A DNA stretch of 64,000 nucleotides from Aromatoleum toluclasticum ATCC 700605 (GTDB lineage: Bacteria; Pseudomonadota; Gammaproteobacteria; Burkholderiales; Rhodocyclaceae), in assembly GCF_000378245.1 (NCBI RefSeq), contig NZ_KB899491.1:496001-560000 (forward strand), given 5' to 3'. The notes beneath the pieces are model-generated. The model searched no databases, was not told where the DNA came from, and saw only the letters and a program-made list of their open reading frames with translations. Below, piece by piece: positions 1 to 64,000 of this stretch (positions within the stretch are counted from its first letter, which is position 1; each line of letters begins with the position of its first letter). Both the position numbers and the translations under genes were made by a program.

Positions 1-405
<405 letters not shown>

Positions 406-491
406 AATGTCCGTCTATGGTATGGCGCGGCCGGTTGCGGCCGGCGAGGGGCGGGCGCCGGTTGTCGCTGGCGTCGCGCAAACAGGCCAAA

Positions 492-497
492 ATTATA
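492..497 (-). promoter_or_regulatory. Candidate sigma-70 -10 element for argH
   Basis: A perfect TATAAT is read on the minus strand about 87 nt upstream of the argH ATG, in a short AT-rich island of an otherwise GC-rich gap. No good -35 hexamer is seen at 16-18 nt spacing, so this is a candidate only. Confidence 0.45.
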
Positions 498-568
498 AAG
501 CAAAAGCCTTGCACGGCTTGGGATAGGGCAGGGGTTGTCCCCGAGTCGGGGGACGGCAGGGCCATGGC

Positions 569-631
569 CGTTCGCCCTGTGCTTGTCGAAGGCCATGATT
601 CAGCACGGCTTCGGCAGGCTCAGCCCGAACG
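569..631. repeat. REP-like imperfect inverted repeat (CTTGTCGAAGG / CTTCGGCAGGCTCAGCCCGAACG type)
   Basis: Two arms face each other: 569-591 and 609-631. Aligned as an inverted pair over 23 bp they differ at five positions. The wording (GTTCGxxCTGxGCxTGxCGAAG) matches a dispersed extragenic repeat style common in GC-rich Proteobacteria. It lies in the gap between argH and the LytTR gene. Confidence 0.6.
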
Positions 632-668
632 GTATTGGGTCGGAGGGCAACAAGGTGGAGGTTCCTCG

Positions 669-1433
669 ATGGAGTCGGTACAGCCTTTGCGCGTGGTGAT
701 CGTCGATGACGAGGCCCCCGCGCGCGCGCGCCTGCGCGACCTGCTCGGCGACATCGCACACGAGCAGCCGACCGCCCTTGCCGGTGTCGCGGCCAATGGC
801 GTCGAGGCGCTGCGGCTGCTCGAGAGCGAGCCGGCGGACGTCGTGCTGGCCGATATCCGCATGCCGGTCATGGACGGGGTCGAGCTCGCCCGCCACCTCG
901 GCCGCCTGGAGAAACCCCCCGCAGTGATCTTCACGACGGCCTACGACGAGTACGCCGTGCAGGCCTTCGAACTGTCCGCGGTCGATTACCTGTTGAAGCC
1001 GGTGCGGGCGCAGCGCCTCGCCGATGCGCTGGCGAAGGTGCGCCGCCGCCAGCCGCTGCCGGATGCCGCACTCGCCGCGCTGGCGCCCGGTGCGCGGCAG
1101 CATTTCGGCGTCAATGAGCGCGGCCGTATCCTGCTGGTGCCCGTCGCGGAGGTGCTGTTCCTGCGTGCGGAACTGAAATACGTGACGGCGCGGACGGTGG
1201 AGCGCGAATACCTGCTCGACGAGTCGCTGGTGCAGCTGGAGCAGGAATTCTGCGGCCGCTTCCTGCGCGTCCATCGCAACTGCCTCGTCGCCCGCGCGGC
1301 CGTGGTCGGCGTGGAACGTGCAGGCGAGCATGAGGGAGAGCCGCACTGGGACATCCTGCTGGCCGGGCTGGCCGAGGGGCTACCGGTAAGCCGCCGGCAG
1401 TGGGCGACGGTGAAGCAGATGCTGGGCTTGTGA
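669..1433 (+). CDS. algR: LytTR-family response regulator (AlgR-like)
   Basis: Predicted DNA-binding response regulator of 254 residues. Residues about 8-125 form a receiver domain: acidic pair D13-D14, phospho-acceptor D62 in ADIRMP, and the conserved lysine in YLLKP. Residues about 150-254 form a LytTR DNA-binding domain ([12 protein letters not shown], then [10 protein letters not shown], ending in VSRRQ). The ATG at 669 is chosen because GGTGGAGG lies just upstream and the receiver begins at once; the frame stays open upstream to 417 but that extension has no domain. AlgR of Pseudomonas controls alginate and type IV pili and has the same neighbours (argH, hemC). No AlgZ/FimS histidine kinase gene is present beside it. 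A nucleotide-sugar dehydrogenase follows 47 nt downstream on the same strand, so the two may be co-transcribed. Confidence 0.88.
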
Positions 1434-1480
1434 AGCGCGCGGTCGCGCGCACGGACGAAGAACCTGAAGAGCGGGAGAGC

Positions 1481-2758
<1,278 letters not shown>

Positions 2759-2772
2759 CGCGCGTGGCGGCT

Positions 2773-5520
<2,748 letters not shown>

Positions 5521-5575
5521 GATTTTTCCGTGGCGGTGTTGGGTTCGGGGGGCGAGAGGTGTGCTCGGACGTCCA

Positions 5576-5584
5576 TGCTAGAAT
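5576..5584 (+). promoter_or_regulatory. Candidate extended -10 promoter of the hem operon
   Basis: TGCTAGAAT is an extended -10 (TG-N-TAGAAT) about 103 nt upstream of the hemC GTG, in the 166-nt gap between divergent ppc and hemC. No clear -35 is visible, as is usual for extended -10 promoters. The short direct repeat TGCTGCAGCGC occurs twice downstream of it. Confidence 0.45.
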
Positions 5585-5686
5585 GCTGTTTTGCTGCAGC
5601 GCCATTGGCGCGAACCCTGATGCTGCAGCGCGGCATGTGCCGCGCCTTTCAGGATCCTAAATCATCTGCCGACGAGTCCGTTTACC

Positions 5687-6634
5687 GTGAGCGCAACTTC
5701 CGCCGAATTCAACCCGCCCGAACGCATCGTAATCGCCACCCGCGAAAGCCGTCTCGCGCTGTGGCAGGCCGAGCACGTCAAGGCCCGCCTCGAGGCGCTG
5801 TACCCCGGCTGCCGCGTCGAGCTGCTGGGCATGACGACCCGCGGCGACCAGATCCTCGACCGCCCGTTGGCCAAGGTCGGCGGCAAGGGCCTGTTCGTCA
5901 AGGAACTGGAAGCTGCGCTGCTCGAAGGGCGTGCCGACATCGCGGTGCATTCGATGAAGGACGTGCCGATGCAGCTCGCCGAGCCCTTCGCGCTGCCCTG
6001 CATCTCCGAGCGCGAGGTCCCGCTCGACGCCTTCGTGTCGCCCAAGTACGCAAGTCTCGACGACTTGCCCCCGGGCGCGGTCGTCGGCACCTCCTCGCTG
6101 CGCCGCGAGTCGCAGCTGCATGCGATGTACCCGATGCTGGCCGTGACCAGCCTGCGCGGCAACCTCGACACGCGTCTGCGCAAGCTCGACGAGGGCCAGT
6201 ACGACGCGATCATCCTCGCGGCGGCCGGCCTGAAGCGCCTCGGCCTCGGCGACCGTATCCGCTGCGAACTGCCGTCTGCGGTGTCGCTGCCGGCCGCCGG
6301 GCAGGGCGCTCTGGGCATCGAATGCCTCGCCAGCCGCAAGGACGTCGCCGCCTGGCTCGCGCCGTTGAATGACGCCGACACCTCCGCGTGCGTGCGCGCC
6401 GAGCGCGCCGTGTCGCGCGCGCTCGCCGGCAGCTGCGAGGTGCCGCTGGGCGCCTACGCTGAAATCCGTGCCGGCAAGCTGTGGCTGCGCGGCTTCGTCG
6501 CGCTGCCCGACGGCAGCCGCATCGTGCGCGCCGAGCTGGAAGGCAATCCCGCGGAGTGCGAGACGCTGGGTCTGGCGCTGGCGGCGGACCTGCGCGGGCA
6601 GGGGGCCGAGGAAATCCTCGCCCAGATCGGCTGA
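5687..6634 (+). CDS. hemC: Hydroxymethylbilane synthase (porphobilinogen deaminase)
   Basis: Polymerises four porphobilinogens to hydroxymethylbilane, using a dipyrromethane cofactor. 315 residues. Family blocks visible: [55 protein letters not shown] and the cofactor-attachment cysteine C250 in [11 protein letters not shown]. Translation starts at a GTG (5687); no in-frame ATG fits better, since the next methionine lies inside the conserved core. First gene of hemC-hemD-hemX-hemY. Confidence 0.97.
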
Positions 6635-6657
6635 GGCCGGCTGCGACGGTGTAGGGG

Positions 6658-7455
6658 ATGAGTACGGCAACGCTGTCCGGGCGCCACATCGTGGTGACCC
6701 GGCCGTCCGGGCAGGCCGACAGCCTGTGCGCGGCGATCGAGGCCCGCGGCGGCATCGCGCTGCGCTTTCCGGTGCTTGCGATCGGCGAACCCGAGGACGG
6801 CCGGGCCCTGGATGAGGTCATCGCCCGGCTGGACGGGTTCGATCTCGCGTTCTTCGTCAGTCCGAATGCCGTGAGTCACGCCCTCGGGCCCATCCTCGCG
6901 CGCCGCGCATGGCCTGTCGGCCTGCGCGTCGCCACCGTCGGCAAGGGCAGCGAGCGGGCGCTGGCGGAATTCGGCTTCCGCGACGTCATTGCGCCGCAGA
7001 GCGGCTTTGACAGCGAGTCCGTGCTGGCCCTGCCCGAATTCCGGGCGGACGCGGTCGTCGGCAGGCGAGTCGTGATCTTCCGCGGAGACGGCGGGCGCGA
7101 CCTCCTCGGCGAAACCCTGCGTGAACGGGGTGCGACCGTCGAGTACATCACGTGTTATCGGCGCTACTGCCCCGACATCGACCCGGCGCCCTTGCTGCGT
7201 CTCGCTGCCGACGGACGCCTTGATGCGATCACGCTCACGAGCAGCGAAGGGGTCGGCAACCTGCGCATCATGGCTGGTGACGACGGCTGGCCGGTGTTGC
7301 GCACGGTCGCCGTTTTCGCGCCTCATCCGCGCATCGTTGAGCACGCACGCACGGCAGGTTTCGAACTCGTCCTCGAAACGCCGGCGGGCGACGAGGGGCT
7401 GGTTGGCGCCCTCGAGTCTCATTTTCGGCTCCCCTCGGTTACACTCAGGCCATGA
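6658..7455 (+). CDS. hemD: Uroporphyrinogen-III synthase
   Basis: Cyclises hydroxymethylbilane to uroporphyrinogen III with inversion of ring D. 265 residues, two-lobed HemD fold. The family is poorly conserved, but the opening VVTRPSGQADSLC, the FVSPNAV block and ITLTSSEGVGNL in the second lobe match it, and the place between hemC and hemX is diagnostic. Begins 23 nt after hemC; its last 4 nt overlap the hemX start (ATGA), suggesting translational coupling. Confidence 0.93.
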   Translation: MSTATLSGRHIVVTRPSGQADSLCAAIEARGGIALRFPVLAIGEPEDGRALDEVIARLDGFDLAFFVSPNAVSHALGPILARRAWPVGLRVATVGKGSERALAEFGFRDVIAPQSGFDSESVLALPEFRADAVVGRRVVIFRGDGGRDLLGETLRERGATVEYITCYRRYCPDIDPAPLLRLAADGRLDAITLTSSEGVGNLRIMAGDDGWPVLRTVAVFAPHPRIVEHARTAGFELVLETPAGDEGLVGALESHFRLPSVTLRP

Positions 7456-8672
7456 CCCAAGAACAACCTGCGCTCACCCAAACCAGCCAGTCCGAATCTG
7501 CTTCCGCTTCCGCTTCCGCGCCCAATCGTGAAGCGGCCGGGAGGTCGTCCGCCTCCGGCCGTAGCGCCAGTGGCGGACTTGCCGCTGCGATCTCCGTGAT
7601 GGCACTCGTTGCCACCGGGGTGCTCGGCTGGTACGTCCATGACATGCGCGGCAGCGTTGCCACCGTGCGTGAGGAAGTCGCCCAGCGCCTCGCGGCGGGC
7701 GAGTCGGCTGCGACCGAGTATCGCGCGCTCGGTCGCCAGCAGCAGGAAACGATCGCCGCGCTGCAGGGCAAGCTCGGCGCCCTCGAGGCCCAGGTGGCAG
7801 CCACCGAGGGCCAGGCCGCGGCGCTCGAAACGCTATACCAGCAGTTCTCGCGCACGCGCGAGGATCGTGTCATCGCCGAGGCGGAATACGCCGTCGTGAT
7901 GGCGACACAGCAGCTGCAGCTCGCCGGTAATGCCGAAGCCGCGCTGATCGCCCTGCAAGGGGCCGAGGCGCGCATCGCCGCACAGGATGCCGGCCAGCTG
8001 CTACCGCTGCGGCGCGCGCTGGCCCGCGATATCGAAATGCTGAAAGCCGCGCCGCAGGTGGATGTCCCGGGCATCGCGCTGCGCCTCGAAGGACTGCTCG
8101 AACGTGTAGACAGCCTGCCGCTGGCGTTCGCCGGCGAGCTTTCTGCGCAGCCGGCCGTCGATGGCGGCAATGCCGTCGCACCGGCACCGGCTGCGGCCGC
8201 TCCGTCGCCGATGGATTTCATCAAGGGTGTGGCACACGAGGTTTGGCACGAGATCCTCGCGCTGGTGCGCATCGAGCGTCTCGACCAGCCCGAGCCGATC
8301 CTGCTCGCGCCGGCCCAGAGCACCTATCTGCGCGAGAATCTCAAGATCCGGCTGTTGACCGCCCGCCTGGCGCTGCTGGCGCGTGACGGGCGTACCTTCT
8401 CGGCGGATCTCGCCCAGGCGCAGAACTGGGTCGGTCGATTCTTCGACAAGCGCGACCGCAAGGTGCAGGAGACCCTGTCCGAACTGGCGAGCCTCGCGGC
8501 CATGCCGGTCAAGGTGGAGCAGCCTGCGCCGACCGAGAGCATCGCCGCGCTGCGCCTGCTGCAGGCGCGTGCCGGCGAGGCGAACCGGAAAGCTCCGGCC
8601 GCCGCCGTCCCGCCCGCCGACGAGCCGGCGAAGGGGAATGCTGCCCGCCAGCCTGCCGGCGCCACGCGCTGA
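7452..8672 (+). CDS. hemX: HemX-family membrane protein of the haem operon
   Basis: 406 residues. A low-complexity Ser/Ala-rich cytosolic head (an SASASASA run from TCC/GCT repeats), one transmembrane segment at about 40-60, then a long periplasmic part with coiled-coil-like heptads (about 65-130), and a Pro/Ala-rich tail. The family is often annotated uroporphyrin-III C-methyltransferase by its historical name, but there is no SAM-binding methyltransferase motif here. Its role is thought to be accessory to haem synthesis. Overlaps hemD by 4 nt and precedes hemY by 10 nt. Confidence 0.88.
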   Translation: MTQEQPALTQTSQSESASASASAPNREAAGRSSASGRSASGGLAAAISVMALVATGVLGWYVHDMRGSVATVREEVAQRLAAGESAATEYRALGRQQQETIAALQGKLGALEAQVAATEGQAAALETLYQQFSRTREDRVIAEAEYAVVMATQQLQLAGNAEAALIALQGAEARIAAQDAGQLLPLRRALARDIEMLKAAPQVDVPGIALRLEGLLERVDSLPLAFAGELSAQPAVDGGNAVAPAPAAAAPSPMDFIKGVAHEVWHEILALVRIERLDQPEPILLAPAQSTYLRENLKIRLLTARLALLARDGRTFSADLAQAQNWVGRFFDKRDRKVQETLSELASLAAMPVKVEQPAPTESIAALRLLQARAGEANRKAPAAAVPPADEPAKGNAARQPAGATR

Positions 8673-8682
8673 GGAGCCGTTC

Positions 8683-9858
8683 ATGCGTGCACTGATCTGG
8701 CTCATCGGAATCTTCGCGCTCGCGGCCGGCGTCGCGATGCTCGCGAGCATCAATGAAGGCTATGTTCTGGTCGTCGTTCCGCCGTGGCGCGTCCAGCTTT
8801 CGCTCAACCTGCTGATCGTCGGACTGATCGTCGCGTTCTTCAGTGCGTACGCGGTGTTGCGGATCGTTCGCCGGACAATGGCGCTGCCCGGCCGTGTCGT
8901 CCAGTACCGCGAGCGACGTCGCAAGGAAAAGGCCGGCCGCGCGCTGCGCGACGCGCTGCGGGCGCTGTTCGAAGGGCGTTTCGCGCAGTCGGTGAAGTTC
9001 GCCGGCGCGGCGTTTTCCGACGGCGACAACCGTTCGATGGCCGCACTCGTCGCCGCCCGGTCGGCACACGCGATGCGAGACGACACGCGTTATCGCATCT
9101 GGTTGGGCAAGGCCGCCGAGCAGGAAGACGAGTCGCGCGTCGCACGCCTGATGACGGAGGCGGAGCTGGCGATCGAGGGGCGTCGTTTCGAGGAGGCTGC
9201 CGAGCGCCTGGAAAACCTGCGCCTCGCAGGGCACCGCCATATCGCCGTGCTGCGCCTTTCGTTGCGGGTCGCTTCGGCGCTCGCACGCTGGGAGGAGGTG
9301 CTGCGCACGGCGCGCCAGCTGCACAAGCACAATGCCATGTCCGAGGAGCAGATGCGCTCGGTGGTGCGGCGTGCTCATCTGGAGCGCATGCGCGAGCTCG
9401 ACGGCGACGCCGAAGGGCTGGCGGCCTGCTGGAAGGGGATTCCCGCCGACGAGCTCGTGGACCGGCGGATGGTCGAGCGCGCGGTGCCCTATCTCGCCGC
9501 CGCCGGGCAGGGGGCGCTCGCCCGCAGGACGATCGAACGCCTGCTCGATGCGGAATGGGACGGCGGCCTCGCACGTCTGTATGGCTACTGCTGCGAGGGT
9601 GACGCCGTCGATTGCCTCGCCCGCGGCGAGAAATGGCTGCGCATGCATCCGAAGGACGCCGGCCTGCTGTTCGCGCTGGGGCGCCTGTGCCTGAATGCGC
9701 AGCTGTGGGGCAAGGCTCAGAGCTACCTCGAGGCCTCGCTCAACCTCGCGCCCTCGGTCGAGACGCATCTCGCGCTGGCGGGGCTGCTGGAACGGCTCGA
9801 GCGGAACGACGAGGCCCAGGCGCACTACCGCGCCGCGGCGGAGCGTTCCGCCGCCTGA
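8683..9858 (+). CDS. hemY: HemY-family TPR membrane protein
   Basis: 391 residues. Two N-terminal transmembrane helices (about 3-23 and 43-63) separated by the HemY_N signature region with VVVPPWRVQLSLNLL, then an alpha-helical TPR-like array to the end. This is the Gram-negative HemY accessory protein, not the Bacillus protoporphyrinogen oxidase of the same name. The ATG at 8683 is preceded by GAGGAG. Last gene of the hem operon; a hairpin follows 8 nt after the stop. Confidence 0.9.
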   Translation: MRALIWLIGIFALAAGVAMLASINEGYVLVVVPPWRVQLSLNLLIVGLIVAFFSAYAVLRIVRRTMALPGRVVQYRERRRKEKAGRALRDALRALFEGRFAQSVKFAGAAFSDGDNRSMAALVAARSAHAMRDDTRYRIWLGKAAEQEDESRVARLMTEAELAIEGRRFEEAAERLENLRLAGHRHIAVLRLSLRVASALARWEEVLRTARQLHKHNAMSEEQMRSVVRRAHLERMRELDGDAEGLAACWKGIPADELVDRRMVERAVPYLAAAGQGALARRTIERLLDAEWDGGLARLYGYCCEGDAVDCLARGEKWLRMHPKDAGLLFALGRLCLNAQLWGKAQSYLEASLNLAPSVETHLALAGLLERLERNDEAQAHYRAAAERSAA

Positions 9859-9865
9859 AAACGAA

Positions 9866-9891
9866 ACGGCCGCCCCGGGCGGAGCGGCCGT
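9866..9891. terminator. Bidirectional hairpin terminator between hemY and hemF
   Basis: Stem ACGGCCGC (9866-9873) with GCGGCCGT (9884-9891) and a 10-nt loop, set between convergent hemY and hemF. Read on the minus strand it is followed by TTTCGTTTTC, so it fits hemF termination best; the plus-strand tail is weak. Confidence 0.65.
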
Positions 9892-9920
9892 CGTTCATCC
9901 CTGCCGGCAGTCGCCGGAAC

Positions 9921-10850
9921 TCAGCACCAGTCGCGCGGCTTGAGGTACTCGTCGTAGAGCTTCGCCTCCGCGCTGCCTGCCTCCGGCTGCCAGTCGTAGC
10001 GCCATTTCACGATGGGCGGCAACGACATCAGGATGGATTCCGTGCGTCCGCCCGACTGCAGCCCGAACAGCGTGCCGCGGTCGAACACGAGGTTGAATTC
10101 GACGTAACGGCCGCGACGGTAGGCCTGGAAGTCGCGCTCGCGCTCGCCGTAGGTGACATCCTTCCTGCGTTCGAGGATCGGCAGGTAGGCCGGCACGAAA
10201 GCGTCGCCGACGCTCTTCATGAGCCCGAAGCCGGCCTCGAAGTCGATCTTGCCGTCAGCGCCCAGGTCGTCGAAGAACAGGCCGCCGACGCCGCGTGGCT
10301 CGTTGCGGTGCTTCAGGAAGAAGTAGCGGTCGCACCATTCCTTGAGGCGACGGTATTCCGTCTCGCCGCCAAAAGGCAGCACCGCGGCCTTGCAGCTGCG
10401 GTGGAAGTGGCGCACATCCTCTTCGAACGGATAGTAGGGCGTGAGGTCCATCCCGCCGCCGAACCACCAGATCGGCGTTGCATCGGGCTCGTTCGCCGGC
10501 GGCAGCGCGATGAAGAAGCGCACGTTCATGTGCGCGGTGGGGCAGTAGGGGTTGCGCGGGTGCAGCACCAGCGACACACCCATCGCCTCGAAGGAGCGGC
10601 CGGCGAGCTCGGGGCGGTGCGCCGTCGCGGAGGCCGGCATGCCGGCGCCCATCACGTGCGAGAAGTTCACCCCGCCACGCTCGAAGAAGCGGCCTTCCTC
10701 GATGACGCGGGTGATGCCGCCGCCTCCGCCCGGGCGGTCCCAGGCGTCGGTGCGGAAGGCTTCGCCGTCGAACGCTTCCAGCGTAGCGACGATGCCTTGC
10801 TGCAGGCCGAGGAGGTAATCCTTGACGAGGGAACGGTCAGGCGCGCTCAT
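9921..10850 (-). CDS. hemF: Oxygen-dependent coproporphyrinogen-III oxidase
   Basis: Aerobic oxidative decarboxylation of coproporphyrinogen III to protoporphyrinogen IX. 309 residues. Conserved stretches include [56 protein letters not shown] and [13 protein letters not shown]. The start at 10850 ([13 protein letters not shown]) is chosen because the homologous N-terminus begins there; the open frame continues upstream antisense to purD without meaning. It is the last gene of the dusB-fis-purH-purD-hemF run, 13 nt after purD. Confidence 0.97.
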
Positions 10851-10863
10851 TGTGGCCGGACCC

Positions 10864-12153
10864 TCAGCCCTTGCGGGCGACGGCGCGGTGGCCGATGTCG
10901 CGGCGGAACTGGCGGCCGTCGAAGACGATCGCGTCGGCGACATCGTAGGCGCGCTTCTGCGCGCTGCGCACGTTGTCGCCCAGCGCGGTGACGCACAGCA
11001 CGCGGCCGCCGGTGGTGAGGATCTGGCCGTCGCGCTCGCCGGTGCCGGCGTGGAACACGTGCACGTCCTCGTCTTCCGTCGTCGGCAGGCCGGTGATGGC
11101 GTCGCCCTTGCGCGGCGATTCGGGATAGCCTTCGGCCGCGAGCACGACACCGAGCGCGACGCGGCGGTCCCATTCGGCCTCGACCGTGTCGAGCTTGCCG
11201 CCGATCGCGGCTTCGATCAGGTCGGAGAGGTCGGTCTTGAGCCGCAGCATGATCGGCTGCGTCTCGGGGTCGCCCATGCGGCAGTTGAACTCGACCACGC
11301 GCGGCTGGCCGGCGTCGTCGATCATTAGGCCGGCGTACAGGAAGCCGGTGTAGGGCAGGCCGTCGGCCGCCATGCCGGCGAGCGTCGGGCCGATGATCTC
11401 GCGCATCACGCGCGCGTGCACTTCCGGCGTGACCACCGGGGCGGGCGAGTAGGCGCCCATGCCGCCGGTGTTGGGGCCTTCGTCGTTGTCCTTGAGGCGC
11501 TTGTGGTCCTGGCTGGTCGCGAGTGCCAGCGCATGCCGGCCGTCGGCGAGCACGATGAAGCTCGCTTCCTCGCCGGTCATGAACTCCTCGATCACGACGC
11601 GCGCGCCCGCCTCGCCGTAGCTGACGCCCATGCGGTTGTCGGTGAGCATCATGTCGATCGCGGCGTGGGCTTCGTCGAGCGTCATCGCGACGACGACGCC
11701 CTTGCCCGCGGCGAGGCCGTCGGCCTTGATGACGATCGGGGCGCCCTCCGTGTTCACGTAGTCGTGCGCAGCCGCCGCATCCGAGAAGGTCTGGTACTTC
11801 GCGGTCGGGATGTTGTGACGGATCAGGAAGCGCTTGGCGAAGTCCTTGGAGCTCTCGAGCTGCGCGGCGGCCCTGGTCGGTCCGAAGATCGGCAGGCCGG
11901 CGGCGCGGAAGGCGTCGACGACGCCTGCGGCCAGCGGCGCCTCGGGGCCGACGACGGTGAACTGCACCTGTTCGCGCTTCGCCAGTTCGACGAGCTCGGG
12001 GATCGCCGTGATGGCGACGTTCTCGAGCAGCGGCTCGCGTGCGGTGCCAGGGTTGCCCGGCGCGACCAGCACGCGCGTGACCTTGGGCGATTGCGCGAGC
12101 TTCCAGGCCAGCGCGTGTTCGCGGCCGCCGGAGCCGATGACGAGGACTTTCAT
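10864..12153 (-). CDS. purD: Phosphoribosylamine-glycine ligase (GAR synthetase)
   Basis: Second step of de novo purine synthesis: joins glycine to phosphoribosylamine using ATP. 429 residues, ATP-grasp fold. Family features: [13 protein letters not shown] at the N-terminus, [16 protein letters not shown], the [20 protein letters not shown] block, and [14 protein letters not shown] near the metal site. Start ATG at 12153. Lies 19 nt downstream of purH on the same strand. Confidence 0.98.
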
Positions 12154-12172
12154 GCTGTTTCCTGCGCTCCGA

Positions 12173-13762
12173 TCAGTGGCGGAAGTGGCGGAAGCCGGTG
12201 AACACCATCGCTATGCCCTGTTCGTCGGCCGCGGCGACGACTTCGGCATCGCGCATCGAGCCGCCCGGCTGGATGACGGCGGTCGCGCCGGCCTGTGCGA
12301 GCACGTCGAGGCCGTCGCGGAACGGGAAGAAGGCGTCGGACGCGACGACCGTGCCCTTGACCGTGAGCCCGGCGTTTTCGGCCTTGATCGCGGCGATGCG
12401 CGCGGAGTCGACACGGCTCATCTGGCCGGCGCCGACGCCGATGGTCATGCCGTCGCGGCAGTAGACGATGGCGTTCGACTTGACGTACTTGGCGACGCGC
12501 CAGGCGAAGAGGAGGTCGCCCAGTTCCTGTTCGGTCGGGGCACGCTTGGTGACGACCTTGAGGTCGGCCACGGCGATGCGGGCCTCGTCGGCGCTCTGCA
12601 CCAGCAGGCCACCGCCGACGCGCTTGTAGTCCAGCGCGCCCGCGGGCTTGCCGAGCGGGCAAGTGAGCACACGCACGTTCTGCTTCGCGGTCAGCAGCGC
12701 GAGCGCATCGGCCGTGTAGGACGGGGCGATCAGCAGTTCGAGGAACTGCGCCGAGACGGCTTCGGCCGCGGCGCGGTCCACTTCGCAGTTGAAGGCGATG
12801 ATGCCGCCGAAGGCCGAGGTCGGATCGGTCGAGAAGGCCTTGCGGTAGGCGGCGAGGGGCGACTCGGCGACCGCGACGCCGCAGGGGTTGGCGTGCTTGA
12901 CGATGACGCAGGCGGGGGTGGCGGCCTCGAAGGCCTTCACGCATTCCCAGGCCGCGTCGGCGTCGGCGATGTTGTTGTACGAGAGTTCCTTGCCCTGCAG
13001 CTGCTTGTACGACGCGATGGCGCCTTCGGGCGCCTTCGGTTCGCGGTAGAAGGCCGCGGACTGGTGCGGGTTCTCGCCGTAGCGCAGGTCCTGCACCTTG
13101 TCGAAGGCGATCTGGAAGCGCTCCGGGTAGGCCTGCTTCGCGACTTCGCCCTTGTCGCCGAAGGTCAGCGACGTGAGGTGGTTGGAGATCGCGCTGTCGT
13201 AGCGTGCGGTGTGCGTGAAGGCCTTCACCGCGAGGGCGAAGCGCGTCTTGTAGCTCAGTTCGCCGCCGTTCGCTTTCAGTTCGTCGACGATGGCCGCGTA
13301 GTCTTCGGGGTCGGTCACGATGCCGACGCCGCCCTGCTCGTCGCCGTGGTTCTTCGCCGCGGCGCGCACCATGGTCGGGCCGCCGATGTCGATGTTCTCG
13401 ATGGCGTCTTCCAGCGTGCAGTCGGGCTTGGCGATGGTCTGCGCGAAGGGGTAGAGGTTCACGACGACGAGGTCGATGCGCGAGATGCCGTGCGCGGCGA
13501 TGGTCTCCATGTGCTCGGGCAGGTCGCGGCGCGCAAGGATGCCGCCGTGGACCGTCGGGTGCAGCGTCTTGACGCGGCCGTCGAGCATTTCGGGGAAGCC
13601 GGTGTGCTCGGACACGTCGGTGACCGGCAGGCCTGCATCGCGCAGCATTGAGGCGGTGCCGCCGGTCGACAGGATCTTCACGCCGAGGCCGTGCAGGGCC
13701 TGGGCGAATGCGAGGACGCCGTGCTTGTCGGAGACGCTGATCAGGGCTTGGGAGACTTTCAT
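12173..13762 (-). CDS. purH: Bifunctional AICAR transformylase / IMP cyclohydrolase
   Basis: Catalyses the last two steps of IMP synthesis. 529 residues. The N-terminal MGS-like cyclohydrolase domain shows [14 protein letters not shown] and [13 protein letters not shown]; the C-terminal transformylase has [13 protein letters not shown] and the [12 protein letters not shown] active-site block. The start at 13762 ([13 protein letters not shown]) is used; an upstream in-frame ATG would add 16 residues of Arg-rich sequence not expected in the family. Sits 72 nt downstream of fis. Confidence 0.98.
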
Positions 13763-13834
13763 CGTTCGGGTCGCAGGAAGGAGTCGGAAAGGCCTGGCGC
13801 GCCGCCGCAATGCGCGGCGCCGCGGGGAGTCGGG

Positions 13835-14071
13835 TTACAGCAGTTCGTATTCGGTGAGCTTGCGCCGCAGCGTGTTGCGGTTGATGCCGAGCATCTCCGC
13901 GGCGACGGTCTGGTTGCCGTTGGCCTGGCGCAGGACGAATTCGAGCATCGGGCGTTCGACGTTGCGGATCACCATCTCGTAGATCGCAGCCGGTTTCTCG
14001 CCGTCGAGGTCACGGAAATACTGGTCGAGGGTGCGGTGCACCGAATCGGCAATTTCGTTGGGGCGGCTCAT
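13835..14071 (-). CDS. fis: DNA-binding protein Fis
   Basis: Small nucleoid-associated activator, 78 residues (E. coli Fis is 98; betaproteobacterial versions are shorter at the N-terminus). The C-terminal helix-turn-helix reads NQTVAAEMLGINRNTLRRKL. It starts at the ATG read from 14071, overlapping the last 4 nt of dusB, the same dusB-fis coupling known from enterobacteria. Too short to be identified by length alone, but sequence and context agree. Confidence 0.95.
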   Translation of the reverse strand: MSRPNEIADSVHRTLDQYFRDLDGEKPAAIYEMVIRNVERPMLEFVLRQANGNQTVAAEMLGINRNTLRRKLTEYELL

Positions 14072-15090
14072 GCGGCAAGTTCCTGCGGGAGGTCTTCTTC
14101 GTAGCGCAGGCGGGCGTCCTGCTGGGCCAGCTGGCCGAAAAAGTCTTCGACGGCAGCCGTCTGGGAACGGACGTCGGGGAGCTGGTTCATCGCACGGCGG
14201 AAGGCGGCCGAGCCGACCAGGCCTTTCGTGTACCACGAGATGTGCTTGCGGGCGACCTTGACGCCGGTGTCTTCGCCGTAGAAGGCGTACAGGTCGGCCA
14301 GGTGCTCGCGGCACACGTGGAGGATCTCGCTGACGAGCGGCGGCGGCATCAGCTCGCCGGTCGCGAGGTAGTGTTCGGTCTCGCGGAAGATCCACGGCCG
14401 GCCCTGGGCGGCGCGGCCGATCATGACGCCGTCGGCGCCGGTGTAGTCGAGCACGTACTTCGCCTTCTCGGGCGAGGTGATGTCACCGTTGGCGATGACC
14501 GGGATCTTCACCAGGGTCTTCACGTGCGCGATGGTGTCGTACTCCGCCTCGCCCATGTACTGGTCGGCGCGCGTGCGGCCGTGGATCGCGATCGCGCGGA
14601 TGCCGGATTCCTCGGCGATGCGGGCGATCATCGGCGCGTTGCGGTGCTGGCGGCTCCAGCCGGTGCGGAACTTGAGCGTGACCGGGGTATCGGGTACCGC
14701 GGCGACGACGGCTTCGAGGATGCGGGCGACGAGGGGCTCGTCCTGCATCAGCGCGGAGCCCGCCATCACGTTGCACACCTTCTTGGCCGGGCAGCCCATG
14801 TTGATGTCGATGATCTGCGCGCCGCTGTCCGCGTTGTGGCGGGCGGCCTCGGCCATCATCCGAGGGTCGGCGCCGGCGATCTGCACCGAGATCGGATCGA
14901 CCTCGCCCTCGTGATTGGCGCGCCGAAGCGTCTTCGCGCTGCCGTAGAGCAGCGAGTTGGACGTGACCATCTCGCTCACGGCGACGCCCGCGCCGAGCTT
15001 CTTGCACAGCTGGCGGAAGGGGCGGTCGGTGACGCCGGCCATGGGGGCGACGAAAAGGTTGTTGCGCAGGGTGAAACCGGCGTACTGCAT
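14068..15090 (-). CDS. dusB: tRNA-dihydrouridine synthase B
   Basis: FMN-dependent TIM-barrel enzyme that reduces uridine to dihydrouridine in the tRNA D-loop. 340 residues. Motifs: VAPMAGVTDRPFR, SVQIAGADP, DINMGCPAKKV followed by the catalytic cysteine in KVCNVMAGSAL, KFRTGW, AIHGRTR and NGDITSPEKA. First gene of dusB-fis-purH-purD-hemF. A TAAAAT -10-like hexamer lies at 15122-15127 on the minus strand upstream of the start, without a clear -35. Confidence 0.97.
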   Translation of the reverse strand: MQYAGFTLRNNLFVAPMAGVTDRPFRQLCKKLGAGVAVSEMVTSNSLLYGSAKTLRRANHEGEVDPISVQIAGADPRMMAEAARHNADSGAQIIDINMGCPAKKVCNVMAGSALMQDEPLVARILEAVVAAVPDTPVTLKFRTGWSRQHRNAPMIARIAEESGIRAIAIHGRTRADQYMGEAEYDTIAHVKTLVKIPVIANGDITSPEKAKYVLDYTGADGVMIGRAAQGRPWIFRETEHYLATGELMPPPLVSEILHVCREHLADLYAFYGEDTGVKVARKHISWYTKGLVGSAAFRRAMNQLPDVRSQTAAVEDFFGQLAQQDARLRYEEDLPQELAA

Positions 15091-15180
15091 GGGCGGGGCG
15101 TGTTGCGGGGGAAAGTTCGGGATTTTACCCCATGCCGCGCCGGGCGAGCAGGGGAATGCTCGCCCCGGACAGCGACTGCG

Positions 15181-16902
15181 TCACACCGGTGTGGTATCCG
15201 CGCCCGTCGTCGGTGGTGTCGTCGGCTCGGGAGGAAGCGCGCGCGTGCTGCGGTTGCGTCCGCCTTCCTTCGAACGATAGAGCGCCGCATCGGCGGCCTC
15301 GATCAGGCCCTCCGGGCTCGAGACGGGAATCTCGGGGGAAGCCGCGACGCCGACGCTGATGGTGACCTTGAGGCCGTCGACTTCGGTGGCTTCGATTTCG
15401 GCACGCAAGCGCTCGGCGACGCAGAACGCACCCTCGAGTGTCGTGTTGGGCAGGATGCCGACGAATTCCTCACCGCCGTAGCGGCACGCGAGGTCGTACT
15501 TGCGCAGCGCGTCGTGGAAATTCTTCGCGACCGCCTGCAGCACCCGGTCGCCCTGGTCGTGACCGTGGGTGTCGTTGAATTTCTTGAAGTGGTCGATATC
15601 GAACATCAGCACCGCGAGCGGGTTGCCGGTGCGCTGTGCGCGGCTGTATTCGGTGTCCAGCGTGGCGTCGAGGTGGCGGCGGTTGAAGAGGCCGGTGAGG
15701 CCGTCGGTGGTCGAGAGCCGGCGCAATTCCTCCTCGAGGCGTTTCTCTTCGGTGATGTCGCGCAGCAGCGCGGCCGATCCGACGACGTTGTGGTCGTTGC
15801 CGAAGATCGTGGAGGCGAAGACCTGCAGGACGCGCTCCTTGTAGGTGGTCGTGATCGCGCCGCCCTGCTCGGGATCGGACAGCCACAGGCGCATCTGCTC
15901 TTCGTCGTCGAGCAGCGAGTAGAACCCTTCCCTGGCGATCTGGCCCGCGGGCTTTTCGAGCAGGCGTTCGGCCGCGGGGTTGACCAGCACGATCTCGCCG
16001 GCGCTGTCGGTGACGACGATGCCTTCGCCTGCGCCGTGGATGATGGTCGTGAGCTTGTCCTGCTCGCGGCGCAGTCCGTCGTAGGTGGTCCTCAGCTCCG
16101 AAGTCATGCGGTTGAAGCTGTTGGCCATGGTGCCGATTTCGTCGCGGCTGTGGATCGGCACCTGATGGTCGAGGTCGCCGTCCGACACGCGGGTCATCGC
16201 GTGGGTGACCTTCTCGAGCGGCTCGACGATGGTGCGGCCGAGCATGTAGCCGGTGAGCAGCATGGTCGCCATCAGTGCCAGCGCAAGCCCGCCGATTGCG
16301 TACTGGCGCACCTCGTAGATGTCGCGTTCGACGGCGGCGAGCGAGGTCGTCAGCTTGATCACGCCGCGCACCTTGTTCGCGGTGCCGTGGCACTTGCTGC
16401 AGGGCTCGATGTACTTGATCGGTGCGAGGAAGGTCAGGTTGCGGTGGCCGTCCGGCCCGGGTTCGTACACGGCGAGCGTGCGGCCGTCGCTGACGGTTGC
16501 GAGCAGGTTGGGGTCGTCGGCCGACAGCACGGGGATCTGCTGTTCGTGGTCGCGCGGTGTGAAGGTTTCCTCGCCGCGGCGGCGATTCACGTCGTGGATG
16601 GTCTTGTTGTCGCGAAAGGCTTCGTCGCCGTTGGTCCGCAGGATGCGGAAGTCGATGATGTCGGTCACCTTCTTCAGGCGGTCCGCATAGGACTCGGCGA
16701 TGTCCGCGGAACCCGCCAGCATCACCGCCTGCAGGCCCTGAGCCACGCTTTCGGTGAGCTTTTCCATCGTGCGCTCGTTCTGGCTCAGGACTGACTGTTC
16801 CTGGAAGTGCGTGTAGAAGAACGCCATCGCCACGAGCACGACCGTGACCGCAATGCCGACCGCGAGGGTGATCTTGTAGCGAATCCGCATGTTTTTGTTC
16901 AT
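15181..16902 (-). CDS. Membrane diguanylate cyclase with periplasmic haem-c-type sensor (HAMP-PAS-GGDEF)
   Basis: 573 residues predicted to make cyclic di-GMP in response to a periplasmic cue. Order: TM1 (about 11-30); periplasmic domain resembling the Tll0287/DUF3365 sensor type, with a c-type haem motif C168-S-K-C171-H172; TM2 (about 202-222); HAMP (about 222-275); PAS (about 282-385); GGDEF domain (about 395-550). The active-site loop is GGEEF (476-480), a functional variant, and the inhibitory I-site RKYD (467-470) lies five residues before it, so product inhibition is likely. The Pro/Thr-rich tail is unstructured. The start at 16902 is the first of two close ATGs (the other encodes M5); neither has a strong ribosome site. 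The promoter region holds an 11-bp tandem repeat. Activity is inferred from motifs only. Confidence 0.9.
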   Translation of the reverse strand: MNKNMRIRYKITLAVGIAVTVVLVAMAFFYTHFQEQSVLSQNERTMEKLTESVAQGLQAVMLAGSADIAESYADRLKKVTDIIDFRILRTNGDEAFRDNKTIHDVNRRRGEETFTPRDHEQQIPVLSADDPNLLATVSDGRTLAVYEPGPDGHRNLTFLAPIKYIEPCSKCHGTANKVRGVIKLTTSLAAVERDIYEVRQYAIGGLALALMATMLLTGYMLGRTIVEPLEKVTHAMTRVSDGDLDHQVPIHSRDEIGTMANSFNRMTSELRTTYDGLRREQDKLTTIIHGAGEGIVVTDSAGEIVLVNPAAERLLEKPAGQIAREGFYSLLDDEEQMRLWLSDPEQGGAITTTYKERVLQVFASTIFGNDHNVVGSAALLRDITEEKRLEEELRRLSTTDGLTGLFNRRHLDATLDTEYSRAQRTGNPLAVLMFDIDHFKKFNDTHGHDQGDRVLQAVAKNFHDALRKYDLACRYGGEEFVGILPNTTLEGAFCVAERLRAEIEATEVDGLKVTISVGVAASPEIPVSSPEGLIEAADAALYRSKEGGRNRSTRALPPEPTTPPTTGADTTPV

Positions 16903-16947
16903 GTGATGGAACGTCAGCACCGCGATTGTTCGGACGCAATCATATAA

Positions 16948-16980
16948 CGGTGGGTTAGCGGTGGGTTGGCGGTGGGTTGG
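16948..16980. repeat. 11-bp tandem repeat, three copies, upstream of the diguanylate cyclase
   Basis: CGGTGGGTTAG then CGGTGGGTTGG twice (948-958, 959-969, 970-980), with a degenerate fourth copy following. On the minus strand it lies just upstream of a TATATG -10-like hexamer (16941-16946) for the gene starting at 16902, that is, over the expected -35 region. Confidence 0.75.
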
Positions 16981-17003
16981 CGGCGGGGCCGGTGCCGCGC
17001 GCG

Positions 17004-18161
17004 TCAAGGCCAGGCGCGGGCGCCGAACATCATGCGGCGGGCGATGAAGTGGCGCAGCGGCGGCAGCATGTCGAGCGCGAACAGGGCGGCACCGCGCGCG
17101 TGGTGCAGGGGCGCGGAGTCGTTGCTGAAGATGCGCACGAGGCTGTCGGTGAAGTTGATCGCGCCGAAGCGGTCGACCCGGCGGGCGTCGCGCCAGGCGG
17201 CGAGCGTGCCGGCGAGGCCGGGGTCGCCGCCGTGATCGAGGAGGGTGCGAGCGAGCGCCCACACGTCGCGCAGCGCGAGGTTGAAGCCCTGGCCGGCGAC
17301 CGGGTGCAGGGTCTGTGCGGCATTGCCGAGCCACACGGTGCGCTGGCCGACGGGATCGCTGCGGTAGCGCAGCACCAGGGGGTAGCGCAGCCGGCCGGTG
17401 ACGCGCGCGAGGTGCACGCGGCTGCCGAAGCGGTGCTGGAGGTGTTCGAGGTAGGCTGCGTCGGGCAGGGCCAGGAGTTCGGTGGCGCGCCGGGGCGAGG
17501 CGACATGCACCAGGGCGTACTCGTCGCCATGGGGCAGCAAGGCGATCGGTCCCTCGCTGGTGAAGCGTTCGAAGGCGGTGTCGCCGTGGCTGCCGGTGAT
17601 GCCCACGTGGGCGATGAGCGCGTGCTGGCCGTAATCGCGCTCGACGATGTCCGGCGCGCCGGCCTGCAGGCCGCCTTCGGCGCAGGCGACGAGGCGTGCG
17701 CCGGCGGTGGTGCCGTGGATGGCCGCACCGGTGCCGGCGAGGCTTGCCGTCACCGAGTCGGGGCCCGCAGCCAGGCCGGCCACTTCGGTCTGGTCCATGA
17801 CCGTGATGCCGGCGCGATCGACGGCGTCGCGCAGGGCGCCGGCCAGCGCGCCGGCCTGGACGACGTAGCCGAGTGCAGGCAGGCCGTAGTCGTCCGCCTC
17901 GAGCCGGGTGCGGCCGAAACCGCCTTGCTGCGACACGTGGATGTGGCGGATGGGTGTCGCCGGCAGATCGTGCCACACGCCCAGGCGTTCGAGCGTGAGG
18001 CGCGAGCCGTGGGCCAGCGCGAGCGCGCGCGGGTCGGCGACGACGGCATCGCGCGCGCGCGTGTCGGCCAGCGCGATCGCGAGGCCGCTGTCCTTGAGTG
18101 CGAGGGCGAGCGACAGGCCGACCGGGCCGGCGCCCACGATCAGCAGGTCATGCCGCGCCAT
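17004..18161 (-). CDS. ubiH: FAD-dependent ubiquinone biosynthesis hydroxylase (UbiH-like)
   Basis: Flavin monooxygenase of the UbiH/COQ6 family, hydroxylating the polyprenyl-phenol ring on the way to ubiquinone; works with a membrane-bound Ubi complex. 385 residues. FAD-binding GAGPVGLSLALAL at the N-terminus, DPRALALAHGSR typical of UbiH, and the second FAD motif VWLGNAAQTLHPVAGQGFNLALRD near residue 290. Its first 14 nt overlap the end of pepP, the classic pepP-ubiH pairing. Family members hydroxylate different ring positions, so the exact position is inferred. Confidence 0.88.
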   Translation of the reverse strand: MARHDLLIVGAGPVGLSLALALKDSGLAIALADTRARDAVVADPRALALAHGSRLTLERLGVWHDLPATPIRHIHVSQQGGFGRTRLEADDYGLPALGYVVQAGALAGALRDAVDRAGITVMDQTEVAGLAAGPDSVTASLAGTGAAIHGTTAGARLVACAEGGLQAGAPDIVERDYGQHALIAHVGITGSHGDTAFERFTSEGPIALLPHGDEYALVHVASPRRATELLALPDAAYLEHLQHRFGSRVHLARVTGRLRYPLVLRYRSDPVGQRTVWLGNAAQTLHPVAGQGFNLALRDVWALARTLLDHGGDPGLAGTLAAWRDARRVDRFGAINFTDSLVRIFSNDSAPLHHARGAALFALDMLPPLRHFIARRMMFGARAWP

Positions 18162-19500
18162 CGGCGGCCTCGCGCATCACGTCCTCAATATCGGCGACCG
18201 TGCGCGGCGCGGCTTCGGTGATGTATTCGCAGCCGTCCTCGGTGACCAGGGCGTCGTCCTCGATGCGCACGCCGATGTTCCAGAACGCTTCGGGCACGCC
18301 TTCGGCGGGGCGGATGTAGCAGCCGGGTTCGACGGTCAGCACCATGCCCGGTGCCAGCGGCCGCCAGTCGCCGTCGAGCTTGTATTCGCCGGCGTCGTGT
18401 ACGTCGCGCCCGAGCCAGTGGCCGGTGCGGTGCATGTAGAAGCGGCGGTAGTGGCCCTGTTCGAGGACTTCGGCGAGGCTGCCGGACAGGAGCTTGAGGT
18501 CGAGCATGCCCTGCGCGAGCACCTCGACAGCGGCGTCGTGCGGCATGTTCCAGTGCGCGCCGGGCCGGATCGCGGCCTTCGCGGCGTCCTGGGCGGCGAG
18601 CACGAGTTCGTAGATGTCGCGCTGCGGGCCGCTGAAGCGCCCGTTCACGGGGAAGCTGCGGGTGATGTCGGAGGCGTAGCCGTCGAGCTCGCAGCCGGCG
18701 TCGATCAGCAGCAGCTCGCCGTCTTCCATGCAGCGGTCGTTTTCGATGTAGTGCAGCACGCAGGCGTTGGCGCCGCTGGCGACGATGGACGGGTAGGCGG
18801 GGGCCTGGCTGCCGGCGCGGCGGAAGGCGTGGATCAGCTCGGCCTCGATCTCGTACTCGAAGCGGCCGGGGCGGGTCGCGGCCATCGCGCGGCGGTGGGC
18901 CTCGCCGGAGATATCGCCTGCGCGGCGCATGATCGCGATTTCCGATGCGTCCTTGAGGATGCGCATCTCGTCGAGCTCGGCGCGCACGTCGCGGATCGCA
19001 TGCGGCGGGATCGCGCCGGCGCGGGCATTGGCGCGCACGGTGTTGAGGGCGCGCAGCACGCGGGTGTCCCAGTCGTTGTCGTGGCCGAGGCTGCACCACA
19101 GTGCAGGCTGTCCGGACATCAGGTCGGGCAGGCGCTGGTCGAGGTCGCCGATGGTGCGGGCCTCGTCGAAGCCGAAGCGCTCGCATGCCGCGTCAGGGCC
19201 GTAGCGGTAGCCGTCCCAGATCTCGCGCTCCTCGTTCTTCTCACGGCAGAACAGGATCGATCGGGGCGAATCGCCGCCGATCAGTACGAGCACCGCCTCG
19301 GGTTCGCCGAAGCCGGTGAGGTAGTGGAAATAGCTGTCGTAGCGGAACGGGTACTGCGTGTCGCGGTTGCGCGCGTATTCCCGGGCGGTCGGCACGACGG
19401 CGATGCCGCCGCCGAGTGCGTTCATGCGGGCGAGCAGACGCTCGCGGCGGGCGCGGAAGGGGGCGGTGTCGAACGTGGGGCGGTCGAGGGGCGTATTCAT
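18148..19500 (-). CDS. pepP: Xaa-Pro aminopeptidase (aminopeptidase P)
   Basis: Dimetal pita-bread-fold peptidase removing an N-terminal residue before proline. 450 residues. The N-terminal AMP_N domain includes YPFRYDSYFHYLTGF; the catalytic domain supplies the metal ligands in LLIDAGCELDGYASD, HRTGHWLGRDVHD, LTVEPGCY and GVRIEDD. Start ATG at 19500, 57 nt after murU. Member of the amgK-murU-pepP-ubiH run. Confidence 0.96.
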   Translation of the reverse strand: MNTPLDRPTFDTAPFRARRERLLARMNALGGGIAVVPTAREYARNRDTQYPFRYDSYFHYLTGFGEPEAVLVLIGGDSPRSILFCREKNEEREIWDGYRYGPDAACERFGFDEARTIGDLDQRLPDLMSGQPALWCSLGHDNDWDTRVLRALNTVRANARAGAIPPHAIRDVRAELDEMRILKDASEIAIMRRAGDISGEAHRRAMAATRPGRFEYEIEAELIHAFRRAGSQAPAYPSIVASGANACVLHYIENDRCMEDGELLLIDAGCELDGYASDITRSFPVNGRFSGPQRDIYELVLAAQDAAKAAIRPGAHWNMPHDAAVEVLAQGMLDLKLLSGSLAEVLEQGHYRRFYMHRTGHWLGRDVHDAGEYKLDGDWRPLAPGMVLTVEPGCYIRPAEGVPEAFWNIGVRIEDDALVTEDGCEYITEAAPRTVADIEDVMREAADGAA

Positions 19501-19557
19501 CGGCAGATTATGGCATGTGGGCTGGTGTCGGATTCGACCGGACCTGCCGGAGCGCGT

Positions 19558-20247
19558 TCAGGTGCGGATTCCGCGCAGACGGGCGTCGAGCTCGGCGAGC
19601 CGCGCCGGGGTGCCGACGTCGAGCCAGTAGCCGGCGTGCAGCGCGCCGCGCACGCGTCCGGCGTCCATCGCGTCGCGCAGCAGCGGGCCCAGCGGGGCGC
19701 GGGTGCCGGCGGGGAGGGAGGCAAAGAGGTCGGGGTGATACACGCCCAGGCCGGAGAAGGTCAGGCGGGGTGCTCCGTCGCGGTGCAGGCGCGCGTCGGC
19801 GAGGCGGAAGTCGCCGTCCGGGTGGTGGGACGGGTTCGGTACCATCAGCAGGTGGGCGAGATCGCCGTCGGCGGCCAGCCCTTCGCCCGCCGCACGCAGG
19901 GCGGAGATGTCGGCGTCGCAGAAAACGTCGCCGTTCACGACGAGGAAGGGTGCGTCGCCCAGCAGCGGCAGGGCCTGGCGGATGCCGCCGGCAGTCTCGA
20001 GCGCCTCGGCCTCGGGCGAGTAGCGGAGGCGCACGCCGAAGGCGCTGCCGTCGCCGAGGGCGGCCTCGATCATCGCGCCGAGGTGGGCGTGGTTGATCGC
20101 GATGTCGGTGAAGCCGGCGTCGCGCAGGCGCTCTATGTGCCACACGATCAGCGGCTTGCCGCCCGCCTGCAGCAGGGGCTTGGGGCAGGCGTCCGTCAGC
20201 GGGCGCATGCGTTCGCCGCGCCCGGCGGCGAGGACCATCGCGCGCAT
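19558..20247 (-). CDS. murU: N-acetylmuramate-1-phosphate uridylyltransferase
   Basis: Forms UDP-MurNAc from MurNAc-1-phosphate in the recycling bypass that avoids MurA (linked to intrinsic fosfomycin tolerance in Pseudomonas). 229 residues. Nucleotidyltransferase signature MVLAAGRGERMRPLT followed by PKPLL, the NGDVF metal site, and the GYWLDVGTP end motif. The start codon shares one base with the amgK stop (TGATG), so the pair is translationally coupled. The amgK partner makes this assignment more likely than a general sugar nucleotidyltransferase. Confidence 0.92.
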   Translation of the reverse strand: MRAMVLAAGRGERMRPLTDACPKPLLQAGGKPLIVWHIERLRDAGFTDIAINHAHLGAMIEAALGDGSAFGVRLRYSPEAEALETAGGIRQALPLLGDAPFLVVNGDVFCDADISALRAAGEGLAADGDLAHLLMVPNPSHHPDGDFRLADARLHRDGAPRLTFSGLGVYHPDLFASLPAGTRAPLGPLLRDAMDAGRVRGALHAGYWLDVGTPARLAELDARLRGIRT

Positions 20248-21251
20248 CAGAAGGTGTAGCCGACTTCGACCGGCTCGGGGTCGAGGTGGTCCAGCAGCTT
20301 CAGCAGCGGCCCGAGGTCGCGGTAGCGCTTGCACGCGCGCCGCAGGTAGTCCATCACCAGCGGCATGTCGCGCAGGTAGCCGTCCTTGCCGTCGCGGTGA
20401 TAGAGGCGGGCGAAGATGCCCAGCACCTTGATGTGGCGCTGCACGCCCATCCATTCGTAGTCGCGGTGGAACTCGGAGAAGTCCTCGCGCACCGGCAGGC
20501 CCAGCTTGCGCGCCGCTTCCCAGTAGCGCGCGAGCATGTCGAGCGCGAAGTCCTCTTCCCAGTGGATGTAGGCATCCTTGAACAGCGATGCGAGGTCGTA
20601 GGTGAGCGGGCCGTACACCGCGTCCTGGAAGTCGATGATGCCTGGGTTGGCCTGCTCCGGGAGGTACATCAGGTTGCGCGAATGGTAGTCGCGATGCACG
20701 AAGACCTGCGGTTCGGCGAGGTTCACGGCGAGGATGCGGTCGAAGGTGTCCATCAGCGTGACGCGCTGACGGTCGTCGAGCGTGACGCCCTTGTGGCGCT
20801 CGATGTACCACTCGGGGAAGAGCATCAGTTCGCGCAGCAGCAGTTCGCGCGAGTATTCGGGCAGCACGTCGGGGCGGCTCGCGTGCTGGATCGCGATCAG
20901 CGAGCCGAGCGCGTCGGCGTAGAGGTGGGCGGCGTTGTCCTTGTTCAGCGCAGCGAGGTAGGTCGTGCTGCCGAGGTCGGAGAGCAGCAGGAAGCCCTGG
21001 TCGAGATCCTGTGCGAGCACTTCCGGGACGTGGGCGCCGGCGGCGCGGAACAGCTCCTCGACGTTCAGCCAGGGGCGGCAGTCCTCGCGCTCGGGCGGCG
21101 CGTCCATGACGACCAGGCTGGGGCTGCCATCGGCGAAGTTCACGCGGAAGTAGCGGCGGAAGCTGGCATCGGCCGATGCGGGCGTGAGCTCGAAAGCCTT
21201 TCCGGACATTCGGGTGGCCAGCCAGTCGTTCAGTTGGGCAAGTCTGTGCAC
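20247..21251 (-). CDS. amgK: Anomeric MurNAc/GlcNAc kinase
   Basis: Aminoglycoside-phosphotransferase-fold kinase that phosphorylates MurNAc at C1, feeding MurU in cell-wall recycling. 334 residues from a GTG at 21251. The GTG has GGAGA about 6 nt upstream and gives the family-typical N-terminus (LAQLNDWL ... DASFRRYFRV); the only early ATG (M15) would cut this helix. Catalytic Brenner motif HRDYHSRN and metal loop IIDFQDAVYGP are present. The frame stays open far upstream, antisense to lptD; that extension is a GC-rich shadow. Divergent from lptD across 114 nt. Confidence 0.92.
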   Translation of the reverse strand: MHRLAQLNDWLATRMSGKAFELTPASADASFRRYFRVNFADGSPSLVVMDAPPEREDCRPWLNVEELFRAAGAHVPEVLAQDLDQGFLLLSDLGSTTYLAALNKDNAAHLYADALGSLIAIQHASRPDVLPEYSRELLLRELMLFPEWYIERHKGVTLDDRQRVTLMDTFDRILAVNLAEPQVFVHRDYHSRNLMYLPEQANPGIIDFQDAVYGPLTYDLASLFKDAYIHWEEDFALDMLARYWEAARKLGLPVREDFSEFHRDYEWMGVQRHIKVLGIFARLYHRDGKDGYLRDMPLVMDYLRRACKRYRDLGPLLKLLDHLDPEPVEVGYTF

Positions 21252-21274
21252 CGGGTTCTCCGCAACGCTTCGTG

Positions 21275-21280
21275 TAAAAT
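21275..21280 (+). promoter_or_regulatory. Candidate -10 element for lptD
   Basis: TAAAAT in the context GTGTAAAATCC, about 86 nt upstream of the lptD ATG in the 114-nt divergent gap with amgK. No clear -35 hexamer is seen. Confidence 0.35.
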
Positions 21281-21365
21281 CCGCGAGTTTATCAAAAGGC
21301 CGGGACCGTGCCGGGCACGGGTTGATGGCGATGAAACCAGGATTGGGGAAAGCGCTTTGCGCGAT

Positions 21366-23795
21366 ATGCGATTGAGAACGCAGCTGCGGGCGATCCCGCT
21401 GCTGCTGTGCTGTTTCTCGGGCTCGGCCCTGGCGGCCGGACTGCCGCCGCTGGTCGTGTCGCCGGATCTGCTCGGTGGCAGCAGCCCCCGTGCGCCGACG
21501 AAGCCCGCACCCGCCGCCACGCCGGCCGAGTCCGGGCAGCCTGCGGCCGGCGCTCGCCCAGCGGCGAAGATGCCCGCTTCTGCGCCCGCTGCTGCCACGC
21601 AGACGCCGGCAAAGCAGCCGCCCGCGCAGGCGGGTGCCGCGTTGCCGCAGGGCGCGACCGAAGTGCGCGCACAACGCATCCGGGGCACGCGTTCCGTGGA
21701 GCTGCTCGCCGAAGGCGACGCCCAGCTGCAGCGCGACGACATGCTGCTGTCTGCCGACAAGATCACCTACCGCGAGCTTGACGACGAGGCGCATGCGGAA
21801 GGCAACGTGCGCCTGGCGAGCGGGCAGGACAGCATGAGCGGGCCGGAGGCGCGGCTCAAGCTGGAGGAGCACCTGGGTTCGTTCGAATCGCCCGTTTATC
21901 GCATCAAGCGCCAGTCGACCCAGCCCGTGCAGCCGGGCGAGGCGCCGCGCGAGGTCGCTGGCGGCGGCAGTGCGGACGTGATGTACTTCGAGGGCGAGAA
22001 CCAATACCGGCTGAAGAACGCGACCTGGACGACCTGCGAAGCGAGCGATCCCGACTGGTACCTGAAGGCCAACGACCTGCATCTTGATTACGACCGTGAC
22101 CTCGGCACCGCGAACGGTGCAACCATCATGTTCCAGGACGTGCCGATGCTGTGGTGGCCGTGGGCGGAATTCCCGCTCGCCGGCCAGCGCCAGTCGGGCT
22201 TCCTGGCACCGACCTTCGGCATGTCGAACAAGGTCGGTCTCGATATCTCCGCGCCGTACTACTGGAACATCGCACCGAACTACGACGCGACCATTGCGCC
22301 CCGCTTCATGGGCCGGCGTGGGGTGCAGCTGGCAACCGAATTCCGCTACCTGACGCCGACGCAGCACGGCGAGAGCCGCGTCGAGTGGCTGCCGCGCGAC
22401 AACGTCACCGGCGAGGAGCGCGCGCTCGGCTCGTTCCAGCATTCGCAGGTCATCACGCCGAGCCTGTTCGCGTTGGTCGACTGGAACGGCGTCAGCGACA
22501 AGGAGTATTTCGAGGACCTCAGTTCGCGTGTTTCCGTCGCGTCGCGCGCGAACCTGGTGCGCAAGGGCGTGCTGACCTACGCCGGCAGCGATTGGTGGAA
22601 TGCTTCGGCGACGGTCCAGAGCTACCAGACGCTGTCGGGCGGCGAGCCCTATCGCCTCATGCCGCAGCTGCAGCTGAACGCGAACCGCAGCGAACTGCCG
22701 GGGGGGACGACGTTCGCGTTCAAGGGTGAGATGGTCCAGTTCGACCACCCGGATGCGAGCCGCCCCGAGGGTAGCCGCTTCACGCTGTATCCCCAGCTGT
22801 CGCTTCCCTTCGAGCGTGCCGGCTATTACGTGACGCCCAAGGTCGGCCTGCATCACACGCAGTACGACCTGGATCGCGACCTCACCGGCGCGAAAGGGTC
22901 GATCACGCGTTCCCTGCCGATCTTCTCCGTCGACAGCGGCCTGTTCTTCGAGCGCGACGCCAACCTGGCCGGCCGCGACTTCGTGCAGACGCTGGAACCG
23001 CGTGTGTTCTACGTCAAGACGCCGTTCCGCGACCAGAGCGACATCCCGGTGTTCGACTCGTCGCGCTACGACTTCGGCCTCGCGCAGATCTTCTCCGAGA
23101 ACCAGTATTCGGGCGGCGACCGCATCGCCGATTCGAACCAGGTGACCGCGGCCGTGACCTCGCGCCTGATCGATCCGGAATCGGGCGGCGAGCGACTGCG
23201 TGCGACCGTCGGCCAGCGCTTCTACTTCGATGATCAGCGCGTGACGCTGCCCGGCGAGGAGCCGCGCACCGGCCGCCGCGCCGACGTCCTGGGCCTCTTC
23301 AGCGGCTACGTGATGCAGAAGACCTGGCTCGACTCGACCGTGCAGTACAACCCGCGCGACAACTGGACCGAACGCTTCAACATGGGCGTACGCTACCAGC
23401 CGGACTTCGCGAAGGCGCTGAACCTCTCCTACCGCTATTCGCGCGGCCGGCTTGCCGACGAGAGCGACAGGATCAAGGATCTCTCCCTGTCCGGCCAGTG
23501 GCCGCTGGGCGGCGGCTGGTACGGCGTCGGGCGCGTGACGCGCTCGTTGAAGGAAGACCGCGTCACCGAGGCGATCGCGGGCATCGAGTACGATGGCGGC
23601 TGCTGGGTCGTGCGTACCGCGGTGCACCGCTTCGCGACCAATCCCGACGACGTGACCCAGGCCGTGTTCGTGCAGCTCGAGCTCAACGACCTCACCAGTC
23701 TGGGTACCAGCCCGATCACCTTGCTCAAACGCAGCGTCGCTGGTTATGGGAAGATCAACGATCCCGTTTCCAACCGCGTTTTCGGCGCCGAGTGA
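21366..23795 (+). CDS. lptD: LPS-assembly outer-membrane protein LptD
   Basis: Outer-membrane barrel that, with LptE, inserts lipopolysaccharide into the outer leaflet. 809 residues: signal peptide (about 1-24, ending SALAA), a Pro/Ala-rich linker (about 40-100), an OstA/LptA-like jelly-roll (about 100-225), and a long C-terminal barrel with the DVPMLWWPWAEFPL signature. Only two cysteines remain in the mature protein, C224 and C746, against four in E. coli, so one interdomain disulfide is expected. The ATG at 21366 is chosen because it starts a clean signal peptide; the frame is open for 1 kb upstream over amgK. First gene of lptD-surA-pdxA-rsmA. Confidence 0.96.
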   Translation: MRLRTQLRAIPLLLCCFSGSALAAGLPPLVVSPDLLGGSSPRAPTKPAPAATPAESGQPAAGARPAAKMPASAPAAATQTPAKQPPAQAGAALPQGATEVRAQRIRGTRSVELLAEGDAQLQRDDMLLSADKITYRELDDEAHAEGNVRLASGQDSMSGPEARLKLEEHLGSFESPVYRIKRQSTQPVQPGEAPREVAGGGSADVMYFEGENQYRLKNATWTTCEASDPDWYLKANDLHLDYDRDLGTANGATIMFQDVPMLWWPWAEFPLAGQRQSGFLAPTFGMSNKVGLDISAPYYWNIAPNYDATIAPRFMGRRGVQLATEFRYLTPTQHGESRVEWLPRDNVTGEERALGSFQHSQVITPSLFALVDWNGVSDKEYFEDLSSRVSVASRANLVRKGVLTYAGSDWWNASATVQSYQTLSGGEPYRLMPQLQLNANRSELPGGTTFAFKGEMVQFDHPDASRPEGSRFTLYPQLSLPFERAGYYVTPKVGLHHTQYDLDRDLTGAKGSITRSLPIFSVDSGLFFERDANLAGRDFVQTLEPRVFYVKTPFRDQSDIPVFDSSRYDFGLAQIFSENQYSGGDRIADSNQVTAAVTSRLIDPESGGERLRATVGQRFYFDDQRVTLPGEEPRTGRRADVLGLFSGYVMQKTWLDSTVQYNPRDNWTERFNMGVRYQPDFAKALNLSYRYSRGRLADESDRIKDLSLSGQWPLGGGWYGVGRVTRSLKEDRVTEAIAGIEYDGGCWVVRTAVHRFATNPDDVTQAVFVQLELNDLTSLGTSPITLLKRSVAGYGKINDPVSNRVFGAE

Positions 23796-23823
23796 GCGCC
23801 TCAACATCGACACACGACAAAAC

Positions 23824-25143
23824 ATGATCCGAATCCCCTCGCGCCTGGGCATCGCCCTGATTCTCGGCCTCGCCGGCGCTCCGGCGCTGTTTCCCGCGCA
23901 TGCGGCGTCCGCGCGCCCGGTGGCGGTCGACCGCATCGTCGCCGTCGTCAATAACGAGGTCATCACCACGCTGGAGTTGCGCGAGCGCGTCCAGCAGGCG
24001 CAGCGCCAGCTCGCGCGCCAGGGCACGGCACTGCCGCCGGCCGACGTGTTCGAGCGTCAGGTGCTCGAGCGGCTCGTGCTCGAGCGTGCGCAGATGCAGC
24101 TCGCAGCGGAAACCTCGCTCAAGGTCGACGACGCGACGCTGGACCGCGCGATCGGCCGCATTGCCGAAAACAACCGCATGAGCATGACCGACCTGCGCCT
24201 CGCGCTGGACAAGGACGGCATCACCTGGAACCGCTTCCGCGACCAGATCCGTTCCGAAATCCTGCTCACGCGCCTGCGCGAGCGCGACGTCGACAGCCGC
24301 ATCGTCGTGACCGACGCGGAGATCGAGAATTTCCTCGCGAACAATGCCGACGCACTGTCGGGCGAGGAGTTCCACGTCGCCCACATCCTCGTGCGTGTGC
24401 CCGAAAACGCGACGATGCAGCAACAGTCGGAGCGCATGGCGCGCGCCGAGAGTGCCGTCGAGCGTCTGCGTGCGGGTGAGGATTTCGGCCGCCTCGCGGC
24501 CTCGGTTTCGGACGCGCCGGACGGCCTGAGCGGCGGCGACCTGGGCTGGCGCGGGCGCGATCGTATGCCCGTGCTGTTCGCGGATGCCGTGCGCCAGATG
24601 AAGCCGGGCGAGGTGTCCAAGGTCATGCGCAGCCCGGCGGGCTTCCACATCGTCAAGCTCATCGAGAGCCGCGGCGGAGCGGCGGCAGGGCTGCAGCAGA
24701 TGCAGCAGACGCGCGCGCGCCACATCCTGATCCGCACCTCGGAGATCGTGACCGACGCGGACGCGGAGAGCCGCCTGAACGGCCTGCGCGAGCGCGTCGT
24801 CAACGGCGGGAATTTTGCGGAACTGGCGAAGGTGAATTCGGCCGACCTGTCGGCCGCCAAGGGCGGCGACCTCGGTTGGGTCAATCCGGGCGACACGGTG
24901 CCGGAGTTCGAGCGTGCGATGGACGCGCTGAAGCCGGGTGAAGTCAGCCCCCCGATCAAGTCCCCCTTCGGCTGGCACCTCATCATGGTCGAGGAGCGCC
25001 GTATGCAGGACGTCACCGACGAGCGCAAGCGCACCGCCGCGCGCAATGCGTTGCGCGAGCGCAAGGCCGACGAGGCTTACGAGGAATGGCTGCGGCAGCT
25101 GCGCGACCGCACCTACGTCGAGTACCGCACGGAGAAGGAGTAA
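23824..25143 (+). CDS. surA: Periplasmic chaperone / peptidyl-prolyl isomerase SurA
   Basis: Escorts unfolded outer-membrane proteins to the BAM complex. 439 residues: signal peptide ending at about AHA (27), N-terminal chaperone domain with VDRIVAVVNNEVITTLEL, two parvulin domains beginning near HVAHILVRVPE and RARHILIRTSE, and a short C-terminal helix. The ATG at 23824 begins the signal peptide; an upstream in-frame ATG at 23746 lies inside lptD. The gene starts 28 nt after the lptD stop. Confidence 0.96.
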   Translation: MIRIPSRLGIALILGLAGAPALFPAHAASARPVAVDRIVAVVNNEVITTLELRERVQQAQRQLARQGTALPPADVFERQVLERLVLERAQMQLAAETSLKVDDATLDRAIGRIAENNRMSMTDLRLALDKDGITWNRFRDQIRSEILLTRLRERDVDSRIVVTDAEIENFLANNADALSGEEFHVAHILVRVPENATMQQQSERMARAESAVERLRAGEDFGRLAASVSDAPDGLSGGDLGWRGRDRMPVLFADAVRQMKPGEVSKVMRSPAGFHIVKLIESRGGAAAGLQQMQQTRARHILIRTSEIVTDADAESRLNGLRERVVNGGNFAELAKVNSADLSAAKGGDLGWVNPGDTVPEFERAMDALKPGEVSPPIKSPFGWHLIMVEERRMQDVTDERKRTAARNALRERKADEAYEEWLRQLRDRTYVEYRTEKE

Positions 25144-25149
25144 GGCGGC

Positions 25150-26160
25150 GTGCCGGGGCTGTCCGTGGCATCGCCTGTGCGCCTGACGGCGCGGTTGCCA
25201 ATTCTCGCCGTCACGAGCGGCGAGCCGGGCGGCGTCGGACCGGAGCTGTGTGCGCATCTGGCCGGACGCGACTGGCCGGTGCGTGCCGTCGTCCTCGGCG
25301 ACATCGGGCTGATCCGCGAACGTGCCGGTGACCGTGCCGCAGTCGTGCCCTTCGACGCCGCGTGCGACGCGGGGCCGGCCGGTGCTCTCGAGGTGCTGCA
25401 CGTTCCGCTGGCCGTGCCGGCACGCGCCGGCGTGCTCGACGTGGCGAATGCCTCCTACGTGCTCGCGCTGCTCGACCGCGCGCTGGCGGGCTGTCGCAGC
25501 GGCGAGTTCGCCGGGATGGTGACGGCGCCGGTGCACAAGGGCGTGATCAACGATGCGGGCGTCGCGTTTAGCGGGCATACCGAGTACCTCGCCGAGCACA
25601 CCGCGACGCCGCTGGTCGTGATGATGCTGGTCGGCGGCGGCATGCGCGTGGCGCTGGCGACGACGCACCTGCCGCTGGCGGCGGTGCCGGCGGCGATCAC
25701 GCGCGAGTTGCTGGAGGCGACGCTGCGCATCCTGCACGCCGACCTGATGCGGCATTTCGGCCTGACGGCGCCGCGCATCCTCGTCGCGGGCCTGAATCCG
25801 CACGCCGGCGAGGGCGGCCACATGGGGCGCGAGGAGATCGAGGTGATCACGCCGGTGCTGGAGAAGCTGCGCGGCGAGGGCATGCGGCTCGCCGGCCCCT
25901 TGCCGGCCGATACGCTGTTCGTGCCGCATACGCTGGAACAGGGCGACGCGGTGCTGGCGATGTACCACGACCAGGGCCTGCCGGTGCTCAAGCACGCGAG
26001 CTTCGGCGGCGGCGTGAACGTGACGCTCGGTCTGCCGATCATCCGGACGTCGGTGGATCACGGCACGGCGCTGGATCTGGCCGGAACCGGGCGTGCCGAC
26101 CCCGGCAGCCTCTTCGCCGCCGTGGAACTGGCGATCGCGATGGCCGGTGCGCGCGGCTGA
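25150..26160 (+). CDS. pdxA: 4-hydroxythreonine-4-phosphate dehydrogenase
   Basis: NAD-dependent enzyme of DXP-dependent pyridoxal phosphate synthesis. 336 residues from GTG at 25150, 6 nt after surA. Motifs: TSGEPGGVGPEL, TAPVHKGVIND, SGHTEYLAE, LNPHAGEGGHMG and MYHDQGLPVLK, the metal and substrate residues of the family. The order surA-pdxA-rsmA is conserved in many Proteobacteria. Confidence 0.97.
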   Translation: MPGLSVASPVRLTARLPILAVTSGEPGGVGPELCAHLAGRDWPVRAVVLGDIGLIRERAGDRAAVVPFDAACDAGPAGALEVLHVPLAVPARAGVLDVANASYVLALLDRALAGCRSGEFAGMVTAPVHKGVINDAGVAFSGHTEYLAEHTATPLVVMMLVGGGMRVALATTHLPLAAVPAAITRELLEATLRILHADLMRHFGLTAPRILVAGLNPHAGEGGHMGREEIEVITPVLEKLRGEGMRLAGPLPADTLFVPHTLEQGDAVLAMYHDQGLPVLKHASFGGGVNVTLGLPIIRTSVDHGTALDLAGTGRADPGSLFAAVELAIAMAGARG

Positions 26161-26223
26161 AGCCGCGCCCCTGCACGGAGCGCAGAGCGGCCGTGCGCCG
26201 CATATTTCAATTCAGAGCCTTAC

Positions 26224-27015
26224 ATGACCGAGCACCACGCGCGCAAGCGTTTCGGGCAGAACTTCCTGTCCGACCCCAATATCATCCGCAAGATCGTCGA
26301 TGCGATCCGCCCCGCCGTGGGCGACACGATCGTCGAGATCGGTCCGGGCCTTGCGGCGATGACCGATCCTCTGGTCGAGCGCCTCGGGCACATGCACGTG
26401 GTCGAGATCGACCGCGACCTGATCGCGCGCCTGAAGGAGCGCTACACGCCCGAGCGCCTGACCATCCACGAGGGCGATGCGCTGAAGTTCGATTTCGGCA
26501 GCCTGGGGGCGCCGCTGCGCGTGGTGGGCAACCTGCCGTACAACATCTCGACGCCGCTGCTGTTCCACCTCGCCGCCTTCGCAGACAGCGTTTCGGACAT
26601 GACTTTCATGCTGCAGAAGGAGGTCGTGATGCGCATGGTGGCCGAGCCGGGCACCGAGGACTACGGGCGGCTGTCGGTGATGCTGCAGTACCGCTTCCGC
26701 ATGGCGCGGCTCTTCGATGTGCCGCCGGGGGCGTTCCGGCCGGCGCCGAAGGTGACATCGAGCATCGTGCGCATGGTGCCGCTGCCGCCCGAGCAGCTCG
26801 GCGCGCAGGACGAGGAGCTTCTCGGCCGCATCGTCGCGGCGGCCTTCGGCCAGCGGCGCAAGACGCTGCGCAACACGTTGCGCGATTTCCTGGATGAAGC
26901 GGATTTCGCGGCGCTCGGTATCGATCCGGGTTTGCGCGGCGAGCGCCTCGGCGTCGCGGATTACGTCGCCATCGCGAACCACGTCGCGAGGAAGGCGCGC
27001 CTCGCGCAAGCATGA
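26224..27015 (+). CDS. rsmA: 16S rRNA dimethyladenosine transferase (KsgA)
   Basis: Dimethylates two adjacent adenosines near the 3' end of 16S rRNA during 30S maturation. 263 residues. SAM-binding motif [13 protein letters not shown], acidic EIDRDL, catalytic motif NLPYNIS, and [12 protein letters not shown]. The ATG at 26224 gives the expected [13 protein letters not shown]-terminus. Last gene of the lptD operon; terminator at 27124. Confidence 0.97.
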
Positions 27016-27023
27016 GGCGCGCT

Positions 27024-27050
27024 GGCGGGATGCGCTGCGCTCCTCCCGCC
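27024..27050. repeat. REP-like hairpin downstream of rsmA
   Basis: Arms GGCGGGA (27024-27030) and TCCCGCC (27044-27050) around TGCGCTGCGCTCC. The wording resembles a dispersed extragenic element (GGCGGG..GCGCAGCGCA..CCCGCC) frequent in GC-rich Proteobacteria. Confidence 0.55.
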
Positions 27051-27123
27051 CTACGTTCGGAGCTCCACGGTCTGCCCGTCGGGTGTTTCGCGGCGGCGGC
27101 TCTTTTGCCGTGCCGGAGAAACG

Positions 27124-27150
27124 AAAAAGCCGGGTCGCCCCGGCTTTTTT
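27124..27150. terminator. Strong rho-independent terminator after rsmA
   Basis: Stem AAAAAGCCGGG with CCCGGCTTTTT, 4-nt loop TCGC, followed by a further T. The A-run on the other side makes it bidirectional, serving both rsmA (plus) and the convergent DUF2892 gene (minus). Confidence 0.92.
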
Positions 27151-27169
27151 GCGAAGTCGCGAAGGACGC

Positions 27170-27364
27170 TCAGGCCTTTTTCATCGGGCAGGTGTTGAGG
27201 CCGAAGATCGAGTAGGCCGGGCACCAGCCCATCAGGCCGGTGGCGAGGGGCACGACGCCGATCCAGGTCCAGGGGGTGCCGACGCCCATGATCGCGAGAG
27301 CGATCAGGACCAGGCCTGCGGCGATGCGAAGGATCTTGTCGATGCCGCCGACGTTTGCATTCAT
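27170..27364 (-). CDS. Small DUF2892 inner-membrane protein (YgaP-tail type)
   Basis: 64 residues with two hydrophobic segments (about 12-28 and 33-46). The GWCPAYSIFGLNTCP block near the C-terminus is the family hallmark, with two cysteines and a short basic tail (MKKA). DUF2892 occurs alone or fused to rhodanese domains in YgaP-like proteins; the function is unknown, perhaps tied to sulfur or redox handling. A GGAG ribosome site precedes the ATG at 27364. It lies downstream of a Crp/Fnr gene with a palindromic operator in between. Confidence 0.88.
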   Translation of the reverse strand: MNANVGGIDKILRIAAGLVLIALAIMGVGTPWTWIGVVPLATGLMGWCPAYSIFGLNTCPMKKA

Positions 27365-27428
27365 GATTTTCTCCGTGGGGGTTGTCCGGGTTGGTGAGCG
27401 TATTTCACCACCCCCATCCCCGTGGGTC

Positions 27429-27444
27429 TGTAACCTTGGTTACA
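27429..27444. promoter_or_regulatory. Palindromic operator TGTAACC-TT-GGTTACA
   Basis: Perfect 7-bp arms with a 2-bp centre, located 65-80 nt upstream of the DUF2892 ATG and just after the Crp/Fnr stop codon. Its symmetry and length match Crp/Fnr-family half-site pairs. A second inverted repeat, TGGTGA-N7-TCACCA, lies at 27392-27410. Regulator assignment to the adjacent gene is inference. Confidence 0.6.
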
Positions 27445-27462
27445 CAGCCCCGAGCCCGCGGT

Positions 27463-28140
27463 TCAGCCCTGGCGTCCGTCGCTTGCGATGCGGCGCAGGC
27501 CCGCGGGGTCGAGGATCTCGATCTGTTCGCGCGACAGCTTCACCAGGCCTTGCGCGGCAAAGCCCTTCAGCAGGCGGCTGACGAACTCGCGCACGCTGCC
27601 GAGTTCGTCGGCGAGATGCTGGTGCGTGGTGTGCAGGAGGCGGCCCTTGCCGAGCAGCAGGCCGGCAAGGCGCTGGTCGAGGCGGTGGAAGGCGACTTCC
27701 TCGATGAGCTGCATCAGGTCGGCGATGCGCTCGGCGAAGAGGTGGAACACGAAGCTGCGGAAGGCCGGTTCGCCGAGCAGCGCGTCGAAGTCGGACTTGG
27801 GCAGCATCAGCAGCACGGTGTCGGTCTCGGCGACGCCGCGGGCGTTGTAGTCCTCGTGTCCGAGCAGGCAGGACGAGGAGATGATGCAGGTCTCGCCCGG
27901 CGTGACGCGGTAGAGCGGCAGCTCGCGGCCGTTCGGTGCGCATTTGACGACGCGCACCGAGCCTTCGACGACGAAGGGAAAGCCTTCGCAGGCCTGGCGG
28001 TCGTCGAACAGCAGCGTTCCGGCCGGCACGCGCGCCCAGCGGCCCGCCGCGAGCAGGCGCAGGCGCGCGGCGTCGGGCAGCGCTGCGATCATCGGGTAGC
28101 GTGCAGCCGCGAGGGCGGGATCCGGGGTCGGCGTGCTCAT
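27463..28140 (-). CDS. Crp/Fnr-family transcriptional regulator
   Basis: 225 residues: N-terminal cyclic-nucleotide-binding-like fold (about 20-140), dimer helix, and winged helix-turn-helix (about 165-215; HLADELGSVREFVSRLLKGF is the HTH region). The sensor domain carries cysteines at 51, 67, 85 and 91, the last two in GETCIISSSC, but no Fnr-type N-terminal iron-sulfur cluster motif. Its ligand is unknown; a thiol or redox signal is possible. The ATG at 28140 follows the xthA stop by 23 nt, so it may share a transcript with xthA; upstream open frame lies inside xthA and is discarded. It probably controls the small DUF2892 gene downstream. Confidence 0.88.
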   Translation of the reverse strand: MSTPTPDPALAAARYPMIAALPDAARLRLLAAGRWARVPAGTLLFDDRQACEGFPFVVEGSVRVVKCAPNGRELPLYRVTPGETCIISSSCLLGHEDYNARGVAETDTVLLMLPKSDFDALLGEPAFRSFVFHLFAERIADLMQLIEEVAFHRLDQRLAGLLLGKGRLLHTTHQHLADELGSVREFVSRLLKGFAAQGLVKLSREQIEILDPAGLRRIASDGRQG

Positions 28141-28163
28141 GGGGGACGGCGCTTCGGGGGCCA

Positions 28164-28925
28164 CTACAGGGCCAGCTCGACGACGACCGGCGCGTGGTCG
28201 GAGGGGCGCTCGAGCTTGCGCGGCGTCTTGTCGATCACGCAGCTGCGGCAGCTGGCGCGCAGCGCCTGCGAGACCAGGATGTGGTCGATGCGCAGGCCGA
28301 AGTTGCGGCGGAATGCCCCCATGCGGTAGTCCCACCACGAAAAGCTCTTCTCCGGCTGTTCGAAGAGGCGGAATGCGTCGGCGAAGCCCAGTTCGATCAG
28401 CGCGGCGAAGGCGGCGCGTTCGGGCTGCGAGACGTGGATCTCGTCCTTCCAGTCCGGGTGGGCGTCGCGGTCCTCGGGGGCGATGTTGAAGTCGCCGGCG
28501 AGCACGAGCCGTTCATGGCTCTTCAGCTCCTCGCGCAGCCAGTCGGTGAGGGCGGCAAGCCAGCGCAGCTTGTATTCGAACTTGTCGGAACCGACGGCCT
28601 GGCCGTTGGGGAAGTAGGCGCTGACGACGCGCACGCCGCCGATGGTCGCGGCGATGATGCGCTTCTGCTCGTCGGCGAAGCCGGGGATGTCGCGGATCGT
28701 CGCATCCGGGGCCTGCGGGCTGAGGATAGCGACGCCGTTGTAGGTCTTCTGGCCGTTGAACACCGCCCGGTAGCCGGCCGCTTCGAGCTCGGCGGCGGGG
28801 AAGACCTTGTCCTCCATCTTGAGCTCCTGCAGGCACAGGGCGTCGGGCTGGTTGGCGGCCAGCCAGTCGAGCACGTGGGGCAGGCGGACCTTGAGCGAGT
28901 TGACGTTCCAGGTGGCGATTTTCAT
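28164..28925 (-). CDS. xthA: Exodeoxyribonuclease III
   Basis: AP endonuclease and 3'-5' exonuclease for base-excision repair, 253 residues. Family motifs: KIATWNVNSLKVRLPHVL at the N-terminus, LQELKMED with the metal-binding glutamate, GDFNIAPEDRD, and the terminal catalytic histidine in SDHAPVV. The ATG at 28925 gives the standard N-terminus. A short inverted repeat, GCCTGCA-A-TGCAGGC (28968-28982), lies about 45 nt upstream. Confidence 0.96.
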   Translation of the reverse strand: MKIATWNVNSLKVRLPHVLDWLAANQPDALCLQELKMEDKVFPAAELEAAGYRAVFNGQKTYNGVAILSPQAPDATIRDIPGFADEQKRIIAATIGGVRVVSAYFPNGQAVGSDKFEYKLRWLAALTDWLREELKSHERLVLAGDFNIAPEDRDAHPDWKDEIHVSQPERAAFAALIELGFADAFRLFEQPEKSFSWWDYRMGAFRRNFGLRIDHILVSQALRASCRSCVIDKTPRKLERPSDHAPVVVELAL

Positions 28926-29027
28926 GGGGATGACGGTGTGTTGGCGCGGGGCGCGCGAGGACGCGGCGCCTGCAATGCAGGCATTCTGCCCGAGCTCGCC
29001 GACTCTGTGGGGAAACGCGCCGCGCGC

Positions 29028-29570
29028 TCAGCCGTGGCCTTGTGCGCCGCAGTCGGCGGCGAGCCAGCGCGCGTCGGTGTCGACCTGCAGGTTGCCGTTG
29101 CGGGAAGTCATGTTGACGCGGGTCGTGAAGTGTTCCGGCGACTGGATGCGGGCTTCGAAGTCGCCGCTTGCGTCCGGCCGGGTGCAGTTGAGGTGGCCGC
29201 GCACCGTGGCGTCGGCCTTCACGACCTTGTCGAGGGTGCAGTTGCCTTCGGTCTTGCCCGAATAGACGGTGTCGGACTTTGCCTGTTCGGGCGTGATGCA
29301 GCTGCGCGCGCTGCCGTCGTTGCCGAGGCTGACGCCGCGCGCGGCCATCTGTTGCTCGACCATGCGGCGCATGTCCGGCGGCAGGCTGCGGATGTACTGC
29401 TGGGCCTGCGCCATCTGCGAGGACATGTCGGGCAGGCCGCCGATGTTGAGCCGGGTCGAGCGGAATTCCCACAGGCCGGGCCGGATGCCGGCCGGCTGGG
29501 CCGCGCAGGCGATGCCCGTGGCGGCAAGGCCGAGGATGAGGAGGAGGGGGCGATAGCGGCTGCGGATCAT
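29028..29570 (-). CDS. Exported DUF3617-family protein
   Basis: 180 residues: a signal peptide (about 1-23, ending CAA) followed by the DUF3617 pattern: GLWEFRSTR near the mature N-terminus, a central DMSSQMAQAQQYI helix, then C-I-T-P-E-Q-A, NCTLDKV and LNCTRP with paired cysteines likely to form disulfides. The family is periplasmic and of unknown role. It stands alone between xthA and the priming transferase gene, 97 nt from the latter. Confidence 0.82.
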   Translation of the reverse strand: MIRSRYRPLLLILGLAATGIACAAQPAGIRPGLWEFRSTRLNIGGLPDMSSQMAQAQQYIRSLPPDMRRMVEQQMAARGVSLGNDGSARSCITPEQAKSDTVYSGKTEGNCTLDKVVKADATVRGHLNCTRPDASGDFEARIQSPEHFTTRVNMTSRNGNLQVDTDARWLAADCGAQGHG

Positions 29571-29669
29571 GATCGGGCGTCTCGAAACGGCGGTTTGACG
29601 GCAGGCGGCGCGGGAGGTTCCTGCGCGTGCGACGGCCGGGATTGGGCGCCGCGTGCACGCTCGTGCGCC

Positions 29670-31073
29670 TCAGTAGGCGTTGGGGTCGCGCACGACCATC
29701 AGGGCGGTGCGGGCGATGATCCACAGGTCCAGGCCGAGCGACCAGTTGCGCAGGTAGTCGAGATCGTACTCGATGCGCTTCTCCATCTTGTCAACCGTCT
29801 CGGTTTCGCCGCGGTAGCCATTGACCTGCGCCCAGCCGGTGATCCCCGGCTTGACCTTGTGGCGGATCATGTAGCCCTTGATGAGCTTGCGGTAGGCCTC
29901 GTTGTGCGCCACCGCGTGGGGCCGCGGGCCGACGATGCTCATGCGCCCCTGCAGCACGTTGATGAACTGCGGCAGCTCGTCGAGCGAGGTGCGGCGGATG
30001 AAGGCGCCGAAGGGGGTGATGCGGCTGTCGTTGCGCGTGGCCTGGCGCACGGCAGCGCCATCGTCGCAGACCGTCATCGAGCGGAACTTGTAGACCAGGA
30101 TCTCGCGGCCGTCGAGGCCGTAGCGCCGCTGCTTGAAGACGACCGGCCCGGGGGAGGAGAGCTTGACGCCGACGGCGAGGGCGATCAGCACGGGGGTGAG
30201 GAGCAGCAGGATGAGCAGCGCGAGAATGAAGTCGGAGCTGCGCTTGACGACGTTGTTGAGGCCGGTGAAGGGGGTGTCGCACACGGCCACGACGGCCATG
30301 CCGCCGACGTTGTCGACCCGCCCCTGGATGAGGTCGGTGACGAAGATGTCGGGGACGAAGTAGATCGACGCGGTGGTGTCCTTGAGGTCGTCGAGCAGGG
30401 CGAGGATGCGTGGCTGCGGGGCCATCGGCAGCGCCAGGTAGATGGCCTCGACGCGGCGGCGCTTGACGAACTCGGCGAGGCCGGAGAGCGGGCCGAGTAC
30501 CGGCGCCGGTATGCCGCCGCTTTCGGGCAGTCGTGAGCGCGGGCGATCGTCGAAGAAGCCCACGACGCGGGTGCCGAGGTAGGGGTGGTCGCGGAATTCG
30601 CGCGCGAGCTTCAGGCCGATGTCGTTCACGCCGGCGACGACGGCGATGCGCTGGTTGTCGCCGATCGCCAGCCATGTCGGCAGCGCCTGCCGGGCCACGG
30701 CATGGACCGCAACCAGCGCGAGCGGGGTGGTGGCGACCCACGTCACCAGCATCGTGTGCGGGAAGTAGTGGAGGTAGCCGCTCGCGTAGCCGAAGGCGCC
30801 CGTGGCCGCCACGAACAGCAGCCAGTTGGTGGCGACCTTGCGCATCATGGTCCGCGCCGATTCGTGCAGGCCGACATTTCCGGGAAACGTCAGCGCGAAG
30901 GAGAGTGCGCCCAGGATCATGTACGGCGGGCTCATCAGGCGTTCGCCATGCCAGGCGGCGCAGGCATACAAGACGGCGACGACGGTGAGCGGATCGATGA
31001 ATGCCTCGATCGCGCCACTCAGCGTGAAACTGCCGCGCAACAGGCTTCCTTGTCTATCCAGGGCTGCAATCAT
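29670..31073 (-). CDS. wcaJ: Undecaprenyl-phosphate sugar phosphotransferase (WcaJ/EpsB-type priming enzyme)
   Basis: Starts the exopolysaccharide repeat unit by moving a sugar-1-phosphate (usually glucose) to undecaprenyl phosphate at the inner membrane. 467 residues: four hydrophobic segments in the first 135 residues, a CoA-binding-like Rossmann domain (about 140-260), one hydrophobic helix near 280-300, and the catalytic bacterial sugar-transferase domain (LSSPGPVVFKQRRYGLDG, YKFRSM, SLDELPQFINVLQG, MSIVGPRP, VKPGITGWAQVNGYRG). Transcribed away from the eps cluster across a 411-nt AT-rich gap, which probably holds both promoters. Glucose specificity is family-based inference. Confidence 0.93.
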   Translation of the reverse strand: MIAALDRQGSLLRGSFTLSGAIEAFIDPLTVVAVLYACAAWHGERLMSPPYMILGALSFALTFPGNVGLHESARTMMRKVATNWLLFVAATGAFGYASGYLHYFPHTMLVTWVATTPLALVAVHAVARQALPTWLAIGDNQRIAVVAGVNDIGLKLAREFRDHPYLGTRVVGFFDDRPRSRLPESGGIPAPVLGPLSGLAEFVKRRRVEAIYLALPMAPQPRILALLDDLKDTTASIYFVPDIFVTDLIQGRVDNVGGMAVVAVCDTPFTGLNNVVKRSSDFILALLILLLLTPVLIALAVGVKLSSPGPVVFKQRRYGLDGREILVYKFRSMTVCDDGAAVRQATRNDSRITPFGAFIRRTSLDELPQFINVLQGRMSIVGPRPHAVAHNEAYRKLIKGYMIRHKVKPGITGWAQVNGYRGETETVDKMEKRIEYDLDYLRNWSLGLDLWIIARTALMVVRDPNAY

Positions 31074-31484
31074 GAATTCACGGAATTGAATTTGTGCGTT
31101 GCAAAACGCCGTCCGTTCGCAGGATTCTGTGCCGCAACGGAGGCGCGTGCGCGTTTGTCGGAGGGGCCGGGGGAGATCTTACGGAACGGACCGGCAAGTG
31201 CCCGCGCGAGTGTAAAAAAACATATTTGTTCAAATGTTCGCGGGCAGGCTCTCGTCAGTATGACGTTCGTATCGTGACATGCCAGGTGGCCGCGTCGCGG
31301 CGTAAAAAAGTTGTTGCAGATCATATTGTTCGTTCCATTAACCACGATATCGAAGAGGTTTAATGGCTGGTTGTGGCAACTTCCGCACTTCGCGGATTTG
31401 GCGGCGACCTGCCGCTCGCGCACGTTTTAATATGCTTACAAGGTTTTTTCCGTGGCGATGTGATTCGACTACGCTTATGCCGGA
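31074..31484. other. AT-rich divergent regulatory gap of the exopolysaccharide locus
   Basis: A 411-nt region without a credible gene, clearly richer in A+T than its surroundings, between the divergent priming transferase and the EpsL-like gene. It contains an inverted repeat ATTTG-TT-CAAAT (31224-31235) and -10-like TAATAT (31428-31433) and TATGCT (31431-31436) on the plus strand, but no matching -35. A short minus-strand ORF (31070-31423) overlaps the transferase start and was judged spurious. I could not place a sigma-54 site here. Confidence 0.6.
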
Positions 31485-32702
31485 ATGAATGGCGCAACGG
31501 ATATGAAACCTTCCAAATCCATTATGTGCGCGCTTGCCCTGTCATCGGCCATGTTGCACGAAGGGGCTGCCGCCGATGAAGGAGACGCGCTGAATTTCAG
31601 CGTCAGCCAGTCGATCCGATACGAAAGCAATCTTTTTCGGCTCGACGATGGCGAGCGCGCGCCCGAAAACAAGGCGCACGATACGGTGAGCGAGACGGGC
31701 GTCGGAATGAAATTCGATCGGCGCTACGGGCGCCAGCGCTTTCTCGCCGATTTGAATCTCGTGAGTGCGCGTTATGCAATTCACAATGATCTCGATCATG
31801 ACCGGCCTGACGCCGGACTTGCCTGGGACTGGCAATTGGGTGACCGATGGAGTGGCGAACTGGGTCATGCGTATCGCGAGACGCTGACGCCCTTCGACGA
31901 GGCCGGCGGTACCGAGCGCAACATGAATGCCTACACCCGGAGCCATGTGAGCGCCGACTTCTGGTGGCACCCCCGCTGGGCCGTCGGTGCAGGGTTTGCG
32001 CACGCGAGAAGCCGCTTCGATCGCGATGATGCGGACCTGGCGGAGTTCGACGCGGACACGGTCGACCTGAATCTGACCTACCGTCCGCCGACGGGCAACC
32101 GCGCGGTGCTGACGCTGCGCGATACGGACGGCGAGTACGTGAATCGCCCCGCCGCGCCGGGCTCGATCCGCGACTACCGGCAGCAGGAGGTACGCCTCGG
32201 CGGAGAGTGGCGTTTGTCAGGCGCGACGCGGGTTTCGGGTTTCATCGGGCGAACCCGTGTGGAATATCGGCTGGCGCCGGAGCGCGACTTCCGGGGCACC
32301 GTCGGACGCGTCGGACTGGTCTGGGACACGACGGCGAAGACGTCGGTGGACCTGAGCGTGCGGCGCGAGATCGGTGCCCAGCAGGACCTTGCCGCGAATT
32401 ACGCCGTGACCGAGGCGGTGCGGCTGGCCCCGAAGTGGAACGTGACCGAGAAGGTGAGCCTCGGTGCCGGGCTCGAGTGGCGCCGGCGCGACTATCGCGG
32501 CGATCCCGAGCTGGTGCGGACAGGGGGGACGCGCGAGAAGCCGACCGACAGCAGCTACCGCTATGGCCTGCATGCGGAATACAGGCCGCAGCGCGCGCTG
32601 AGTTTTGCATTCAGCGTGCAGCGCCAGGAGCGTGACGGTTCGCGCTCTCTGGGGGGGTATTCCGCCAATACGGCGGATTTGTCGATGCGATTCCGCTTTT
32701 GA
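31485..32702 (+). CDS. EpsL-like outer-membrane beta-barrel of the exopolysaccharide cluster
   Basis: 405 residues: signal peptide (cleavage near EGAAA-D), then alternating aromatic/hydrophilic strands ending in F (MRFRF), the usual C-terminal barrel signature. An early SQSIRYESNLFRL block matches the start of EpsL-type proteins of exosortase-linked exopolysaccharide loci, which are thought to form or assist the outer-membrane exit. A second in-frame ATG at 31503 (MKPSKS) gives a more typical signal peptide and may be the true start; neither has a strong ribosome site. First gene of the plus-strand arm, with a 320-nt gap before the next. Confidence 0.78.
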   Translation: MNGATDMKPSKSIMCALALSSAMLHEGAAADEGDALNFSVSQSIRYESNLFRLDDGERAPENKAHDTVSETGVGMKFDRRYGRQRFLADLNLVSARYAIHNDLDHDRPDAGLAWDWQLGDRWSGELGHAYRETLTPFDEAGGTERNMNAYTRSHVSADFWWHPRWAVGAGFAHARSRFDRDDADLAEFDADTVDLNLTYRPPTGNRAVLTLRDTDGEYVNRPAAPGSIRDYRQQEVRLGGEWRLSGATRVSGFIGRTRVEYRLAPERDFRGTVGRVGLVWDTTAKTSVDLSVRREIGAQQDLAANYAVTEAVRLAPKWNVTEKVSLGAGLEWRRRDYRGDPELVRTGGTREKPTDSSYRYGLHAEYRPQRALSFAFSVQRQERDGSRSLGGYSANTADLSMRFRF

Positions 32703-33022
32703 AAATGACCCGGGTTGCCGATGCATTATCGGGAATGAGCGGGGCACCGGCGCGAGCCGTTCGCGCACGTTCGGGGTGCGGCGGCGCACGAAACAGGTGC
32801 GGCAATTGAAAGAATAAAATTCATGATCGTTACAGTCGGATTTCGAATTGAAAGCGAATATTCGGTTTATTGACGGTGTTTTCGCAAGTCGTTATGGTGC
32901 GCAGCAATAAAGCCGATTCGCTGAATCAACAGGTTTGAATAAAGCGGTCGTCGTGGGCAAACGACGACACGATTAATGCAGGTTTTTGCGAGCGCCTGCA
33001 TTCCAATAGAGAGGTGGTGCCC
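32703..33022. promoter_or_regulatory. Gap with repeated AATTGAAAG boxes and a two-hairpin leader
   Basis: A 320-nt AT-rich region before the small exported gene. AATTGAAAG occurs at 32804-32812 and 32846-32854, exactly 42 bp (four helical turns) apart. Close to the start codon lie two hairpins: GTCGTCG/CGACGAC (32947-32953, 32962-32968) and AATGCAGG/CCTGCATT (32975-32982, 32995-33002), the second ending 20 nt before the ATG. This suggests a separate promoter and a structured 5' leader. Inference from pattern only. Confidence 0.5.
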
Positions 33023-33475
33023 ATGTCCATGATCAATGGAAAAATGGTCGGTTTTGCCGTGCTCCTGTCCGGCTGTATTTCCGCCGCCCATGCCGACACG
33101 GTGACGCTGTCGGGCAATGGGGTGACGATCCGCTACGAGGACAAGGCGTCTGCCGTGACGGGTGCGCCGTCGCTGATCGCGACCGGGCTGATGACGTCGC
33201 CGGCGAGCGTGGCCGGTGCCCGCTTCGATTCCACTGCGGCGGTGCGGGAACCCGCGTCGGGCGCGGCTTTCGCGGATGTTGCAAGCCTTGGGGGTGAAGC
33301 GACGCCGCGTTCGTTTGCAGAAGGCGTTGCCCTGCAGTTCTCGCTTGGTGGAGCCGGCGCGGGCGAGGGTGGATTCGAATCGCTGGTGTTGGCCGGTTTG
33401 GCACTTTTCGCGCTGATTGTGCGCCAGCGGATCTCTGCGATGTCGCGCTCGCGGCATTCGCCGATATTCCAATGA
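33023..33475 (+). CDS. Small exported protein with sorting-signal-like C-terminus (PEP-CTERM/GlyGly-CTERM-like)
   Basis: 150 residues, family not recognised. The N-terminus is a signal peptide; both a lipobox (LLSGC, C18) and a signal-peptidase-I site (AAHA before D) are visible, so the cleavage class is uncertain. The body is rich in Ala, Ser, Gly and Thr with no further cysteines. The C-terminus has the three-part form of a sorting signal: a Gly-rich stretch (GAGAGEGGFES), one hydrophobic helix (LVLAGLALFALIV), then basic residues (RQR, later SRSRH). It lacks the PEP motif and the tail after the helix is longer than usual. The ATG at 33023 has AGAGGTGG upstream; two GTGs just before are less likely. 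It sits between the EpsL-like gene and epsD. Confidence 0.7.
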   Translation: MSMINGKMVGFAVLLSGCISAAHADTVTLSGNGVTIRYEDKASAVTGAPSLIATGLMTSPASVAGARFDSTAAVREPASGAAFADVASLGGEATPRSFAEGVALQFSLGGAGAGEGGFESLVLAGLALFALIVRQRISAMSRSRHSPIFQ

Positions 33476-33555
33476 ATCTTCAATTGCGGCGATTGCGTGG
33501 CGCATTGCGCCATGAATCGTCGATTTGAATCTTGAGCCAGCATCCGGTCAGGTCG

Positions 33556-34449
33556 ATGTCTTCGACGGCACGCATTGCATTTCCTGTTGTCCTGCTTTCC
33601 GCCTTTTTCCTCAATGCCTGCAGCAAGGGCGAGGCGGAAGGGAAGCCCGCGTTCGAGGTTATTGCGAAGGTGAACGAGCAGGCAATCCAGGCGAATGAAC
33701 TCAATTCGATCGCGGCGCTCGCCTCTTCGCAGGGGACGCCGGAAGAGGGCGCGCTCGAGCGCCTGATCGACCAGGAGCTGATGGTGCAGCAGGCGCGCGA
33801 GCGCAGGCTGGATCGCGACCCGCGCGTGTTGCAGTCCTTCGAGGCGGCGCAGCGGGAGATCCTGGCGCGGGCCTACCTCGAGCAGGTGACCGGGCAGGTT
33901 GCGCCGCCGAGCGACGAGGAGATCGCAGCCTTCCATGCGGCCAATCCCGAGCTGTTCGCGCGGCGCCGCATCTACAGCCTGCAGGAGCTGGAGATCCGCC
34001 TGCCGCCCGAGCGTTTCGAGGAGCTCGAGCGTGTGAGTGCACGCGCGGCGGGTCTGCATGAGGTGAAGGAGTGGCTCACGCGCGAGGGGATCGAGTTCCA
34101 GCTCGCCGCTGCCGTGAAGCCGGCCGAGCAGCTGCCGCTGGAGAGCCTGAAGGGCTTTGCGCGCATGCGGGACGGGCAGATGGTGCTGAGCCGGACGCCG
34201 GCGGGTGCCCTTCTGGTTCATCTCGTCTCCGCCCGTGCGCAGCCGCTCGACGCGGGGGCTGCGCGGCCGATGATCGAGCGTTACCTGGCGAATGCACGCA
34301 AGAGCGCGCTGGCGAAAGCCGAGCTGGAGCGCCTGCGTGATGGCGCACGCATCGAGTATGCGCCGCTGGCGCCGAGCCGGCCCGGGGCGGAGCCCGGGCT
34401 TGCCGAAGCGGAGACGCCACAGGCGCTGCCCGCGCCCGAAACCCATTGA
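33556..34449 (+). CDS. epsD: EpsD-family lipoprotein, SurA/parvulin-like peptidyl-prolyl isomerase
   Basis: 297 residues. A lipoprotein signal ends in FFLNAC (cysteine about 23), followed by a SurA_N-like helical part (AKVNEQAIQANEL, LIDQELMVQQARERRLDRDP) and a weak parvulin-type region. EpsD proteins are named from the Methylobacillus methanolan cluster and are always beside the export genes; they may help fold or place the export machinery. The ATG at 33556 gives the lipoprotein signal; a TTG at 33532 keeps the frame but has no ribosome site. Followed by epsE after 16 nt. Confidence 0.85.
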   Translation: MSSTARIAFPVVLLSAFFLNACSKGEAEGKPAFEVIAKVNEQAIQANELNSIAALASSQGTPEEGALERLIDQELMVQQARERRLDRDPRVLQSFEAAQREILARAYLEQVTGQVAPPSDEEIAAFHAANPELFARRRIYSLQELEIRLPPERFEELERVSARAAGLHEVKEWLTREGIEFQLAAAVKPAEQLPLESLKGFARMRDGQMVLSRTPAGALLVHLVSARAQPLDAGAARPMIERYLANARKSALAKAELERLRDGARIEYAPLAPSRPGAEPGLAEAETPQALPAPETH

Positions 34450-34465
34450 TCGAGGATCACCGTCC

Positions 34466-35347
34466 ATGCCGTTGTCGAGACCGTTCCGAATTGCCCTGTT
34501 GATGTGCCTGTCCTGCGTGCCTGCCTGGGCCGCGGCGCAGATGCCACCGGCGGCTGCGCCGCAACCGGTTGTGCCGCCGCCGGTTGCGGTGGCCGCGCCC
34601 GCTCCGGCAGCCGACGAAGCGCGCGAGTACGTGCTCGGGCCGGGGGACATCGTCCGCATCAGCGTGTTCCAGAATCCCGACCTGACGACCGAAGGGCGCG
34701 TGTCGGAAACCGGTGCGCTGACCTTCCCGCTGATCGGCAGCGTGCCGCTGGGCGGGCGCACGGTGTCGGCCGCCGAGGCCCTGATCGCGGAGCGCCTGCG
34801 CCAGGGGGGATTCGTGCTGCAGCCGCAGGTGACCGTGCTGCCGGTGCAGATCCGCGGCAACCAGGTGGCGGTGCTGGGGCATGTGAACAAGCCCGGGCGT
34901 TATCCGCTGGATACCTTCAACGTGCGCGTGACCGACATGCTCGCGAACGCAGGCGGGGTTGCCGCGGGCGGCGATGACGTGATCGTGCTCGTGGGCACGC
35001 GCGACGGCCAGCGCGTCCGCAAGGAGCTGGATCTGCCGGCGCTGTTCCAGCGCGGCGATGGCGATGCGGACACGATGCTGTCGCCGGGCGACGTGATCTA
35101 TGTCCGGCGCGCGGACGTGTTCTACATCTACGGCGAGGTGCAGAAGCCGGGCTCGTTCCGTCTCGAACGCAACATGACGGTGATGCAGGCGCTGGCGACG
35201 GGCGGCGGGCCGACGCTGCGCGGCACGGTGCGCGGGTTGCGCATCCACCGTCGCGGTGGCGACGGCAAGGTGGCGGTGATCGAGCCCACGCTGGAAGACC
35301 GCCTGCGCCCCGACGACATCATCTACGTGAAGGAAAGCCTGTTCTGA
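34466..35347 (+). CDS. epsE: Polysaccharide export outer-membrane protein (Wza-like, EpsE)
   Basis: Forms the periplasmic and outer-membrane exit channel for the polymer. 293 residues: signal peptide ending near AAAQ (about 25), a Pro/Ala-rich linker, the Poly_export domain beginning YVLGPGDIVRISVFQNPDL, and SLBB-type repeats (VAVLGHVNKPGRYPL and FYIYGEVQKPGSFRL). It ends YVKESLF, as is common for EpsE. No lipobox is obvious, unlike Wza. The ATG at 34466 has GAGGA upstream; the longer open frame reaches into epsD. Followed by epsF after 13 nt. Confidence 0.93.
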   Translation: MPLSRPFRIALLMCLSCVPAWAAAQMPPAAAPQPVVPPPVAVAAPAPAADEAREYVLGPGDIVRISVFQNPDLTTEGRVSETGALTFPLIGSVPLGGRTVSAAEALIAERLRQGGFVLQPQVTVLPVQIRGNQVAVLGHVNKPGRYPLDTFNVRVTDMLANAGGVAAGGDDVIVLVGTRDGQRVRKELDLPALFQRGDGDADTMLSPGDVIYVRRADVFYIYGEVQKPGSFRLERNMTVMQALATGGGPTLRGTVRGLRIHRRGGDGKVAVIEPTLEDRLRPDDIIYVKESLF

Positions 35348-35360
35348 GGCGGGGCTAATC

Positions 35361-36758
35361 ATGAATCCTGGACAATTCCTGCGCATCCTGCGTGCGCGCT
35401 TCGGACTGGTGTGCGCCGTCGTGCTGGTCGTCACGGCGGCCGCGGTGGCGGTGAGTCTCGTGCTGCCGCAGAAGTACCTCGCCGAGACGGCGCTGGTCAT
35501 CGACGCGAAGTCTTCCGACCCGATCGCGGGCGGGGTGATGCCGTCGCAGCTGATCGCGAACCATATCGCCACGCAGGTCGACATCATCGACTCGGATCGG
35601 GTCGCGTTGCGCGTCGTGGACGCGGCCGGGCTCGCCGCAATGCCGCAGTTCCAGCAGCAATGGCAGGAGGCTACCGGCGGGGCAGGCGACATCCGCGAGT
35701 GGATCGCCGACGTGCTGCTTTCGCGCCTGGACGTGACGCCGGGGCGCGAGAGCAATGTCGTGCGCATCCGCTACACGGCCTCGCAGCCTGAGTTTGCGGC
35801 GATGATCGCCAACGCCTTCGCGCAGGCCTACATGGAGATCGGGCTGGAGCTGAAGGTGGAGCCCGCGCGCCAGTACGCGCAGTGGTTCGATGAGCGCACG
35901 CACGGCCTGCGCGAGGAGCTGGAGGCGGCGCAGAAGCGCCTGTCCGACTACCAGCAGAAATACGGCATCGTTTCGGCCGACGGGCGGCTGGACGTCGAGA
36001 CGGCGCGGCTCGCGGAGCTGTCGACGCAGCTCGTGCAGGTGCAGGGGCAGCGGGCCGAGAGCCGGTCGCGCTTCAGCCAGTCCGGTTCGGCCGAGTCCCT
36101 GCCCGAGGTCACGCAGAACCCGCTGATCGCGAACCTGAAGGGCGAGCTGGCGCGGCGCGAGGGCGAACGCCAGCAGATGCTCGGCCGGCTGGGGCCGAAC
36201 CACCCCGAGGTCGGCAAGCTTGCCGCGGTGATCGATTCGCTGCGGGCGCGCATCGGCGCCGAGACGCAGCGCATCGCCGCGTCGCTGGGCACTTCGAGCC
36301 GCATGAGCGCGGCGCGCGAGGCGGAGGTGGCCGCGGCGGTCGCGGCGCAGAAGGCGCGTGTGATGCAGCTGCAGGCGCATCGCGACCAGATCGCGGTGCT
36401 GCAGCGCGACGTCGAGAGCGCGCAGAAGGCCTATGACCAGGTCGCGCAGCGCCTGTCCGCGACGAACCTGGAGAGCCAGGCGCAGCAGATCAACGTGGCG
36501 GTGCTGACCCCCGCGACGGCGCCGTTGTGGCCGTCGGGCCCGCGCCTGCTGATCAAGCTCGTGCTGGCGCTGGTCGTGGGCGTGGTGCTGGGCGTGGGCA
36601 GCGCCCTGCTGATCGAACTGATGGACCGGCGTGTGCGCGGCGAGGACGACCTCGACGGGCTGCCGGGCATGCCGGTGCTCGGCAGCGTGCCGGGCCGGAG
36701 CGGGACCCGCCGGGTATCCCGGGGGCGAGTGTCGAATCGAATTGCCGGAGCTTATTGA
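35361..36758 (+). CDS. epsF: Chain-length determinant protein EpsF (Wzz/PCP family)
   Basis: Inner-membrane polysaccharide co-polymerase that sets chain length and links synthesis to export. 465 residues: N-terminal Wzz region with TM1 (about 14-34) and a following TALVIDAKSSDPI stretch, long periplasmic coiled coil (about 165-380), TM2 (about 395-415), then a short cytosolic tail with LPGMPVLGSVPG. There is no kinase domain; the cytosolic ATPase is the separate EpsG next door, 4 nt downstream. Confidence 0.92.
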   Translation: MNPGQFLRILRARFGLVCAVVLVVTAAAVAVSLVLPQKYLAETALVIDAKSSDPIAGGVMPSQLIANHIATQVDIIDSDRVALRVVDAAGLAAMPQFQQQWQEATGGAGDIREWIADVLLSRLDVTPGRESNVVRIRYTASQPEFAAMIANAFAQAYMEIGLELKVEPARQYAQWFDERTHGLREELEAAQKRLSDYQQKYGIVSADGRLDVETARLAELSTQLVQVQGQRAESRSRFSQSGSAESLPEVTQNPLIANLKGELARREGERQQMLGRLGPNHPEVGKLAAVIDSLRARIGAETQRIAASLGTSSRMSAAREAEVAAAVAAQKARVMQLQAHRDQIAVLQRDVESAQKAYDQVAQRLSATNLESQAQQINVAVLTPATAPLWPSGPRLLIKLVLALVVGVVLGVGSALLIELMDRRVRGEDDLDGLPGMPVLGSVPGRSGTRRVSRGRVSNRIAGAY

Positions 36759-36762
36759 TCCC

Positions 36763-37632
36763 ATGAATGCACCCCTGAGCAGCACCCTGGATCCCAAGGG
36801 CGAACAGGCGATCGGCGCGATCCTGATGGCGGCCGGACGCCTGCGCGTGGACGAGAACGAACGCATCGTGCGCCTGCAGCGCGACAAGGGCCTGCGCTTC
36901 GGCGAGGCGGCGGTCGAGCTGGGCCTCGCGAGCGAGCACGACATCCGCTACGCGATGGCGCGGCAGTTCGAATACGACTGCTTGCAGGCGGACGAGAGCA
37001 AGGTGTCGAGCAGCGTGGTCGCCGCGTTCGACCCGTTCTCGGTGCAGGTGGAGGCGCTGCGCGCGCTGCGCAGCCAGCTGATGCTGCGCTGGTTCGACCC
37101 GACCGCGGGGCGCAAGCTGCTGGCGGTGGTGAGCGCCGCACGCGGGGAGGGGCGCTCGTGGATGGCGGCGAACCTCGGTGTCGCGTTCTCGCAGCTGGGC
37201 TTGCGCACCCTCGTGGTGGATGCCGACCTGCGCCGGCCTTCGCAGCATGCGCTGTTCGGCCTCGACAACCGCAGCGGACTCTCCGCGCTGCTGCTCGGCC
37301 GCCACGCTCCGGACGCGATCCGGCGCGTGGCCGGGCTGCGTTCGCTGGCGGTGCTGCCCGCCGGGGTGGTGCCGCCGAACCCTCAGGAGCTGCTGTCGCG
37401 CCCCTTGCTGGGCCAGCTGCTGCAGCAGTACACGACGGCCTTCGATGTCGTGATCCTCGATACCGCCGCGGGCGAGCGCTGCGCCGACGGCGTGATGGTC
37501 GCGGCGCGGGCGCGTGCGGCGCTGATGGTCGCCCGTCGCAACGCGAGCCGGATGGCGGCGGTGCGCCGCTACGCGGAGCGCCTGCGCGAGTCCGGCGTGG
37601 GCCTGGCCGGCTCGGTGATGAACGGGGACTGA
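36763..37632 (+). CDS. epsG: EpsG: BY-kinase-like ATPase with MshE-N-like head
   Basis: 289 residues. The C-terminal part is a bacterial tyrosine-kinase P-loop ATPase that partners EpsF: Walker A region SAARGEGRS (about 124-132, with Arg where most families have Lys; I recall this as usual in EpsG), Walker A' VVDADLRRP (151-159) and Walker B VVILDTA (229-235). There is no C-terminal tyrosine cluster: the tail ends GLAGSVMNGD. Residues about 15-72 resemble the paired helical motifs of the type II secretion/MshE N-domain (IGAILMAAGRL, then RFGEAAVELGLASEHDIRYA). The ATG at 36763 follows the epsF stop by 4 nt. Confidence 0.88.
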   Translation: MNAPLSSTLDPKGEQAIGAILMAAGRLRVDENERIVRLQRDKGLRFGEAAVELGLASEHDIRYAMARQFEYDCLQADESKVSSSVVAAFDPFSVQVEALRALRSQLMLRWFDPTAGRKLLAVVSAARGEGRSWMAANLGVAFSQLGLRTLVVDADLRRPSQHALFGLDNRSGLSALLLGRHAPDAIRRVAGLRSLAVLPAGVVPPNPQELLSRPLLGQLLQQYTTAFDVVILDTAAGERCADGVMVAARARAALMVARRNASRMAAVRRYAERLRESGVGLAGSVMNGD

Positions 37633-37635
37633 GCC

Positions 37636-38598
37636 GTGAGCCGCCTGACCGACGACCCCGGGATCGCCGCTGCGCAGCGGTGGTTGCGCCCTGCGCCCGC
37701 GCCGCTCGTGAGCGTGGTGATCCCGTCGTACAACCGCGGGCACGCGATCGGCGCGTGCATCGCCAGCGTGCTGGCGCAGACGCTGGAGGATTTCGAGATC
37801 GTCGTCGTGGATGACGCCTCGACCGACGACACGCGCGAGCGCGTTGCGGCGATCGCCGATCCGCGCGTGCGCTACGTCGCGCACGAGACGAACCGCGGCG
37901 GGGCGGCGGCGCGCAACACCGGCGTGCGGGCGGCGACGGGCGACTTCATCGCCTTCCTCGACAGCGACGACAGCTGGTCGCCGCGCAAGCTCGAGCGGCA
38001 GATCGCGCTGCTGGGCGAGCGCGGGCCGGAGTACGGCCTCGCCTACACGTGGTTCATCGGCCGCGACAAGGACGGCCGCGAAGTGTCGCGCTCGGACCGC
38101 AGCCTGGACGGCCGCGTCGCGGAGGCGCTGCTGGTCGCGAACCATGTCGGCACCTTCTCCAGCATCGTCGTGCGGCGCGACGTGTTCGAGCACGTCGGCG
38201 GGCTCGACGAGACGCTGCGCAGCTGCCAGGACTGGGACCTGTCGATCCGCCTGAGCCGCGTGACGAAGATCTGCTGCGTCGAGGATTACCTGGTTTCGTA
38301 CTTCCACAACGGCGCGGACAAGCACCGCATTTCGTCGAATCCCGCCTCGCTCATCCAGGGCCACCGGCGCATGTTGGAGAAGTTTTCCGACGACTATGCG
38401 CGCCTGCCGCGCAGGCAGGCGGCGCAGGCGTTGCGGGGCTTCCTCGACGTGTTCGCGGGCGCCGGGTCGTTCGAGGACGTGCTGCGCCTCGGGCGCCGCA
38501 TGGCCGCGACGACGCGCCGCCCGGAGGCGCTCCTGCAGTGCGGCGTCGCGCTGGTGCGTGCGGCGAAGCGCCGCATGACGGGGCGCTTCGGGTACTGA
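37636..38598 (+). CDS. Family 2 glycosyltransferase
   Basis: Adds a sugar to the lipid-linked repeat unit at the cytosolic face. 320 residues. GT-A fold: SVVIPSYNRG (about 25-34), VVDDASTDDT, FLDSDDSW with the metal-binding DxD-like motif, and a downstream SCQDWDLSIRL acceptor-site region. No membrane helix. Starts with GTG at 37636, 3 nt after epsG. Donor and linkage cannot be inferred. Confidence 0.88.
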   Translation: MSRLTDDPGIAAAQRWLRPAPAPLVSVVIPSYNRGHAIGACIASVLAQTLEDFEIVVVDDASTDDTRERVAAIADPRVRYVAHETNRGGAAARNTGVRAATGDFIAFLDSDDSWSPRKLERQIALLGERGPEYGLAYTWFIGRDKDGREVSRSDRSLDGRVAEALLVANHVGTFSSIVVRRDVFEHVGGLDETLRSCQDWDLSIRLSRVTKICCVEDYLVSYFHNGADKHRISSNPASLIQGHRRMLEKFSDDYARLPRRQAAQALRGFLDVFAGAGSFEDVLRLGRRMAATTRRPEALLQCGVALVRAAKRRMTGRFGY

Positions 38599-38599
38599 C

Positions 38600-40003
38600 G
38601 TGGGCTACGCGGTGCAGTCGCCTTCTCCTGTCCTGCTCACCGGTGGCGCGCTGATCGTCGCGCTGGCGGTCGGCATGGCGCTGCCGCTCTACGCGGAGGC
38701 GATGTCCGGGAGCGCCGTGCGCCTGCTGGCCCTGCCGGCGCTGCTGGTGCTCGCGATCCTGTTCCTGTACGACCGGGTCCTGCTGCTTGCGCTGGTCCTG
38801 CTGTTCCGCGCGGCGGGTGACCTCGTGTTCGAGAGCACCCGCGTGGAGCTGGGCGGGCTCGCGATCGGCTTCGGCGGGCTGGTGAATGCCTTCGTGATCC
38901 TGATCGCGGTGCTGCTGGTCGCGGCGCGGCCGGACCGCTTCCCGCGGCGCATCGCCGCACCGTGGGCGGCCTTCCTGATCGCTGCGCTGATCGGAGTGGG
39001 GATTGCGCCCAATCTCGGCGAAGCGGTGCGCGGCTACCTCGGCCTGCTGTCCTATTTCGCGGTTTTCGTCAGCGCCTTTTACTTTGTGAAGGGCGAGGGC
39101 GATTTCAAGGTGTGCGTGAAGCTCGTGCTGCTGTCCTCGCTGCTGCCGGCTGCCTACGGCTTGGTGGAACTCGGCCTGCATGGGGCGGCCGGTGGCCTGC
39201 ACGCCTTCCGGCTGAAGAGCACCTTCGCCCATCCCAACATCTTCGCGTTCTACCTCACGCTGGTGCTGCTGGTGGCGCTGTACGCGCTGAAGAGCCCCGC
39301 GGTGGTGCTGAGGCCGCTGCGCCGCACGCTGCTTACGGCCTACGTGCCGCTGCTGCTGGGGCTGCTGCTGCTGACGCAGACGCGCAGCGCCTGGGTCGCC
39401 TGTTTCGCGATCTTCGCGCTGTATGCGTTGCTGTTCGAGCGCCGCTACCTCATCTATCTGATGCTCGCGCCGGCGCTCGCGCTGCTCGTGCCGGGCGTGC
39501 GCGAACGCGTGCTGGAACTGGGCAGCGGCAACGAGATCGTGCAGTACGCGAAGCTCAATTCCTTCGCGTGGCGCCTGCAGATCTGGGAGTACGGCCTGCG
39601 CTGGATCCGTCCCGATCACCTGCCGCTCGGCTACGGCCTGGGTGCGTTCAAGCACTTCGCGCCGGTGTTCTTCCCCTACTCGGGCGGGGTCAATTTCGGC
39701 GCGCACAACATCTACGTGCAGATCCTGTTCGAACTCGGCGCGCTCGGGCTCGCGGCCTTCGCGTGGCTGTTCGCACGCCTGTTCGGGACGCTGCGGCGCA
39801 TGGCAGTGGTCGACCGGTTGGGCGCCTTCGTCGCGATCGCGCTGGTGGTCGAGTACCTGATCATTTCGGCGTCGGACAACGTCCTCGCCTATCTCGCCTT
39901 CAACTGGTACGTCTGGTTCGTGCTCGGCGCAGCGTGTGCCGTCGCGCTGAGCCGGGCGGAAACCGGCAAGGGCACGACGCACATGGAAGGAGACAGGGCA
40001 TGA
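38600..40003 (+). CDS. O-antigen ligase/polymerase-type membrane protein (Wzy/WaaL family)
   Basis: 467 residues, about 10-12 hydrophobic helices, with a large periplasmic loop near residues 320-370 holding an NSFAWRLQIWEYGL block and an HNIYVQILFELGALGL block typical of the O-Ag ligase (PF04932-type) family. By context it is the likely Wzy polymerase that joins repeat units in the periplasm. GTG start at 38600, one base after the previous stop. The stop overlaps the next start (ATGA). Confidence 0.85.
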   Translation: MGYAVQSPSPVLLTGGALIVALAVGMALPLYAEAMSGSAVRLLALPALLVLAILFLYDRVLLLALVLLFRAAGDLVFESTRVELGGLAIGFGGLVNAFVILIAVLLVAARPDRFPRRIAAPWAAFLIAALIGVGIAPNLGEAVRGYLGLLSYFAVFVSAFYFVKGEGDFKVCVKLVLLSSLLPAAYGLVELGLHGAAGGLHAFRLKSTFAHPNIFAFYLTLVLLVALYALKSPAVVLRPLRRTLLTAYVPLLLGLLLLTQTRSAWVACFAIFALYALLFERRYLIYLMLAPALALLVPGVRERVLELGSGNEIVQYAKLNSFAWRLQIWEYGLRWIRPDHLPLGYGLGAFKHFAPVFFPYSGGVNFGAHNIYVQILFELGALGLAAFAWLFARLFGTLRRMAVVDRLGAFVAIALVVEYLIISASDNVLAYLAFNWYVWFVLGAACAVALSRAETGKGTTHMEGDRA

Positions 40004-41439
40004 GGGAAATCATCCGCGGGCGCACGCCCGTGCGCCGGGCCTGTTCAGCCTGGCTGTTCGCGTGCGGCGCCGCGCTGGCGGTCGTCGGCGGCAACGCGGG
40101 GGCGCAATCCAACGGCCAGGCGTGGGGCAGCTACGAGACGCCCTTCGCCGCGACGTCGGCGTGGAACAGCCGCCCGGTCGGGCCGCGGTTCGGCGACTTC
40201 GTCATCCCGAAGTCGGACTACTACCCGTCGATCGCCGAAGGCGCGTGGTCGACCGGGGTGTTCCTCGCCGGCGCCGACGATGCGCCGGTGACGGTGGTCG
40301 GGCTGCCGAACAGCAAGGGGGTGTGGGATCCGGACGCCGCCGTGTATCGCACGGTCGCGATTCCGCGCTGGCCGGAAGGGGTGATTCCGGCCAGCGCCGC
40401 GGACGGCCATGCCGACATCGTCGACCCGCTCGCCGGCATCGTCCACTCCTTCTACAAGCTGCGCCAGTCGGAGGGGCAGTGGATGGCCGCGCAGTACGCC
40501 TGGACGCGCCTCGACGGCCGCGGCTGGGGCGACCCGGCGCACTACTTCCAGGGCGCGCGCGCGGCCGCGGTGCCGACCTCGGGCGGTCTCATGCGCAAGC
40601 ACGAGATCGATGACGGGCGGCCGCTCTACCGCCATGCGCTGGCGATGTCCTTGACCTACAACGCGCTGTCGCCGAACCCGACCTACGTCTTCCCGGCCAC
40701 CTCGGCCGACCGCGACGCCGCAACGACCAACACCGGCCAGATTCCCGAGGGCGCGCTGGTGATGCTGCCGCCGGAGTTCGACGTGCAGACCATCCGCACC
40801 GCGGCCGTACGCAAGGTCGCGGAGACGCTGAAGACGTATGGCGCCTACATCGTCGACCGCAACCGCGGCACGCCCTATGTGATCTACGTCGAGAACGGTT
40901 CGGGCTTCAGCCTGCATCGCGGCGGCTGGAACACCGTCGCCGCGGCCGACCTCGAGCGCATCCGCATGGGCTTGCGGCAGGTCGTGTCGGTGGAGGGCTG
41001 GGTGGATGGCAGCGAGCGCCCGGTCGAGCCCGATGCGAACCTCAACCTGCTCTCCATGCGCGGCCCCTGGACGCGCCAGAGCGGCACGGCGTCGGGCAGC
41101 TTCGAGACCTGGGAGCAGGCCGTCGTGTTCGCGCCGGCCGAGGGCACGACGGTGATGGTGAACAGCAGCGGCCGCAGCCTGCATCCGGTCGCGTGGGCGC
41201 TGCCGGTCGCCGGGCAGGGCTATCGGCTGCGCGCGATCGCGACCGGCGGTGCGCGCCTGCGCTTGCAGCTGCGCGACAAGGCGAGCGGCGCGACGCTGTT
41301 CGACAGCAAGGAGCTCAACAACGACGAAGTGGCCGATTTCGTGTGGCCTGCCGGCACGGTGACGCCGGTGGTGAGCGCGATCAGCGGTGCGGGGGGCGCC
41401 TCGACGGTGCGCGGCGAACTGCTGAGGACCGGCCAATGA
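40000..41439 (+). CDS. Secreted protein of unknown family in the exopolysaccharide locus
   Basis: 479 residues, function not recognised. A basic N-terminus and hydrophobic core give a signal peptide ending near GNAGA-Q (about 36); the rest (about 440 residues) is soluble and rich in aromatic residues and glycine, with motifs SAWNSRPVGPRFGDF, VIPKSDYYPS, DIVDPLAGIVHSFYKLR and RHALAMSLTYN. Proteins of similar wording occur as uncharacterised secreted proteins in other bacteria. The position among polymerase, acyltransferase and glycosyltransferase genes suggests a periplasmic or secreted enzyme that trims, cleaves or binds the polymer. The ATG at 40000 overlaps the previous stop; the long upstream frame is a shadow of the polymerase gene. 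Confidence 0.75.
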   Translation: MREIIRGRTPVRRACSAWLFACGAALAVVGGNAGAQSNGQAWGSYETPFAATSAWNSRPVGPRFGDFVIPKSDYYPSIAEGAWSTGVFLAGADDAPVTVVGLPNSKGVWDPDAAVYRTVAIPRWPEGVIPASAADGHADIVDPLAGIVHSFYKLRQSEGQWMAAQYAWTRLDGRGWGDPAHYFQGARAAAVPTSGGLMRKHEIDDGRPLYRHALAMSLTYNALSPNPTYVFPATSADRDAATTNTGQIPEGALVMLPPEFDVQTIRTAAVRKVAETLKTYGAYIVDRNRGTPYVIYVENGSGFSLHRGGWNTVAAADLERIRMGLRQVVSVEGWVDGSERPVEPDANLNLLSMRGPWTRQSGTASGSFETWEQAVVFAPAEGTTVMVNSSGRSLHPVAWALPVAGQGYRLRAIATGGARLRLQLRDKASGATLFDSKELNNDEVADFVWPAGTVTPVVSAISGAGGASTVRGELLRTGQ

Positions 41440-42047
41440 AGCAGCGCGTGATCCATGCGGATCCCGACTGGGCCGCGGACCTGCGCCGCTACGGCCAGCG
41501 CCGTCCCTTCCTGAAGGAACAGTCGATCTGGGCGGTCGCCGTGTACCGCTTCGGCCGCAGGGTCGATGCGCGGGCGCAGGGGGGCGCGAAGCGGCTGCTG
41601 ACCGCGGCTTACTGGCTCGCCTTCCGCTTTGTCGAGACCCTGGCCGGCATCAGCCTGCCCAAGGCCGCGCGCATCGGCGGCGGGCTGCGCATCTGGCACT
41701 TCGGCGGCGTGTTCGTGCATCCGGCGACGGTGATCGGGCGCAACTGCACGCTGCGCCAGGGCGTGACGATCGGCAATCGTCACGAGGGTGGCGCGGCGCC
41801 GGTGATCGGCGACGACGTCGAGTTCGGCGCCTACGCACAGGTGCTGGGGGGCGTGCGCATCGGCAAGGGCGCGCGCATCGGCGCGCTGTCGGTGGTGCTG
41901 TGCGACGTGCCCGACGGCGCGACCGCGGTGGGCGCGCCGGCGCGCATCGTCAGGGAACGCGCGGCGCCGCGGCCCGACACGGAACAGGAGAGGAACGGCG
42001 TGGAAGGCGTGGAAGGCGTCGCACTTGTCGCGGAGGGCGGACGTTGA
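41436..42047 (+). CDS. Hexapeptide-repeat O-acyltransferase (serine acetyltransferase-like)
   Basis: 203 residues. N-terminal helical part, then left-handed beta-helix hexapeptides (about 75-175): GLRIWHFGGVFVHPATVIGR, the H of NCTLRQGVTIGNRHEG, VIGDDVEFGAYAQVLG and IGKGARIGALSVVL. The layout is that of the CysE-like acetyltransferases often found in polysaccharide clusters, where they acetylate sugars rather than serine. The C-terminal tail is charged and Val/Glu-rich. Overlaps neighbours on both sides by 4 nt. Confidence 0.85.
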   Translation: MKQRVIHADPDWAADLRRYGQRRPFLKEQSIWAVAVYRFGRRVDARAQGGAKRLLTAAYWLAFRFVETLAGISLPKAARIGGGLRIWHFGGVFVHPATVIGRNCTLRQGVTIGNRHEGGAAPVIGDDVEFGAYAQVLGGVRIGKGARIGALSVVLCDVPDGATAVGAPARIVRERAAPRPDTEQERNGVEGVEGVALVAEGGR

Positions 42048-43249
42048 GGATCGCCTACCTGATCAACCAGTACCCGAAGGTGAGCCACAGCTTCATCCGC
42101 CGCGAGATCCTCGCGCTCGAACGGCAGGGCTTCGACGTGCTGCGCGTGGCCGTGCGCGGCTGGGACGCGGAGCTGGTCGACGCCGAGGATCGCAGCGAGC
42201 AGGCACGCACGACCTACCTGCTGCAGGACGGCATGGGGGCGCTGGCGAAGGCCGTCATGCAGGCCGCGCTGCACAGTCCCGGCCGCTTCTTCGCCGCATT
42301 GCGTCTCGCGCTGCGCATGGGGCGGCGCGCGGACCGGCCGTGGCCCTACCACCTGATCTATCTCGCCGAGGCCTGTCGCGCCTTGCCCGCGCTGCGCGAC
42401 TTCGAAGTGCGCCACGTGCATGCGCACTTCGGCACCAACCCGGCCGAGGTCGCGATGCTGATCGAGGCGCTCGCGGGCGTGCCCTACAGCTTCACCGTGC
42501 ATGGCCCCGAGGAATTCGACAAGCCGGGCTTCCTCGGCACCGGCGAGAAGATCCGGCGTTCGGCCTTCGTCGTCGCGATCAGCTCCTTCGGCCGCAGCCA
42601 GCTCTTCCGCTGGGCTGCGCACCGCGACTGGGATCGCGTGAAGATCGTGCATTGCGGGCTGGAGCCGGCCTTCCACACCGTGCCGCCGACGCCGCTGCCG
42701 GCCGCGCCGCGCCTGGTGTGCGTCGGCCGCCTGTGCGAGCAGAAGGGGCAGTTGCTGCTGGTCGAGGCGCTCGCCAGGCTGGCGGAGAAGGGCATCGACT
42801 TCGAGATGGTGTTGGCCGGCGACGGCGAGCTGCGCGGTGAAATCGAGGCGCTCGTCGCCCGGCACGGCCTGCAGCGCAGCGTCCGCGTCACTGGGTGGAT
42901 CAGCAGCGAGCAGGTGCGCGACGAGATCCTCGCCGCGCGCGCGCTGGTGCTGCCGAGCTTTGCCGAAGGCCTGCCGGTGGTGATCATGGAGGCGCTGGCG
43001 CTGCGCCGGCCGGTCGCCACCACCTTTGTCGCCGGCATCCCGGAACTGGTTCGGCACGACGAGAACGGCTGGCTGTTTCCCGCCGGTTCGGTCGATGCGC
43101 TGGCCGCTGCGCTCGAGACGGTGCTGGCGACCCCGGCCGCGGAAATCGAACGCATGGGCGAGGCGGGGCGCCGGCGGGTGCTCGAACGTCACGACGTCGA
43201 TCGCGAGGCGGCCAAGCTCGGTAACTACTTCTACGGGGCCCGCGCATGA
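42044..43249 (+). CDS. Family 4 glycosyltransferase (colanic-acid WcaL-like)
   Basis: 401 residues, GT-B fold. N-terminal acceptor domain begins RIAYLINQYPKVSHSFIRRE, a start typical of WcaL/AmsK-type transferases, followed by VHAHFGTNPAEVA; the C-terminal donor domain has VGRLCEQKGQLLLVEAL and the E-x7-E element in SFAEGLPVVIMEAL. The start is a TTG at 42044 overlapping the previous stop (TTGA), with GGAGGG 7-12 nt upstream; no ATG or GTG gives this conserved N-terminus. The frame is open upstream to 41900 but without homology. Confidence 0.9.
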   Translation: MRIAYLINQYPKVSHSFIRREILALERQGFDVLRVAVRGWDAELVDAEDRSEQARTTYLLQDGMGALAKAVMQAALHSPGRFFAALRLALRMGRRADRPWPYHLIYLAEACRALPALRDFEVRHVHAHFGTNPAEVAMLIEALAGVPYSFTVHGPEEFDKPGFLGTGEKIRRSAFVVAISSFGRSQLFRWAAHRDWDRVKIVHCGLEPAFHTVPPTPLPAAPRLVCVGRLCEQKGQLLLVEALARLAEKGIDFEMVLAGDGELRGEIEALVARHGLQRSVRVTGWISSEQVRDEILAARALVLPSFAEGLPVVIMEALALRRPVATTFVAGIPELVRHDENGWLFPAGSVDALAAALETVLATPAAEIERMGEAGRRRVLERHDVDREAAKLGNYFYGARA

Positions 43250-44442
43250 GCATCGTGTCCGCGCTCCTCGCGACCGTCCTCGCAAGCTTCCCCGCGCTGC
43301 TCCTCGTGCCGGTGGCCCTGCTACTCGTGCAGGTCCTCGCCGCACTGCCGCCGCGCCGGCGCCGGCCGGTTCCGGCTGCGGCGAGGCCGCGCGCCGCGGT
43401 GCTGGTCCCGGCCCATGACGAAGCCATCGGCATCGCCGCGACGGTCCGCAACATCCGTGCCCAGCTCGCCGACGGCGACCGCGTCGTGGTCGTCGCCGAC
43501 AACTGCCGCGACGACACCGCCGTGCTCGCCCGCGAGGCCGGCGCCGAGGTCATCGTGCGCGAGGATCCGCAGCGCCGCGGCAAGGGCTATGCGCTCGACT
43601 TCGGCATGCGTTACCTGGACGTCGCGCCGCCGCAGGTGGTCGCGATCGTCGACGCCGACTGCCGCCTCGCCGACGGGGCGCTGGACCGTCTCGCGCGCAC
43701 CTGCGGCGCGAGCGGACGTCCGGTGCAGGCGCTGTACCTGATGTACGCGCCGCCCGGCGCCGGTCTCAAGGCGCGCATCGCCGAGTTCGCGTGGGCGGTG
43801 AAGAACCATCTGCGCCCGCTCGGTTATGCGCGGCTGGGCCTGCCGTGTCAGCTGATGGGCTCCGGCATGGTCTTCCCGTGGGCGACGCTGCGCGCGGCCG
43901 AGCTCGCGAGCGGCCACATCGTCGAGGACCTCAAGCTGGGGCTCGAGCTGGCCGAAGCGGGCCAGGCGCCGCTGTTCTGCCCCGACGCGCGGGTGGGCAG
44001 CGAATTCCCGCGCTCGATCGAGGGCGTACGTTCCCAGCGCACGCGCTGGGAGCACGGCCACCTCGCGATGATCGCCGGCGCCGCGCCGCGCCTGCTGCGC
44101 GTGGCATTCGCCCGCCGCAACGGACGCCTCGCGGCACTGGTGCTCGACCTGTGCGTGCCGCCGCTCGCGCTGCTGACGCTCACCGTCGTGGCGGCCTTCG
44201 CGCTCACCGGCGTGCTCGCCGCGGTGTCCGGCCTGGTCCTGCCCTTCGCGCTGGCCGCGCTCGCCTGCGCGCTGCTTGCGGCGGCCGTGCTGCTGGCCTG
44301 GGCCGCCTGCGGGCGCGACATCGTTTCCTTCGCCGATCTCGTCCGTGCGCCGCTGTATGCGCTGTCGAAGATCCCGCTTTACCTGCGCTTCCTCGTCCGC
44401 CGCCAGGTCGACTGGGTGCGCTCCCGCAGGGATGTCCCATGA
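43246..44442 (+). CDS. Membrane-bound family 2 glycosyltransferase
   Basis: 398 residues. N-terminal helix (about 10-32), GT-A domain with AAVLVPAHDEA, VVVADNCRDDT and AIVDADCR, then the VEDLKLGLEL acid and the QRTRWEHG (QxxRW) motif, typical of processive-type or cellulose-synthase-like GT2 enzymes, and two to three C-terminal helices (about 300-360). Probably adds a sugar to the lipid-linked unit at the membrane. Overlaps both neighbours by 4 nt (ATGA). Confidence 0.87.
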   Translation: MSIVSALLATVLASFPALLLVPVALLLVQVLAALPPRRRRPVPAAARPRAAVLVPAHDEAIGIAATVRNIRAQLADGDRVVVVADNCRDDTAVLAREAGAEVIVREDPQRRGKGYALDFGMRYLDVAPPQVVAIVDADCRLADGALDRLARTCGASGRPVQALYLMYAPPGAGLKARIAEFAWAVKNHLRPLGYARLGLPCQLMGSGMVFPWATLRAAELASGHIVEDLKLGLELAEAGQAPLFCPDARVGSEFPRSIEGVRSQRTRWEHGHLAMIAGAAPRLLRVAFARRNGRLAALVLDLCVPPLALLTLTVVAAFALTGVLAAVSGLVLPFALAALACALLAAAVLLAWAACGRDIVSFADLVRAPLYALSKIPLYLRFLVRRQVDWVRSRRDVP

Positions 44443-45188
44443 ATCCGCCATCCGACGTGCAGGCGCGCTGGTCGCAGGTCCTGAATCGCCTGCTGACCAT
44501 CCCCTCGGAAGACGACGCCATCCGGCTCGCCGACGAACTGGCCGCCGGCCGGCAGCCGCGCATGCTCGCCTTCGTCAATGCCCACGCGATGAATTCCGCC
44601 GTCGGCGACTTCGAGTTCTACAAGGCGCTGTGCGATGCGGACGTGCTGCTGCGCGACGGCTCGGGCATGGCGATGCTGTTTCGCATGCTCGGCGGCGAGC
44701 CCGGGCTGAACATGAACGGCACCGATTTCATCCCGCGCCTGCTCGAAGCGTATCGCGGTCGGCGCGTCGCCCTGTGGGGAACGCGCGACCGCTGGCTCGC
44801 CGCCGCCGCCGCGCGCTGCGAGGCCGAATTCGGTGTCGAGATCGTGTCGTGCGAGAACGGTTTCCATGCGCCCGCCCATTACTGCGACGCAGTGCGGCGC
44901 GCCAGGCCCGAGCTGATCGTGCTCGGCATGGGCATGCCCCGGCAGGAGTGCGTCGCCCGTCTCCTGCGGGCGACCGCGACGGGCGGGCCGCTGATCGTGT
45001 GCGGCGGCGCCATCCTCGATTTCCTCGGCGGCAAGGTCGAACGCGCGCCTCGTTGGGTACGGCGCGCGGGCATGGAATGGGCCTACCGCCTCGTGCGCGA
45101 ACCGCGCCGCCTGTTCCACCGCTACGTCATCGGCAACCCGCTGTTCATGCTGCGGGCGTGGCGTTGCCGGGCGGCATGGGCACGATGA
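44439..45188 (+). CDS. WecG/TagA/CpsF-family glycosyltransferase
   Basis: 249 residues. GT26 features: FVNAHAMNSA, the LLRDGSGMAM acid, NMNGTDFIPRLLEAY, the LGMGMPRQE nucleotide-binding region, GGAILDFLGGKVERAP and a C-terminal EWAYRLVREPRRLFHRY. Family members move GlcA, ManNAc(A) or a related sugar to a lipid-linked acceptor; UDP-GlcA made by the dehydrogenase at 51190 is one plausible donor. The start ATG at 44439 overlaps the previous stop. Confidence 0.92.
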   Translation: MNPPSDVQARWSQVLNRLLTIPSEDDAIRLADELAAGRQPRMLAFVNAHAMNSAVGDFEFYKALCDADVLLRDGSGMAMLFRMLGGEPGLNMNGTDFIPRLLEAYRGRRVALWGTRDRWLAAAAARCEAEFGVEIVSCENGFHAPAHYCDAVRRARPELIVLGMGMPRQECVARLLRATATGGPLIVCGGAILDFLGGKVERAPRWVRRAGMEWAYRLVREPRRLFHRYVIGNPLFMLRAWRCRAAWAR

Positions 45189-46258
45189 AGCGCGCAGCCG
45201 GAACCGGCCGGCGCATCGGCGCAGTGGTCCTCTCGGCCGCGCTGATCTTCGTCGCCCTCGAGACCGCGCTGCAGGTGCGCTCGCAGCTGCGCTTCGGCCA
45301 GAGCGTGTTCAACGCGCTGCGCGGCGAGACGCGCTACGTCGAGGACGAACGCACGGGGCTCAAGCTGCTGCGTCCGAACCGGGTCTTCCCGGGGCAGGAT
45401 GTCGAGATCCGGACCAACAGCCTCGGCCTGCGCAGCCCCGAGGTCTTGCCCGCGCGCGAGCCGGGCAGCCTGCGCGTCGCGGTGGTCGGCGCCTCGACGG
45501 TGATGGGCGAGCTCGCACGGCGCAACGAAGGCACCTTCCCGGCCCTGCTCGGCGAGCGCCTGCGCGCACGCTACCCGCAGCGCAAGGTCGAGGTCGTGAA
45601 TGCCGGCATCTCCGGCGCTCGCCTCGCCGACCAACTGCGCATGCTGGAAAAGGTCGTACTGCCGCTGCGGCCGGACCTCGTCATCGTCTATCCCGGTTTC
45701 AACGACTTCGCCGACTATTGCCGCGACGCGGCCTCCGCGCCGACGGCGTCGCGCCAGGGCCTGCCGCTGCTGAGCCTGCCCGGCTGGCTGCTCAGCATCG
45801 ACGCGGTGCGCCGCCACACCGTGTTCCTGCGCGCCGCCTCGCCCGGCAGGCAGGCCATGCGCGACCCGGCCGAGGTCGACCTCGCCCCCTATCGCGCGCG
45901 GCTGGACGGCCTGGTCGCCGCCGCGCGCGGCGCGGGCGTGCCCTTGCTGCTCGCGACCAACGCGCGCGCCTACCGCCCCGAGCAGCCGCTCGAGGAGCAG
46001 ATGCGCCTGTCCGAGCAGGCGCGCTATTTCAACCCGTGCTTCGACGTGGCCGGCCTCAACGCGCTCTACGACCGCCACAACGGCGAGATTCTCGACGCCG
46101 GCCGCCGCCTGGGCGTGCCCGTGCTGCCGCTGCACGAGCGCATCCCCGGCGGGCGCGCGTACTTCGCCGACGCCAGCCACTTCACGCTCGCGGGCGAGCG
46201 CCTCGCCGCCGACACCATCTTCGCCTTCCTCGTGAGCCGCGGCCTGCCCGGCGCCTGA
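45185..46258 (+). CDS. SGNH/GDSL-family hydrolase-like protein, membrane-anchored
   Basis: 357 residues. One N-terminal helix (about 14-33), then an SGNH-type fold: block I VVGASTVMGE with the nucleophile serine, NAG in EVVNAGISGARL, the GFNDF block and the DASHFT element holding the catalytic Asp-His. Such proteins beside an MBOAT gene work like AlgJ/AlgX or PatB in polysaccharide O-acetylation in the periplasm. The ATG at 45185 overlaps the previous stop; an ATG three codons earlier is possible. Followed by the MBOAT gene after 7 nt. Confidence 0.82.
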   Translation: MKRAAGTGRRIGAVVLSAALIFVALETALQVRSQLRFGQSVFNALRGETRYVEDERTGLKLLRPNRVFPGQDVEIRTNSLGLRSPEVLPAREPGSLRVAVVGASTVMGELARRNEGTFPALLGERLRARYPQRKVEVVNAGISGARLADQLRMLEKVVLPLRPDLVIVYPGFNDFADYCRDAASAPTASRQGLPLLSLPGWLLSIDAVRRHTVFLRAASPGRQAMRDPAEVDLAPYRARLDGLVAAARGAGVPLLLATNARAYRPEQPLEEQMRLSEQARYFNPCFDVAGLNALYDRHNGEILDAGRRLGVPVLPLHERIPGGRAYFADASHFTLAGERLAADTIFAFLVSRGLPGA

Positions 46259-46265
46259 TCCCGCA

Positions 46266-47687
46266 ATGTCCTTCCAGTCCCTGCATTTCCTGCTGTTCCT
46301 GTGCGTCGTGTTCGCGCTGAACCGGCATTTCCTGCAGCGCCTCGACGCGCGCAAGAACGTCCTGCTCGCCGCCAGCTACTACTTCTACATGTGCTGGGAC
46401 TGGCGCTACGCGGGCCTGCTGCTCCTGATGAGCGCGGTGAACTTCGTCGCCGGGCGCGGGATCGAGGACAGCCCCACGCCCCGCGGCCGCAAGCGCTGGC
46501 TCGCCTTCGCGCTCGCCGTCTCGCTGAGCGTGCTGGCCTGCTTCAAGTACCTGAACTTCTTCATCGACAGCGCCGCGCGCCTTGCCGCGTCCTTCGGCTT
46601 CGAGGCCGACCTGCCGGTGCTGCAGCTGCTGCTGCCGGTCGGGATATCGTTCTTCACCTTCCAGAGCCTCTCCTACACGCTGGACATCTTCCGCGGGCGC
46701 GAGCGCGCGACCGCGAGCTTCCGCGACTTCGCCCTCTTCGTCGCCTTCTTCCCGACCGTGCTATCCGGCCCGATCACGCGCGCGCGCCAGTTCCTGCCGC
46801 AGCTCGAACAGCCGCTGCCGGACAGCCGCGAGCGTGCCGAGGAAGGCCTGGTGCTGATCCTGCGCGGCTTCGTGAAGAAGATGGCCTTCGCCGACGTGCT
46901 CGCCGTGCAGCTGGTGAACCCCGCCTTCGCGTCGCCGGCCGACTACTCGCCGCTGTTCCTGCTCGTCGCCGTCTACGCCTTCACCTTCCAGCTCTACATG
47001 GATCTCTCGGGCTACACCGACATCGCGCGCGGCGTCGCCAAGCTGCTCGGTTTCGAGTTGCCGGCGAACTTCGACCGCCCCTACCAGGCGCTCAGCGTGT
47101 CCAACTTCTGGCAGCGCTGGCACACCTCGATGTCGGGCTTCTTCCGCGACTACCTGTACTTCGGCGTCGGCGGCTCCAAACATGGCAACGTCTATGTGAA
47201 CCTCTACATCACCTTCATCGCGATCGGCTGCTGGCACGGCGCGGGCTGGAACTTCGTGCTGTACGGCGTCATCCACGGCAGCTGCGTGTGCTTCGACCGC
47301 TGGCGCCGCGGCCGGCGCGAGGCGCGCGGACTGCCCGCCGAACCGCAGGGGGCGGCGGCGCGCCTCGTTGCGATGCTCCTGACCTTCCAGATCGTCGCGC
47401 TGTCGCGGATCCTGTTCCGCGCACCCGACCTCGACAGCGCCGCCGCTTATGTCGCAGCGATGCTGCAGCCGCTCGCCGCGGGCGCCGCTCCTTTCACCGC
47501 CGTCGGCCTCGCGACCCTGCTCGTCGCCGTGCTGCTGCACTACCTGCCCCCGCGCCTCTTCGAGCATGCCGCGCGCGGCTACCTGCGTGCGCCGGTGGTG
47601 CTGCAGGGCGGGGCACTCGCCGGTCTCGCGCTCGTCCTGCTGGCCTTCTCCTCCGGCGGGGCCTCGTTCATCTACTTCCAGTTCTGA
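46266..47687 (+). CDS. MBOAT-family O-acyltransferase (AlgI-like)
   Basis: Multi-spanning membrane protein passing an acyl (usually acetyl) group across the inner membrane for polysaccharide modification. 473 residues, about 10-12 helices. Hallmarks: LLLPVGISFFTFQSLSYTLD, FFPTVLSGPITRA, FWQRWHTSMSGFFRDYLY and the catalytic histidine H324 in WHGAGWNFVLYG. Pairs with the SGNH gene just upstream. Confidence 0.94.
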   Translation: MSFQSLHFLLFLCVVFALNRHFLQRLDARKNVLLAASYYFYMCWDWRYAGLLLLMSAVNFVAGRGIEDSPTPRGRKRWLAFALAVSLSVLACFKYLNFFIDSAARLAASFGFEADLPVLQLLLPVGISFFTFQSLSYTLDIFRGRERATASFRDFALFVAFFPTVLSGPITRARQFLPQLEQPLPDSRERAEEGLVLILRGFVKKMAFADVLAVQLVNPAFASPADYSPLFLLVAVYAFTFQLYMDLSGYTDIARGVAKLLGFELPANFDRPYQALSVSNFWQRWHTSMSGFFRDYLYFGVGGSKHGNVYVNLYITFIAIGCWHGAGWNFVLYGVIHGSCVCFDRWRRGRREARGLPAEPQGAAARLVAMLLTFQIVALSRILFRAPDLDSAAAYVAAMLQPLAAGAAPFTAVGLATLLVAVLLHYLPPRLFEHAARGYLRAPVVLQGGALAGLALVLLAFSSGGASFIYFQF

Positions 47688-47727
47688 GCCCGCAACCGGG
47701 CCGGGACGACAATATCCGGAGACATCA

Positions 47728-48765
47728 ATGGGAGCCAGCCTTGCAATCGACACCACTCCAGCGCCCATCCGCGTGCTGCAATCACTGCGTCAGCAGGCCG
47801 ACGACAACCCCTACGTGAAGCAGGTCGTCGCGGCCGTGGCCCGGCACGCCGACGTTTCCTGGTTCTCCTGGCGCGCGGCGCTGTTCGGGCGCTACGACGT
47901 GTTCCACGTGCATTGGCCCGAGTTCCTGCTGCGCTCGCCCGAACGCCGCCGGCCGCTGCAGTACGCGCTGTTCCTCGCGCTGATCGCGCGCATCGCCGTG
48001 TCGGGCCGCCCGGTCGTGCGCACGCTGCACAACCTCGAGCCGCACGAGGGCGCGAGCCGGTTCGAACGCTTTCTGCTGGAACTCCTCGACCGGCGCACGC
48101 GCATGTGGATCCGCCTCAACGCCGTCACGGCAGACCGCGCGCCGCAGACCGTGACGATCCTGCACGGCCATTACCGCGACTGGTTCGCGGAGCTCGAGGT
48201 GCCCGACCCCGTGCCCGGCCGTCTGCTGTACTTCGGCCTGATCCGGCCCTACAAGGGCGTCGAGGCCCTGATCGACAGTTTCGTCGCCCTGGACCCCGGG
48301 CTCGCGCCCGAGGCCGAGCTGCGTATCGTCGGGAATGTTTCCGCCGAAACGCTGCGCCGCCACATCGTCGAGGCGTGCAACGTCGACCCGCGCATCGGCG
48401 CCCTGTTCGGCTATGTGGATGACGCGATCCTGGCGAAGGAAATCGGCCAGGCGGAGCTCGTCGTGCTGCCCTTCCGGCGCATGCTCAACTCCGGTTCGCT
48501 GCTGCTCGCGCTGTCCCTCAACCGTCCGGTGCTGGTGCCGCGCAACGAGGCCAACGAGGCACTGGCCGAGGAGGTCGGTCCAGGCTGGGTGCTCATGTAC
48601 GACGGCGACCTCGACGGCGACGTGCTGCTCGGCGCGCTGTGGCAGGTGCGCAACGCCCCGCGCGCGCCGATGCCCGATCTCTCCCGGCGCGACTGGGTGG
48701 ACGCCGGTGAGCGCCATTACCGCAGCTACCTCGCCGCGCTCGGCGGCGAACCGGTCGAGCGCTGA
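47728..48765 (+). CDS. GT-B fold glycosyltransferase
   Basis: 345 residues. The N-terminal domain has DVFHVHWPEFLLR and RTLHNLEPHEGASRFER; the C-terminal domain has RLLYFGLIRPYKGVEAL, LRIVGNVSAETLRR and the LVVLPFRRMLNSGSLLLALSL nucleotide-binding region. The wording recalls GumI/GumH-like and related mannosyl- or glucosyltransferases, but I cannot name the sugar. The ATG at 47728 has GGAG upstream; it starts 40 nt after the MBOAT stop. The next gene begins directly at the following base. Confidence 0.82.
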   Translation: MGASLAIDTTPAPIRVLQSLRQQADDNPYVKQVVAAVARHADVSWFSWRAALFGRYDVFHVHWPEFLLRSPERRRPLQYALFLALIARIAVSGRPVVRTLHNLEPHEGASRFERFLLELLDRRTRMWIRLNAVTADRAPQTVTILHGHYRDWFAELEVPDPVPGRLLYFGLIRPYKGVEALIDSFVALDPGLAPEAELRIVGNVSAETLRRHIVEACNVDPRIGALFGYVDDAILAKEIGQAELVVLPFRRMLNSGSLLLALSLNRPVLVPRNEANEALAEEVGPGWVLMYDGDLDGDVLLGALWQVRNAPRAPMPDLSRRDWVDAGERHYRSYLAALGGEPVER

Positions 48766-50262
48766 ATGAGCGCCGGCAACGTCTCCGCCGCGGCGACCGT
48801 GGCAGCGTCCCCGCCCTCCGCCCCGCTGGGCCGGCTTGCCGCACGCGGCGCGCTGCTCACGATGAGCGGGCAGGCGTGCAAGATCCTGCTGCAGTTCGGC
48901 GGCATCGTCGTGCTCGCGCGCCTGCTGTCGCCCGGCGACTACGGCCTGCTCGCGATGGTCACCGCGATCGTCGGCATCGGCGAGGTGCTGCGCGACTTCG
49001 GGCTCTCGTCGGCCGCCGTGCAGGCGCCCAGCGTCTCGGCCGCACAGCGCAGCAACCTCTTCTGGATCAACAGCGCGATCGGCCTGCTGCTTGCACTCGC
49101 CGTGTTCGCGGCGGCGCCGGCGATCGCGGCCTTCTACGGACAGCCCGCGCTGCAGCCGATCGCGCAGGCGCTCGCGCCGACTTTCCTGCTCAACGGATTC
49201 GCCACCCAGTTCCGCGCCCAGCTCAACCGCGACATGCGCTTCGGCCGGCTCGCCGTGGCCGAGGTCGGCGGGCAGGCGTTCGGCCTCGCCGCCGGCGTCA
49301 CGCTCGCACTGCGCGGTCACGGCCACTGGGCGCTCGTCGCCCAGCAACTCGGCCAGGCGCTGGCGACCCTGCTGCTCCTCGCCGTGACGAGCGGCTGGCG
49401 CCCCGGCTTGCCAAGCCGTGGCGCCGACATGGGCGCCTTCCTGCGCTACGGCAGCAACCTCATGGGCACCCAGCTCGTCGTCTACGCCAGCCGCAACATC
49501 GACGCGCTGCTCATCGGCCAGCGCTTCGGCGCCGAGCTGCTGGGCCTCTACAACCGCGCCTACCAACTGCTGATGCTGCCGCTCAACCAGATCAACGTGC
49601 CGGCGACCTCGATCGCGCTGCCGGTGCTGTCGCGCCTGAACGACGACCCGGCACGCTACGCGCGCTTCCTGCTGCACGGGCAGTCGGTGATGCTGCATGC
49701 GACGGTGGCGATCTTCGCCTTCGCCTGTGCGCAGGCCGAACCGCTCATCGTGCTCGTGCTCGGCCCGCAATGGGCCGCGGCAGTGCCGATCTTCCAGATC
49801 CTCGCCGCCGGCGGCGCCTTCCAGGTCGCCGCGCAGGCAAGCTACTGGGTCTTCCTGTCGAAGGGGCTGACCGGCTCCAACCTGCGCTTCACGCTCGTCT
49901 CCCGCGTCCTGCTGATCGCCGGCATCGTCTTCGGCGCGCAGTGGGGCACACAGGGGGTGGCGACGGCCTACTCGCTCGGTGTCGCGCTCGCGTGGCTCGG
50001 CGGCCTCGTGTGGCTGCGCGGCTCCGGCGCGCCGGTCGCTGCGATGGGCGGCAACGCCCTGCGCGCGATGCTCGCCTACGGACTGTGCGGCCTCGCCTCG
50101 GCGGCGCTGTCGCTGACGTGGGCGAGCTCGCTCGGCGGCCGCCTCGCGGTCGGCGCCGGGACGATGCTCGCCGCCTTCCTGCTGCTCCTCGCGCTGTGGC
50201 CGGCCTTCCGCCGCAGCGTCACCGACGTCCTGCGCAGCCGCAGCCTGCTGCGTGCCGCCTGA
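48766..50262 (+). CDS. wzxC: Polysaccharide flippase (Wzx/WzxC family)
   Basis: Moves the lipid-linked repeat unit across the inner membrane. 498 residues, about 12-14 helices. The N-terminal RGALLTMSGQACKILLQFGGIVVLARLLSP followed by GDYGLLAMV is characteristic of the WzxC/MATE-like polysaccharide exporters, as is NIDALLIGQRFGAELLGLYNRAYQLLMLP. It starts on the base after the preceding stop codon. With the Wzy-type polymerase and EpsE/F it completes a Wzx/Wzy pathway. Confidence 0.92.
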   Translation: MSAGNVSAAATVAASPPSAPLGRLAARGALLTMSGQACKILLQFGGIVVLARLLSPGDYGLLAMVTAIVGIGEVLRDFGLSSAAVQAPSVSAAQRSNLFWINSAIGLLLALAVFAAAPAIAAFYGQPALQPIAQALAPTFLLNGFATQFRAQLNRDMRFGRLAVAEVGGQAFGLAAGVTLALRGHGHWALVAQQLGQALATLLLLAVTSGWRPGLPSRGADMGAFLRYGSNLMGTQLVVYASRNIDALLIGQRFGAELLGLYNRAYQLLMLPLNQINVPATSIALPVLSRLNDDPARYARFLLHGQSVMLHATVAIFAFACAQAEPLIVLVLGPQWAAAVPIFQILAAGGAFQVAAQASYWVFLSKGLTGSNLRFTLVSRVLLIAGIVFGAQWGTQGVATAYSLGVALAWLGGLVWLRGSGAPVAAMGGNALRAMLAYGLCGLASAALSLTWASSLGGRLAVGAGTMLAAFLLLLALWPAFRRSVTDVLRSRSLLRAA

Positions 50263-50323
50263 GAAACGGGCCTTCGGCGCACCCACCCCACCCATCCGAC
50301 CCTCACATCAGTCGCAAGGAACG

Positions 50324-51142
50324 ATGCTCAAACGGATCAAGAACCTCTTCGGCCCCGCACCCGTGCCGCAGACCCCCGTCTCCGCGCCGCTGCCCTACCG
50401 CCACGTCTCGCTGTTCCACTGGCGGCCGGCCAACGGCAGCGTGAACTTCGGCGACCATCTCGCGCAGGTCCTCGTCTCGCGCGTGCTCGCCCTGCGCGGG
50501 CTGACGCTCGATGACCAGGTCGAGCAGTCCGCGCGCCTGCTCGCGATCGGCTCCATCCTGCACTTCGCGACCCATGACGACGTTGTGTGGGGGTCGGGCG
50601 TCAACGGCAAGGTGCCCGATTCCGCCTTCACCGCGCAGCGGCTCGACATCCGCGCGGTGCGCGGCCCGCTCACCGAGGAATTCCTGCGCAGCCGCGGGCA
50701 CCGCGTACCGTCCGTATATGGCGACCCCGCGCTGCTCGTGCCGCACCTCTTCGCCGGCCGCTTCCGGACCACGGGCGAGAAGCCGCACGTGTTCGTCCCC
50801 AACCTGCACGACCTCAGGCTCGTCGCCGGCAAGCCCGACGTCGTGTCGCCGCTCGCAGGCTGGAACGTCGTCGTCGCCGAGATCCTCAAGGCGCGCCTGG
50901 TCCTCGCCAGCTCGCTGCACGGGCTCGTGATCGCCGAGGCCTTCGGCATCCCCGCGCGCTACGTGCGCCTCAGCGAAACCGAGAACCTCTTCAAGTACCG
51001 CGACTACTACTACGGCACCGGGCGCACCGACTTCGAATACGCGAGCTCCATCCCGCAGGCGCTGGAGATGGGCGGCATGCCCGCCTTCGCCTTCGATCCG
51101 CGCCCGCTCCTCGGCGCCTTCCCGTGGGACCTGTGGCGCTGA
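50324..51142 (+). CDS. Polysaccharide pyruvyl transferase family protein
   Basis: Predicted to add a pyruvate ketal from PEP to a sugar of the repeat unit, giving negative charge. 272 residues. PF04230-type features: GSVNFGDHLAQVLVSRVL, GSILHFATHDDVVWGSGVNG, DIRAVRGPLTEEFLRSRG, VYGDPALLVP and SSLHGLVIAEAFGIPARYV. The ATG at 50324 has AAGGA 4-8 nt upstream. Length is at the short end of the family but all main blocks are present. Confidence 0.88.
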   Translation: MLKRIKNLFGPAPVPQTPVSAPLPYRHVSLFHWRPANGSVNFGDHLAQVLVSRVLALRGLTLDDQVEQSARLLAIGSILHFATHDDVVWGSGVNGKVPDSAFTAQRLDIRAVRGPLTEEFLRSRGHRVPSVYGDPALLVPHLFAGRFRTTGEKPHVFVPNLHDLRLVAGKPDVVSPLAGWNVVVAEILKARLVLASSLHGLVIAEAFGIPARYVRLSETENLFKYRDYYYGTGRTDFEYASSIPQALEMGGMPAFAFDPRPLLGAFPWDLWR

Positions 51143-51189
51143 AGCGATGAAATCCAGATCCATGAATTGCAGATAACAGGGAGACCCGA

Positions 51190-52512
51190 ATGAAACTCAC
51201 CGTCATCGGCACCGGCTACGTCGGCCTCGTGTCCGGCGCCTGCCTCGCCGACGTGGGCAACGAGGTCCTGTGCCTCGACCTCGACGCCGCCAAGATCCGC
51301 ATCCTCGAGGAAGGCGGCATCCCCATCCACGAACCGGGCCTGCTCGAGATCGTGCGGCGCAACGTCGAAGCCGGACGCCTCGCCTTCACCACCGACATCG
51401 AGCGCGCCGCGCGCCACGGCGAGATCCAGTTCATCGCCGTCGGCACCCCGCCCGGAGAGGACGGCTCGGCCGACCTGCAGTACGTGCTCGCCGCCGCGCG
51501 CAACATCGGCCGCCACATGGACGGCTACCGCGTGATCGTCGACAAATCCACCGTCCCGGTCGGCACCGGCGACAAGGTGCGCGCCGCAGTCGCCGAAGAG
51601 CTCGCCGCGCGCGGGGCGGAGCTGCCGTTCTCAGTCGTCTCCAACCCCGAGTTCCTCAAGGAAGGCGCGGCCGTCGACGACTTCATGCGCCCCGACCGCA
51701 TCGTCGTCGGCGCCGACGACGAACGCGCGATCGAGCTGATGCGCCGCCTCTACGCGCCCTTCCAGCGCAAGCACGAAAAGCTCGTCGTGATGGACGTGCG
51801 CTCGGCCGAGCTCACCAAGTACGCCGCCAACGCGATGCTCGCGACCCGCATCAGCTTCATGAACGAGCTCGCGAACCTCGCCGAGGCGCTCGGCGCCGAC
51901 ATCGAGCTCGTGCGCCAGGGCATCGGCTCCGATCCGCGCATCGGCTGGCATTTCCTCTATTCCGGCTGCGGCTACGGCGGCTCGTGCTTCCCCAAGGACG
52001 TCAAGGCGCTGATCCGCACCGCGGCCGAGCACGGCTGGGCGCTCCATGTGCTGTCCGCGGTCGAGGCGGCCAACGAGGCGCAGAAGCACGTGCTCGTCGA
52101 CAAGATCGTGCGCCGCTTCGGCGAAGACCTTTCGGGGCGCCGTTTCGCGCTGTGGGGCCTCGCCTTCAAGCCCGACACCGACGACATGCGCGAGGCGCCC
52201 AGCCGCGTGCTGATCGAGGAACTCTTCCGCCGCGGTGCGAGCGTGGCCGCGTACGACCCCGTGGCGATGCGCGAAGCGGAGCGCATCTTCGGCGACGACC
52301 CGCGCCTCAGCTACGCCGGGCGGCCGAAGAGCGCGCTCGAAGGCGCCGACGCGCTCGTGATCGTCACCGAATGGAAGGAATTCCGCAGCCCCGACTTCGA
52401 CGCGATCCGCAGCCGCCTGCGCCAGCCGGTGATCTTCGACGGCCGCAACCTGTACGAGCCGGCGCGCGTGCGCGACGCCGGCATCGAATACTTCGGCATC
52501 GGGCGCGCCTGA
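51190..52512 (+). CDS. ugd: UDP-glucose 6-dehydrogenase
   Basis: Oxidises UDP-glucose to UDP-glucuronic acid, the likely uronic acid donor for the polymer. 440 residues. Rossmann motif [43 protein letters not shown], catalytic cysteine C266 in [14 protein letters not shown], and [16 protein letters not shown]. The [10 protein letters not shown] form separates it from the UDP-HexNAc dehydrogenase at 1481. A GGGAG ribosome site precedes the ATG. Confidence 0.96.
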
Positions 52513-52618
52513 GCGCGTTCCGCCCGTCCCCGGTCGATCCGCTACAAGCCTTCGCCCCGAGCGACGCAAGCCGCCGCGCGGCGAGGGCCGTGTTTTCAAT
52601 CAAGAGAGAGGTTCCCTT

Positions 52619-53722
52619 ATGGCAAAAGCAATGATCCTGGCCGCAGGGCAGGGCACGCGGGTGCGCCCGCTGACGAAGAACGTGCCCAAACCGATGGTGC
52701 CGATCCTCGGCAAGCCGGTGCTGGAATACCTGATCGAGCATCTCGCGCGCTTCGGCGTGAAGGAGATCATGATCAACGTCGCCTTCAACCACCACAAGAT
52801 CGAGGACTACTTCCGCGACGGCCACCGCTGGGGCGTCGAGATCGGCTACTCCTACGAAGGCGTGCGCGACCACGGCGAGATCGTCCCCAAGGCGCTCGGC
52901 TCGGCCGGCGGCATGCGCCGCATCCAGGACTTCGGCGGCTTCTTCGACGAGACCACGCTGGTCATCTGCGGCGACGCGCTGATCGACCTCGACATCGGCG
53001 CGGCGCTCGACGAGCATCGCCACAAGAAGGCGCTCGCCAGCGTGGTCACGCTCGAAGTGCCGCGCGAGCAGGTGCAGAACTACGGCGTCGTCGTCACCGA
53101 TGCGAACGGCCGCGTGAAGTCCTTCCAGGAAAAACCCGCGCCTGCCGCCGCGAAGTCCACCCTCGCGAGCACCGGCATCTACATCTTCGAGCCCGAGGTT
53201 TTCGACCTGATCCCGCCGGGCCGCGAGTTCGACATCGGCAGCGAACTGTTCCCGCTGCTCGTCGCCGAGGAGCGCCCCTTCTACGCGCAGACCCGCTTCT
53301 TCAACTGGATCGACATCGGCCGCCTGACCGACTACTGGGCCGTGCTGCAGCGCGTGCTGCGCGGCGAGGTCGCGCAGATGGACATGCCCGGCAAGGAGGT
53401 CCGGCCGGGCGTGTGGGCGGGCCTCAACACATCGATCGAATGGGACAGCGTGCAGATCGTCGGCCCCGTGTATATCGGCTCGGGCGTGCGCATCGACCCG
53501 GGCGTGTCCGTCATCGGCCCGACGTGGATCGCCCACGGCAGCCACCTGCGCGCCGGCTCGCGCGTCGAGCGCAGCATCCTGTTCGAGTACACGCGGGTGG
53601 GCGAAGGGCAGCGCTTCAGCGAGAAGATCCTCTCGCCGCAGTACTGCGTGGACCGCTCGGGCGAGACGTTGTACGTCGGCGACGACCGCACCGAATTGCG
53701 CTGGGGCGACGCCCGGGCCTGA
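52619..53722 (+). CDS. Sugar-phosphate nucleotidyltransferase with left-handed beta-helix tail
   Basis: 367 residues. N-terminal nucleotidyltransferase domain: MILAAGQGTRVRPLTKNVP followed by KPMVPILGKP, and the CGDALIDLDI metal site; C-terminal hexapeptide helix from about 255 (VYIGSGVRIDPGVSVIGPTW). The family includes mannose-1-phosphate guanylyltransferase-like (GMPP/ManC-like) and glucose-1-phosphate thymidylyl/uridylyltransferase enzymes; the nucleotide is not certain. The last gene of the exopolysaccharide locus. AGAGAGAGG lies upstream of the ATG at 52619. Confidence 0.88.
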   Translation: MAKAMILAAGQGTRVRPLTKNVPKPMVPILGKPVLEYLIEHLARFGVKEIMINVAFNHHKIEDYFRDGHRWGVEIGYSYEGVRDHGEIVPKALGSAGGMRRIQDFGGFFDETTLVICGDALIDLDIGAALDEHRHKKALASVVTLEVPREQVQNYGVVVTDANGRVKSFQEKPAPAAAKSTLASTGIYIFEPEVFDLIPPGREFDIGSELFPLLVAEERPFYAQTRFFNWIDIGRLTDYWAVLQRVLRGEVAQMDMPGKEVRPGVWAGLNTSIEWDSVQIVGPVYIGSGVRIDPGVSVIGPTWIAHGSHLRAGSRVERSILFEYTRVGEGQRFSEKILSPQYCVDRSGETLYVGDDRTELRWGDARA

Positions 53723-53778
53723 GTAAGGCGTGCGAGCCGTCACGGGCGGGGAGCGGAGGAGGCCGCGCCCCTGCTCAT

Positions 53779-53798
53779 CCGCCCTGCCGGCGGCTTTT
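53779..53798 (+). terminator. Possible terminator of the exopolysaccharide operon
   Basis: Stem CCGCC (53779-53783) with GGCGG (53789-53793) and a CTTTT tail, about 56 nt after the last operon gene. A second hairpin, CCTGCG/CGCAGG (53807-53828), follows. Short stem, so moderate confidence. Confidence 0.4.
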
Positions 53799-53979
53799 GC
53801 TGCCTGCCTGCGCACCTTGGCACGCAGGCCGAAACATTTCGCTTTCTACTCCCGAAACTTTTTGGTATCTGTGTGTCTGAAGACTTACCGGCAAGTGGCG
53901 CAGATCGTGCTTCATGTCTTGCCGAGGGGCAGCAACCTGCCCTGCGAGCGTTCGTGCTTGCCCTCAGGAGATTTCGATC

Positions 53980-54159
53980 GTGGAACATCAAGGAACGGAG
54001 CAGCGCATCGACTGGGTGATGCGCCAGTACGTGGAAACGATCATCCAGTACCTCGCCCGCGGCGGCGACCGGGGGAGCGCACGAACGAACATGACCGAGC
54101 GCGGCGTTCCCGTTCCGGTGCAGGACCGCGTGTTCGAAGGTCACGCCGCGCTGCAGTGA
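53980..54159 (+). CDS. Hypothetical 59-residue protein
   Basis: Starts at GTG 53980 with CAGGAG ending 9 nt upstream, a good ribosome site. The product begins (M/V)EHQGTEQRIDWVMRQYVETI, an amphipathic helix, followed by a basic Gly/Arg-rich stretch (ARGGDRGSARTN) and a short Val/Pro-rich end. No signal peptide or membrane helix. The family is not recognised. It lies between the exopolysaccharide locus and prlC in a 482-nt gap, preceded by an AT-richer stretch that may hold its promoter (53840-53900). Could be a real small gene or chance; the ribosome site is the main support. Confidence 0.5.
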   Translation: MEHQGTEQRIDWVMRQYVETIIQYLARGGDRGSARTNMTERGVPVPVQDRVFEGHAALQ

Positions 54160-54204
54160 TCCGCGGGGCCGGGAGCGCTGCTGCACAGCGCTCCCCTTGG
54201 GCCC

Positions 54205-56262
54205 TTAAGCGGCCACCATGCCGTTGTGGCGCAGCAGCGCATCGACGCGCGGCTCGCGTCCGCGGAACGCCTTGAAGGAATCCAGCGCCGGTCGGCTGCC
54301 CCCCACGGCGAGGATCTCGCGCCAGAAGCGCTCGCCGGTCGCGCGGTCGAGCAGCGTCGCCTTGCCCGCGCCCGCCTCCTCGAAGGCCGCGAACGCGTCG
54401 GCCGACAGCACCTCCGCCCACTTGTAGCTGTAGTAGCCCGCCGCATAACCGCCCGCGAAGATGTGCGAGAAGCTGTGCGGGAAGCGGTGCCACGCGGGCG
54501 GGAACATCACCGCGACCTCGCTCCGCACCTCGTCGAGCAGCGCCATCACCCGTTCGACCGGCACGGGACCGGCGGAAGCATCGACTTCGCCGTGCAGGCG
54601 CAGGTCGAACATCGAGAACTCCAGCTGGCGCACCATCTGCATGCCGCTCTGGAAGTTCTTGGCCGCGATCATCTTGTCGAACAGCGCGCGCGGCAGCGGT
54701 GCGCCGGTATCGACGTGCGCCGTCATGCCGGACAGCACGTCCCACTCCCAGCAGAAGTTCTCCATGAACTGGCTGGGCAGCTCGACCGCGTCCCACTCCA
54801 CGCCGTGGATGCCCGACACCGCGAGATCATCGACGCGCGTCAGCAGGTGGTGCAGGCCGTGGCCGCACTCGTGGAACAGCGTCAGTACGTCGTCGTGCGT
54901 GAAGGTCGCCGGCTTGCCGCCGACCGGGCCGGGGAAGTTGCACACCAGGTAGGCCACCGGCGTCTGCACGCCGCGCATGTTCGAGTAACGGCTGCGTGCC
55001 GAGTCCATCCACGCCCCGCCGCGCTTGGTCTCGCGCGCATGCAGGTCGAGGTAGAAGTGTCCGACCGTCTCGCCCGCCTTCTCGATACGGAAGAAATGCG
55101 CGGCCGGGTCCCACTTCGGCGCCTCCTCGGCGACGATGTCGACGTCATACAGGCTGCGGATCACGCCGAACAGCCCCTCCAGCACCTTCGGTTCGGGGAA
55201 GTACTGCTTCACCTCCTGTTCGGAGAACGCATAGCGCGCCTGGCGCAGCTTCTCCGATGCGTAGGCGAGGTCCCACGGCTCGAGCGGGTCCAGGCCCAGT
55301 TCGGTGCGCGCGAAGTCCTGCAGCGCGGCCAGATCCTGTTCGGCGAAGGGCTTCGCCTTGGCCGCGAGTTCGCGCAGGAACTCGAGCACCTGCGCGGGCG
55401 ATTCCGCCATCTTCGCGACCAGCGACACCTCGGCGTAGCTGCCGTAGCCCAGCATCCTCGCCTCCTCGGCGCGCAGCGCGAGGAGGCGGCCGATGAGCGG
55501 GCCGTTGTCGAGTTCGGCCTTGCCCTGCTCCGACGCGCGCGTCGCGTAGGCGCGATACATGCGCGCGCGCAGCGCCTGGCTGTCGGCATACTGCATCACC
55601 GGCAGGTAGGAAGGCATCTGCAGCGTGAACTTCCAGCCCGGCTTGCCTTCGCGCTCGGCGGCGTCGCGCGCGGCGTCGATTGCGTCCGCGGGCAGGCCGG
55701 CAAGTTCGGCCGCGTCGGTGATCCACTCGGCGTGGGCGTTGGTCGCGTCGAGCAGATTCTCCGAGAACTTCGCCGCCAGCGCCGACATCTCCTCCTGGAT
55801 CGCCTTGAAGCGCGGTTTGTCCGCGTCGGGCAGCTCCGCGCCGGAGAGGCGGAAGTCGCGCAGCTCGTGGTCGATGATGCGCCGGCGCACCGGCGGCAGC
55901 TGGTCGTATTCGGCGCTGTTGAAGAGCTGGCGATACTTTTCGAACAGCTCCAGGTTCTGCCCGACCTCGGCGTAAAAGCTCGACACCTCGGGCAGCAGCG
56001 CGTTGTAAGCCTCGCGCCACTCGGGCACGTCCATCACGCTGTGCAGGTGGCCGACCACGCCCCAGGCGCGGCCCAGGCGTTCGCCTTCCTCGGTGAGCGG
56101 CGTGACGAAGTTCGCCCACGTGGGCGGCGCCGCGTCGGCGACGAGTTCGGCGATCAGCGCGCGCTCCTCGTCGATGAGCTGGCGGATCGCCGGTGCGACA
56201 TGTTCCGGCCGGATCTCGTCGAAGCGCGGCAGGCTGGTGAAATCGAGCAAGGGATTGGGCAT
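54205..56262 (-). CDS. prlC: Oligopeptidase A
   Basis: Cytosolic M3-family zinc metallopeptidase that degrades short peptides, including cleaved signal peptides. 685 residues, full length. The zinc site HECGH (464-468) sits in TLFHECGHGLHHLL with the third ligand in the following GVEWDAVELPSQ segment; FYLDLHARETKRGGAWMD and YGSYAEVSLVAKMA are also typical of the family. Start ATG at 56262. Stands alone on the minus strand. Confidence 0.97.
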   Translation of the reverse strand: MPNPLLDFTSLPRFDEIRPEHVAPAIRQLIDEERALIAELVADAAPPTWANFVTPLTEEGERLGRAWGVVGHLHSVMDVPEWREAYNALLPEVSSFYAEVGQNLELFEKYRQLFNSAEYDQLPPVRRRIIDHELRDFRLSGAELPDADKPRFKAIQEEMSALAAKFSENLLDATNAHAEWITDAAELAGLPADAIDAARDAAEREGKPGWKFTLQMPSYLPVMQYADSQALRARMYRAYATRASEQGKAELDNGPLIGRLLALRAEEARMLGYGSYAEVSLVAKMAESPAQVLEFLRELAAKAKPFAEQDLAALQDFARTELGLDPLEPWDLAYASEKLRQARYAFSEQEVKQYFPEPKVLEGLFGVIRSLYDVDIVAEEAPKWDPAAHFFRIEKAGETVGHFYLDLHARETKRGGAWMDSARSRYSNMRGVQTPVAYLVCNFPGPVGGKPATFTHDDVLTLFHECGHGLHHLLTRVDDLAVSGIHGVEWDAVELPSQFMENFCWEWDVLSGMTAHVDTGAPLPRALFDKMIAAKNFQSGMQMVRQLEFSMFDLRLHGEVDASAGPVPVERVMALLDEVRSEVAVMFPPAWHRFPHSFSHIFAGGYAAGYYSYKWAEVLSADAFAAFEEAGAGKATLLDRATGERFWREILAVGGSRPALDSFKAFRGREPRVDALLRHNGMVAA

Positions 56263-56429
56263 GCGTTTCTCGGCTGGCGCAATGATTGTTCTGGAATGGG
56301 CGGGAGCCGCGCTGCGAGTCGGGCGCGCGCACAGCTCCGGCCGGTCATTCTAACCGCAGGGGCCGTGCCGCGCCCGCGGGCGTGGCGGGGATCGGCGCCC
56401 CCGTCGCACGCGGGAACGCGCTTGCCGGC

Positions 56430-57203
56430 TTACTCGACGAGATCCTTGTAGGCATGCCAGGTGGCATGGCCGACGAGCGGCAGCAGCAGCACCATGCCGA
56501 TCATCATCGTCGCAAAGCCGAGTCCGATCAGTGCCACGATCAGCGCCGCCCATACCGCCATCGCGCCGAGGTTGAAGCCGACCGCACGGGCGCTGGTCAT
56601 CATCGCCGTTACCATGTCGCTGCTGCGGTCCATGAGCATCGGCACCGACACCACGGACAGTGCGAACACCAGGCCGGCAAGTGCTCCTCCCACGACGAAG
56701 TAGGAGACGACAAAATGCACGTAGTTGCCCGACAGGAACACGTCGCGGAAGAAGTGCGCCAGATCCGGCGTGTCGCCGTGGTAGAACAACGCGAACAGGA
56801 TCGCCGACAGGCGCTCCCAGCCGAGCAGCACGAAGGCGAGGAAGGCGCCGTAGTACAGCAGATGGTCGCCGTGCTGGCGCAGCCCCTTCAGCGAGTCGAT
56901 GAGGCCCGCCGCTTCACCGCGCTCGTGGCGGCGCGACAGTTCATACAGGCCGGCCGCGGCCAGCGGCCCGACGAGGAAGAAGCCCGAGACGGCTGCCGTG
57001 AACAGATAGGGCATGTCCGTCGCGTAAGCGAGGATCAGGTAGCCGAGTACCGCGAAGATCAGCCCGTAGCTCAGGCTCGCGCCCGGATTCGCGAGCATGT
57101 CGTCCCAGCCCATGCGCAGCCACACGAGCGGTCTCGATGCTTCGACCTGCCGCACGTGGGGCAGGTGGAAATGACGGTCGAGGGTATTGTAGGACTTGTC
57201 CAT
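56430..57203 (-). CDS. DUF2189-family integral membrane protein
   Basis: 257 residues with six predicted helices (about 44-64, 68-88, 118-138, 160-182, 205-225, 230-250). The N-terminal RPLVWLRMGWDDMLANPGASLSYGL is characteristic of DUF2189 (cytochrome c oxidase subunit I-like in old annotations, without evidence). Function unknown. An AGGAGG ribosome site precedes the ATG at 57203. The gap upstream holds a run of ten G. Confidence 0.85.
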   Translation of the reverse strand: MDKSYNTLDRHFHLPHVRQVEASRPLVWLRMGWDDMLANPGASLSYGLIFAVLGYLILAYATDMPYLFTAAVSGFFLVGPLAAAGLYELSRRHERGEAAGLIDSLKGLRQHGDHLLYYGAFLAFVLLGWERLSAILFALFYHGDTPDLAHFFRDVFLSGNYVHFVVSYFVVGGALAGLVFALSVVSVPMLMDRSSDMVTAMMTSARAVGFNLGAMAVWAALIVALIGLGFATMMIGMVLLLPLVGHATWHAYKDLVE

Positions 57204-57295
57204 GGCAGCCTCCTTGGGGTTGGAAGTACCAGAGGGCGGAGCCGTCCAGCGCAGCCGCGATGGGGGTAAGCCCCCGGTGGAGTCTTAGAGCGGCC

Positions 57296-57305
57296 GGGGG
57301 GGGGG
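57296..57305. repeat. Homopolymer of ten G between purC and DUF2189
   Basis: Uninterrupted G10 about 93-102 nt upstream of the DUF2189 start codon, in the probable promoter zone. It is the longest homopolymer I noticed in the window. Confidence 0.85.
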
Positions 57306-57356
57306 CAAGTTCGCAAGCGGCACGGTGCGGCTCGCGCGCCGGGTGGCGGACGAGAA

Positions 57357-57409
57357 AAGGCCCGCCGTCCCCGGACTCGAGCCGGGAAGGGTGGGCCGGG
57401 AAGGACGGG
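57357..57409 (-). terminator. Possible terminator after purC
   Basis: On the minus strand a long, imperfect GC-rich hairpin (GGCCCGTCC pairing with a bulged GGACGGCGGGCC) is followed by TTTTCTCG, 20 nt after the purC stop. Moderate support because of the bulge and long loop. Confidence 0.4.
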
Positions 57410-57428
57410 CCGGGCGCCGGCCGCAGGC

Positions 57429-58364
57429 TCAGGACAAGGTCTGGCCGGTCAGGCGCTCGTAGGCTTCGCGGTATTTCGCGGCGGTGCGGGCGATCACTTC
57501 CGCGGGCAGCGACGGTCCCGGCGCCTTCTTGTTCCAGGTCAGCGTCTCGAGGTAGTCGCGCACGTACTGCTTGTCATAGCTCGGCGGGCTGATGCCTTCG
57601 CGGTAGCTGTCGGCCGGCCAGAAGCGCGAGGAGTCGGGCGTCAGCGCCTCGTCGATGAGGTGCAGCGTACCGGCCGCATCGACGCCGAACTCGAACTTGG
57701 TGTCGGCGATGATGATGCCGCGCCCCGCAGCGTAGTTGGACGCCTCGGTGTACAGCGCGATCGCCGCGTCGCGCGCCTGGCTGGCGAGCTGGGCGCCGTT
57801 CTTGCCTGTCCCCGCGAGCTCGTCGACGAGCGCTGCGGCACAGCGCGTCTGTGCCTGCTCGAAGGAGATGTTCTCGTCGTGATCGCCGACGTCGGCCTTC
57901 GAGGCGGGCGTGAAGATCGGTGCCGGCAGCTTGGCCGCCTGCTTGAGGCCCGCCGGCAGCTTGATGCCGCAGATCGCGCCGGTGTCCTGGTAGTCCTTCC
58001 AGCCCGAGCCGATCACGTAGCCGCGCACGACGGCCTCGATCGGCAGCGGCTTCAGGCGCTTCACGACCAGCGCGCGGCCGCGCACCTGTTCGCGCTCGCC
58101 GGCGGCCACCACCGACTCCGGATCGATGCCGGTGAGCTGGTTCGGCACGATGTGGCCGAGGCGCGAGAACCAGAAGTTCGCCATCGCGGTCAGCACGCGG
58201 CCCTTGTCCGGAATCGGATCCGGCAGGATCACGTCGAAGGCGGAGAGCCGGTCGCTGGTGACGATCAGCAGCTTGTCGGCATCGACGGCGTAGATGTCGC
58301 GCACCTTGCCGCGCCCAAGCAGCTGCAGGCTCTTGATGGAGGATTCGAACAGGGGAGTGGCCAC
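57429..58364 (-). CDS. purC: Phosphoribosylaminoimidazole-succinocarboxamide synthase
   Basis: SAICAR synthetase of purine synthesis, ATP-dependent joining of aspartate to CAIR. 311 residues, the longer proteobacterial/yeast-like form. Motifs: [38 protein letters not shown]-equivalent [21 protein letters not shown], and [12 protein letters not shown] ... [15 protein letters not shown] perfect TATAAT (minus strand, 58394-58399) lies 30 nt upstream, so the leader is short. Confidence 0.97.
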
Positions 58365-58393
58365 GATGGGAAGCTCTTTCAGGGCAAAACGCG

Positions 58394-58399
58394 ATTATA
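58394..58399 (-). promoter_or_regulatory. Candidate -10 element for purC
   Basis: Perfect TATAAT in the context TCCTATAATCG on the minus strand, 30 nt upstream of the purC ATG. The hexamer 17 nt upstream (GACGAG) is a poor -35. Confidence 0.5.
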
Positions 58400-58538
58400 G
58401 GACAGCTTGCAAGCTACTCGTCTCTCCGGCCGCAGCGAAGCCGAGGCGATCGCGCGCACGCGGGACGGGAGACTGAGACTCAAAGATCTCTGTGAGCTGA
58501 TTCCAGGCAATCGCACGCACGCGGCGCTGGGGGGTATC

Positions 58539-58614
58539 TGTGGGAGCGGCTTCAGCCGCGAATTCACCGGCTGGGCGCTCCCGGGGCCGATTCGCGGCTG
58601 AAGCCGCTCCCACA
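58539..58614. repeat. BIME-like pair of REP elements
   Basis: Perfect 25-bp inverted repeat: arms 58539-58563 and 58590-58614 with core GGGAGCGGCTTCAGCCGCG, separated by 26 nt. A partial third copy (GCCGCTCCCAC, 58617-58627) follows. The core is the same wording as REP sequences best known from Pseudomonas. Sits between purC and the DUF3422 gene. Confidence 0.9.
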
Positions 58615-58647
58615 TAGCCGCTCCCACGGCGGGCCGCGCCGGCGCGC

Positions 58648-59937
58648 TCAGTGCCCGCCTTCCTCCGCCGCGAGCTGGCGGCGCATGCGGCGCAGCCCCA
58701 GGGCGACCAGGCCGGCGATCAGCGGTATCGACGCCGCCGTCACGAGCTCGGGCGTGGCCGGGTGGATGTAGTCCTTCACCCCTTTCGCGAGGTATTGCAC
58801 GAGCTGCGAGCCGTAATACGTGATCGCGACGACCGACAGGCCTTCCACCGTCTCCTGCAGGCGCAGCTGCAGCTTCGCGCGGCGGTTCATCTGGCCGAGC
58901 AGCTCCTGGTTCTGGCGCTCGAGCTCGATCTCCACGCGCGTGCGCAGCAGCTGCGAGTTGCGCACGATGCGGCTCGACAGATCCTCCTGCCGCCGCGCGA
59001 CCGTCGCGCAGGTGTCGATCGCCGGCGTCAGGCGCCGCTCCATGAACTCGCGTACCGGCGGGTAGCCCTTGACGCGCAGCTCGCGCAGATCGTCGATGCG
59101 CTGGCGCACCAGCCGGTAATAGGCGGCCGCTGCGCCGAAGCGGTAGGTCGTGCGTGCAACCGAACGTTCGACGTGCGCGGCGAGTCGTGTCAGGCGGGCG
59201 AGCACCTGGCGGTCGTCCTCGGGGGTGTTTGCCGCGCCCATCGCATCCATCAGGTCGGCCAGTTCGTCCTCGGCGAGCGCGAGCAGGCGCCCGACCTCCT
59301 TCGCGACCGGAAAGGCGAGCAGGGCCATCACGCGGTAGGTCTCGATCTCGAGCAGGCGCTGCACCGTGCGGCCCGCCTGGCGCGGAGTCAGCGAAGCGTC
59401 CAGGACGAGGAAGCGCGAGAAGCCGTCGGCGATCTGGAAGTCCGTGAAGACCCAGCCCGCGCCGTCGGCGATCTGCGATGCGACCGAGGTCGTGCCCGTC
59501 GGCGAAAGCTGTGCGAGCACCGTCTCGGGGGCGACCTCCTCGACGCCGCGCAGCTCGACGTGCGTCGCGACCAGCAGCTGGCCGGGGATCTCGCGTCGCC
59601 ATGCGGCAGGCACGTCGAGCAGCGGATGGTCGTCGCTCGCGCCGCTGAAGTCGATCCGGCGCACGAAGGTGTAGCTGGTGAATTCGTTGTGGCGTTCCCA
59701 CTTCAGGCGGAATCCGCCGGCATCGAGGAAGACGTGCCCGGACGAGGTGTCCGGTGGCCGCAATTCGAACTGTTCGGCGAGCAGGTGCAGGTGGTCCGCC
59801 TCGCGTTCGGCGCTGCCATCGACGTGCAGGAACGCGAGATAAGTGACGAACTCCGGCGTTTCCAGCGTGACCGGAGGCCGCGCATGGACTTCGTCGTTCA
59901 GTTTCTGGCGTAGCGGATATTCGTCGAACAAGGGCAT
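58648..59937 (-). CDS. DUF3422-family membrane protein
   Basis: 429 residues, family of unknown role found mainly in Proteobacteria. The N-terminal domain opens FDEYPLRQKLNDEVHARPP, the family hallmark, and is predicted soluble; a long helical middle (about 225-370, charged, coiled-coil-like) leads to two C-terminal membrane helices (about 372-388 and 402-420), so the bulk faces the cytosol. Start ATG at 59937. Alone between purC and the OmpA-type gene. Confidence 0.88.
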   Translation of the reverse strand: MPLFDEYPLRQKLNDEVHARPPVTLETPEFVTYLAFLHVDGSAEREADHLHLLAEQFELRPPDTSSGHVFLDAGGFRLKWERHNEFTSYTFVRRIDFSGASDDHPLLDVPAAWRREIPGQLLVATHVELRGVEEVAPETVLAQLSPTGTTSVASQIADGAGWVFTDFQIADGFSRFLVLDASLTPRQAGRTVQRLLEIETYRVMALLAFPVAKEVGRLLALAEDELADLMDAMGAANTPEDDRQVLARLTRLAAHVERSVARTTYRFGAAAAYYRLVRQRIDDLRELRVKGYPPVREFMERRLTPAIDTCATVARRQEDLSSRIVRNSQLLRTRVEIELERQNQELLGQMNRRAKLQLRLQETVEGLSVVAITYYGSQLVQYLAKGVKDYIHPATPELVTAASIPLIAGLVALGLRRMRRQLAAEEGGH

Positions 59938-59991
59938 GGAGCGGCGGAGGGGTTGGACGCGCTAGGTTAGCTGCCGCGGGGCGATAACGAA

Positions 59992-60035
59992 AGCCCCGCC
60001 GCACCGGGCATGGCTGCCGCGGGCAGGGCGGGGCT
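59992..60035 (-). terminator. Hairpin terminator after the OmpA-family gene
   Basis: Arms AGCCCCGCC (59992-60000) and GGCGGGGCT (60027-60035) pair perfectly over 9 bp; read on the minus strand the stem is followed by TTCGTTATCG. It lies 16 nt after the OmpA-family stop codon. Confidence 0.65.
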
Positions 60036-60050
60036 GCAGGGGCGTTGCGA

Positions 60051-60743
60051 TCAGTAGCGTGGTGCGGGCGCCGGCTGCATCGTGCCGGGCTGCTGGGCCT
60101 GCGCGGGCACGATCAGCACTTCGACGCGGCGGTTCTGTGCGCGCCCCTGCGGCGTGCTGTTGTCGGCGACGGGGCGCGATGCGCCGTAGCCCACGGCCAC
60201 CAGCCGGTTAGCGTCCACGCCGCGCTGGCCCATGTAGCTGCGCACGGCCTCGGCGCGGTTCTCGGACAGCGTCTGGTTGAAGCTCGCCGAGCCGGTCGAG
60301 TCGGTATGGCCCTCGATCTGCACGACGGTGTCGGGGTATTGCTGGATGCTTTGGGAGACGCGCGTCAGCACCGGCTGGAATTGCGGCTTCACGTCGGCGC
60401 GGCCGGTGTCGAAGGTGATGTTTTCGGGCGCCTGCAGGCGGATCGTGTCGCCCTGGCGCTGCACCTGCACACCGGTGCCGGCCATCTGCTGGCGCAAATC
60501 GGCTTCCTGTTTGTCCATCTGGCGACCGACCAGGCCGCCGACGGTCGCGCCGATCGCGGCGCCGACCAGGCCGCCCGTCGTGCGGTTGCCCGAACCTGCG
60601 ACGACGTTGCCGAGGATCGCACCGGCACCGGCGCCGATGGCCGCTCCGCGGGCGGTTTGCGCGTTTTCGCCGTAAAAGGGGTTCTGCGCACAACCGGCGA
60701 CCGTGAGGATCGACAAGGCCGTGACGATCAATGTTTTTTTCAT
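60051..60743 (-). CDS. OmpA-family peptidoglycan-associated lipoprotein with glycine zipper
   Basis: 230 residues. Lipoprotein signal ending TVAGC (cysteine about 18), a glycine-zipper region (about 33-75, GAAIGAGAGAILGN and GGLVGAAIGATVGG) that may insert in a membrane, and a C-terminal OmpA-like domain (about 105-215) with TLSENRAEAV and the arginine of QNRRVEV that bind diaminopimelate in peptidoglycan. Likely tethers the outer membrane to the wall (YiaD-like). An AGGAGG ribosome site lies upstream of the ATG at 60743. Confidence 0.93.
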   Translation of the reverse strand: MKKTLIVTALSILTVAGCAQNPFYGENAQTARGAAIGAGAGAILGNVVAGSGNRTTGGLVGAAIGATVGGLVGRQMDKQEADLRQQMAGTGVQVQRQGDTIRLQAPENITFDTGRADVKPQFQPVLTRVSQSIQQYPDTVVQIEGHTDSTGSASFNQTLSENRAEAVRSYMGQRGVDANRLVAVGYGASRPVADNSTPQGRAQNRRVEVLIVPAQAQQPGTMQPAPAPRY

Positions 60744-60841
60744 TATTGCCTCCTGGGTTGAAAAGGGCGAACAGCCCTATTTTGAGCGCCTCCGCCCGGC
60801 GGGGGTTCCGGGAAGCATAACGAATTGTAAATGTGCAGGGT

Positions 60842-63412
60842 TCAGGTGCTGATGCTGATGGCCTGTTCGATGGACGGCGTGGGACGCTGGATGTGATAGC
60901 CCTGCGCGAGGTCGATCGACTGGTCGATGACCTTGTCGAGCACTTCCGCGTCTTCGACGTACTCCGCCACGGTGCGGATACCCAACTCGCGCGCGAGCGC
61001 GACGATGCTGCGCACGAGCGCGCGGTCCTTGTCGTTTTGCTTCATGCCCACGATGAAGTCGCCTTCGATCTTCAGGAAATCGATCGGGAAGCGCTTCACG
61101 TAGTGGAAGGAGGAGAAGCCCGAGCCGAAATCGTCGATCGCGAGACGGAAGCCTTCGCTCCGCAAGGTGTTGATGAAGCGTTCGAGCAGCGCCATGTTCT
61201 TGATCGTCTCGCGCTCGGTGATCTCGAACACGATGCGCGAGGGGTCGAAGCCCGACGCACTGGCAATGCGCCGCGTCTCCTGCACGAAATCGTTCAGCAC
61301 CAGCGCGCGCGGCGACATGTTGAGGAATAGCAGGCCCTGGTAGTTGGCCGCGGTGGCGGCCTCCAGCGCGCGCTCCATCAGGATGTAGTCGAGCTTGTGC
61401 ATCAGACCCATCTTCTCGGCGATCGCGACGAAGGCGTCGGCGACCAGGATCGAGCCATCCTCGAGACGGATGCGCGCGAGCACTTCGAGCGCCTCGACCT
61501 TGCCCGTCTTCGGGTCGATGATGGGCTGATAGTAGGGGATCACGCCGCGCGCCTCGACCGCCGCGAGGATCAGCATGCTCTTCTCGGACAGCGAGCGGAA
61601 CACCTCGACCACGTCCTGCTCGGTGGGGACCGCGACCCGGCCTTTGCCATCGGCCTTGGCGCGATACATCATGCTGTCGGCGAACAGGAAGAGGTCCTTG
61701 GTCTCGATGGCATGGTCCGGATAGACCGCCATGCCGACCGACAGCGAGCCGCTGACACGCGCGCCGTCGGGCGTCTCGATCGACAGCGACGTGACGGTGT
61801 CGATGATGCGCTGGGCCACCTCGAGCGTCCCGGCGAGGTCGGTCTCGGGCAGGATCGCGACGAATTCGTCACCGCCGTAGCGCGCGAGCAGGTCGTCTTC
61901 GCGGATCGCACGGCGGATGGCCACTGCCACCTCCTGCAGGAACACGTCGCCGAAGCCGTGGCCGTATGTGTCGTTCACCGACTTGAAGTTGTCGGCGTCG
62001 ATCATCAGCAGCCCGAACTTGTAGCCGTGACGACCCGAGCGCGTGGCCTCGCTGTCGAGCAGCTCCCAGAACACGCGCTGGTTGTAGAGGTTGGTCAGCG
62101 GGTCGCGCGTCGCGTAGTACTCGAGATCCTTCGTGTACTTGTCGATTGCCTTCACCGAGCCGACCACGTTCAGCAGTGTCGACAGGATGCTCTCGACCAC
62201 CAGCCAGCGCGTGGCATCCGTGCCGGCCTGGGCCTGCATGCCGATGCCGACGATGCCGCCGATCTTGGGCGCCTCGACCAGCAGGGACTTCGTCTGTACC
62301 TCGATGTCGCAGCGCACCAGCTCGGGTGCGTTGCGCGTGCTGTCGGCGATGTTGTGCTCGATGGTCACGGCGTAGCCTTCGGCGAAGTAGGGGTTCCGGC
62401 GCAGCGATTCGCGCACGGTCTCCTCGAACAGCTGGCGGCTTTCCGACGACGGCGTGCAGCGCCAGAACACCTCGAGGTCGAAGACGTCGTCACCGGTCTT
62501 GAAGATCGAGAACAGTGCGTAGGCCGGCATCACGCCGTCGATGTCGATCAGCAGGCGATTCACATACTCGCGCCAGTCCTTGACGACGTCGGACGTGAGG
62601 ATGAATTTCTCCAGCAGGCGGATTTCGAACTCGAGCATCTCCTTGTCTACGGCCACGCTGCGTACGCGCTCGGTGAGTTGCCTGACCTCGGTCGCAACCG
62701 GACTGAACTCGCTGAAGCCGAAATCGAGCGAAGCGTTTTCGAGCTGTTTCAGATCGGACAGCCGGTTGATCGAGCGGATGTTCGTCGCAAAGCCCGCGAT
62801 CGCCTTGTTCAGCCGGCGGCGGATATACACCACCATCAGCAAGGTCGCCGCGATCGCGATCGGCACCACCGGCGCGAAGGCGAACAGGAACTGGCGATTG
62901 CCCGCCTCGAGGAGCGGTCGGACATCCTGCCGCACGTCGATGACGCCCAGCACCTCGCCGGGTTTTGCGTTCGTGTGGCATTGCCGGCATTCGGCCTCGG
63001 CACGCAGGGCGTTGATGAAGCGAACTTCCGGGCCGCGGTCCAGGCGCAGGCTCTCGCCGCTCGCGATCACCTCGAGGATCGCGGCATCCATTTCGCGTTG
63101 CTTGATTTCCCCGAACAGTTCGGCGACGCGCGGTGCGCGGTAGATCGCGATCTGGTGCGGGGTCTTGTCCACGGAGCGCTCGATCGCGCGGATGAATTCC
63201 TCGAGCTGCGTGCGCGTCCAGCCGGTGCGCATCAGCTGGAACATCGACTGGAAGGTCACTTCCGCAAAGGTGTTCGCATGGCGCATCGCTTCTTCGCGGA
63301 TCGAGCGCTCGTAGAGGCCGGATACGACGTACTGGGTGGCGACCGCGAGCAAGGTCGAGAAAACGACGGCAGCAGTCAGCAGGAGTCCGCGGATGGTCTT
63401 GATCGGAGTCAT
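60842..63412 (-). CDS. Membrane GGDEF-EAL protein with periplasmic haem-c-type sensor
   Basis: 856 residues, predicted to make and/or break cyclic di-GMP. TM1 (about 8-30), periplasmic domain (about 31-175) with a c-type haem motif C142-R-Q-C145-H146, TM2 (about 177-197), HAMP-like and GAF-like segment (about 200-420), GGDEF domain (about 430-595) and EAL domain (about 610-850). The cyclase loop GGDEF (513-517) and I-site REDD (504-507) are intact. In the EAL domain the signature reads EVL (643-645) but the metal and catalytic residues are present: N698, E730 and E733 of EITE, D760-D761 of DDFGSG, K781 and E819. So both activities are possible. The ATG at 63412 is chosen because it starts TM1 directly; an upstream ATG at 63457 would add 15 residues. 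Confidence 0.9.
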   Translation of the reverse strand: MTPIKTIRGLLLTAAVVFSTLLAVATQYVVSGLYERSIREEAMRHANTFAEVTFQSMFQLMRTGWTRTQLEEFIRAIERSVDKTPHQIAIYRAPRVAELFGEIKQREMDAAILEVIASGESLRLDRGPEVRFINALRAEAECRQCHTNAKPGEVLGVIDVRQDVRPLLEAGNRQFLFAFAPVVPIAIAATLLMVVYIRRRLNKAIAGFATNIRSINRLSDLKQLENASLDFGFSEFSPVATEVRQLTERVRSVAVDKEMLEFEIRLLEKFILTSDVVKDWREYVNRLLIDIDGVMPAYALFSIFKTGDDVFDLEVFWRCTPSSESRQLFEETVRESLRRNPYFAEGYAVTIEHNIADSTRNAPELVRCDIEVQTKSLLVEAPKIGGIVGIGMQAQAGTDATRWLVVESILSTLLNVVGSVKAIDKYTKDLEYYATRDPLTNLYNQRVFWELLDSEATRSGRHGYKFGLLMIDADNFKSVNDTYGHGFGDVFLQEVAVAIRRAIREDDLLARYGGDEFVAILPETDLAGTLEVAQRIIDTVTSLSIETPDGARVSGSLSVGMAVYPDHAIETKDLFLFADSMMYRAKADGKGRVAVPTEQDVVEVFRSLSEKSMLILAAVEARGVIPYYQPIIDPKTGKVEALEVLARIRLEDGSILVADAFVAIAEKMGLMHKLDYILMERALEAATAANYQGLLFLNMSPRALVLNDFVQETRRIASASGFDPSRIVFEITERETIKNMALLERFINTLRSEGFRLAIDDFGSGFSSFHYVKRFPIDFLKIEGDFIVGMKQNDKDRALVRSIVALARELGIRTVAEYVEDAEVLDKVIDQSIDLAQGYHIQRPTPSIEQAISIST

Positions 63413-63509
63413 TGCGTGGGGCGATCCCGGACTTTTGCGGACGTCGCACGCAGTCACCGCCGGGGACCGGTCCGACGCCCGAGGCGAAGTGTAATAACGC
63501 GTAACAAAA

Positions 63510-63521
63510 CGGAAATTTCCG
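63510..63521. promoter_or_regulatory. Perfect 12-bp palindrome upstream of the GGDEF-EAL gene
   Basis: CGGAAATTTCCG lies about 100 nt upstream of the GGDEF-EAL start in an AT-richer patch; a TATAGT hexamer (minus strand, 63525-63530) is next to it. Possible operator; no known regulator assigned. Confidence 0.4.
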
Positions 63522-63525
63522 CGGA

Positions 63526-64000
63526 CTATACTCCCCCTCCCCCATTACGGAAAGCCTTGGCCGGGGCAGGGGTATCGCTTTCCGCGAGGAGTGCTTCGGC
63601 CTGCTCGCGAGTGAGGAATCGGCCCGGCAGCGGGACCAGCCCGGCGACGGCGGCGCGGTAGCGGGCGTAGGGCGCGCCGTGCAGGGCGAGGAGCTTGCGC
63701 TCCTCGAGCAGCGAGCCGATCCACAGGTAGGCGGTGACGCACAGCGACGAGGTCAGCCGCGCGGCATCCATGTCGCGCGTCCACAGGATCAGCAGGCCCA
63801 GGAAGTACCACGGGTGGCGCACGATGCGATGCAGCGGCGACAGTTGCAGGCGCCCTTCCTCGTGCGGCGGCGGATGGCTTCGCGCGCGCCACTGCGCAAA
63901 GCCCGAAAAGCTTCCCATGTCGTAATGGCGCGTCGTCCACGCGAAACCCGCCAGCGCCGCGAGTGCCAGCCCGTTGCCCAGCCACGCCCACGCGCCGGAC
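63526..64000 (-). CDS. Isoprenylcysteine carboxyl methyltransferase-like membrane protein (partial)
   Basis: About 157 C-terminal residues are visible; the reading frame stays open to the right edge, so the start lies outside. Two to three hydrophobic segments, with the family block SPLHRIVRHPWYFLGLLILW and EERKLLALHGAPYARYRAAV that form the SAM-binding C-terminus of ICMT/NnrU/PEMT-like methyltransferases. The substrate is unknown in bacteria. A methionine at 63918 is internal, not the start, because conserved hydrophobic sequence continues upstream. Confidence 0.8.
   Translation of the reverse strand, partial: SGAWAWLGNGLALAALAGFAWTTRHYDMGSFSGFAQWRARSHPPPHEEGRLQLSPLHRIVRHPWYFLGLLILWTRDMDAARLTSSLCVTAYLWIGSLLEERKLLALHGAPYARYRAAVAGLVPLPGRFLTREQAEALLAESDTPAPAKAFRNGGGGV

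Follow-up and report, generated by a model that had tools for sequence, protein, structure and literature searches.

A probable orphaned exosortase substrate in an XrtB-less eps locus of Aromatoleum toluclasticum

Exosortases are sorting enzymes that normally trim and release their substrate proteins. In the available part of the description of PEP-CTERM proteins (Haft 2006, PMC1569441), 87% of these proteins have fewer than ten residues beyond the basic cluster, with a median of three, and the very few with dramatically longer tails are considered possibly non-functional. The same part records two PEP-CTERM proteins but no EpsH in Chlorobium tepidum. The protein described here resembles that case, as given there, in that substrates persist without the enzyme; it differs in that the PEP-CTERM domain of the Chlorobium tepidum proteins is still recognised, whereas the window protein has lost PEP. 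GlyGly-CTERM proteins, the substrates of rhombosortase, have zero to five residues beyond the helix according to the available part of PMC3237569. Among the matches listed from the open-licence PMC literature, none described slot proteins without PEP at loci that lack XrtB.

The window, by which we mean the whole stretch of 64,000 nucleotides that was analysed, contains at 33023..33475 on the + strand an open reading frame whose translation comprises 150 residues, as had been predicted. It lies between EpsL upstream and EpsD, EpsE, EpsF and EpsG downstream, each of which exceeds its NCBIfam cut-off, and the NCBIfam model for EpsL carries the name XrtB/PEP-CTERM-associated. The locus is made up as follows.

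31485..32702, + strand: EpsL (TIGR03014; 337 bits, cut-off 275)
32870..32898, + strand: sigma-70-like promoter TTGACG-17-TATGGT upstream of the subject gene (pattern search and alignment)
33008..33015, + strand: Shine-Dalgarno-like AGAGAGGT preceding the ATG (GAGAGGT common to five loci)
33023..33475, + strand: subject gene, encoding an exported 150-aa protein with a CTERM-like tail without PEP (orthologues in nine genomes)
33532..34449, + strand: EpsD (TIGR02925, over the NCBIfam cut-off)
34292..35347, + strand: EpsE, longest open reading frame (TIGR03028, over the NCBIfam cut-off)
35361..36758, + strand: EpsF (TIGR03017, over the NCBIfam cut-off)
36631..37632, + strand: EpsG, longest open reading frame (TIGR03029, over the NCBIfam cut-off)
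37636..38598, + strand: family 2 glycosyltransferase, occupying the position of XrtB (family match, locus comparison)
38600..40003, + strand: Wzy_C / O-antigen ligase-like protein (family match, locus comparison)

The profile match of EpsE starts only at residue 112 of its open reading frame, so the true start of EpsE is probably later. The promoter-like sequence was the only such site in 31300-34600 and, with 0.6 expected in shuffled sequences, is no evidence alone; in five aligned loci TTGAC was invariant and the second hexamer was largely conserved. Together with the GAGAGGT before the ATG, this conserved site makes it probable that the epsDEFG unit begins with the subject gene. Immediately upstream of the promoter-like site, GAATTGAAAGCGA (32845-32857) is nearly invariant in five loci and may be a regulator site. 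The surroundings also hold frames without family matches. One, of 463 aa (40045-41436, - strand), follows Wzy in the orientation opposite to the eps genes, has no Pfam or NCBIfam match, and shows identities of 60-71% across six related Aromatoleum-type loci and of 46-47% in L072/L073. The others, at 27382-28329 and 28101-30536 (both +), lie upstream of the eps locus and show 64-80% and 65-75% identity, respectively, over part of their length, in L040-L044.

The subject protein can be divided into the parts listed below, the signal peptide and a middle that seems free of helices having been judged by eye and hydropathy only.

33023..33094, + strand: signal peptide, residues 1-24, with a conserved A-x-A end; C18 is not conserved (alignment, read by eye)
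33095..33217, + strand: conserved N-terminal block, residues 25-65, homologous to the slot PEP-CTERM proteins of XrtB loci (alignment; pN/pS 0.28)
33218..33307, + strand: variable Ala/Gly linker, residues 66-95 (pN/pS 0.75)
33311..33349, + strand: conserved SFAEGVALQFSLG block ahead of the tail, TFADRVALRFSL in the other genus (alignment; pN/pS 0.29 for residues 96-110)
33362..33370, + strand: GEG, residues 114-116, standing where PEP would be when the tail is aligned without gaps (register by eye)
33380..33421, + strand: C-terminal hydrophobic helix, about residues 120-133 (translation; 33380-33430 gives the highest PF07589 score in the own genome, below threshold)
33422..33430, + strand: basic end RQR, residues 134-136 (invariant in six aligned sequences)
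33431..33472, + strand: 14-residue extension beyond the basic residues, ending SPIFQ (translation, alignment)

All elements of the original prediction (open reading frame, signal peptide, Gly stretch, hydrophobic helix, basic residues and no PEP) are present at 33023-33475. The Gly-containing stretch reads GAGAGEGG, and the conserved A-x-A at the end of the signal peptide is formed by A22 and A24. Besides this motif, the alignment shows conservation in the greater part of residues 26-65, in SFA-[ED]-G-x-x-x-x-FSLG, in the helix and in RQR. The pN/pS values, which are crude, being uncorrected proportions from 15 pairs of six sequences, were 0.39 for the tail (residues 111-136) and 0.59 for residues 137-150 in addition to those listed. 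Neither Pfam nor NCBIfam (at E up to 10) gave a match for the window protein. NCBIfam matches of orthologues to the HadA/HadB dehydratases (best E 0.0024, in at most two of six members) were dismissed as chance because nothing else agrees with them. AlphaFold models of two sequences, that of the window and that of L022, were poor (mean pLDDT 38.6).

Orthologues were found in seven of the 61 genomes searched, all from the own genus (G000, which is the own genome, G002, G003, G009, G014, G015 and G016), while 24 of the 61 gave any match at E up to 0.1. The G003 orthologue is split across two contig ends, and locus L022 of Aromatoleum tolulyticum, which also possesses XrtB and a fused exosortase, carries an orthologue. 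When 395 genomes of the family were searched with a profile, 38 gave some match (E up to 0.01), and two carriers from another genus, G465 and G435, were added at about 1e-17. The total is nine genomes in two genera, and the start ATG at 33023 is retained in five full-length orthologues.

Six XrtB-containing loci of the genus (in G001, G002, G003, G004, G013 and G016, with EpsL cut by the contig end in the last) have the order EpsL, two PEP-CTERM genes, EpsD, EpsE, EpsF, EpsG and XrtB. The order in window-type loci is EpsL, the subject gene, EpsD, EpsE, EpsF, EpsG, glycosyltransferase and Wzy, so that EpsG is followed by XrtB in the former and by the glycosyltransferase in the window locus. Two genuine PEP-CTERM genes fill the epsL-epsD slot in all six XrtB-containing loci read in the genus, in agreement with the earlier statement that the gene sits where exosortase substrates often lie. 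An hhalign comparison of six orthologues with a set of six slot PEP-CTERM proteins, five from the first slot and one, that of G013, from the second, gave an E value of 3.5e-8 over 58 columns, within residues 6-63 only. The PEP-CTERM plan that had been proposed for the protein holds. Family-wide, 17 nonorthologous N-terminal matches with locus sequence and an open frame were read (matches with internal stops, matches in later parts only and a few N-terminal ones were left out); 11 end in a PEP-CTERM tail, six in a PEA-CTERM tail and none otherwise. By both the hhalign result and these matches, the protein shares common descent with PEP-CTERM proteins outside the tail. With the first-slot PEP-CTERM protein of XrtB loci (228 aa, L033:6666-7352, G004) it has in common the epsL-epsD position, the signal peptide, the N-terminal block T..L.G.G......D......G.P.L, the C-terminal helix and the basic end. 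It differs from that protein in being PEP-less, about 80 residues shorter and longer at the C-terminal end, and in belonging to a locus without XrtB. In slot-type homologues of genus code g6 (L056, L057, L058, L060, L061 and L063), VPEADTY or IPEAEIY replaces PEP and the rest of the CTERM tail is retained; this PEA tail is a natural variant that the local exosortase may accept, and G021 of g6 has two exosortases.

No exosortase (PF09721) was detected over the cut-off of 25.7 bits in the own genome, which gave one match of 11.8 bits; what had been noted for the locus, that it lacks a visible exosortase, holds for the genome as well. Among the carriers, matches over the cut-off numbered zero in G000 and G015, one each in G009, G014, G435 and G465, and two each in G002, G003 and G016. 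In the four carriers with one match, the exosortase and EpsI matches fall in open frames of identical length and place, which indicates an exosortase-EpsI fusion, and in the three with two matches XrtB is at a locus other than the window-type one. Processing of the tail is therefore conceivable in these seven carriers, and this counts against the explanation that we favor. EpsI was not found over the cut-off in G000 or G015, both of which carry the subject protein. The tree of EpsE, EpsF and EpsG comprised 68 loci (one from the window, 11 from the genus, one from G021, 49 taken out of 78 EpsF places and six from the profile search, five loci without EpsF being left out); it is a quick tree (LG+G4, midpoint root) with long-branch warnings elsewhere in it. 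The eight XrtB-less loci of this protein family form one clade (SH-aLRT 100) amid XrtB loci. XrtB is missing from 17 of the 68 loci, a label that requires at least six changes on the tree. Since the XrtB-less clade is nested among XrtB loci, the tree points to loss and not gain, and XrtB was probably lost in the window lineage and elsewhere too.

When the tail is placed by eye without gaps, GEGGFESLVLAGLALFALIVRQR lies over PEPEAYLMLLTGLGMVGVMARRR with GEG opposite PEP, and 6 of the 23 positions are identical; MAFFT instead placed PEP in a gap. The PEP motif is absent from all eight full-length orthologues. Its position holds GEG (four of six aligned sequences), GDR or LES, and AEA or AET in the other genus, and in the by-eye register an acidic residue (E or D) is retained at one place in all eight. 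The window tail has neither of the two prolines but still shows the helix, the basic end and a single acidic residue; only G117 of the Gly patch is invariant among the six aligned sequences. As in PEP-CTERM proteins, a hydrophobic helix followed by basic residues stands near the C terminus. Fourteen residues follow RQR in the window protein, an end beyond the usual PEP-CTERM range of fewer than ten though not dramatically so, and the two other-genus sequences end five residues after RRR. PF07589 gave no match over its cut-off of 20.7 in the own genome, where the window tail was the best of four sub-threshold matches (12.1 bits; next, 11.0). Among eight carriers, the PF07589 match list includes the tail in five (first among sub-cut-off matches in G000, G014, G465 and G435, second in G009) and does not include it in G015, G016 and G002; the absolute sub-cut-off scores mean little because 13 of 14 control genomes also give such matches. 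Taken with the synteny and the by-eye register, these weak scores suggest that the window tail itself may be a worn PEP-CTERM tail. It shares with the PEP-CTERM sorting domain (TIGR02595 / PF07589) the three-part plan and the rank of best sub-threshold match of its genome, but the motif is gone, the score is below the cut-off and the genome has no exosortase over the cut-off. As the motif, score, enzyme and tail length all fail, we class the window protein as a derived relative and not as a member of the PEP-CTERM proteins. It is possible to read this as an ordinary single-pass exported protein that came to resemble PEP-CTERM proteins by convergence, given that the tail homology alone is not significant. 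However, the N-terminal relatives are PEP- or PEA-CTERM proteins in all 17 cases read, the epsL-epsD slot is the same and the locus descends from XrtB loci, and we regard convergence as unlikely.

The original prediction had also raised a new class of sorting substrate, in which an unrecognised membrane protease would cut the tail at the Gly/Glu stretch. Constraint on the tail and the acidic residue at one place, in the register set by eye, are what such a class might show. However, the residues flanking the acidic one vary from GEG to AET without conservation of any replacement for PEP, an exosortase over the cut-off is missing from two of the nine carriers, and searches for these three enzyme families gave no exosortase, EpsI or rhombosortase over the cut-off in the own genome, which makes a new class an improbable reading. 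Homologues with the same tail do occur near eps genes, as that prediction anticipated, and the tail looks, from its sequence, like the plain anchor that it had set against a sorting signal.

A decaying gene whose function is gone could account for a protein of 150 aa where its relatives have about 228, and for the fast linker. However, the gene is conserved beyond chance: it is present in nine genomes of two genera and open in the eight that hold it on one contig, the crude pN/pS is 0.28-0.39 in the three conserved blocks against 0.75 in the linker, and the promoter-like and ribosome-binding sequences are conserved. Decay is for these reasons distinctly improbable. The GlyGly-CTERM plan was recovered in part, with Gly before the helix and basic residues after it in the window protein, but cleavage by rhombosortase is very unlikely and was rejected: GG is not conserved among aligned orthologues, the helix is followed by 17 residues, against at most five in GlyGly-CTERM proteins (PMC3237569, available part), no such model turned up when six orthologues were compared with NCBIfam (E up to 10), and TIGR03902 had no match over its 84-bit cut-off in seven genomes (sub-cut-off in six of the seven, best 32.9 bits, as also in all 14 control genomes). 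The proposed lipobox LLSGC is in the window sequence, but a second, lipoprotein anchor is hardly credible and was rejected because Cys18 is not conserved, being found in the window protein only and missing from five other full-length orthologues, the G003 fragment and both other-genus sequences (G014 has a Cys at residue 14, outside any lipobox).

We consider it likely that the protein is an orphaned exosortase substrate, a descendant of PEP-CTERM proteins that was left without XrtB and persists in the periplasm under a permanent membrane anchor, probably aiding polymer assembly or export. At the level of sequence this reading is carried by the N-terminal homology, the synteny, an XrtB-less locus in an XrtB-type clade, the absence of PEP and the conservation of the gene. 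The ancestor would have been a PEP-CTERM protein encoded between epsL and epsD of an XrtB-type exopolysaccharide locus. XrtB would then have dropped out in the ancestor of the window locus while the substrate gene was retained, and the substrate may have been shortened from about 228 to 150 residues, losing both PEP prolines and extending its tail but keeping its helix, its basic residues and the acidic residue. Signal peptidase I would remove the signal peptide, leaving a domain of about 90 residues facing the periplasm, and the uncut C-terminal helix would anchor the protein in the inner membrane (type I) with its basic end in the cytoplasm. A signal-peptide-cut, C-terminally anchored state of this kind is proposed in the available part of Haft 2006 (PMC1569441) as the step before EpsH acts. 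The same part reports that disruption of EpsH in Methylobacillus left methanolan production unaffected, so loss of XrtB need not stop the polymer. A membrane-anchored helper, as the original prediction allowed, is the likeliest present state; judged by position and conservation, the anchored protein would probably assist EpsD, EpsF, EpsE and EpsL in polymer assembly or export.

The association between XrtB and the PEP motif was examined across the 68 loci with a tail filter that covered open reading frames within 9 kb upstream of EpsF. The 51 loci with XrtB comprised 22 with a PEP tail, one with PEA only and 28 with no tail protein found; either the filter overlooks some of them or their genes are located elsewhere. 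The 17 XrtB-less loci comprised one with PEP, nine with a PEP-less tail and seven with none found, namely, L100, L109, L125, L127, L128, L130 and L042, the last of which is PEP-less, was missed by the filter and was set by hand for the tree-corrected test. Loss of XrtB and loss of PEP are associated by a raw Fisher test that ignores kinship (p 2.5e-6); the tree-corrected comparison yields four independent pairs, of which two agree, none oppose and two are without difference (sign test p 0.5), a number much too small for significance. Because most XrtB-less loci with a tail protein belong to one clade, the correlation is a pattern and not proof.

Beside the window clade, G047 and genus code g28 are candidate independent cases of the same route. 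In G047 (L105) the tail TEGGDRDFYGMMLASLGMMALIAHRRR is PEP-less and there is no exosortase over the cut-off. In g28 (L101, L135-L145), where synteny rests on L101, the slot-protein tail is PEP-less and like KPPQKPARWAMLLIALSLLLYQIRRRP; of the 11 g28 genomes in which the L101 slot protein has a relative, none has an exosortase over the cut-off (sub-cut-off matches in 4). Matches to that protein were found in 17 of 195 genomes, and none of the 15 tails read from g28 and g208 contains PEP, although three of four g208 genomes have an exosortase. The L101 slot protein had no NCBIfam match at E up to 1, and G043 had no PF07589 match at all. The loci L135-L145 contain a conserved slot family ending DDLLFYFLKDF...QKP.RWA.LL-helix-RRRPMRTSIGF, a second candidate orphan family. 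A counter-case is G149 (L129), in which the slot protein ends MPEPTD-helix-RRKR and no exosortase is over the cut-off; this may reflect recent loss of the exosortase or a gap in the 350-contig assembly. We tentatively suggest that there could be a recurrent route, in which the exosortase is lost and the substrate becomes a permanently anchored part of the polymer machinery, sheds its PEP prolines and often gains a cytoplasmic end. If so, such substrates would have a polymer-related job apart from their release.

Genomes that lack the enzyme and keep the substrate would amount to a natural experiment, suggesting that the periplasmic part is worth keeping without exosortase cleavage. Orphan tails may also separate the residues that only the enzyme needs, namely, both prolines, from those that serve the anchor, namely, the helix, the basic end and the acidic residue outside. 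They carry a warning as well, in that a PEP-less CTERM-like tail need not imply an unknown sortase.
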